34,892 bases of DNA from contig WJKH01000003.1 in NCBI GenBank assembly GCA_014729235.1, forward strand, positions 1 through 34,892. The letters are read 5' to 3'. This DNA comes from Candidatus Dojkabacteria bacterium (GTDB taxonomy: Bacteria; Patescibacteriota; Dojkabacteria; SC72; WJKH01). The notes under the pieces are model-generated. The model was not told where the DNA came from. It made no database searches and worked only from the letters and a program-made list of their open reading frames with translations. The position numbers were made by a program, and so were the translations under genes. This document shows positions 1 to 34,892 of the stretch, piece by piece; position 1 is the stretch's first letter, and every line of letters begins with the position of its first letter.

Positions 1-606
1 ATCCGGACTATCTGTACCAATACCAACTTCATCAGTCAAATTTGTTAGATATATTTCCCCGTCACCCGAATCCCGTGACCAGCTAGCTGAATTTTGAGCG
101 TAAGTAGCGTATGGAACTGCCCGAATCGCCATTCTGCTACCGGAATCCGTAAAAGACTGATCATCCCCGCCACCAAAACCATCCCCATTCGCATCAAATA
201 GAATATGTAAGTACGTCGAAGGGTTATCTGCGAAAGTATCAGTAAAACTTGCAGAACTGCCGGCTCCAGTATCAGAGCCTTCACCTAGAGCCAGGTTAAA
301 AATTCCATCGTATTCTCCTATCTCAATATTTGAAAAATCTTCCTGCCACAAAAGAACTCCTCCGGAGGCAGAATCGTAGTAGCTGATTCTAAAATTACAA
401 CTATCAGCACCTGCAGCAACGCATGCTGGGCTCCCAGTTCCAATATTAATCCCTGTGTTCTTAACAACAATTTTTCCCTGAAAGCTAAAAGTGGCTCTAG
501 TCTCCTGTGCATAAGCAGGTTCATAGCCGTAATAAAGCCATGTAGAAACGATGGAAATAATTGACAGAAGCACAATTACAAATTTTGGCAGTTGTATTTG
601 TCTCAT
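1..606 (-). CDS. Secreted tail-fibre-like surface protein, N-terminal part (runs off window)
   Basis: This open frame of 202 codons is absent from the ORF track because it has no stop inside the window. It starts at ATG 606 and reads to base 1. The N-terminus is a signal peptide: MRQIQLPK, a hydrophobic stretch FVIVLLSIISIVSTWLYYGY, then a probable signal-peptidase site at AYA-QE near residue 33. The mature part is rich in G, S, T, D and beta-formers and ends in RAVPYATYAQNSAS followed by VGIGTDSPD. The AVPYA..A and VGIGT.SP patterns are typical of tail-fibre-like or S74-peptidase-type surface proteins of CPR and other bacteria (family knowledge). The function is not identifiable further. The two track ORFs at 45-284 and 318-575 are shadows of this frame. 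Confidence 0.75.
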   Translation of the reverse strand, partial: MRQIQLPKFVIVLLSIISIVSTWLYYGYEPAYAQETRATFSFQGKIVVKNTGINIGTGSPACVAAGADSCNFRISYYDSASGGVLLWQEDFSNIEIGEYDGIFNLALGEGSDTGAGSSASFTDTFADNPSTYLHILFDANGDGFGGGDDQSFTDSGSRMAIRAVPYATYAQNSASWSRDSGDGEIYLTNLTDEVGIGTDSPD

Positions 607-1054
607 TATTATGGCAGCTTTAATCTCTCTGGTCAGATTACTTTAATATCAAAGTTTTTTTGAGCCTGTGCAAACCTCTCATTCTCTCCTCTTCGTCAAA
701 ATCAGGCCAAGACGCACCAATTCTCCACCGGCTGCACCGCTCGAAAGTAAATTTCTATCGAGCTTTATTCTCCCCTGCTCGTTACCCTAATATACTACTA
801 AAAATGGACAAAGCTGACAAGTTGAAAAAACTAGGAGAAATCTTTCCCAAAAAGGAGATTTGCCCCACACAGTGTTACGTATCGCTTACAAAACCCACCT
901 AAACTCGACGTCCTTAAAACCTACCCCTTAAAACAAGGCCTGGCAACCATAAATCAGCCCGCAAAAGTTACCGTCAAATAACATTTCTCCCGCAAAATGT
1001 GGTAGAGCGGAAAACTTATGAAATATTCCGCGCAGTTTTCTAATCAAGCAACGA
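607..1054. other. Intergenic region between leuS and the surface-protein gene
   Basis: About 450 bases without a convincing gene. The 80-codon plus-strand ORF at 660-902 has no family features and no ribosome binding site, and it opposes both neighbours. Bases 1007-1040 hold two mutually exclusive short inverted repeats (GCGGAA/TTCCGC and GAAAACT/AGTTTTC) just after the leuS stop, but no U-tract follows, so I do not call a terminator. Confidence 0.4.
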
Positions 1055-3643
1055 CTATAAGACAAAACTTATCATTTTTCCTGGAACAAAGATCACCTTC
1101 TTAACATCAGCCCCTTGCAAATACTTTGCAATATTCTCATCCTTCTCGGCTAATGCTCTGACCTCATCCTCTGTTGCTTTTATCGCTGCCACAACCGTGC
1201 CTCGAACCTTGCCATTTATCTGCACTGGAATCTCTACCTCATCCTCTGATGTATCAATTCCCTTAAACTCAGGCCAATCAGCACTATGGATACTGTACTC
1301 ATTCCCCAACTTCTCCCACAATTCTTCAGCCAGATGCGGCGCAAATGGAGCAATTAGTTTCAATAAAATTTCAACCTCAGTCTTGTCAAAATCAGAATCG
1401 CCAAACTCATTGAAAAACTTCATAAGAGCTGCAATTGCAGTATTAAATTTCAACCCCTTCACATCATCGATAATCGTGTCAGAAAGTTTGGCGATAGCCA
1501 CAATCAGTTTTCTATCACCTTGGGAACTGTCAGAATTTTGATCCTTGCCCTTCATAATTTTTTCTACAGCAGCTTCAATTATTCTATAGAATTTCTCCAA
1601 AAACCGCCTCACACCCTTCACTGTCCGAGTATTCCACTCGCAAGTGCCATCGTAGGGGCCCATAAACATCAAGTAACACCGTGCAGTATCAGCCCCATAC
1701 TCATTAACCAAGTCGTCAGGATTTATTACGTTTCCAAGAGATTTCGACATCTTAACGCCTCCTTCACCAAGAACTATCCCATGAACACGCCTCTTTGCAT
1801 AAGGCTCCTTGCCGGGAACAACTCCAATATCATTCAGAAATTTGTGCCAAAACCGCGAATACAACAAATGCAAAGTCGTATGCTCAGCTCCTCCATCATA
1901 AATATCAACAGGCATCCAATAGTCAAGCAGTTTTTTATCGGCCAGACACTTATCATTGTCCGGATCGCAATATCTCAGAAAATACCAGCTTGATCCGGCC
2001 CAATTAGGCATAGTGTCTGTCTCTCTTTGAGCAGATCCGCCGCACTTTGGACACTTCACATTAACCCAATCCGAAATATTTGCTAGAGGAGACTCACCTG
2101 TATCAGTCGGTTCATAACTATCAACCTCAGGCAGCACAACAGGCAGATCTTCTTCCGGAACAGGCACTTCTCCACACTTATCACAAAAGATAATTGGAAT
2201 GGGCTCACCCCAATAATGCTGCCTCGAAAAAATCCAATCTCGTAAGTGATATCTTATAGTGCGCTTCCCCCAACCTTCTTTCTCAATGTAGTCCATGATT
2301 TTTGAAATTGCTTCATCAGTCTTCAAACCATCCAGGAAATCAGAATTCATCATCCGTCCCTCACCTTCAAACACTTGATCAGCCTTAGCAATCTCGGATT
2401 TATCACCATTATCCCCAACCACTACCCGAATCACAGGTAAATCAAATTCCTGCGCAAACTCAAAATCACGCATATCATGCCCCGGCACACCAACAACAGC
2501 TCCTGTCCCGACTGTCATCATTACGAAATCAGCTAAATATATCGGCATAGCCTTTTGAGTCAATGGGTTCTTGCAAAATAATCCAGTAAACACCCCTGTC
2601 TTTTTTCTCCCTTCTTCCAATCTTTCTTTCTCAGTCTTTTCGGCTGTCTTCTTAATATAATCTTTTGCCTGATCCGCAGATTTTGGAGGCATATACTTCA
2701 TAAGTTTTTCCACAATTGGATGCTCCGGAGCAATAACAACAAAAGTAGCCCCGAAGTTAGTATCAGGACGAGTTGTGGAAACTGTAATCTCGAGATTTTC
2801 AAGTTGCTTCATTTCTGTTTCTTCGTTTACAGAGCCTGAAGCCGACTTAACTGCCTCAGCACCTCCGGAATTCTTGGAATCAGACTGTATTTCAGGCTGT
2901 ATTTCAGGCCGCACTATGGGGTATACTATATCTATCCACTCTTTTCGGCCAATCCAATTTCGCTGACTTGCGACCACACTATCCGGATAATCCACCAAAT
3001 CCAATTCATCAGCCAGGCGATCAGCATATTCAGTAATCTTGAGCATCCATTGTTTCAACTTTTTCCTGGTAACGGGTTCACCGCAGCGCTCATGATTGCC
3101 GTCGATAACCTCTTCATTTGCACAACCGGTCTTGCACTTCGGGCACCAGTTTATTGGCATCTCATCCTTGTATGCCAACCCTTTCTTGTATAGCTGCAAG
3201 AATATCCACTGAGTCCATTTATAATAATCAGGATCAGTGGTATCAATCTTTCTGTCCCAATCAAATGACAAGCCGAGTTTTTTCAGCTGTCTCTCAAAAT
3301 TGTCAGTATTTTCTTGCGTGACTTCCTGTGGCTTGCGTTTGTGTTTAATCGCAAAATTTTCCGTAGGCAGACCAAAGGCATCCCACCCCATTGGGTACAT
3401 CACATTGTAGCCAAGCATTCTGTGAAGTCTCGCATACGTGTCCATCATTGAATAATTTCTGGCATGCCCAATATGCATTCCTGCCCCCGATGGATATGGA
3501 AATTCTACAAGTACGTATTTCTTGGGGCGCTGATCAAAGTCCCGTCCATGATACAGTTTTGATTCTGCATCTTTATCAAATTTTTCAAACCATTTTTCTT
3601 GCCACTGCTTCTCAAATCTCGTGGGTTCGTAAGGCATTTTCAT
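1055..3643 (-). CDS. leuS: Leucyl-tRNA synthetase
   Basis: Charges tRNA-Leu with leucine in the cytoplasm (class Ia synthetase). The protein has 862 residues, normal for bacterial LeuRS. The HIGH signature is at residues 57-60 (PSGAGMHIGHARNY) and KMSKS at 631-635 (KMSKSLGNV). A zinc-knuckle CPKC...C segment follows the first Rossmann half. The CP1 editing domain is recognisable by TTRPDTNFGATF and the GTGAVVGVPGHD segment, and a second CDKC...CPKC ribbon precedes the tryptophan-rich NWAGSSWYFLRY motif. An unusual low-complexity insert (PEIQPEIQSDSKNSGGAEA and on, about 40 residues) lies at the entry to the editing domain. ATG 3643 is used; an in-frame ATG two codons later is equally possible. 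No Shine-Dalgarno precedes it, but a promoter sits 35 bases upstream. Confidence 0.97.
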   Translation of the reverse strand: MKMPYEPTRFEKQWQEKWFEKFDKDAESKLYHGRDFDQRPKKYVLVEFPYPSGAGMHIGHARNYSMMDTYARLHRMLGYNVMYPMGWDAFGLPTENFAIKHKRKPQEVTQENTDNFERQLKKLGLSFDWDRKIDTTDPDYYKWTQWIFLQLYKKGLAYKDEMPINWCPKCKTGCANEEVIDGNHERCGEPVTRKKLKQWMLKITEYADRLADELDLVDYPDSVVASQRNWIGRKEWIDIVYPIVRPEIQPEIQSDSKNSGGAEAVKSASGSVNEETEMKQLENLEITVSTTRPDTNFGATFVVIAPEHPIVEKLMKYMPPKSADQAKDYIKKTAEKTEKERLEEGRKKTGVFTGLFCKNPLTQKAMPIYLADFVMMTVGTGAVVGVPGHDMRDFEFAQEFDLPVIRVVVGDNGDKSEIAKADQVFEGEGRMMNSDFLDGLKTDEAISKIMDYIEKEGWGKRTIRYHLRDWIFSRQHYWGEPIPIIFCDKCGEVPVPEEDLPVVLPEVDSYEPTDTGESPLANISDWVNVKCPKCGGSAQRETDTMPNWAGSSWYFLRYCDPDNDKCLADKKLLDYWMPVDIYDGGAEHTTLHLLYSRFWHKFLNDIGVVPGKEPYAKRRVHGIVLGEGGVKMSKSLGNVINPDDLVNEYGADTARCYLMFMGPYDGTCEWNTRTVKGVRRFLEKFYRIIEAAVEKIMKGKDQNSDSSQGDRKLIVAIAKLSDTIIDDVKGLKFNTAIAALMKFFNEFGDSDFDKTEVEILLKLIAPFAPHLAEELWEKLGNEYSIHSADWPEFKGIDTSEDEVEIPVQINGKVRGTVVAAIKATEDEVRALAEKDENIAKYLQGADVKKVIFVPGKMISFVL

Positions 3644-3677
3644 TTATTTAATAATTTATTCGCCGCGTCTCGTGCTT

Positions 3678-3706
3678 ATGATACCCGGAAATATCTGAAA
3701 AATCAA
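3678..3706 (-). promoter_or_regulatory. Promoter of leuS
   Basis: Minus-strand -35 TTGATT (3701-3706), 17-base spacer, -10 TATCAT (3678-3683). Predicted start is near 3671, giving a 5' leader of about 28 bases before leuS. Spacing and hexamers fit sigma-70-type promoters; this is by eye only. Confidence 0.55.
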
Positions 3707-3753
3707 TGTTCTTAAAGTCTTCAGGGGCTTTTTCTTTGTATTAGTCTATTTGT

Positions 3754-3776
3754 CGTGAAACCTTGCTTGTTTCACG
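3754..3776. repeat. Perfect 8-bp inverted repeat CGTGAAAC/GTTTCACG
   Basis: CGTGAAAC and GTTTCACG are separated by 7 bases, in the gap between the CYTH gene and leuS, and followed by a related GGTTTCATG. No U-tract follows on either strand, so it is not a convincing terminator. The half-sites equal those of bacterial parS (TGTTTCACGTGAAACA) but are in the outward order. The rest of the 3644-3962 gap holds only the leuS promoter. The 63-codon ORF 3741-3932 in it is not supported. Confidence 0.5.
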
Positions 3777-3962
3777 TTGTTCGTGGGTTTCATGATTTGT
3801 TAAATCTGAATAAGATTTTTGCTCGGTTTGTGTCCTAAGTCTATTTTTAAGAGGCTTATATGAGAATCTTGAGAACAAAAGAGATTGGAATAAGTTTTTC
3901 AATTTGGAGATGGCGGGTCGATTCTTGAACACCTAGAGAGATTGCAACACTGGAAGTTTTTG

Positions 3963-4556
3963 CTAGCGTAGATTTGTTTCTTGAAGTTCTTTTGGTAAAT
4001 CACCAAACTTTAAAACTGGACATTCATTATTTATCCAATTAGCATCAATCTTGTAAATTTTCTCGTAAACAAAATCTGCACTCCCAAACATCGCGTCATT
4101 CCAATCAAAACCCAACAAGCCTGAATATTTCTTAACAAACTCTTTTGAATCAGCCTCAATTTCAACCCAAGGTGATAAACCTGGCCAAGTATCGATATCA
4201 AATTCAACATTATCACTTTCAATTACATATCGAATCCTCTTGGTCTCTTGATATGCTTTTTCGAATAACCCAACAGATTTTAGAAACTCTCGGGCCTTAT
4301 CAAAGCTATCAACAATTAACTCGACTTCTTCTACTCCATCAAGACTCTTATCAGTAACTCTTTTATAAGTCATAGTTACTTTATCAACTTCATCTCGAAC
4401 TCTAGCCCAAGCTCCATCCTTTTCAATAGGAAGATTATAAACACAACGTCTTAATAATCTTTCATCAAAAACTTTTTTTGCACCAATCTTTGCTAGCTTT
4501 TTTTGCAAATTCTCTTTATTAATATTAATAAACTTTGCTTCGATTTCTTTTCCCAT
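3963..4556 (-). CDS. CYTH-domain protein (class IV adenylate cyclase / triphosphatase-like)
   Basis: A CYTH superfamily protein, a fold that binds triphosphate substrates in a beta-barrel tunnel with metal ions. The signature E-x-E-x-K is right at the N-terminus (MGKEIEAKF), followed by the expected alternating charged strands: RVRDE, MTYKR, GVEEVELIV, FDIDTWPGLSPWVEIEAD. Length and layout match the CyaB/class IV cyclase-like branch. The real substrate (ATP, thiamine triphosphate or inorganic triphosphate) cannot be told from sequence. The ORF track starts ten codons earlier at 4586 (MHYLTCNIYK...), but CYTH proteins begin almost directly with the ExExK strand, so I choose ATG 4556. The sequence TGATAAGAT upstream could be an extended -10. 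It is probably transcribed alone, ahead of leuS. Confidence 0.8.
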   Translation of the reverse strand: MGKEIEAKFININKENLQKKLAKIGAKKVFDERLLRRCVYNLPIEKDGAWARVRDEVDKVTMTYKRVTDKSLDGVEEVELIVDSFDKAREFLKSVGLFEKAYQETKRIRYVIESDNVEFDIDTWPGLSPWVEIEADSKEFVKKYSGLLGFDWNDAMFGSADFVYEKIYKIDANWINNECPVLKFGDLPKELQETNLR

Positions 4557-4680
4557 CTTATAAATATTACAAGTTAAATAATGCATATCTTATCATGTTT
4601 ACGATTCCTGCCGAATTTCATACACAAAGATACTCATTTTACCCCTCTCACACTATACCGGTGTCGAGGGAGTGATTGGG

Positions 4681-4754
4681 TGGACCTGAGGGGACTTGAA
4701 CCCCTGACCTTTTGTATGCCATACAAATGCTCTAGCCAGCTGAGCTACAGGCCC
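4681..4754 (-). tRNA. tRNA-Ala(GGC)
   Basis: Reads GGGCCTG TAGCTCAGC... on the minus strand. The acceptor stem GGGCCTG/CAGGTCC contains the G3-U70 wobble pair that is the alanine identity element. Anticodon stem TTTGT/ACAAA encloses loop ATGGCAT (anticodon GGC), the T-loop is TTCAAGT, and the discriminator is A73. CCA is not encoded. Confidence 0.95.
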
Positions 4755-4770
4755 GCACCTTGTAAAGACA

Positions 4771-4779
4771 ATTATACCA
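4771..4779 (-). promoter_or_regulatory. Extended -10 promoter of tRNA-Ala(GGC)
   Basis: Minus strand TGGTATAAT, a TGnTATAAT extended -10. It places transcription start about 10 bases before the tRNA 5' end. No good -35 is seen at 17-18 bases. Confidence 0.6.
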
Positions 4780-4844
4780 CAGACAAGGATAATTTATGTA
4801 ACCCATAAATTCTAATTACAAGTGCAACCATTTGGGAAATCAAA

Positions 4845-4946
4845 TGGATTTGACACCCAAAGGCAAACCCCGGACCCTTTTCCCGCAATAACTGGCGGAT
4901 TTTCTATCCGTACGTTATCTACTCTCTGGACATCACAGGCCCTTTA
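4845..4946. repeat. Dispersed repeat family B, copy 1 (hairpin-forming)
   Basis: About 100 bases resembling 10577-10676: both read roughly TTTGRCAC..AAGGC.AAA.CC.GACCC.TTTTC, then a hairpin (ATAAC..CGGAT TTTCT ATCCG..GTTAT at 4888-4918), then ATCTRCTCTCT...CATCACA. The hairpin is kept although its sequence differs between the copies. No protein is encoded. Confidence 0.5.
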
Positions 4947-5142
4947 GACTCCAGGAACCACGTTCTACCGCAACCTCATGAGACAGATAACAGAGAGCCT
5001 TACAGCTGCAAAATTCAAATCCGGACATCTGTCACATGAGACAAAATTCACACTTTCGCTAAATAGAGCCAAACTCCACAGCAACAAAGACATTGGAATT
5101 GATATTTCAGCGTCTTAATGGTAATATCGCAATGCAGTATTC

Positions 5143-5322
5143 GAAATGATCCTGTATGAAAAGGCGACTAGGACTCTTTACAATAGCTTGAGGTCAATCT
5201 TACCTACACCCGGAATAGATTCAACCTGTCGGCTGAGCGCGCTTTTCAACTGCTGTCTTCTTTCTTAACTTAAATTAATATTAATACAAGATATTCGGAA
5301 TCCAAAAATTACCGTTCTATTG
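5143..5322. repeat. Dispersed conserved noncoding element A, copy 1
   Basis: Roughly 145 bases align almost without gaps to 25205-25348, with unchanged blocks GAAATGATCCT, CGACTAGGACTC, GGCTGAGCGCGCTTTTCAACTG and TTTCTTTCTTAACT. After a 15-base extra segment in this copy the similarity resumes (ATTACCG..CTA). Possible short plus-strand helices (TCCTG/TAGGA, TCTT/GAGG) keep pairing through G-U changes relative to copy 2. It lies upstream of the gene at 5367. The reading frames are not conserved between copies, which argues against a protein. Confidence 0.65.
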
Positions 5323-5336
5323 ATTTTTGGATTTCA
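5311..5336. repeat. Inverted repeat upstream of the unknown gene
   Basis: A perfect stem of about 9-10 bp, TCCAAAAAT/ATTTTTGGA, with a loop near ACCGTTCTATTG. It lies about 30 bases before the ATG at 5367 on the plus strand. It could be an attenuator or operator; only TTTC follows, so a terminator is doubtful. Confidence 0.4.
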
Positions 5337-5366
5337 TAGCTCACATTAAATTAATTCAAAAAAAAT

Positions 5367-6485
5367 ATGCCTCCCTCCCCGTCAAAACCAAGGACCCCCG
5401 ATACAGCTGCAGAACCAGAGTCTGCTGAGCCTGGAGATAAAGAAGCAATAAATGTTATCGCCGAAGCCGTTAACTTACTGACAGGTCAAAACCCCAGAGA
5501 AACAACACCTTTTCAAGAGTGGCTCCGAGAAACTCCAGAGGATCAAACACCTCAACCCACCCCTGGCGAAGAAGGAAAAGTTCAGGAATCTTACACCCCT
5601 CTTGATTCTACTGAGATAAAGATACTAATGACTGAACTTGCAGACTTACTTCATCTTCTTGAGCATCCCGATAGCTACACAGTTAGTCCTCAAAAGGCCC
5701 AGCTTTCAACGCAAGTCCATAATTTAACAACAACCATAGCGGCAGATCAATCCCCAACAATCCCAGGTGTCCCGTTCAAACTCCTGGGAGAGAGGGTTCG
5801 TTGCCAAGTACGAAAGAACAGGAACACGCAACCCAATCTCCCAAGTTTTGGCGTAGAATTTGCAACACCAGTGAAACTGTCCTCTACTACAGATGAGAGA
5901 AGTGAATTCAATGTCTCGAATGCATTAGCATCGCTCGTTATCGCCTATGCAGAAATGATAGTAGCCCAAACTCAGCCTGAAACACAGGAATATGGACAAG
6001 TTGACAGAAAAAAGGCCGCTAAAATTACGGAACTAGACCCGGATGAAATGATCGAGACTCTCATAGATGCCTTTACGGATACCCCAATCGCGCAATTAAC
6101 TATTGGGTGTTTCCACTCCAAACCTCAACCAGAGGGACCACCCCCACTCTCAAAAAACGATTGGTCACTTTCAATTCAACGATATCCAAATCGTGTACAA
6201 GTAACTTTTAGATTATTACGATCAGGGAGAACTTTTAACCGCCTTTCCCCGGTAGTGGCACTTGATGAAGATAAATTACGAGAGCTATTTACTATCAGTA
6301 ACGGCGACTTCACTCAAGAGGGAGAAGCTGATAGGCAAATAGATGTGATTACAGCGAGAATCCTCCTAAAGATTATGAACAGCACTGAAGACCTTCGAAA
6401 GATCGAAGATGGCCTCGAGAAAATATTTGATCACCTCCAAGAAATTGCTGATGAACAAGATGAAAAACATAAGGAACAAGCCTAA
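5367..6485 (+). CDS. Hypothetical acidic cytoplasmic protein
   Basis: I do not recognise this 372-residue protein. The first 75 residues are proline-, glutamate- and threonine-rich and probably disordered. A helix rich in leucine follows (TEIKILMTELADLLHLLEHP, about 81-100). Then comes a folded alpha/beta region with IPGVPFKLLGERVRCQVRKN and a long helix ASLVIAYAEMIVAQ. The C-terminus is a charged, probably coiled-coil tail (EDLRKIEDGLEKIFDHLQEI). There is no signal peptide, membrane segment or metal motif. The ATG follows an A-rich stretch (CAAAAAAAAT) without a Shine-Dalgarno. It is one of only two plus-strand protein genes in the window, and the deformylase downstream has its own promoter, so the two need not be an operon. 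Confidence 0.75.
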   Translation: MPPSPSKPRTPDTAAEPESAEPGDKEAINVIAEAVNLLTGQNPRETTPFQEWLRETPEDQTPQPTPGEEGKVQESYTPLDSTEIKILMTELADLLHLLEHPDSYTVSPQKAQLSTQVHNLTTTIAADQSPTIPGVPFKLLGERVRCQVRKNRNTQPNLPSFGVEFATPVKLSSTTDERSEFNVSNALASLVIAYAEMIVAQTQPETQEYGQVDRKKAAKITELDPDEMIETLIDAFTDTPIAQLTIGCFHSKPQPEGPPPLSKNDWSLSIQRYPNRVQVTFRLLRSGRTFNRLSPVVALDEDKLRELFTISNGDFTQEGEADRQIDVITARILLKIMNSTEDLRKIEDGLEKIFDHLQEIADEQDEKHKEQA

Positions 6486-6615
6486 ACCACAAAGCAAGTT
6501 GCCAATGAGTGCTGGCCGCCGTCAAATCTACACCACCGTAAACCGAGTATATAGTAAACTCTATTTTCCCTTGCTATCCCCAGCAACAGCATAAACCCAT
6601 CGAGACTAGGAAATT

Positions 6616-6644
6616 TTGATCAGAAGCCCTCGAAATGCTATAAT
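6616..6644 (+). promoter_or_regulatory. Promoter of def
   Basis: -35 TTGATC (6616-6621), 17-base spacer, extended -10 TGCTATAAT (TATAAT 6639-6644). Start of transcription is expected near 6651, about 23 bases before the def ATG. Confidence 0.7.
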
Positions 6645-6673
6645 TAAACCATAAAGCAAATACTGAATTACAA

Positions 6674-7183
6674 ATGACAGAAGAATTGAAACCATACAAA
6701 ATACTCGTCGAACAGAACCCTGAAGATCGCAAACAGCTTCGGAAAAGATCATCACAAGTACCCCCTGAGGAGATTACAACTAAAGAGTTCCGGACATTCT
6801 TGGAAAAATTACGCCTTACACTCAAAGAAAGTGAAAGTGACCTCGAAGAAGGATTCATTAGCGTAGGACTGGCAGCACCACAAGTCGGCATCCGAAAAAG
6901 AGTATTCCTTGCCCTGGACAATAATTCAGAAGAAGTAATCACATATATTAACCCTAAACTCAAATTGCTGGGACAAGTCAGAGATATAAGAGCTGAATAT
7001 TGCCTGAGTATCCCCGGAGAATCAGGAGAAGTTGCCCGTCACAAGAGAATTCAGATCACATATATGGACCACGAAGGCCGAGAACAAAAAAAGAAGTTCT
7101 CCGGCTTCAACGCACGATTGATTCAGCACGAATTTGACCATCTTGAAGGAATTCTTTTCATAGATCGATTGAAGACAAACTAG
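6674..7183 (+). CDS. def: Peptide deformylase
   Basis: Removes the N-formyl group from nascent proteins, using a metal ion held by Cys and two His. All three family motifs are present: GLAAPQVG (about residues 65-72), EYCLSIPG with the metal-binding Cys110, and QHEFDHLEG with His152, Glu153 and His156. Motif II usually reads EGCLS; here Tyr replaces Gly just before the metal Cys. At 169 residues it is the usual length. A strong extended -10 promoter lies directly upstream. No Shine-Dalgarno is visible before the ATG (GAATTACAA-ATG). It converges on the M23 peptidase gene, the two stops being 67 bases apart. Confidence 0.95.
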   Translation: MTEELKPYKILVEQNPEDRKQLRKRSSQVPPEEITTKEFRTFLEKLRLTLKESESDLEEGFISVGLAAPQVGIRKRVFLALDNNSEEVITYINPKLKLLGQVRDIRAEYCLSIPGESGEVARHKRIQITYMDHEGREQKKKFSGFNARLIQHEFDHLEGILFIDRLKTN

Positions 7184-7250
7184 ACGAAAGTTTGGATAAA
7201 GGGAAAAATCCTTCCCAATAAACCCAACAAATCATTCAAAGAAAAACATA

Positions 7251-8657
7251 TTACTGACCACAAACCTTTCGAGTCATATACGAAGCCGGATTTACAGTAT
7301 TCCAACGACCATTCTTCCAAACCATAAAATGAATATGAATCCCTGTTGCAGTACCTGAAGCACCCATCTTGCCCAAAGCCTGACCACGCTTCACCTTCTG
7401 CCCTTTCTTCACGTAAATTGAACGCATATGCCCGTAAACCGTTACAAATCCATTTCCGTGATCAACCTCCACCCCCCAACCAGTCCCGGAACCACCATAC
7501 AAACTCCCTTTTGAAGGACAATGGCCGGAGTGACAACCTGCAAATGTAACCACACCCGAAGCTGCAGCTACTAGATCGGGACTGCCCCCATCTGCTATAT
7601 CCACACCATTATGCCATGAATGGAAACACTGGGTAACTCCTCCCCGTCCGCCTTCAACAGGCCAACTCAAGAAACGGCCAACATCACCACTCCCACGGGA
7701 ATATTTAACTACACCTGAGTATGAAACTGCGTTATCCTCTGTTATCGGAAGACGACCTTCAGGTACAAAAAGTTCCTGGCCCTCCTCTAAGTCAAAGGGC
7801 GGATCCAACCAATTTGAGTCAGCTATACTCTGCATAACTGCCTGAACAGTTTGATCATCACGTTTATACCGCTCAGCAAACTTTTCAAGGGTATCACCCT
7901 TTTGAACTTCTCTAATTACACCGTCACCAGGGGGAATTTTCAATACATCGCCAGGATGAATTACACTTACCTCTGACAAATCATTTGCCCATCTCATAGT
8001 TTCCTCAGACACACCAAAGAAATTTGCAATTTGATTGATAGTATCTCCGCCCTTCACAACATACTCTACTACTCCGATTCTCCCGCGATCATCTGGTATC
8101 TGAGTATTTGTTGAAGCATTCTGCACAAATAAATCTCGATTTACTGCCTGATCACTATACTCACCAGACACCTCATAGATACTATAAGCCTCTACTGTAT
8201 TAATAACATTTACCCTATAGCGTCCAAAGATTAAAAGGCCCGACAAAAGCAATACACTAATAACCTGGACGGAGTGCTTAAAAAGATTTCCGCGTCCCCA
8301 AAATAAGTTCCGTACAATAAAACGCTTGATTGAGTCAAATGATGAGCTGAAGACCTCGGCAAAAACTGATATCAAAATGTAAATAACTCGCATTCTGACA
8401 CTGATATAGACAAAGAAACTCACAAGAAAAGCAATAGGACTCCCGCCCTTTAGGAATTGTTTCAAAAAATCGGCTAGTTTTGAACTGAAAACTGACTTAT
8501 CATCCAGCTCGAAATCATCAAATTTAGCATATCCAGTATCTTCCGGAGAATCAGGATCCTCAGCAATATCAAATTTGCGCTTTTGCTCCATTTCGAGAAC
8601 CAGCTGCTTAAACCCCTGAGTTCCAAAAATTTTCGAATCTTTTCGCGACGGTTTCAT
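7251..8657 (-). CDS. Membrane-anchored LysM / M23 peptidase
   Basis: A probable cell-wall endopeptidase. Residues 1-70 are charged and cytoplasmic. Hydrophobic segments follow at about 74-103 and 129-146, after which the chain should be extracytoplasmic. Two LysM peptidoglycan-binding repeats are seen: EYVVKGGDTINQIANFFGVS with the IHPGDVLKIPP ending (about 208-253), and a second beginning REVQKGDTLEKFAERY. The C-terminal domain (about 345-460) is M23: zinc ligands come from HNGVDIA (H-x3-D) and the H-x-H of GIHIHF, plus the YGHM strand. The fold cleaves peptide cross-links. It lies 52 bases after rho, and TGGTAAAAT (an extended -10) lies so close to ATG 8657 that the message may be nearly leaderless. 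Confidence 0.9.
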   Translation of the reverse strand: MKPSRKDSKIFGTQGFKQLVLEMEQKRKFDIAEDPDSPEDTGYAKFDDFELDDKSVFSSKLADFLKQFLKGGSPIAFLVSFFVYISVRMRVIYILISVFAEVFSSSFDSIKRFIVRNLFWGRGNLFKHSVQVISVLLLSGLLIFGRYRVNVINTVEAYSIYEVSGEYSDQAVNRDLFVQNASTNTQIPDDRGRIGVVEYVVKGGDTINQIANFFGVSEETMRWANDLSEVSVIHPGDVLKIPPGDGVIREVQKGDTLEKFAERYKRDDQTVQAVMQSIADSNWLDPPFDLEEGQELFVPEGRLPITEDNAVSYSGVVKYSRGSGDVGRFLSWPVEGGRGGVTQCFHSWHNGVDIADGGSPDLVAAASGVVTFAGCHSGHCPSKGSLYGGSGTGWGVEVDHGNGFVTVYGHMRSIYVKKGQKVKRGQALGKMGASGTATGIHIHFMVWKNGRWNTVNPASYMTRKVCGQ

Positions 8658-8666
8658 AGGTTGCCT

Positions 8667-8675
8667 ATTTTACCA
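8667..8675 (-). promoter_or_regulatory. Possible extended -10 before the M23 gene
   Basis: Minus strand TGGTAAAAT. The expected start is about 3 bases before the ATG, which would make a leaderless or near-leaderless message. No -35 is seen. Confidence 0.35.
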
Positions 8676-8709
8676 TTAATTGAGAAAAAATCGAGTAAAC
8701 TGATTTGAG

Positions 8710-9966
8710 CTAAACAGAAGCCTCATGCAGAGTAGCCAAAAACTCCTTGTTACTCTTGGTTTTCTTCATGCGGGAAATCAGAACTTCAGTCGGATTTTCA
8801 TCCTTTTCAAGAACCTCAAGCATCCTTCGAATTCTCCAGACCTGGTTTAACACCTCTTTATCAAGCAAAAGCTCCTCATTTCGAGTACCACTTCTGACAA
8901 CATCAATTGCAGGGAAAATCCTTCGCTGTTGCAGCTTACGATCAAGGTGCAGTTCCATATTTCCGGTTCCCTTAAATTCTTCATATATCAAATCATCCAT
9001 TCTGCTGCCTGTGTCAATAAGCGCTGTAGCCAAAATAGTCAGACTGCCGCCATTTTCAAAATTCCTGGCAGCACCAAAGAATTTCTTTGGCGGAAACAAT
9101 GCAACAGGGTCAAAGCCTCCGGAAAGCGTTCTCCCGGATGTCGGCATGGTAATGTTGTACGCCCTGGCAAGCCGAGTAATGCTATCCATCAGGATAACGA
9201 CATTTTCACCCCATTCTGCCATCCGTTTAGCTTTCTCGAGAGCCATTTCAGCAACCCGACAATTATGCTCAGGCATCTCATCAAAGTTAGAAGCATAAAC
9301 TTCCCCATTCACATTTCGCTGGATATCAGTAACCTCTTCAGGACGCTCGCCAATTAGGACAACCATAAGTTTCGCCTCAGGACAATTCTCCGCAATACCG
9401 CATGCAACATCTTTTAAAAGCCAAGTTTTACCGGCCTTTGGAGGAGACACAATCATACCGCGCTGGCCATATCCAATCGGACTCAGCAAGTCAATAATCC
9501 GGGTAGAAATAATATCCGGCTCCGTCTCAAGCTTCAGCTGTTTTTTCGGGAACACAGGGGTCATTTTATTAAAGCTGGAACGCTTCGTAGCTTCAGATGC
9601 AGTCTTTCCGTAAACAGTCTCTACACGAAGTAGACTCAAGTACCTTTCCTTGTCTTTCGGAAGTCTGGCAGGGCCGGAAACAACATCCCCCATTCTTAAA
9701 TTAAACTTCTTGATCTGCGATCCGGAAATATACACATCATTATCGCCGGCAAGTAATCCATCCGTTCTTAAAAGTCCATGAGTACCATCATTCATAATCT
9801 CCAGAATACCCTCAATAGATACAAAGCCGTCCTTCTTGGTAACAACCTTCAATATCTCAAGAATGAGCTCATGCTTATTAAGTTCTGCAAAGTCTTCCAC
9901 CTTCATCTCACGAGCTTTTTTACGAAGCTCAGCCAGACTCATTCCATCCAGTTCTTTAAGTTTCAT
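8710..9966 (-). CDS. rho: Transcription termination factor Rho
   Basis: Hexameric RNA-dependent ATPase that releases RNA polymerase from untranslated RNA. The 418 residues begin with the Rho N-terminal helical domain (SLAELRKKAREM). The cold-shock-like RNA-binding domain follows (GFVSIEGILEIMNDGTHGLL, DVYISGSQIKKFNLRMGD). The RecA-type ATPase core has Walker A SPPKAGKT (about 174-181), the Walker B region NVVILMDSITRLARAYN, and the catalytic GERPEEVTD segment. The length is that of a standard Rho without large insertions. The leader before ATG 9966 is extremely A/T-rich with no Shine-Dalgarno. The terminator at 10170-10205 isolates rho from upstream transcription. Confidence 0.97.
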   Translation of the reverse strand: MKLKELDGMSLAELRKKAREMKVEDFAELNKHELILEILKVVTKKDGFVSIEGILEIMNDGTHGLLRTDGLLAGDNDVYISGSQIKKFNLRMGDVVSGPARLPKDKERYLSLLRVETVYGKTASEATKRSSFNKMTPVFPKKQLKLETEPDIISTRIIDLLSPIGYGQRGMIVSPPKAGKTWLLKDVACGIAENCPEAKLMVVLIGERPEEVTDIQRNVNGEVYASNFDEMPEHNCRVAEMALEKAKRMAEWGENVVILMDSITRLARAYNITMPTSGRTLSGGFDPVALFPPKKFFGAARNFENGGSLTILATALIDTGSRMDDLIYEEFKGTGNMELHLDRKLQQRRIFPAIDVVRSGTRNEELLLDKEVLNQVWRIRRMLEVLEKDENPTEVLISRMKKTKSNKEFLATLHEASV

Positions 9967-10169
9967 CTAACAATATAATTAATAAATTTATATAGAAAAC
10001 AAATTCGAATACCCAAGCAGATTTACAGATTAAACTAAAGAAAATAGTTCCATAAAGGGCCCGGGAAAAGTTTTTAAAATTGAAAAAGAGTTAATCAATA
10101 GCAGTTATTGAGAAAGTATAGACCAGGAATAATTTAAAGTCAAACTGAAATACACCTAAAATAGCAAAG

Positions 10170-10205
10170 AAAAAAAAAGGGATCGGCACTGCCCCAACCG
10201 ACCCC
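10170..10205 (-). terminator. Intrinsic terminator of the small RNA
   Basis: GGGGTCGG pairs with CCGATCCC (8 bp, one G-U) around an 11-base loop, followed directly by nine T residues on the minus strand. This is the strongest terminator in the window. Confidence 0.9.
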
Positions 10206-10343
10206 GGTGAATTTCAGTTAACTTTTAACAAAAAGTCATCGAAGTACGTTGGAAATCTAGTGGACTTATCCATATGCCCAGTTGTGTAGAACACCCCAGA
10301 CATAGGGAAAAATCCACTAAACACTAAGTATTTAAATGAGCTA
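10170..10343 (-). ncRNA. Putative small structured RNA of about 174 nt
   Basis: It is bounded by a perfect consensus promoter upstream and a strong intrinsic terminator at its 3' end. Inside, positions 10256-10321 fold into one long hairpin: GTTTAGTGGA pairs with TCCACTAGAT, then an internal loop (TTTTT opposite ATAAG), then CCCTATGTCTGG pairs with CTGGGCATATGG (one mismatch, three G-U), topped by GTGT/ACAC. A second hairpin, ACTTTT TGTT AAAAGT, follows near 10220-10235. It does not match the conserved cores I know for SRP RNA, RNase P RNA or tmRNA. The size and the long interrupted hairpin are loosely like 6S RNA, but I cannot claim that identity. The 82-codon ORF called here starts with GTG upstream of this promoter and is judged spurious. 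Confidence 0.6.
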
Positions 10344-10349
10344 ATCATA

Positions 10350-10378
10350 ATTATATCCCCTAACCAAATAACTGTCAA
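10350..10378 (-). promoter_or_regulatory. Perfect consensus sigma-70 promoter
   Basis: TTGACA (10373-10378), exactly 17 bases, TATAAT (10350-10355), minus strand. It is the only full-consensus promoter seen in the window, and it drives the putative small RNA ending at 10170. Confidence 0.85.
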
Positions 10379-10576
10379 GCCCCTATTATATATCCACATA
10401 TGCACCTTCCAACAAGATTCCTGGACTTTGCTTGTTAACAAAGGTATTTGATCAGGCAACACTAATTCACTTCACGAGATTGTTACGAAAGATCGGTCGG
10501 CAATACTGGTGTTACGCGAGTTGTGGATAAGTGCTGCAAGGCTTATTCTCAAAGCTTTTTACCCCTCCTCTCCTAT

Positions 10577-10790
10577 GGGTTTGGCACTTCAAGGCTAAAA
10601 CCAGACCCCTTTTCACCATAGATAACGGAGTTTTTGTCCGTTTGTTATCTGCTCTCTCTCAGCATCACAAACCCTTACGGGTTTGTGTACGCTCGCTCGT
10701 TTGATAAGCAAACTGGGGTACTGTTTGTTATCTGCTCTCGCTCGGTATCACAAACCCTTACGGGTTTGTGTACGCTCGCTCGTTTGATAA
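10577..10790. repeat. Dispersed repeat family B, copy 2 with two tandem palindromic units
   Basis: Bases 10577-10676 match copy 1 at 4845-4946, including the hairpin GATAAC..GTTATC (10621-10649). From about 10641 two units of about 83 bases follow. Each reads GTTTGTTATCTGCTCTC, then a perfect palindrome CACAAACCCTTACGGGTTTGTG (10666-10687 and 10749-10770), then TACGCTCGCTCGTTTGATAA. The last block recurs at 17606-17626. The region lies just downstream of radA and has no U-tract. It looks REP-like; function unknown. Confidence 0.75.
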
Positions 10791-10923
10791 TAAATCTTGG
10801 GGTGGGATAACTGAAAATACTGAAAATACGATTCGCCTATAAACTACGTATACACTACGCAAAAATCATTAACACTGGAAATTTGCAGAATTGAAACCTA
10901 CCACACTACTCGATTTACCATCC

Positions 10924-12261
10924 TTATAAACTTCGAATACTTTTCACTGCTGACACCAAAGATTCGCTTTTTCCTCCTGCAGGAGCCGCATGGATCTTCT
11001 TGAACCCAAGCTTCTTCGCTTCCTTCACAATCTTCTGCAAATTGATAAAAGATCTGACCTGTCCTGTAAGTCCAACCTCTCCAACAAAAACCTCATCCCG
11101 CGAATTTGCCTTATCCTTTACCGCAGACTTAATTGCTGCGCAAACAGCCAGGTCAATAACCGGCTCATCAATATTAAAGCCTCCGACAACATTCAGATAA
11201 ACTTCATTATTTCCGAGATAAACACCGCCTCGCTTCGATAAAACAGCACAAATCATATCCAATCGCTGTTTCTTGATACCATTCGCAACTCTGCGAAGAG
11301 GAACTCCTTCAACATCTCGCTCAATAGTCAGAGCTTGAATCTCAACAAAAATCACTCTGGAACCACGCACAACGGCTCCTATCGAGGATCCTACCACAAG
11401 TTCGTTATTTTCATCCAAAAAAGCTTTAGATGGGTTTCCAACTTCAGCCAGGCCACCTCCGCCCATTTCAAAAACACCTATCTCGTTGGTTGTTCCAAAG
11501 CGGTTCTTTATAGATCGTAAAATACGATAAGTGTTGAACTCGTCACCTTCGAAATACACAACACAATCAACCATATGTTCGAGTATTTTAGGACCTGCAA
11601 TTCTGCCGCCCTTATTGATCTGGCCTACAATCACCACCGGAATCCCAAGTGATTTAGCTGTATTAGTTATTAATCCACCACAAATCCTGACTTGAGGAAT
11701 ACTTCCGGGATAACTCTCCGAATCCTGACTCCTGACAGCCTGAATCGAATCAACTATCACAAGCGCCGGTTTTTCGTCCTCAATAAGCTTGATTACAGGC
11801 TCAATCTCAATATCATCAACGATCAAAAGGTTATCCTGGAACTTTACTGATTTTTTACCAATTAGGCGTCGTATCCTAGATTCGAGTTGATCAACAGATT
11901 CCTCCGCACTCACGTATAAAACTTTTTTGCCCTGGGCAAGACTAAGTGCCACCTGAAGCAAAAGTGTAGACTTTCCAATCCCTGGCTCTCCGCTCATCAA
12001 GACTACTTCCCCACCCACAAATCCGCCTCCCAGTACATTATCAAATTCACCAATCCCGGACTTCATTCTTACAGAATTCTTGCCTTTATCTTTCGAAATA
12101 TCAACTTTTTTAACTGTCGCAGGCCTAGTTTTACCTTTTTTCCCACCACTTTTACTGCGAGATTCTCGGAATTCAACCAGAGTCCCCCATTGACCGCACT
12201 CAGGGCATTTTCCTGCCCATTTTAGCGTATCCGCACCACAATCGCTGCATACATATGCCAT
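10924..12261 (-). CDS. radA: DNA repair protein RadA (Sms)
   Basis: A RecA-like ATPase that promotes branch migration in recombinational repair. The order is that of bacterial RadA: an N-terminal C4 zinc finger (Cys5, Cys8, Cys19, Cys22; VCSDCG...CPECGQW), Walker A GEPGIGKST (about 91-99), the RadA-specific KNRFG motif (IKNRFGTTNEIGVFEM), and a C-terminal Lon-protease-like domain (VGGFNIDEPVIDLAVCAAI). The 445 residues are the normal length. It lies downstream of clpC. A TATAAT at 12435-12440 (minus) about 170 bases upstream may be a separate promoter, but its -35 (TGGATC) is poor. No Shine-Dalgarno precedes ATG 12261. Confidence 0.96.
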   Translation of the reverse strand: MAYVCSDCGADTLKWAGKCPECGQWGTLVEFRESRSKSGGKKGKTRPATVKKVDISKDKGKNSVRMKSGIGEFDNVLGGGFVGGEVVLMSGEPGIGKSTLLLQVALSLAQGKKVLYVSAEESVDQLESRIRRLIGKKSVKFQDNLLIVDDIEIEPVIKLIEDEKPALVIVDSIQAVRSQDSESYPGSIPQVRICGGLITNTAKSLGIPVVIVGQINKGGRIAGPKILEHMVDCVVYFEGDEFNTYRILRSIKNRFGTTNEIGVFEMGGGGLAEVGNPSKAFLDENNELVVGSSIGAVVRGSRVIFVEIQALTIERDVEGVPLRRVANGIKKQRLDMICAVLSKRGGVYLGNNEVYLNVVGGFNIDEPVIDLAVCAAIKSAVKDKANSRDEVFVGEVGLTGQVRSFINLQKIVKEAKKLGFKKIHAAPAGGKSESLVSAVKSIRSL

Positions 12262-12501
12262 TTTTACTTTTGCTACGAGAAATTTATCTAACTGGTCCTA
12301 TGGAAACGTGTTTTTCTGAAATTTCCTTGTCCATCACTAACTGTCCGCCAACTATATACCTCTAGAATTTTACCAAATTTTGAAAATTATGGCAGGTGAC
12401 TAAATCAAATTTGACCATAAATAAACACACATCATTATAATCCCCCTTTGAAATTTGATCCACCGTTATATTTAGCAGTAAGATCCTCATGACACTTAAC
12501 G

Positions 12502-15048
12502 CTACCCACTGATACTCAGCTTTTCGTCCTCGACAGTAAATTCAACATCATAAAGACCCTTCTTTTTTTCAATCTCAGACTTCTTCTCCAGAATTAAATC
12601 TGCAAGCAAGCTCTCCACCTCATCCTGCAAAACTCGCCGAAGCGGCCTGGCTCCATACTCTTCATTAAACCCCTCCTTAACAACGTAATTAACAGCTTTG
12701 CGATCGAGCGAGACTTTGACATTTTGCTCTACAAGTCGCTCATTTAATTCATCAACGAGCAACCCGACAATCTGCCTGGCATCTCGTTTTGTAAGAGCAC
12801 GGAAAATGACTATGTCATCGAGTCGATTTAAAAGTTCGGGACGCAAAGTATCCTTTAGTTCGGACACCAACTCCGATTTCATTGACTCGTAGGCATTTTC
12901 AATATCCTTTTGTGACCGAGTCTCGCGGCTGGTTTTAACTTTAGAAATCGCTTCATCTTTATCTTCAATAAATCCGAGAATCTTATCCTTACCGATTTCT
13001 TCAGCCCCAATATTTGAAGTCATTATAATAATCGTATTTTTGAAATTTACCCTTTTTCCTTTCGCATCAGTTAAATGTCCGTATTCCAGTATTTGCAGCA
13101 AAATGTTCAAGACATTTGGATGAGCCTTTTCGATCTCATCAAACAAAATTACACTATACGGATACCGACTCACAGCTTCCGTCAACTGCCCTCCTTCACG
13201 ATAACCGATATAGCCCGGAGGAGATCCAATTAATTTCGAGACACTGTGCTGCTCCATAAGTTCACTCATATCAATCTGAATAAGCCTTTTTTCAGTCCCA
13301 AAGAGCTCTTCGGTCAAAACTTTTGCCAGCTGAGTCTTGCCAACACCTGTAGGCCCTAAAAACAGCAAAGAAGCCCAAGGTCGACCCGGATCGGATATCC
13401 CTGCCCTGGCACGCTTAATCGCATAAGACACTGCCGTCACAGCCTCATCCTGCCCGATAACTTTCTCTGAAAGACTCTTATCCAACTCCTGAAGCAGATC
13501 ACTCTCTTCCTGATCTATAGTCGCTACCGGAATTCCCGTCCATTTCGCTACGATTGACTTTATTGTATCCAAATCAACCTCATACTTACTCTCTTTTTGA
13601 GCCTTAGCCTGGTCACTGGCCATTTTTGCGACTTTCTGTTTCAAAACTTCTTCTAAATCCTTGTATTCCTTTGCCACCTCAAATTCACCTCTACGTACTG
13701 CTAGTTTCTTTTTCTGACCTGCTATTGCCATGTCCTTTTTCACCCCTACCACATCACTGTATTTTGACTCAACCTCCAGTCTGCGGGTAGCTGTAGCCTC
13801 ATCAAGTAGATCAATAGCTTTATCAGGCAAAAATCTATTACTCACAAATCTATCAGACAATTTAGCGGCCCCGATCAATGCCTCCTCACTGATCTTCATA
13901 TTGTGATGCTTTTCCAGCACAGGCTTAATTTGTGCTAAAATAGCAATTGTTTCCTTTATTGAAGGCTCCTCGATCTGAACAGGCTGAAATCGCCGATTCA
14001 ATGCGCTGTCCTCTTCAAAATACTTTGTATAGTCTTCAGACGTTGTTGTCCCAATGCAGCGAAAATTTTGAGTAACCAAAGCAGGCTTTAAAACAGTAGA
14101 AATTTCAGATGTACCCCCCGGAATACTGCTGACAAAAATGTTTTGAATCTCATCTATAAATAAAATTACATTCTTGGACTTTGAAACCTCGCTTACCAAC
14201 TGAATCATCTTTTGCTCAACATCACCACGCATCTTGCTGCCAGCCATAATTGAAGGAATATCTATTGAGATTATGCGGAAATCAGCAAGAGAATTCGGTA
14301 CTAGGCCATCAGCTATTCGCTGTGCCAGACCTTCAACTAAAGCCGTTTTTCCAACTCCAGCCTCACCGACCACAATCGGATTATTTTTCTTTCTGCGACT
14401 CAAAATATTTACAACTTTGTCAATTTCTTCATCACGACCAATTACGGGATCAAACTTTCCCCGCCTTGCCATCATAACCAAATCTTTCCCGATCTCCCTC
14501 AGCAAAGAACCTCCCGTTCCCCCAGGCATTTTACCCGACGGCTTGGCCAAAAGCCCTACTGGATAATTTGCATAAGTCGCCAATGCTTTCAGATACTCTT
14601 CAAATTCAACTCCAAGCTTCTCCAATCTTTTGGAGACAGCTAGATCATTCCTTGACAGAATCGCCAAGATTAAGTGCTCAGTTCCTACATAAACATGGTC
14701 ATAGCGGTTAGCAATTTGATAAGCCATACTCACAATATCTCTCGACTCTTCAGAGAGATTAAGGCTATTTAGCTTTGTGCTGATATTCTTATCGAAAATG
14801 CTAGCCAGATCAATAAATTCTGAGCTTTTAATACCGATGCTGTTTAGCACTTTCGAAGGATCAATTTCCATTGAAATAAAAACCCTGGTAGCGAGATATT
14901 CCCGATTCATTAAAATGGCAGCGAAGATATCGTTAGGATCAACCTCTTTTTTACCCTTTTCCTTAGCCAAAAGCGAAGCCCGAACCACAGATTCCTTTGC
15001 ATTCCTGCTTAGCTTGGCAAATATATTACTTTCTTTTTTTTTAGCCAT
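12502..15048 (-). CDS. clpC: ATP-dependent Clp protease ATPase subunit ClpC
   Basis: An AAA+ unfoldase that feeds proteins to ClpP. The Clp N-terminal double repeat spans about residues 8-150. AAA-1 has Walker A GEAGVGKT (228-235) and a VILFIDEIQN Walker B. A short middle segment with an UVR-like helix follows (GEFEVAKEYKDLEEVLKQKV), far shorter than the ClpB propeller, which favours ClpC. AAA-2 has Walker A GPTGVGKT (565-572), VILFDEIEKAHP, and a KILGF tripeptide loop of the kind that docks on ClpP. The C-terminal D2-small domain contains YGARPLRR. The 848 residues are normal. It follows the S1 gene by 72 bases and may be co-transcribed with it. No clpP is in the window. Confidence 0.94.
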   Translation of the reverse strand: MAKKKESNIFAKLSRNAKESVVRASLLAKEKGKKEVDPNDIFAAILMNREYLATRVFISMEIDPSKVLNSIGIKSSEFIDLASIFDKNISTKLNSLNLSEESRDIVSMAYQIANRYDHVYVGTEHLILAILSRNDLAVSKRLEKLGVEFEEYLKALATYANYPVGLLAKPSGKMPGGTGGSLLREIGKDLVMMARRGKFDPVIGRDEEIDKVVNILSRRKKNNPIVVGEAGVGKTALVEGLAQRIADGLVPNSLADFRIISIDIPSIMAGSKMRGDVEQKMIQLVSEVSKSKNVILFIDEIQNIFVSSIPGGTSEISTVLKPALVTQNFRCIGTTTSEDYTKYFEEDSALNRRFQPVQIEEPSIKETIAILAQIKPVLEKHHNMKISEEALIGAAKLSDRFVSNRFLPDKAIDLLDEATATRRLEVESKYSDVVGVKKDMAIAGQKKKLAVRRGEFEVAKEYKDLEEVLKQKVAKMASDQAKAQKESKYEVDLDTIKSIVAKWTGIPVATIDQEESDLLQELDKSLSEKVIGQDEAVTAVSYAIKRARAGISDPGRPWASLLFLGPTGVGKTQLAKVLTEELFGTEKRLIQIDMSELMEQHSVSKLIGSPPGYIGYREGGQLTEAVSRYPYSVILFDEIEKAHPNVLNILLQILEYGHLTDAKGKRVNFKNTIIIMTSNIGAEEIGKDKILGFIEDKDEAISKVKTSRETRSQKDIENAYESMKSELVSELKDTLRPELLNRLDDIVIFRALTKRDARQIVGLLVDELNERLVEQNVKVSLDRKAVNYVVKEGFNEEYGARPLRRVLQDEVESLLADLILEKKSEIEKKKGLYDVEFTVEDEKLSISG

Positions 15049-15120
15049 TTATTTGATGATTATTTTTAACTTGTATCGCTAAACACCGGTTTCTCAGGAC
15101 AAATAGATTACTTCAGAGAC

Positions 15121-16395
15121 CTAATTCAACTCTTCTTCAATTGCAGTATCTATCTTCTCAGCAAGTTCCTCAGAATCAAGTTTTTTGACAGCAGCATCTG
15201 ACTTAGTCGAAATAGTTGATTTCACAGGTGCACTTGAGTCAACACCTTTAAGGCTCAACCCTAGGTGCCGCTCCGTTGTTGAAATTGATAAGATCTTAAC
15301 ATTAACTTCTTCCCCTTCTTTAACAAAGTCATGAGGATCCCGCACCAACTGATCAGACATTTCAGAAATATGTATCAATCCATTCAAACCTTTTCCAATC
15401 CGTACAAAAGCCCCATATTTAGCAATTTTCTGAACCTTACCTGAAACAACATCACCCACTTTAAATTGCGCAATTGCTTCCTGCCAGGGATCCGGCAGCA
15501 AACGCTTAACACTGTATGCCACACGCTTACCATTATCTGCAACGCCAATAACCTGGACTTTAACTTTATCTCCAATACTGTAAATATCCTCTATCCTCTC
15601 AACCTTATCCCATGAAAGCTCAGACAAGTGAACAAGTCCTTCGAGACCCTGCGCATTAACAAAAATTCCATAAGGAGTAATTCCACTAACTTCACCCTCA
15701 AGAGTATCACCTTCCCGAATGCTCTTTAATGTCTCTTCCCGCTGCTCCAGATCTCTCTCCTGCAAGAACATCTTCTCAGAGAGAATAATCTTATTCTTTT
15801 CACGATTGAGCTCAGCAATTCTGGCTGAAATCTTTTCGCCAATCAAACCACTCAATCGCTTCTGAACTGCCGATGAGATATCACGTCCAACTTTACGGAC
15901 ACCATCAACGTATACCCTGGCGGCATCCAGCTGAGAAGTAGGGATAAATCCTCTGATTCCACCTCCCAACTCACATATAACACCACCGTTATTTGATTCA
16001 ATAACTTCCGCTTCAACTTCTTTGTTATTATTCATTGCTTCTTCCAATTCCAGCCACTTGCGCGCCTGATCAGTTCTCTTAATTGAAAGAATCACATTTC
16101 CATCGTCATCGTCTGTCTTTACTACGTAAACTGTCACTTTATCGCCTGTTTTCAAGGCTTCAACATCAATAACCTGGGAATTAAGTTCCTTGTCAGCCAC
16201 AATTCCTTCTGACTTGTAGCCTATGTCAACTATCATTGCTCCGGGTAGCCTATCCATAACTATACCCTCGACGATATCGCCGGGTTTGATTTTCTTGATC
16301 TGGTTTGTCTCCTGGGAAAGATGTTGATCTAACTTGTCATAGAGGTCTTTTTTTTCCTCCTCTATGTGTGCTTGAACTTTTGTGCTTTTTGCCAT
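15121..16395 (-). CDS. rpsA: Ribosomal protein S1 (four S1 domains)
   Basis: An RNA-binding protein of the 30S subunit that helps unstructured mRNAs onto the ribosome. Four S1 repeats are visible: PGDIVEGIVMDRLPGAMIVDIGYKSEG (about 37-105), a divergent repeat 2 (EVEAEVIESNNGGVICELGG), then two strong repeats, GDTLEGEVSGITPYGIFVNAQGLEGLVHLSEL and GDVVSGKVQKIAKYGAFVRIGKGLNGLIHISEM. The tail is acidic. At 424 residues it is the four-domain type rather than the six-domain enteric form. S1 matters here because almost no gene in the window has a Shine-Dalgarno. It has its own promoter 80 bases upstream. Confidence 0.93.
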   Translation of the reverse strand: MAKSTKVQAHIEEEKKDLYDKLDQHLSQETNQIKKIKPGDIVEGIVMDRLPGAMIVDIGYKSEGIVADKELNSQVIDVEALKTGDKVTVYVVKTDDDDGNVILSIKRTDQARKWLELEEAMNNNKEVEAEVIESNNGGVICELGGGIRGFIPTSQLDAARVYVDGVRKVGRDISSAVQKRLSGLIGEKISARIAELNREKNKIILSEKMFLQERDLEQREETLKSIREGDTLEGEVSGITPYGIFVNAQGLEGLVHLSELSWDKVERIEDIYSIGDKVKVQVIGVADNGKRVAYSVKRLLPDPWQEAIAQFKVGDVVSGKVQKIAKYGAFVRIGKGLNGLIHISEMSDQLVRDPHDFVKEGEEVNVKILSISTTERHLGLSLKGVDSSAPVKSTISTKSDAAVKKLDSEELAEKIDTAIEEELN

Positions 16396-16475
16396 AAATA
16401 TAACGCTTTATGCTCCACAGTAGCGGTCCTGCTTGCATAAATATTTAATAATTTTATTTACCGCTTTATACTCAA

Positions 16476-16504
16476 ATTATATCACGGTGTCGTGTTTTAC
16501 TCAA
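16476..16504 (-). promoter_or_regulatory. Promoter of rpsA
   Basis: -35 TTGAGT (16499-16504), 17-base spacer, extended -10 TGATATAAT (TATAAT 16476-16481), minus strand. The leader to ATG 16395 is about 75 bases. Confidence 0.7.
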
Positions 16505-16885
16505 CTTTTTAAGGGTTCACGATTATTTCTGTTAGAGGATTTTTAGGTGTTGAGGCGGATGTTGAGTCTGACAACACTCGAATTCCCAAGATTCAATGTA
16601 AAAATCGAGAGTACTTCAAAAGATTCGACCCCAGGCGAAAAGTTAGAGGCGTATCGAGAGTATAATTACTGTTCAAATTTGGCGTGCTTGACACGGATCT
16701 CCATGTAATACGGTCTTTTCTACTGAGGATTTCATGCTATATTAATGTCACACTTCATATTAGATATCCAAATTTTAAGAGTAGAACTTCGTCAGGACAA
16801 AGCCCACACCATACCTTTAAAACTAAGGTGTAAGTTATCAAACAATTTATCTAGGATTCTATTTTGCAATCCTCCGTGGACTTGA
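16505..16885. other. Intergenic region between nth and rpsA
   Basis: About 380 bases without a supported gene. Isolated promoter-like pieces (a plus-strand TTGACA near 16697, a TATATT near 16740) have no properly spaced partner. Short inverted repeats occur, but none has a U-tract. Confidence 0.4.
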
Positions 16886-16900
16886 TTGGTATCATACCAA
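16886..16900. repeat. Palindrome TTGGTATCATACCAA
   Basis: A 15-base near-perfect palindrome directly after the nth stop codon. Its 11-base core, GGTATCATACC, also occurs at 24962-24972 over the rrn P2 -10, and AGTATGATACT lies between the rrn promoters at 25028-25038. It may be an operator. Confidence 0.35.
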
Positions 16901-16901
16901 A

Positions 16902-17543
16902 TTAACTCACTCCACTATAGAACTCACACAAAGCAGTTAACGGACACTCATCACATTTCGGAGACTTAGCCTTACAAGTATACCTACCAAAAAGAACGAA
17001 AGCCCCATTGATCTTATGCCAATCCTTCTTATCAAACAACACCTCCAAGTCATCAGCAACCCCGCCGGGAGTATCCTTCTTGCTTAAGTTCAGCCGATGA
17101 GCTACCCGAAAAACATGCGTATCTACAGCAATTCCTTGATTATCCTCATAAATTTCAGATAAGAACACATTTGCAGTTTTGTATCCCACACCCGGTAACT
17201 TCACAACCTCATTTATATCCCTGGGGACACTTCCGACATAATTCTCAATTACCATTTTCGCAGCTTGAATTACGTATTTTGCCTTGTTCTTGTAGTAATT
17301 GATTGAAGAAATAATCTCTTGAACATCTTCAAGCTCTGCCTTCGAGAGTGAATCTGCATCAGGGTATTTCTCAAAAAGTCTTTTCGTCACCTTATTCACC
17401 TGCTTATCTGTGGTCTGAGCCGATAGAGCTACGCACACCAGAAACTGAAAAGGTGTCTCCCAATTTCCCAATTCAGAGCTCGGATCGGGGTATAGTTGTT
17501 GTACTTTATCAAGCACTTCGTAAGCTTTTTCTTTTTTATTCAC
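16902..17543 (-). CDS. nth: Endonuclease III (DNA glycosylase/AP lyase)
   Basis: Excises oxidised pyrimidines and cleaves abasic sites. The helix-hairpin-helix motif reads LPGVGYKTANVFLSE (about 116-130), with the catalytic Lys122 and, in VDTHVFR, Asp141. The C-terminal 4Fe-4S loop is canonical: C-x6-C-x2-C-x5-C in CKAKSPKCDECPLTALC. The 213 residues are standard. The start codon is GTG (17543), with no Shine-Dalgarno. The gene lies just after the rrn terminator and is read in the same direction. Confidence 0.96.
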   Translation of the reverse strand: MNKKEKAYEVLDKVQQLYPDPSSELGNWETPFQFLVCVALSAQTTDKQVNKVTKRLFEKYPDADSLSKAELEDVQEIISSINYYKNKAKYVIQAAKMVIENYVGSVPRDINEVVKLPGVGYKTANVFLSEIYEDNQGIAVDTHVFRVAHRLNLSKKDTPGGVADDLEVLFDKKDWHKINGAFVLFGRYTCKAKSPKCDECPLTALCEFYSGVS

Positions 17544-17605
17544 ACAATTGGATATAACAATTTAGCTATCAAGATTCTATCACAAATGATGATGGATTTG
17601 CGTGC

Positions 17606-17626
17606 GTACGCTCGCTCGTTTGATAA
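17606..17626. repeat. Repeat family B fragment
   Basis: GTACGCTCGCTCGTTTGATAA is identical to the tail of both tandem units near 10690 and 10772. It sits between the rrn terminator and nth. Confidence 0.7.
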
Positions 17627-17628
17627 AC

Positions 17629-17660
17629 AAAAAATCCACCTATTAAAGATGGATTTTTTA
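17629..17660 (-). terminator. Intrinsic terminator of the rrn operon
   Basis: On the minus strand AAAAAATCCATC pairs with GGTGGATTTTTT (12 bp, one mismatch or wobble) around a 7-base loop, directly after 5S. The arms are symmetrical and could also stop plus-strand transcription. Confidence 0.85.
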
Positions 17661-17661
17661 A

Positions 17662-17780
17662 ACCTGGCAATGACCTATCTTCCCAATTCCTTGCGAAATA
17701 AGTATTTTCGGCGCTGGAGCGTTTTACTTCTGAGTTCGGGATGGGGTCAGGTAGTTCCACTCCGCTGCGATTGCCAGGCA
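17662..17780 (-). rRNA. rrf: 5S ribosomal RNA
   Basis: About 119 bases starting TGCCTGGCAATCGCAGCGGAG and ending CATTGCCAGG. The terminal helix GCCTGGCAA/TTGCCAGG(T) closes, and the conserved CCTGACCCCATCCCGAACTC loop B/C segment is present. It is the last gene of the rrn operon. Confidence 0.96.
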
Positions 17781-17850
17781 CCAAATCACAAATCTTGCAA
17801 CCTGGTGTCTGCCAATTGCACATTTTTATTAAATTTTAATGAAAACTCAC

Positions 17851-17867
17851 TAAAAACTGAATAGAAC
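17851..17867 (-). other. 23S precursor processing stem, 3' arm
   Basis: TAAAAACTGAATAGAAC (plus strand) is the exact reverse complement, over 17 bases, of 22362-22378 upstream of 23S. In the transcript the two arms pair and bring the 23S ends together, the usual RNase III substrate. Confidence 0.85.
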
Positions 17868-18380
17868 TTAGCCTCACACAAGATAAATTCGTTCCTTTAA
17901 TCCGTATAAAACTTCATAAAAGTTAAAACTTTCTTGGGTGCAGCCGTATGCATGACCCGCAATCTGATAATTTGCAAAGCAAAAAATTCAGAAAGCATGA
18001 ATCAAAAAAGATTTCGGTCGATTAGTACTCCTTGGCTAAATATATTACTACACTCACACCTAGAGCCTATCAACGTAGTAGTCTACTACAGACCTCACAT
18101 TCGCTTAAAGCGAATAAGCATGTTTCATCTTGAGGCAGGCTTCGCACTTATATGCTTTCAGTGCTTATCCAATAGCAACGTAGCTACCCAGCTATGCTCC
18201 TGGCGGAACAACTGGTGCACTAGAGGTTACCTCACCCTGATCCTTTCGTACTAAGGGTCAATCCTCGCAAACATGCAACGCCTGTACCGGATAGAGACCG
18301 ACCTGGCTCACGCCGGTCTGAACCCAGCTCACGTGCCACTTTAATGGGCGAACAGTCCAACCCTTGGGTGCTTCTCCACA

Positions 18381-18414
<34 letters not shown>

Positions 18415-18824
18415 TCCGCGCCGTCAATATGGGCTATCGGGCGCGACTAGCCTGTTATCCCCGGGGTAGCTTATCTCCGTTAAACAATAGCGATACCATA
18501 ATCTACTATAGGGTCACTTAGACCTGCTTTCGCAACTGATCGGGGTGTCCCCCTCACAGTAAAGCTGACTTATGCCTATGCACTCTTCATCCGATTTCCA
18601 TCCGGATTGAGTCAACCTTTGTGCGCTTGCGTTACTCTTTCGCAAGCAACCGCCCCAGTCAAACTGCCTACCATACACTGTCATACACAAGGATTACTTG
18701 CATACTAAGACACAAAATGACAAAAGAGAGGTATTCCACTGACGACTCCCCCAACCCTAACGAGTCGAGTTCAAAGTCTCCCTCCTATTCTCTTCATCCG
18801 TAATCTTGTACCAATGTAAAGTTG

Positions 18825-18855
<31 letters not shown>

Positions 18856-18987
18856 GTACAGGTAGACCGCATCTTCACAGTCATTTCAATTTCGCCGAGC
18901 GCGCTGTCAAGACAGCGAGAGGATCGTTACACCTTTCAAGCAAGCCACTAATTAAGTGGCGAGGTATTACGCTACCTTAGGACCGTT

Positions 18988-19764
18988 CACTTTTGTTACT
19001 CATTATTCCGATTGACATCGTCATAATGGGACACTTCATTTCTGAGCATCTCTGTATGTCGCCATACAGGTCGGACTATATCATCCTCTTCCCAAAATAT
19101 CTTGGCAAGAGATCTGGCGTATAGTCTCTGAGGATTCTCTTATGAATCAAGTATTTCCCGAATATTATTCTTCGAATACTTACGTTTTCTTCCAACAACG
19201 ATTTGCTCTCGCATATCGTATATCTTCAGAATTCCAGTTCTCGTTAAATGCACTTCTTCCATCATCAACTCTACTATATTAGCAAAGACCATAAAAGTCT
19301 TTCCTTTCCTTGTTTTAAGAGGAAAGTTCATAAAGAAAGGGATTATGATTTCATACAAGTCTCTCAAGTTCGTTACTTCATAGTAATAAACACCATCGCC
19401 ACGATGGCGAATGGTTCCACATTGGAAGAAATTCCTAATAAAATCAAGAATTTTACGTTCCTTTTGTGAAATATTGAAACTTGCAGTAATTTTCACACCC
19501 AATCGATAATCTTTTCTGACTTTGAAGGAAATATTAAAAACTCCTCTCTCCATCAGCAAATCCGCAAATATAGTTCGCATCCGACGTATAGTCTGTACAA
19601 ACAGAACTATCTTTCATAAGAATCTTTCCTGCTGATTGTCCGCACTTTGACATTTTCACTTCCTGATAATATTCATTATCCAGTTAGTAGTCAAAGATAC
19701 TCGGATATTCCAGCATTTGGCCAAATTTTACAACTACAATTGATAGATTTTCTCTATCTGGTTC
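18988..19764 (-). other. Group I intron in 23S rRNA at position L1917
   Basis: The 5' exon ends GGCTGTAACTAT (U1917 of helix 69) and the 3' exon resumes AACGGTCCTAAGG (A1918). The intron begins GAACCAG and ends AAAAGTG, the terminal G being omega-G. P1 is clear: exon AACUAU pairs with guide GUAGUU (in CAATTGTAGTTG), with a U-G pair at the splice site. P7 halves are CAGAGACTATA and GATATAGTCC. A P6-type stem (GATTCTTATGAA / TTCATAAGAGAATC) encloses the endonuclease gene. Family knowledge: helix 69 hosts introns in other bacteria (such as Coxiella L1917) and in organelles; the neighbouring site is that of I-CeuI. Self-splicing looks possible. Confidence 0.88.
19140..19617 (-). pseudogene. LAGLIDADG homing endonuclease, frameshifted in its first motif
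   Basis: Intron-encoded, intended to cleave intronless 23S alleles. The track ORF (19140-19580) starts inside the coding region and lacks a proper motif. The true start is ATG 19617: MKDSSVCTDYTSDANYICGFADGE, which carries the LAGLIDADG helix (YICGFADGE), but the frame then reaches a stop. Dropping one base within GGAGAGAGGAG (19541-19550) restores the continuous protein FADGEGVFNISFKVRKDY, running on through FNISQKERKILDFIRNFF. So a single-base insertion splits the gene. It is about 158 residues when repaired, a single-motif (homodimer) type. The TAA stop lies in the P6 3' strand. Possible explanations are decay, a sequencing error, or recoding. Confidence 0.85.
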
Positions 19765-20575
19765 ATAGTTACAGCCGCCATTCACCAGGGCTTCGGTCAC
19801 CAGCTTCTCAGCCTCAGAGCATCCGAAGATGCATCCAAAGCACGATAACCAACTTCCTTAACCTTCTGGCATTGGGCAGGTGTCAGCACCTATACATCCA
19901 CTTACGTGTTTGCAGGCACCTGTAGTTTTGGTAACTAGTCGTCCTCTCCAATTCTGTGCCACCATAATCGCCACAAATCCAAAGATATATGACGTATGGC
20001 CCCCCTTCTTCCAAAGGTACGGGGTTAATTTGCCGAATTCCTTAACAACGCATCACTCGTACGCCTTGGTGCTTTTACACCAGTCTACCGGTGTCGGTTT
20101 GCGGTACGGTTACCAATAAATTTTCATAAATTCCGAAGAAAATAATAATCTTAGAAGTTTTTCCTGGGCCATTGAGCTCTACAAATCGGATCCCCGAAGT
20201 TCACCTCTGCATCAAAGCTCGCGAGCAACTCCCGGATTTACCTGGGAGGCATAAGCTAACTTTTTACACCCCAATAGCCAAAAGGGGCTTGCATACTCAA
20301 CAACCTGACTCCATCAGAATTTATTAGTAGTACAGGAATATTAACCTGTTGTCCATCGTTTACGCCTTTCAGCCTCAACTTAGGACCGACTAACCCATGG
20401 ATGACTGACATAGCCATGGAAACCTTAGACATTCGGCGAGTGGGGTTTTTACCCACTTTGCGCTACTCATCCCAGCATTCTCACTTCTGTACGCTCCAGC
20501 AGCTCCTTGTCGGGCCACCTTCACAGCGATGCTCTGCAATAAAGCAGAGACGTACAGAACGCTCCCCTACCCCCA

Positions 20576-20646
20576 CCCCGCTAACCTATAGTTCCAAAGA
20601 AAAACCGCTTTTAAAACGGCACTTTGTAAACCATAAGTTAGCAGGG
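20576..20646 (-). repeat. Inverted-repeat element in 23S helix 45 (stable-RNA family, copy 1)
   Basis: It replaces the tip of helix 45 (E. coli about 1164-1185), between GAAGCTGCGACTTA and GGGGGTAGGGGAGCG. The left arm is CCCCGCTAACCTATAGTTCCAAAG; the right arm is its near reverse complement. The three clear arm differences would be mismatches in the plus strand but become G-U pairs in the transcribed minus strand. The central loop holds a small CCG/CGG hairpin and no ORF. Confidence 0.88.
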
Positions 20647-21272
20647 TAAGTCGCAGCTTCGGAAACCATCTTCAGCCCCGTTACATTTTAGGCACAACAT
20701 CTCTTGACTAGTAAGCTTTTACGCACTTTTTAAAGGATGGCTGCCTCTAAGCCAACCTCCTAGCTGTCTAAGAGATCTCACTACCTTTTCCACTAAGATG
20801 GTATTTAGGGTCCTTATCTGACGATCCGGGCTGTTTCCCTCTCGAGCATAGAAGCTTATCCCTCTAGCTCTAACTACTCCAATGTTCACAATGGTATTCG
20901 GAGTTTGACAGGATATGGTACCCTTTCGGGCCCAAAATCCAATCAGTGCTCTACCCCCATTGTTTAAACTGAAGCGCTAGCCCTAAAGCTATTTCGGGGA
21001 GAACCAGCTATCTCCAAGTTCGTTTGGCATATTACCGCTAACCACACCTCATCTCATAATTTTGCAGCATTAACGAGTTCGGGCTTCCATCCCGCTTTCG
21101 CGGGGCTTCACCCTGGACATGGTTAGATCACTTGGTTTCGGGTCTAGTACATACAACTAAAATCGCCCTGTTCAGACTCGCTTTCGCTTTGGCTCGCCCC
21201 ACATAGTGGGATTAACCTCGCTGTACATACTAACTCGCTGGGTCATTCTTCAATAGGCACGCCGTCACCCCG

Positions 21273-21599
21273 CTAACCTATAATTCGTTCACCTTTTCTA
21301 ATTTTTACCTTTTTATAGACTCTTGTATCAACAATGTGCGTATCCAATGAGCACCTAATTCTGTGCATCAGGCCTTGCCAAACTGCTCCATACTGTTTCA
21401 ATTTGGCTTCACGGTCGTACGCAAAAATCCTATTCACATATCCTTCAACATACACCACTTTCCAGTGATTAGATTTTGTATAACCTCGATTAAGCATTGA
21501 ATTGTGTTCGCTGAGTCTCCGCAAAAGATTTGCGGTTACTCCAACGTAAAACTTATTCTTGCGCGTCTTGGTAGATTTTAATACATACACATAATACAT
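21273..21599 (-). CDS. GIY-YIG nuclease-family protein encoded in the 23S insert
   Basis: A 108-residue single-domain GIY-YIG endonuclease of the small YhbQ/UPF0213-like type. The motifs are MYYVYVLKS (the GIY strand), FYVGVTANLLRRLSEHN (the YIG strand and catalytic Arg helix), and the conserved Glu helix YDREAKLKQYG. The C-terminus is basic (KKVKIRKGERIIG). Its stop codon TAG lies inside the element's own arm (GGTTAGCGGGG), so gene and repeat are physically fused. A perfect 10-bp hairpin (21601-21626) ends one base before the ATG. It probably mobilises the element, but that is inference. Inside rRNA it would need translation from the precursor or from an excised piece. Confidence 0.9.
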   Translation of the reverse strand: MYYVYVLKSTKTRKNKFYVGVTANLLRRLSEHNSMLNRGYTKSNHWKVVYVEGYVNRIFAYDREAKLKQYGAVWQGLMHRIRCSLDTHIVDTRVYKKVKIRKGERIIG

Positions 21600-21600
21600 A

Positions 21601-21626
21601 AATGATGAGTATACAGACTCATCATT
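21601..21626 (-). promoter_or_regulatory. Hairpin abutting the GIY-YIG start codon
   Basis: AATGATGAGT and ACTCATCATT, a perfect 10-bp stem with loop CTGTAT in the transcript, leave one base before the AUG at 21599. It may block or gate translation, or be a processing site. Confidence 0.6.
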
Positions 21627-21734
21627 AAAAAGTCCTTAAAAGATAATTAAAAACGATTTAACAAACTATAAGTTAGCGGGGCTTCGACTGTTTGTAAGCA
21701 TACGGTTTCAGTGCTATTTCACTCCGCTCTCCGC

Positions 21735-21780
<46 letters not shown>

Positions 21781-22361
21781 AAAAAGTATTTAGCCTTACC
21801 GGATGGCTCCGGCAAATTCCCACAAGGTTTCACGTGTCCCGTGGTACTGAGGATATTACCAGAAGATACATACTTTTCATCTACACAGCTATCATGTTCT
21901 ATGGCCTGCCTTTCCAGGCATGTTCGATTAAATATGTATTTTGTAACTTCTTTGCTAATCCGTAAATTAGCGTGGTAATCCTATAACACTTATATTGCAC
22001 GAGTTACGGCCTACGAGTTCACTTCCACAATCATCGCAACGCGAATCATGCTTCAGATCCCTCTTACACAATATAAGTTTGGGCTACTCCCGTTTCGTTC
22101 GCCACTACTAGGGGAATTACTGTTGTTTTCTTTTCCTGCAGGTAATAAGAGGTTTCAGTTCCCTGCGTCGCCCTCCAGCTACAAAGTAGCTTGGATAATA
22201 CTGCATGACCAGTATTTGGTTTCCCAATTCGGAAATTCCCGGATAATAACGCTTGGTGACAGCTCTCCGAGACTTATCGCAGCCTTCCGCGTCCTTCATC
22301 GGCTTTTTGCGCCAAGGCATCCACCATATGCTCTTAATTCTCTTTCTGATTCGATCTACAT

Positions 22362-22378
22362 GTTCTATTCAGTTTTTA
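22362..22378 (-). other. 23S precursor processing stem, 5' arm
   Basis: Exact 17-base complement of 17851-17867, about 15 bases upstream of the 23S 5' end. A boxA-like TGCTCATTAAAAA (22374-22386, minus) overlaps it, comparable to the spacer boxA of E. coli rrn operons. Confidence 0.85.
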
Positions 22379-22525
22379 ATGAGCAATACGCATTCACTGG
22401 ACAAATTCGTCATATCAATTACTCTAAATGCGCAATTGCCGCCCAAACGCCTTTAAAAAAGCAATTTAGACAACAAACAACGCACTCGACGATCAATTTA
22501 TGAAAGTACCCCATTCCCTGACCCA

Positions 22526-22555
22526 ATTATATCACACTTTCACTGCTTCAATCAA
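22526..22555 (-). promoter_or_regulatory. Possible internal promoter in the 16S-23S spacer
   Basis: -35 TTGATT (22550-22555), 18 bases, extended -10 TGATATAAT (TATAAT 22526-22531), minus strand. It lies between tRNA-Ala and 23S and would give extra 23S-5S transcription. Confidence 0.5.
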
Positions 22556-22578
22556 ATTCCAAAAATCAGCATTCAAAA

Positions 22579-22652
22579 TGGAGCTGGGGAGACTCGAACT
22601 CCCAACCTCCTCATTGCAAATGAGGTGCTCTAACCAATTGAGCTACAGCCCC
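22579..22652 (-). tRNA. tRNA-Ala(TGC) in the rrn spacer
   Basis: GGGGCTG TAGCTCAATTGG..., acceptor GGGGCTG/CAGCTCC with the alanine G3-U70 pair. The anticodon stem CCTCA/TGAGG encloses TTTGCAA (anticodon TGC). A73 is present and no CCA is encoded. The first four bases GGGG are at the same time the end of a stable-RNA repeat arm (22649-22665). Confidence 0.96.
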
Positions 22653-22665
22653 GCTAACCTATAGT
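22649..22665 (-). repeat. Solo repeat arm fused to the 5' end of tRNA-Ala
   Basis: Plus strand CCCCGCTAACCTATAGT, 17 of 17 identical to the helix 45 arm and to 33420-33436. It is read ACTATAGGTTAGCGGGG into the tRNA. No partner arm is seen nearby. Confidence 0.85.
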
Positions 22666-22806
22666 CATAACTCAATGTACTACTATAAAAAGCGTAGAGC
22701 TATCATACAAATATCAATTCTTGCCGCCGAAACACCCCTCAATTGGCATCCAGCCCATCACCAAAAGCCTCTTGACTCCCAGTTGCGTCATATATCTAGA
22801 CAAAAC

Positions 22807-22880
22807 TGGGCGTGCCAAGACTTGAACTTGGAACCTCAGTCTTATCAGGACTGTGCTCTAACCAGTTGAGCTACACGCCC
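22807..22880 (-). tRNA. tRNA-Ile(GAT) in the rrn spacer
   Basis: GGGCGTG TAGCTCAACTGG..., acceptor GGGCGTG/CACGCCC. The anticodon stem CAGTC/GACTG encloses CTGATAA (anticodon GAT). A73 is present and CCA is not encoded. The flanks CAAAACT and AGTTTTG are perfectly complementary, so the precursor acceptor stem is extended to 14 bp. Confidence 0.96.
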
Positions 22881-22898
22881 AGTTTTGCCTTGAGTAAA

Positions 22899-22942
22899 CC
22901 TTCAAGCGATGCGCTCCAACTATTTGAGCTACATGCTCAGTC
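22899..22942 (-). pseudogene. tRNA-like 5' half upstream of tRNA-Ile
   Basis: GAGCATGTAGCTCAAATAG continuing TTGGAGCGCATCGCTTGAAGG looks like an acceptor 5' strand, D-arm (GCTC/GAGC) and part of an anticodon arm. There is no T-arm or acceptor 3' strand. It may be a degenerate tRNA or only spacer structure. Confidence 0.4.
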
Positions 22943-23075
22943 CGCAGCCAACAACCCTCTGCGCAATTCAAACAATTAAATTGCACACACCAAAATTCCT
23001 GAGTCTTGCCCGGCAACCTAAATTTTAACAGAGCTTTGCGATCAAAAAAATTAATAAAAAGAAAAGGCTCATCAA

Positions 23076-23094
23076 CAACTAAATAGTGGTAGAA
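23076..23094 (-). other. 16S precursor processing stem, 3' arm
   Basis: Plus strand CAACTAAATAGTGGTAGAAA is complementary to 24920-24939 over about 20 bases, with one G-U. It brackets 16S and should be the RNase III stem. Confidence 0.85.
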
Positions 23095-23210
23095 ACTTAA
23101 ACTAACCAAATAACGATTTTATATGAAAAATTGCATAAATGCATTTTCCTGCAAAAATCGAGAAAAACTTTTAGGTTATCTCCTTAGAAAGGAGGTAATT
23201 CAGCCGCAGA

Positions 23211-23245
<35 letters not shown>

Positions 23246-23655
23246 GTCACAGATCTTACCTTCGTCACCCCAACCACATTATCGCCGAAACTTTCAGCAA
23301 CAAAGTGGTCGAGATGCCTTCGGGTACTACCTGCTTCCATGACTTGACGGGCGGTGTGTGCAAGAGGCGAGAACGTATTCACCGCGGCATGGCTGATCCA
23401 CGATTACTAGCAAATCCAACTTCATGAGGTCGAATTGCAGACCTCAATCTGAACTGAGATCGGCTTTATGAGATTAGCTCCACCTTACGGCTTGGCTGCC
23501 CATTGTACCGACCATTGTAGCGCGTGTGTCGCCCAGGACATAAGGGTCATGCGGACCAGACGTCATCCCCTCCTTCCTCCACGTTTTACCGTAGCAGTTT
23601 CCTAAGACACTTGTAACATAGGATAGGGGTTGCGCTCGTTTCGGGACTTAACCCT

Positions 23656-23689
<34 letters not shown>

Positions 23690-23704
23690 ACACCTGTGTA
23701 TGCT

Positions 23705-23774
23705 CCCCGCTTTTTAAAGTTCATTTTTCTGAGTCCATATGCAGAGCGGACTGACTGAACTTCAAAAAGCGGGG
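23705..23774 (-). repeat. Long hairpin in the 16S V6 region
   Basis: CCCCGCTTTTTGAAGTTCA pairs with TGAACTTTAAAAAGCGGGG (19 bp, one G-U in the RNA), with a nested AGTCC/GGACT hairpin in the loop. The termini CCCCGCT...AGCGGGG equal those of the stable-RNA family, but the inner arm sequence differs. Membership is therefore uncertain. Confidence 0.7.
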
Positions 23775-24708
23775 TTGATCACCTTTCGGATCACTACCAC
23801 ATACATTTCAAACCCTGGTAAGGTTCTTCGATTACCATCGAATTAAACCACGCGCTCCTCTGCTTGTGCGCCTCCCCGCCAATTCGTTTGAGTTTTAGCC
23901 TTGCGGCCGTACTTCCCAGGCGGGATGCTTAACGCGTTAACTTCGGCACTCAATACTTCCAAAATTATCTCGAAAGATTATTTCAGTCGTATCAAACACC
24001 CAGCATCCATCGTTTACAGCGTGGACTACACGGGTATCTAATCCGTTTTGATCCCCACGCTTTCGAGCCTCAGCGTCAGAACAGAACCAGTGAGCCGCCT
24101 TCGCCTCTGGTGTTCCTCCCGATATCAACGCATTTTACCGCTACACCGGGAATTCCGCTCACCCCTTTCTGTCTCAATCTAAGCAGTATCAAATGCCTGT
24201 CCGACGTTAAGCGACGGGATTTGACATTTGACTTACTAAGACGCCTACGCATCTCTTTACGCCCAATGAATCCGGATAACGTTTGTACCCTACGCATCAC
24301 CGATGCTTCTGGCACGTAGTTAGCAGGTACTTATTCATACGGTACCGTCAGTGTTTCTTCCCGTATAAAAGGAGTTTACAATCCGAAGACCTTCGTCCTC
24401 CACGCGGCGTCGCTGCGTCAGGGTTGCCCCCATTGCGCAAGATTCCTAATTGCTGCCTCCCGTAGGAGTGTGGGCCGTGTCGCAGTCCCACTGTGGCTGT
24501 ACATGCTCTCACACCAGCTACCCGTCTTCGCCTTGGTGGGCCATTACCTCACCAACAAGCTGATAGGACAGGGGCTCATCTTGAAGCGTCTGAACTTTAC
24601 CATAAAAGTCATAGACAAATATGGACCATCAGGTATTACTTCTCTTTTCAGAGAGCTATTCCTGACTTCAAGGAAGATTACCCATGCATTACTCACCCGT
24701 TCGCCGCT

Positions 24709-24756
24709 CCCCACTAATCTATAATACGATTTCTCTCATACTATAAATTAGCGGGG
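24709..24756 (-). repeat. Inverted-repeat hairpin in 16S V1 (stable-RNA family, copy 3)
   Basis: Arms CCCCACTAATCTATAATACGA and TCATACTATAAATTAGCGGGG form a stem of about 20 bp in the RNA in which all four arm differences are G-U pairs. It occupies the helix 6 tip between GTCGAGCG and AGCGGCGAACGGG. The sequence is the same motif as the 23S arms with a few transitions. Confidence 0.82.
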
Positions 24757-24919
24757 CGCTCGACTTGCATACCTTAGGCACGCCGCCAACGTTCATCCTG
24801 AACCACGATCAAATTCTCATTGGAAAATGATCTGAACTTCGTACTCAACGAAGTTCGAAAAATTTTGTAAAAACTCACATAAATGCGAGTCTTTAAATTC
24901 ATAGAATTGGCTTAGTTGT

Positions 24920-24939
24920 TTTCTACCACTATTTAATTG
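24920..24939 (-). other. 16S precursor processing stem, 5' arm
   Basis: Plus strand TTTCTACCACTATTTAATTG, complementary to 23076-23094. Confidence 0.85.
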
Positions 24940-24949
24940 TCAAGGAGCA
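24937..24949 (-). promoter_or_regulatory. boxA antitermination site in the rrn leader
   Basis: Minus strand TGCTCCTTGACAA matches E. coli rrn boxA TGCTCTTTAACAA at 11 of 13 bases. It lies between the promoters and 16S, where NusB/S10 would load. Confidence 0.7.
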
Positions 24950-24964
24950 ACTTTTGTACCGGGT

Positions 24965-24993
24965 ATCATACCCTAAATCACAACGAACTTCAA
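24965..24993 (-). promoter_or_regulatory. rrn promoter P2
   Basis: -35 TTGAAG (24988-24993), 17 bases, -10 TATGAT (24965-24970), minus strand. The -10 is buried in a perfect palindrome GGGTATGATACCC (24961-24973). Confidence 0.75.
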
Positions 24994-25024
24994 GAGATTT
25001 ATGCAATCCCTCCAAACGACTCAT

Positions 25025-25056
25025 CCCAGTATGATACTTTTTATCCCGAACTGGGA
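25025..25056. repeat. Inverted repeat between the rrn promoters
   Basis: ATCCCAGT and ACTGGGAT are 8-bp arms about 19 bases apart, directly downstream of the P1 -10. An 11-base palindrome AGTATGATACT (25028-25038) overlaps one arm. It could be an operator or an early pause hairpin. Confidence 0.5.
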
Positions 25057-25057
25057 T

Positions 25058-25087
25058 ATTATAGCACAAAGCCAGGAGATTAGACAA
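25058..25087 (-). promoter_or_regulatory. rrn promoter P1
   Basis: -35 TTGTCT (25082-25087), 18 bases, extended -10 TGCTATAAT (TATAAT 25058-25063), minus strand. Together with P2 it makes the tandem arrangement common at rrn operons. Confidence 0.65.
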
Positions 25088-25191
25088 ACAGAAATATAAA
25101 CCTTACCATTTCAAATGCGAGACCGTTTAGTTCCTTTTTTTTCGATTAGAGAATACTGCAGCAACAATTTAACTCTGCGGCCTGTCCAAAT

Positions 25192-25373
25192 TAATTTGAG
25201 TTAAGAAATGATCCTACATGAAAAGACGACTAGGACTCCTTGCAATAGTATTAAGGTTTTCTTGCCTACGCCCGAGGACAATTTAAACCTGCCGGCTGAG
25301 CGCGCTTTTCAACTGCAGTTTTCTTTCTTAACTCAAATTAAATTATGAACCCAACTATTACCGCCCTACTACT
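25192..25373. repeat. Dispersed conserved noncoding element A, copy 2, with terminal inverted repeats
   Basis: Aligns to 5143-5322. Here the core is enclosed by perfect 17-base inverted repeats, TAATTTGAGTTAAGAAA (25192-25208) and TTTCTTAACTCAAATTA (25324-25340). It begins immediately after the ligase stop codon (minus direction) and ends before the rrn promoters. No target duplication is evident. It may be a miniature mobile element or a structured RNA. Confidence 0.7.
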
Positions 25374-27234
25374 TCAACCTATACAACTCTATTAACTCCC
25401 CAAGAGAAGTCGCCTCCTCGGGCCCCTTATCAGCGCGATCCCAAACCTTTAGACGCGGGAAACGCAGGGCCAAACCAAAACCCAATTCACCTTTACCGGC
25501 AGGATAAACCTTGCTGCGAGAGATTTCATCGGCCTCAACAACAGCTACAACCTCAGGATTTACCCAAACATCGGGCTCAGTATAATCACCCGGGACAATA
25601 TTTTTTGACCGGTTTGGAGTTTCTATATCATGCAGCCGTTTTGAAATTTCTTCCCACTGATCCTCGGTCACCCCTGTCCCGATTTTTGTTGTCGGAACAA
25701 ATTTTGAAGACTTGCGGTCGTAAACCCCACCAAGTAATGCCCCCATACCAAACTTTGCCTGCTTACCTGAGCCGAGATAATAACCTATTATTACCAAATC
25801 GACCGTATCAACAACCTTGCTCTCAATTGATTTTTTCAGCTTGATCCAGTCAAAGTTTCTAACTCCCGGAATATAGGGGCCATTGGGCAACTTTATAATA
25901 ACGCCCTCAAGCCCCAAATCGACAAATTTCTCAAATTCCGCTACCAACTGATCAATATCGTTAATCTCAATACTTTCAGAATAAACAATCTCCTCAGAAC
26001 CTGCCACGAGGTTTTCTAATTTCTTAAGCCGGAGATATAAGTCTTCCCTTGATAAGTTCTCACCATCTAGCGACAAAACATCGAAGACATAAGCTTTTAC
26101 CGGAACCTGAGCAGCCTTATCTTCGACCCCGTATTTGCGGCGGCGAGTCATAGTCTCCTGAAATTCAATAAATTCACCATCCCGATCAGTTCCTGCAAGT
26201 TCGCTGTCAATAATAAATGATTTTGCCCCGATATCAGATACATCAGCGACAATCTCAGGGAACATATCAGTTATGTCTTTAAGGTCTCTTGAGAAAAGCT
26301 TAATTTCACATGCCTTCTCATCAGGCGAGCCAAACATATCTATACTTTCTGCAGATTTTGATAACTTACTCAGATGTTTGCTCCATACGCGAGACTCAAA
26401 ACTTTTATCCGAATAATCTACGCCTTTGTGAATCTGGCAGCGAAGCCCATCATATTTTGGCTGCAGAATCATCCCCTTCCCAAGCCTTTCAAAGCCCTCT
26501 TCAAGAGACCCCACCCTCTGAACCAATCTGGGGAGAAATGGTACTCCCGGAATAGGCTTAAAATCCTCAAGCCTCATTGTAATATCCTTCTCATTAGCCT
26601 TTTCGCTTAACATTTCAAGAATAATCCCAACCAGATGTCCAATATCCGGATCAAACCCGTAAGCAATGTCAAATTTTTCACGAAGACTTTTATCGCCGAC
26701 ACTCATAACCGACAGAGCGTCAAGAATCGTCTTTACATTTAGCCCTAGCCGAAGCTTTCCAGCGACTATGCGAGTAAAGTATTTACTCTCTAGCGGAGAT
26801 AGTCTTTTGATTGTATCCAAAACTTGTTCAGATTTCCTCTCAACTGAACCCGAACCCTCTTGCGTAATGATTTCCCAAAGTTTTTCGTATACATCCTCCA
26901 GACCAATCTCCTCAACTGAATTTCCCAGCTTTGCTCGAAGCTCTTCAGCCACTAAACCGATATCCCCTAACTCTCCTCGACGAGACTCTACCTCATAATC
27001 AAGTGCTTGAACTTTTACAAAGTCAGCAAACGCATTCACTATACTTTTCTCGGAAAAATTAAATTCTGAAGTCACAAATTGAGGAGCTACGCGACCCTCA
27101 ATGAGATAAACAAATATTTTAGCTTCAATTTCGTCAGCTTCCTTCAAGAAATCAACAAGAATATCAGTCATATCCAGCCGAGAGTCTGTTTCTTCAATTT
27201 TTTGAAATGTCTGCGCTACTCGAAAAAAGTTCAT
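25369..27234 (-). CDS. ATP-dependent DNA ligase (archaeal/eukaryotic DNA ligase I type)
   Basis: Seals nicks using ATP through a lysyl-AMP intermediate. The N-terminal DNA-binding helical domain (1-220) contains the typical LVGIILEMLSEKANE region. Motif I is KYDGLR with the adenylated Lys260. Further motifs are IIDSELAG, AYVFDVLSLDGE (motif III), LEGVIIK (IV) and WIKLKKS (V), followed by the OB-fold with IGYYLGSGKQ and the GTGVTEDQW segment. The 621 residues match archaeal LigI rather than bacterial NAD+ LigA. GAGGAG nine bases before the ATG is the only good Shine-Dalgarno in the window. It begins 2 bases after the metallophosphoesterase stop, so the two form an operon. Confidence 0.96.
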   Translation of the reverse strand: MNFFRVAQTFQKIEETDSRLDMTDILVDFLKEADEIEAKIFVYLIEGRVAPQFVTSEFNFSEKSIVNAFADFVKVQALDYEVESRRGELGDIGLVAEELRAKLGNSVEEIGLEDVYEKLWEIITQEGSGSVERKSEQVLDTIKRLSPLESKYFTRIVAGKLRLGLNVKTILDALSVMSVGDKSLREKFDIAYGFDPDIGHLVGIILEMLSEKANEKDITMRLEDFKPIPGVPFLPRLVQRVGSLEEGFERLGKGMILQPKYDGLRCQIHKGVDYSDKSFESRVWSKHLSKLSKSAESIDMFGSPDEKACEIKLFSRDLKDITDMFPEIVADVSDIGAKSFIIDSELAGTDRDGEFIEFQETMTRRRKYGVEDKAAQVPVKAYVFDVLSLDGENLSREDLYLRLKKLENLVAGSEEIVYSESIEINDIDQLVAEFEKFVDLGLEGVIIKLPNGPYIPGVRNFDWIKLKKSIESKVVDTVDLVIIGYYLGSGKQAKFGMGALLGGVYDRKSSKFVPTTKIGTGVTEDQWEEISKRLHDIETPNRSKNIVPGDYTEPDVWVNPEVVAVVEADEISRSKVYPAGKGELGFGLALRFPRLKVWDRADKGPEEATSLGELIELYRLK

Positions 27235-27236
27235 CC

Positions 27237-27905
27237 TTAATATCTCCTCTTAATTAAATCTATATTCCCCTCCTCAATCATTATATAGCTTCCGAAACCA
27301 AATTCAACACAACCGGAATTAACAAACTTGCTTTCAAGATCTACTTCTGGAGAATGAGTATGCCCCCAAAAACATGTATCAAACTCACCCTCCTTTGATA
27401 ACCGTTTGTGAACCGCATTAAATATCATCTTTGGGTGAGCCCCCCAGCCAAATACTTTCCAGGTAAGCACCTCTCGCAATTTTAATAAATATGGAACACC
27501 AACATATCGACCGGCATCCTGCAAAATCAGGCTTAAAAATTCCTGAGCAGGATACTCCCGATGCCCATGTTCAAACAAGTATTTCTTCCCGTGCTCAATA
27601 AACTGATACTGAGAAACTGCTTTATCTGAAAATAGCTCAACCCTGCTATCAATCCACTTTTCCTGGTCATGATTTCCAAAAACATATACCGCTTCACGCT
27701 TCTTCAAAAGAGGAAAAAGCTTTTTTCTCCACTGAGATGCAACAAACCTATCAAAACTACACAAGCCATGATCCCAGAAATCTCCGTTCATAACCACCCG
27801 ATCAGCAGGCCGAATGATTTCTTCCAAGAATTGGCTCTTCTTTTTATTAAATCTCCCTGTCAAATGAGTATCTGAAAATATTAGGGTTTTCATTGATTCA
27901 GCCAT
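27237..27905 (-). CDS. Calcineurin-like metallophosphoesterase
   Basis: A binuclear-metal phosphoesterase of unknown substrate. All metal motifs are present in order: FSDTHL (D-x-H), GDFWDH (G-D-x-x-D), FGNHD (G-N-H-D), EHGHREY, and WGHTHSPEV (G-H-x-H). The overall length and the LFEHGHREYPAQ segment resemble UDP-2,3-diacylglucosamine-hydrolase-like and YfcE-like proteins. Lipid A synthesis is not expected in a CPR cell, so the LpxH role is unlikely. ATG 27905 and ATG 27893 (MKTLIFSDTHL) are both possible; the second places the start directly at the first strand. It forms an operon with the DNA ligase and lies 33 bases after polA, suggesting a link to nucleic-acid processing. Confidence 0.88.
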   Translation of the reverse strand: MAESMKTLIFSDTHLTGRFNKKKSQFLEEIIRPADRVVMNGDFWDHGLCSFDRFVASQWRKKLFPLLKKREAVYVFGNHDQEKWIDSRVELFSDKAVSQYQFIEHGKKYLFEHGHREYPAQEFLSLILQDAGRYVGVPYLLKLREVLTWKVFGWGAHPKMIFNAVHKRLSKEGEFDTCFWGHTHSPEVDLESKFVNSGCVEFGFGSYIMIEEGNIDLIKRRY

Positions 27906-27938
27906 ACAAATTTATCAAGTGGCCTAATGCGCTCCAAA

Positions 27939-30884
27939 TCACTTACCTAACTGCCCAAGCGACTCTCCGCTGGCAAAATGAACCTCCAGCGGCACTTCAA
28001 AATTCAAATTTGGTCCAACATCAGTCATAATCTGCGAAATCTTATCCCCAAACTCATCGATAACTTCATTCTCAACCTCAAAAATGAACTCGTCGTGAAC
28101 CTGCAAAACCATGTAAGCTCGAGGAACACCATTATCAACAAATTTTTCATCAATTACATCACTGACCGCTAGCATGGATAACTTCATTAGATCACTCACG
28201 CCACCCTGAATTGGCATATTGACTGCTTCACGAATGGCTGCCTGTCGGGATCCACGTGCACGAGCATTTAGACCGCTGATATACCTTCGTCTACCAAAGA
28301 TTGTTTCGACATAACCAAGCTTGCGGACAGTTTTTCCAATTTTATCAATATACTCAGCAACACCACTGTAATTCTCAAAATACTCATTTATATACCGCCC
28401 GGCTTCTTCTCGAGAAATATCAAGCTGGTTAGCCAGCCCAAATGCTGTCTGTCCATACAAAACCCCAAAGTTCACGGTCTTCCCGACTCTTCTTTCCTCC
28501 CCAGTAACTTCTGATTCATCCTTGTCAAAGATTTTTGCGGCAGTAGCCCTGTGAATATCCTTCTTCTCAATAAAGTTTTGCATTAAAAGCTCATCTTTGG
28601 ATAATTCGGCCATAAAGCGCGACTCAATTTGTGAATAATCAACTGAAGCAAAGACATATCCCGAACGTGGGATAAAAGTTTCCCGAAGCTGGTCTGCCCA
28701 ATCCCCCACAATTGGAATATTCTGAAGATTTGGGTTTTGGGAAGCAAAACGACCTGAGGAAGACCCTGTCTGGATGAAATCAGTATGGATCACCGGCGAC
28801 CGCCCTTCCCTCACTTCAGGCTTAACTAAGTCAATAAAAGCCTTTACGTAAGTACCATGCATTTTGCTCACCTCACGATACTTCAAAACATAATCTATAA
28901 GCGGATGCTGGTCAGAAATCTCACGTAAAATCGCTTCACGAGTAGAACGACCTGCTTTTCCGCTCCGCACAGGTTCAATTCCCAATTCATTATAAATAAC
29001 ATCGGATAACTGTTTTGGAGAGGCAATATTAAATTCATGCCCAACCATTTCCCAGGCCTTTTTTTCATATTTTGCCACTTTATCGGCGAGCATGGATTCC
29101 ATTTCCTCAAGCTTTTCAAAGTCAAGAAGTATTCCGCGATTCTCCATCTCAGCCAAGACACATGATACTGGAGATTCAATATTCTTTATGACCTGAATTT
29201 GCACCGGATCGTCAAGATTTTCATTAAATTCTAATTGTTTCGCGTAGCTTTTACGCAAATTTCTCCAATTATCCTGGATCAACCCCGATACTCCAACAGA
29301 TTTTGCTTTCCAAAGCTTCTGGATTGAGTTGAATTTTTTAATAACTTTTAATGAAATATCCCTTACTATCTGAATACAGCTACCCGCATCTGACTTTGTG
29401 AACTGCTGCCTAATTGCTTTTGATAAATGCCAAAAAGCCAATGCAGATAGAGAGTAGTCCTTTTTTCCGGCATACATAAGATGCGACGCAAGTTTTATAT
29501 CAAAAACACCCTTGGAATATGATTTCACACCCTCCCACAACTCAAGATTTTCCTTTGAATCAAGATGTCCGGACAACCTGGACCTAAGCATTGATGTAAA
29601 TTCCTCCCACTGATACCAATATGTTTCACGTGCCTCACCCGACGTGAAACTTGTGGCTAGATCGATCAGTATTTGGTTAATACTACTCTCCTCCCCACTC
29701 TGGCTAGTTATAACGTAACCTTCAGCTTTATCATCGGCTTTACCAACAGCGCCCTCGCCAACAAATAGAGCCCAGCCGTCAGTAAATTCTTCGCCCTCAA
29801 GATAACAAAACAAAACACTCTTCCCATTATTTGACAGTAATTCCTTAATATAGCTCAAAGCCTTCTCGTCACTAACCAAATCTTTAGCAACTGACTCCAT
29901 AGCAGCATTACTCCCGGAAGGAGAATTATTAGCGAACATATCAATTTGTAGCCCATTATTCCCTGCCCCATTTCCACGCTCACGCTGCTCATCCACGGAC
30001 TCAGGGAGCTTATTGATTAGAGATTTAAATTCGTAATCAACAAATAAATCCAGGACCTTCTGCTTATCAAAATCCCTCATTAAACAATCTTCCAGAGCGA
30101 CACCAACATCGATGTCCTGATCAATTTCAGCAAGCTCACGACTAATCTCGGCCTGTTCAACACCTTCTGTAAGCAAATTTTTCACCCTTGCCGAATCAAT
30201 ATCCTCAATATTCTTGTAAATAGCATCGAGTGAGTCATATTTTTCCAGCAATCTTCGAGCAGTTTTATCCCCAATCCCCTTTATTCCCGGAATATTATCA
30301 GACGAATCCCCTACCATCGCCTTATAATCAACAACCTGCCGGGGATAATACCCATACTTCTTGTATGTGCGATTTTTATCAAAATTCATCAAGGTCTTAA
30401 AACTTCCCTGAGGCAAGCAAACCTGCACATGATCATTAATTAACTGCAACAAGTCCTTATCACCCGAAACTATCACCATATCAAGGCCCTGAGTTCCCCA
30501 TTTACCATCAGCAACCTCATAAGCAAAAGCACCCAGAATGTCATCAGCCTCATAGCCCTCCCGCTTAACAATTGGAATATTAAATGCATCCAAGACTTTC
30601 TCAACCATCGGAAATTGATCTATCAGCTCCTCATCCGGCTTTGTCCTATGAGCCTTGTAATCAGCAAACTTCTGATGACGAAACGTGGGTTTAGGAGTAT
30701 CAAAAGCACAGACAATGTACTTGGGCTCAAATCTCTTTAGCACTTCAAGAAGCATTGAAGTGAAACCGTATACAGCATTTGTCTGCTCACCTGCAGTTGT
30801 AGATATAGTCGGAGGGTAAGCATGATACGCTCTATGAATTATCGCATTAGCATCTATAGCTATGAACAAGGGATTTTCTTCCAT
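27939..30884 (-). CDS. polA: DNA polymerase I
   Basis: Gap-filling repair polymerase. The N-terminal 5'-3' exonuclease (FEN) domain shows FIAIDANAIIHRAYHA, EADDILGA, VSGDKDLLQL and the helix-hairpin-helix GIKGIGDKTARRLL. The 3'-5' exonuclease domain is present but the first motif reads YLEGE rather than DTET, so proofreading is probably lost. The polymerase domain has motif A DYSQIESRFMA, motif B RRVGKTVNFGVLYG (Phe at the dNTP-selectivity site), and motif C QVHDEF. The track starts 23 codons earlier (MGIKIKKHPL...). That segment overlaps a GGTATAAAA promoter-like sequence and precedes the conserved first strand, so ATG 30884 (MEENPLFIAID) is preferred. The protein then has 981 residues. Confidence 0.95.
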   Translation of the reverse strand: MEENPLFIAIDANAIIHRAYHAYPPTISTTAGEQTNAVYGFTSMLLEVLKRFEPKYIVCAFDTPKPTFRHQKFADYKAHRTKPDEELIDQFPMVEKVLDAFNIPIVKREGYEADDILGAFAYEVADGKWGTQGLDMVIVSGDKDLLQLINDHVQVCLPQGSFKTLMNFDKNRTYKKYGYYPRQVVDYKAMVGDSSDNIPGIKGIGDKTARRLLEKYDSLDAIYKNIEDIDSARVKNLLTEGVEQAEISRELAEIDQDIDVGVALEDCLMRDFDKQKVLDLFVDYEFKSLINKLPESVDEQRERGNGAGNNGLQIDMFANNSPSGSNAAMESVAKDLVSDEKALSYIKELLSNNGKSVLFCYLEGEEFTDGWALFVGEGAVGKADDKAEGYVITSQSGEESSINQILIDLATSFTSGEARETYWYQWEEFTSMLRSRLSGHLDSKENLELWEGVKSYSKGVFDIKLASHLMYAGKKDYSLSALAFWHLSKAIRQQFTKSDAGSCIQIVRDISLKVIKKFNSIQKLWKAKSVGVSGLIQDNWRNLRKSYAKQLEFNENLDDPVQIQVIKNIESPVSCVLAEMENRGILLDFEKLEEMESMLADKVAKYEKKAWEMVGHEFNIASPKQLSDVIYNELGIEPVRSGKAGRSTREAILREISDQHPLIDYVLKYREVSKMHGTYVKAFIDLVKPEVREGRSPVIHTDFIQTGSSSGRFASQNPNLQNIPIVGDWADQLRETFIPRSGYVFASVDYSQIESRFMAELSKDELLMQNFIEKKDIHRATAAKIFDKDESEVTGEERRVGKTVNFGVLYGQTAFGLANQLDISREEAGRYINEYFENYSGVAEYIDKIGKTVRKLGYVETIFGRRRYISGLNARARGSRQAAIREAVNMPIQGGVSDLMKLSMLAVSDVIDEKFVDNGVPRAYMVLQVHDEFIFEVENEVIDEFGDKISQIMTDVGPNLNFEVPLEVHFASGESLGQLGK

Positions 30885-30953
30885 AATCTCAATAAAAATA
30901 TCAAAATTTAACCCGCATACTTTTAACGGGTGTTTCTTAATTTTTATACCCAA

Positions 30954-31281
30954 AGTGGCTTTTAATATCTACAAACTGATTAACTCCACCTGGGGATACT
31001 CACAATTAAACCCGTTAGCAGTAATTCTACCACCCATGCAGCCTCAAACCAAGTTTCCCTCCAGGCTTCACAAATCGGAAATAAGATCTACTCCCTGATT
31101 ACAAACTCTTTCGAGGTAAATACCACCCGCTTCCTAGCCCTCTACTTATAACTCGAGACAGCATGAAAATTGCAATAACCACCAGAAAGCTGAGATCAAG
31201 ACAGATGGGCACGCACTGTACGTGAAAACCGTTAAACCCAGGACAGAACCTGTAAATTTTGCGCGTCAGATTTATCAGCGG
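30954..31281. other. Intergenic region between ftsH and polA
   Basis: About 330 bases without a gene. A minus-strand GTTATAAG and a GGTATAAAA nearer to polA are possible -10 elements without convincing -35 partners. No terminator with a U-tract follows the ftsH stop. Confidence 0.35.
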
Positions 31282-33225
31282 CTAACCAATAATTTCATTT
31301 AGCTCATCCTTCAACACTACCTCATTCGCAAGCAAAGCAGCCACTAATGCCTCGACCTTATCCCGGTTTCTCTCAAGAATACTGCGAGCCTCATCAAGCA
31401 CAGAGCCAATTATCATCCGAACCTCTTCATCAATTATTTTTGCAGTCTCTTCGCTATATCCGTGACCCGAGTCATATTTATATCCAAGATACGAAGACTC
31501 CTCTTCATCGCTAAATCTGACAAATCCAAGCTTCTTACTCATACCGAATTTCTTGACCATCTTTTTGGCCACCTCCGTAGCACTTTTAATATCTTCCGAT
31601 GCACCTCCGGAAACATCCTCCAGGAACATCTCTTCAGCAAGATAACCCCCCGTTGCATGCTGGATTTGAGCCAGCATCTGTGTCCGAGTAGTAAAAGACG
31701 AATCTTCTTTAGGAACAAAGACCGTTACACCACCCGTATAACCGCGAGGAATAATTGACACCTGTTCAACAGGGTCAGCCCCTTTAGTAAATTGAGCAAC
31801 AATTGCATGACCGGCCTCATGATAAGCTACACGCTTGATATCATCTTCAGTTCTCTTATTTTTCTTTTGCCGCCCTAATTTCACCTTGAGATACGATTCC
31901 AGCAGATCTTCCTGTTTAATAACCTTGCGATTATCCTTTGCACTCATTATAGCGGCTTCATTTAATAGATTTTCCAAATCAGCCCCTGAATACCCAATCG
32001 TCTTCTTAGCAATTAAATCCAGATCCACATCATCCCCAAACTTCTTCCCCTTTGAATGAACCTTCATAATCTCCTTTCTACCCTCATAATCAGGCATCTG
32101 CACAACAACAGTCCTGTCAAAACGCCCCGGTCTCAAAATTGCCGGATCCAAAGTATCAGGCCGATTGGTAGCAGCCAAAATAATTATGTTATTTCGATCC
32201 TCCAACCCATCCATTTCTACTAATAATTGGTTCAGAGTCTGTTCAGTATTTCCGGAATGAAGAACAGTCCCTCGCTTTTTAGCTATTGCATCGACCTCAT
32301 CAATGAAAATAATACAAGGAGTTGCACGTTTAGCTTTCTTAAATAAGTCCCGAACACGTGATGCGCCAGCACCCACAAGCATTTCTTCAAATTCAGAACC
32401 TGAAGTGTGGAAAAACGGCACACCTGCCTCACCTGCAACAGCCTTTGCCAGAAGCGTCTTTCCGGTTCCAGGAGCTCCAACAAGCAACACTCCTTTTGGA
32501 ATTCTAGCGCCCGCCTCAAAATACTTTTTAGGGTTTTTCAAAAAGTCTACTACCTCAACCAATTCTTCCTTAGAATCATCAATCCCGGCCACATCATCAA
32601 AAGTCGTCTTCACCTTCTTGCCAAAAATTAATCTGGCCTTGGACTGGCCAAATTCAAGAATTTTCCCTCCTGATGACTGCATATTTTTAACCAGCATAAA
32701 AAGGAGAACAACACCAGCGATCAGGATTCCTGACCAGATCAAATCTCCCAATCCAAACTCAGCGTTAGGCCTGTACTCATAGGATTCCAATACAATTCCA
32801 CGCTCTGCCATCATAGACTCAAAGCTTTGATCACCAGCATTTTTTATAAGAGCATATTTTCTTGACTTCGCCTCTTTCTCAACAGCCCCAACCTTTATTG
32901 TATCAACCTGCTCAAGTATTACATAGCCATTCCGCTCAATAACGTTTTCATAATTGCCTTCTTTCACATCACTGACTACTTCCGACAAAGGCACCTGTTC
33001 CCCTTTGAAATCGACAAAGACTGATACCAGCCAAATCCCCAGAATCACAATACTTAAGATTATACTAATGATCACTCCCAGTCGCTTTTTCCCAACAACA
33101 CTAGGGAGTTTTCTAATATCAGGCATTTTATTCCCGCCATTTTTTCCACTATTATTCTGTTGCTTCCCCGAAGTTTTTCCGCCCGATGCCTTCGAAGAGT
33201 CCTCTTTCGATACATTTACATTCAT
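31282..33225 (-). CDS. ftsH: ATP-dependent zinc metalloprotease FtsH
   Basis: A membrane-bound AAA+ protease that degrades membrane and regulatory proteins. A low-complexity Ser/Gly/Lys/Asn-rich cytoplasmic leader (1-45) precedes membrane segment 1 (about 50-71), a short extracytoplasmic domain, and segment 2 (about 160-180). The AAA domain has Walker A GAPGTGKT (250-257), Walker B IIFIDEVDAI and the second region of homology LRPGRFDR. The M41 zinc site is HEAGH (469-473), with a distal Asp in the EDVSGGASEDI region. The 647 residues are typical; the leader is longer than usual, and ATG at residue 34 (MPDIRKLPS) is an alternative start. No Shine-Dalgarno is visible. It follows tRNA-Met. Confidence 0.96.
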   Translation of the reverse strand: MNVNVSKEDSSKASGGKTSGKQQNNSGKNGGNKMPDIRKLPSVVGKKRLGVIISIILSIVILGIWLVSVFVDFKGEQVPLSEVVSDVKEGNYENVIERNGYVILEQVDTIKVGAVEKEAKSRKYALIKNAGDQSFESMMAERGIVLESYEYRPNAEFGLGDLIWSGILIAGVVLLFMLVKNMQSSGGKILEFGQSKARLIFGKKVKTTFDDVAGIDDSKEELVEVVDFLKNPKKYFEAGARIPKGVLLVGAPGTGKTLLAKAVAGEAGVPFFHTSGSEFEEMLVGAGASRVRDLFKKAKRATPCIIFIDEVDAIAKKRGTVLHSGNTEQTLNQLLVEMDGLEDRNNIIILAATNRPDTLDPAILRPGRFDRTVVVQMPDYEGRKEIMKVHSKGKKFGDDVDLDLIAKKTIGYSGADLENLLNEAAIMSAKDNRKVIKQEDLLESYLKVKLGRQKKNKRTEDDIKRVAYHEAGHAIVAQFTKGADPVEQVSIIPRGYTGGVTVFVPKEDSSFTTRTQMLAQIQHATGGYLAEEMFLEDVSGGASEDIKSATEVAKKMVKKFGMSKKLGFVRFSDEEESSYLGYKYDSGHGYSEETAKIIDEEVRMIIGSVLDEARSILERNRDKVEALVAALLANEVVLKDELNEIIG

Positions 33226-33346
33226 TTTTATTTGTGAAACTAATCTTAATTGAAACTTTGCGTAACTTTTAATTACAAGTGAATAAATTTCCTACCCATT
33301 ATTAATAAATCTCTCCGAATATAGGGAAATCTACAGCATTTTATCA

Positions 33347-33420
33347 TAGCAGGGGTGGGAATTGAACCCACGACCTCAGGTTTATGAATCCTGTGCTCTT
33401 ACCAACTGAGCTACCCTGCC
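33347..33420 (-). tRNA. tRNA-Met(CAT), elongator or Ile2-type
   Basis: GGCAGGG TAGCTCAGTTGG..., acceptor GGCAGGG/CCCTGCT, which leaves G1 opposite T72 as a wobble. The anticodon arm CAGGA/ACCTG has an A-A at the loop-closing position and loop TTCATAA (CAT). The T-arm is GTGGG TTCAATT CCCAC, with A73 and no CCA. It lacks initiator features. A tRNA-Ile with lysidine cannot be excluded. Its first base coincides with the last G of a repeat arm. Confidence 0.9.
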
Positions 33421-33436
33421 CCCGCTAACCTATAGT
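33420..33436 (-). repeat. Solo repeat arm fused to the 5' end of tRNA-Met
   Basis: CCCCGCTAACCTATAGT (plus strand), identical to 22649-22665 and to the helix 45 arm, and read straight into the tRNA as ACTATAGGTTAGCGGGG. Confidence 0.85.
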
Positions 33437-33541
33437 CCTTAATTTTAAACAGAATGAAAAAATCATTCAACCACTCTCAGAAATTTACTTCTGTCATAAA
33501 TCAAATTCCCAAGCGTATTGTAGTTATTTTATCAGAAACCG

Positions 33542-34075
33542 CTAAAAAATGGAAACAAAACGGTTAATCTCAAGCCTCAGCCCTTCTACATCCCCATAGT
33601 GATGGTCATTCCCAGCAACCTCAGCAAATTGAGCATTTTCCAACCCTTGAGATTCAACCAGATTCTTTAAGTCTAAAAACGCACATGCTGGATCATTGGT
33701 TTTTTGGATAAATAAAATTGGGATACTAATATGAGAAATCAACTCTCCAAAGGAATAACCAAGCCGAGAAGCAAAGCCAACGGCACTCCCTACAAAAACA
33801 CAGAATTTGGGATCGAGAATAGATTCTTTGATAGCAAGCAAAGTAAGAATAGTGCCAGCCGATTTTGCAAATACACCATAACCGGAGAACTCATTCATTG
33901 CCTCATCGAGTCTATGAAGCTCCTGTTGCATATTTATAAATTTCTGAGAATCGTCCAGCCAATGATTGTATCTGAGAATCTTGTGCTGCTGAAATTCATC
34001 ACGCAGTTTTTCGCTCACTTCCTCTATCCACTCTTCGTTTCGGGGACTATTACCCGGGAGCAGCAGTATGTTCAT
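33542..34075 (-). CDS. Small alpha/beta-hydrolase
   Basis: 177 residues with the catalytic layout of a minimal alpha/beta hydrolase. The N-terminal strand MNILLLPGNSP ends in an oxyanion loop. The nucleophile elbow is GVFAKSAGT, a G-x-S-x-G variant with Ser near residue 72. The acid is in IQKTNDPAC, and the His is in AGNDHHYGD near the C-terminus. It resembles the RBBP9/YdeN-like group of small serine hydrolases; the substrate is unknown. There is no signal peptide, so it is cytoplasmic. A promoter with a palindrome over the -10 lies directly upstream, suggesting repression. Confidence 0.82.
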   Translation of the reverse strand: MNILLLPGNSPRNEEWIEEVSEKLRDEFQQHKILRYNHWLDDSQKFINMQQELHRLDEAMNEFSGYGVFAKSAGTILTLLAIKESILDPKFCVFVGSAVGFASRLGYSFGELISHISIPILFIQKTNDPACAFLDLKNLVESQGLENAQFAEVAGNDHHYGDVEGLRLEINRFVSIF

Positions 34076-34114
34076 GATATTCGTTTTTACAACTAAAAAC
34101 TTGTATACTTGTCA

Positions 34115-34156
34115 TATACCCAGCGGGGTATAAGGATCCTGTCTTTCCAGTGTCAA
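34115..34156 (-). promoter_or_regulatory. Promoter with operator-like palindrome upstream of the hydrolase gene
   Basis: -35 TTGACA (34151-34156), 18 bases, -10 TATACC (34127-34132), minus strand. The -10 is one arm of the palindrome TATACCC/GGGTATA (34115-34132, 4-base spacer). A repressor binding there would block the promoter. Distance to ATG 34075 is about 45 bases from the predicted start. Confidence 0.55.
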
Positions 34157-34228
34157 TCCACAACAGAAATCAGCACACAATCAAGATTTCAAGAGGACAA
34201 GAGATGTGCGGAAGCTTCTTAGCTCAGA

Positions 34229-34786
34229 CTATACCCTATTCATATATAACCCACTGTCAGTGTTAATTCTGACAACATCACCTTTTTCAACGAACATAGG
34301 AACTTGAACTTTGTATCCCGTCTCAGTAACAACCTCTTTCAAGGCATTATTTGCAGTATCCCCTTTAACAGCAGGAGCTGCCTCTACAACTTTCAAGTCA
34401 ACAGTTGGATTCTCACGTATGTTTACAACTTTGCCTTCGTGAAGCATAGTCAGAATCTTCTCGCCCTCCTTCAGAAATTTTGAGTAGTCTCCTAAAACTT
34501 TGGAGGGAATTGACACAGTTTCATATGTCTCCATATCCATAAAGAAAACACCGCTATCATTAGAGTACAGATACTGCATCTCTTTGGTCTCAAGCTCAAT
34601 TGCATCAAGCTTGGTGCCTGCTTTTACAGTTTTTTCCAAAGTATTACCAGTTGTGAGGTTTTTAAGCTTTAAAATTATCAGGCCTCCTTGTCGACCTTGG
34701 GTTTTAAGCTTTCTATCAAGCACATTATGCACCTCCCCATCAATCAGAAGTTTCATGCCTTTAGCAAACTGATCTGTCTCTGCCAT
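34229..34786 (-). CDS. efp: Translation elongation factor P
   Basis: Rescues ribosomes stalled on polyproline. Three beta-barrel domains are seen: KOW-like domain I (GMKLLIDGEVHNVLDRKL, 1-65), OB domain II (MQYLYSNDSGVFFMDMETYE, 70-130), and domain III (PTVDLKVVEAAPAVKGDTANNA ... VQVPMFVEKGDVVRINTDSG). The 185 residues are normal. The domain I loop that reaches the peptidyl-transferase centre reads KTQGRQGG instead of the usual KPGKGQA: one residue longer, with Arg in place of the modified Lys. No EpmA/EpmB-type lysylation target is obvious. ATG 34786 has no Shine-Dalgarno. It lies 41 bases after an initiator tRNA and may share its transcript. Confidence 0.96.
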   Translation of the reverse strand: MAETDQFAKGMKLLIDGEVHNVLDRKLKTQGRQGGLIILKLKNLTTGNTLEKTVKAGTKLDAIELETKEMQYLYSNDSGVFFMDMETYETVSIPSKVLGDYSKFLKEGEKILTMLHEGKVVNIRENPTVDLKVVEAAPAVKGDTANNALKEVVTETGYKVQVPMFVEKGDVVRINTDSGLYMNRV

Positions 34787-34827
34787 TTAGGCAAATTACA
34801 CTAAAATTATCATGGAATTCTTTATTA

Positions 34828-34892
34828 TTGCGGGAGTCGGACTCGAACCGACGACCTTCAGGTTATGAGCCTGACGAGCTGCCGCTGCTCCA
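34828..34892 (-). tRNA. Initiator tRNA-fMet(CAT), cut by the window end
   Basis: The 3' part, GGAGCAGCGGCAGCTCGTC, anticodon arm TCAGG CTCATAA CCTGA, T-arm with TTCGAGT, and CTCCCGCAA. The A72-A73 end and CTCATAA loop mark the initiator. The usual three G-C pairs of the anticodon stem are reduced to two, with A29-U41 replacing the top pair. The 5' acceptor strand lies outside the window. Confidence 0.92.

Follow-up and report, generated by a model that had tools for sequence, protein, structure and literature searches.

The minus strand of the window (the whole stretch of Candidatus Dojkabacteria DNA that was analysed, 34,892 nt in length) carries, between radA and rho, a gene for a small structured RNA with homologues across the class Dojkabacteria. 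On the evidence of sequence comparison, this is a real, class-wide and previously uncatalogued structured RNA and constitutes a new RNA family: the gene stands alone, its sigma70 promoter is close to consensus, an intrinsic terminator is usually present, the secondary structure of its product is conserved and it is independent of rho. In the literature searched for Dojkabacteria or Patescibacteria RNAs, no publication describing it was encountered. The preferred reading, to which a probability of roughly 0.45 is assigned, is that the RNA represents in Dojkabacteria a new family of small regulatory RNAs acting in trans, with the loop of the terminator hairpin as an antisense seed.

Promoter, terminator and modules of the RNA gene

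The inferred RNA is approximately 174 nt long (10170-10343, minus strand); its 5' end was set 7 nt after the -10 hexamer and its 3' end at the U run. Both radA and rho are on the same strand. The promoter (10378-10350) is a perfect sigma70 TTGACA-17-TATAAT, with the -35 TTGACA at 10373-10378 and the -10 TATAAT at 10350-10355. A promoter with no more than one mismatch occurs once in the 34.9 kb, against a mean of 0.30 in shuffled sequences at equal tolerance. Hairpin T (GGGGUCGGU(UGGGGCAGU)GCCGAUCCC; 10179-10205) provides the terminator stem (9 bp with a 9-nt loop) and is followed by a run of nine U (10178-10170). The predicted folding energy of the RNA is -58.7 kcal/mol, compared to -39.2 +/- 3.5 kcal/mol in shuffles (z = -5.5). 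The gene is considered real and its promoter strong, and expression of the RNA is inferred from the conservation of both promoter and terminator. The first-pass annotation had proposed an unannotated stand-alone RNA of about 170 nt, resembling a housekeeping RNA, with a full-consensus promoter and a terminator consisting of an 8-bp stem and nine U. The promoter is exact, the length and the nine U agree, and conservation is sufficient for the term "housekeeping" within the class, but the stem has 9 bp rather than 8.

An 82-aa ORF (10214-10462) extends through the RNA promoter. It has no Pfam match and no counterpart in the other homologous loci, and the RNA itself shows compensatory changes; the candidate small-protein mRNA was rejected. 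Conservation of this frame as a protein, which had been named as an argument against an RNA gene, was not seen.

The RNA consists of three parts: a boxA-like 5' end, one to three copies of a hairpin termed module A, and a helix C joined to hairpin T. The boxA-like element (AGCUCAUUUAAAU; 10330-10342, minus strand) matches 8 of 11 consensus positions. Homologues match at a mean of 8.36 of 11 positions (shuffled sequences: 6.77, control stretch: 6.3), and several members, notably those of family f12, have no such element. The rrn leader in the window has a perfect boxA (TGCTCCTTGACAA at 24949). Protection from Rho would be the natural reading of a boxA-like leader.

In the window, module A is a hairpin at 10255-10322 (minus strand), and corresponds to the long hairpin with an internal loop in the original description; the internal-loop region includes a conserved C mismatch. 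The core of the module (10266-10310) has the form UCC-C-UAUGUCUGG...CUGGGCAUAUGGA, with the C mismatch and a tandem U.G/G.U. Covariation over 91 copies was 0.483, against 0.181 in shuffled alignments; the A3 alignment was fitted to the model and hence leans towards the structure. The C mismatch is present in 91/91 copies, the loop-proximal G-C pair is invariant and the tandem U.G/G.U nearly so. Where an RNA has more than one copy, the copies covary independently.

Helix C (10206-10240, minus strand) lies directly 5' of hairpin T and is likely stacked on it. All 11 of its pairs show double changes, and the covariation of the combined helix C and hairpin T structure is 0.380 (shuffled: 0.140, slid controls: at most 0.192). 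Hairpin T is near-invariant in the class, its stem being as conserved as its loop (UGGGGCAGU; 10188-10196), though conservation there is conditioned because the alignment was partly gathered by the exact T pattern. In independent covariance model searches, which are less conditioned, the loop varies outside an invariant GGGCAGU core. The U run is weak in several homologues, and at locus L021 a second copy of the T loop sits on the tip of helix C.

Other features of the window were recorded in passing. Between radA and the RNA promoter (10640-10801) are two 79-nt direct repeats, 91% alike, each containing a 22-nt palindrome (CACAAACCCTTACGGGTTTGTG). The 23S rRNA gene (18001-22347, minus strand) is 4,347 nt long against a 2,925-position model and contains approximately 1.4 kb of insertions. 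Because these carry homing endonuclease ORFs of the LAGLIDADG (19140-19580) and GIY-YIG (21273-21599) types, they are probably introns.

Distribution in Dojkabacteria, other Patescibacteria and phages

In a DNA search of 97 relatives, most of the class-level ones proved to have the 3' hairpin, with approximately 80-97% identity and at a single site in each genome. When approximately 85,000 species genomes were scanned with the hairpin sequence, 50 loci were recovered. Those with a named lineage all belong to Candidatus Dojkabacteria (WS6), apart from one that is classified under Microgenomates, and the remainder are from unclassified Patescibacteria or bacterial MAGs. Approximately 150-300 nt upstream of where the hairpin ends, 79 of 80 homologous loci have a promoter that matches the consensus at 10-12 of 12 positions. 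The position between radA and rho, for which a synteny check had been suggested, is borne out by the order radA - RNA - rho in approximately 45 of 50 loci, with clpC and an M23 peptidase gene as the typical flanking genes.

Two covariance models were built, R1 from helix C and hairpin T and R2 from module A (window match: 10310-10266). R1 has matches in 71 of 86 class genomes and R2 in nine of the 15 that are R1-negative, so the RNA is present in 80/86 genomes, essentially as a single copy. In G055 and G067, A-like hairpins were seen by eye after a perfect promoter upstream of rho. In the last four class genomes, the region is probably unassembled, as rho gives no match in three and lies at the edge of a contig in the other. 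In family f14, module A is present and the T hairpin is not. A module A hairpin with a promoter also precedes the ORF of a CsoR-like repressor at a site that is not near rho (L140, G056:C97, 1927-1965); the contig may be foreign, or the module may have a second use.

Outside the class, R1 found three tiny RNAs, each with a T-like hairpin approximately 10 nt after a TTGACA promoter; in both cases with assembled surroundings, the next gene is rho. With R2, five genomes from two other families gave A-type RNAs that stand alone next to lon. One genome outside the class, G098, has both an A-type and a T-type RNA in separate places. Because A-type and T-type RNAs occur separately in other Patescibacteria, comparison of these sequences indicates that the Dojkabacteria join in one RNA two modules that are kept apart elsewhere.

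Copies of the RNA are also found in phages, with a full copy in at least one of them. A scan of IMG/VR identified two phage contigs. L180 has a promoter, a boxA-like element, module A (R2 E-value: 8e-6) and helix C with hairpin T (R1, 52.9 bits) in front of a replication gene, and L179 has helix C with hairpin T (R1, 66.6 bits) in front of RecE/RecT. L181, the third viral match, falls by chance inside a lysozyme-like coding sequence. Four further viral patterns matched nothing in IMG/VR, and one found only the L179 and L180 contigs again.

The T loop as a candidate antisense seed

The complements of the T loop (ACTGCCC, ACTGCC, CTGCCC and two others) were fixed before they were tested in the complete genome G012. 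Within the 5'UTRs of this genome (n = 649), ACTGCC was seen 20 times against 1.2-2.6 expected, and ACTGCCC nine times against 0.2 or 0.7 expected. Among 1,408 GC-rich 6-mers, ACTGCC is the most enriched at G012 starts and CTGCCC the second, and when the complements of all 236 six-base windows of the G012 RNA are ranked by enrichment, the two windows that lie within the T loop come top. Genes with such sites (named by NCBIfam) include those encoding DnaA (two sites), DnaN, FtsA, FtsZ, FtsE, NrdD and phosphoglycerate mutase. G018 retains the ftsA site, with diverged flanks. Shine-Dalgarno sequences are almost absent from G012, where GGAGG precedes 3 of 649 starts. No 6-mer is more enriched near its start codons than TATAAT, which suggests that leaders in this genome are very short.

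The excess is weak in G018 (3 ACTGCC against 0.4-1.4 expected). In a sampled fifth of the window genome (187 5'UTRs), ACTGCC occurs once against 0.4-1.2 expected, where a rate like that of G012 would give approximately six. G048 shows no excess at starts though it keeps the T loop, and neither does G053, a control that lacks T. Housekeeping genes near the RNA in approximately 50 genomes have no conserved T-loop sites. Given these absences and the weak signal in G018, good support for the seed reading is confined to the G012 lineage.

Other partners for the T loop were considered and rejected. ACTGYC wobble sites show no enrichment as a class-wide signal, ACTGCCC is absent from 16S rRNA, and no conserved site for pairing with the rho leader was found. 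The loop is similar to the P-loop of 23S rRNA (UGGGGCGGU), but mimicry was dropped because divergent members do not conserve the first G of the loop.

Alternative readings and proposed model

The frequent neighbourhood of rho raises the question of a cis-acting leader or attenuator, in which transcription would halt at hairpin T and regulated readthrough would feed rho. The adjacency in approximately 45 of 50 class loci and in two genomes outside the class favours this, as does the weak U run of several homologues. It is nevertheless unlikely, since rho has a promoter of its own. In the window this promoter (TTGACT-17-TATACT; 10115-10143, minus strand) lies outside the RNA, and a second promoter right after the RNA hairpin, typically TTGAC[AT]-17-TATACT, is found in 43 of 48 loci, compared to 9% of shuffles. 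In the f12 genomes (G048 and G054), the RNA is complete with promoter, A, C and T and rho is elsewhere in the genome; other genes intervene between the RNA and rho at L078 and L080; and the A-type RNAs outside the class stand beside lon. In view of the f12 arrangement and the separate promoter, a role as rho leader was rejected as the sole function; the RNA most likely acts in trans, and this is well supported. Several of the rho transcripts at loci L031-L080 begin with a small hairpin of their own (for example, GGGTTAATTGCCC or AGACAAACATGTCT). A possibility that carries more weight than attenuation, but is still doubtful beside the antisense reading, is that of a protein-binding RNA with a logic similar to 6S or CsrB, in which A and T would bind and titrate or modulate a protein, which might belong to the transcription apparatus (RNAP, Nus factors or Rho), and the ACTGCC excess in G012 would be unrelated. 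Such a function is consistent with the one to three independently covarying copies of module A, the repeated T loop of L021, the boxA-like leader, the phage copies and the frequent position beside rho, which extends to the tiny T-only RNAs of other Patescibacteria. Pairing would also not require the degree of conservation seen in the sequence of the T stem, the C mismatch and the tandem wobble. Against it, no candidate protein was identified, and the rank of the T-loop complement as the top enriched window in G012 is left unexplained. The antisense reading has difficulties of its own: the ACTGCC enrichment is strong in G012 only, the T stem is conserved to the same degree as the loop, something that base pairing by itself would not require, f14 keeps module A with no T, and no Hfq-type partner was identified. 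T-loop antisense pairing is judged the best single mechanism, with protein binding by module A as its main rival or complement.

Known RNA families account for the gene poorly. With Rfam 15, at gathering and relaxed thresholds, the RNA gave only chance matches and none above the gathering threshold, in keeping with the inability of the first-pass annotation to place it. That annotation had named 6S RNA as the nearest guess, and a diverged 6S RNA invisible to the Rfam model would share with the Dojkabacteria RNA its size, strong promoter, near-universal presence in its own clade and probable abundant expression, and would fill the place of a 6S RNA that is not detectable in the class. This is very unlikely. 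The 6S model (RF00013) matches nothing in 39 genomes including that of the window, there is no closing stem around a large central bubble, and both fold and covariation give separate hairpins as the conserved parts. Full-length 6S RNAs of canonical appearance, mostly sub-threshold, are found in other Patescibacteria (L168-L173 and L174-L178), unlike the RNA described here, and none in Dojkabacteria. The first-pass annotation is therefore partly supported: its RNA gene stands, its 6S guess does not, and it missed the class-wide family, its boxA-like leader, the repetition of the hairpin module, the invariance of the terminator loop and the phage homologues. Least probable of all is another housekeeping RNA (SRP RNA, tmRNA or RNase P) or a small-protein mRNA. 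A single-copy gene with a strong promoter throughout the class would suit a housekeeping RNA, but there is no Rfam match and no conserved ORF. The tmRNA model (RF00023) and the RNase P models have no match in the window, and L021 has a separate tmRNA gene. The SRP RNA model (RF00169) has no match in 38 of 39 genomes, and in 24 sampled genomes neither an Ffh M domain nor an SRP GTPase over the cut-off was found (0/24 each, with positive controls), so that the order of the window genome appears to have no signal recognition particle altogether. The sole SRP RNA match is in G013, and may be foreign because that assembly has 7% contamination.

Several known systems offer partial parallels. Base-pairing sRNAs with a seed in a hairpin loop are known, such as the sRNAs with C- or G-rich loops in Gram-positive bacteria. 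The Dojkabacteria RNA shares with them a stand-alone gene, a strong promoter, an intrinsic terminator and a single-stranded loop complementary to sites near start codons (statistically, in one genome). It differs in that the candidate seed is invariant in the class and lies in the terminator loop, in its duplicated dsRNA-like modules and boxA-like leader, and in that no Hfq was identified. CsrB and RsmZ are protein-sequestering RNAs with a varying number of a repeated hairpin, a feature also seen here; in the Dojkabacteria RNA the invariant positions are in the helix rather than being GGA in loops. In rrn leaders and phage nut sites, boxA comes just after the start and hairpins follow. The order is the same in the Dojkabacteria RNA, and one phage copy precedes a replication gene, but the bacterial RNA stops at its own terminator, separate from rho.

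The proposed mechanism under the antisense reading is as follows. The boxA-like 5' end would recruit NusB/S10 and shield the untranslated RNA from Rho. A protein would bind module A, whose helix is duplicated and has non-canonical pairs at fixed positions. The T loop (GGGCAGU), which is exposed and invariant, would pair with ACUGCC(C) beside start codons and alter translation. In the G012 lineage, where the predicted targets include dnaA, dnaN, ftsA, ftsZ, ftsE and nrdD, the RNA may tune the cell cycle, and phages with a copy would steer the cell-cycle machinery through it. A broader and more speculative model, which is improbable, is that of a modular RNA basic to Dojkabacteria, with split forms elsewhere in Patescibacteria. 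Protein-binding A and the antisense T loop would together coordinate replication, dNTP supply and division (DnaA, DnaN, FtsA, FtsZ, FtsE and NrdD) in organisms largely without Shine-Dalgarno sequences, and phages would have acquired the RNA to seize the same circuit.

The Candidate Phyla Radiation comprises a large share of bacterial diversity; its members are mostly uncultured, and little is known of their RNA regulation. A class-wide RNA whose structure is strongly supported, that joins modules found separately elsewhere and that is carried by phages, offers a concrete entry into gene control in Patescibacteria. If the seed reading is true, the RNA would be a candidate cell-cycle regulator in bacteria with minimal genomes.
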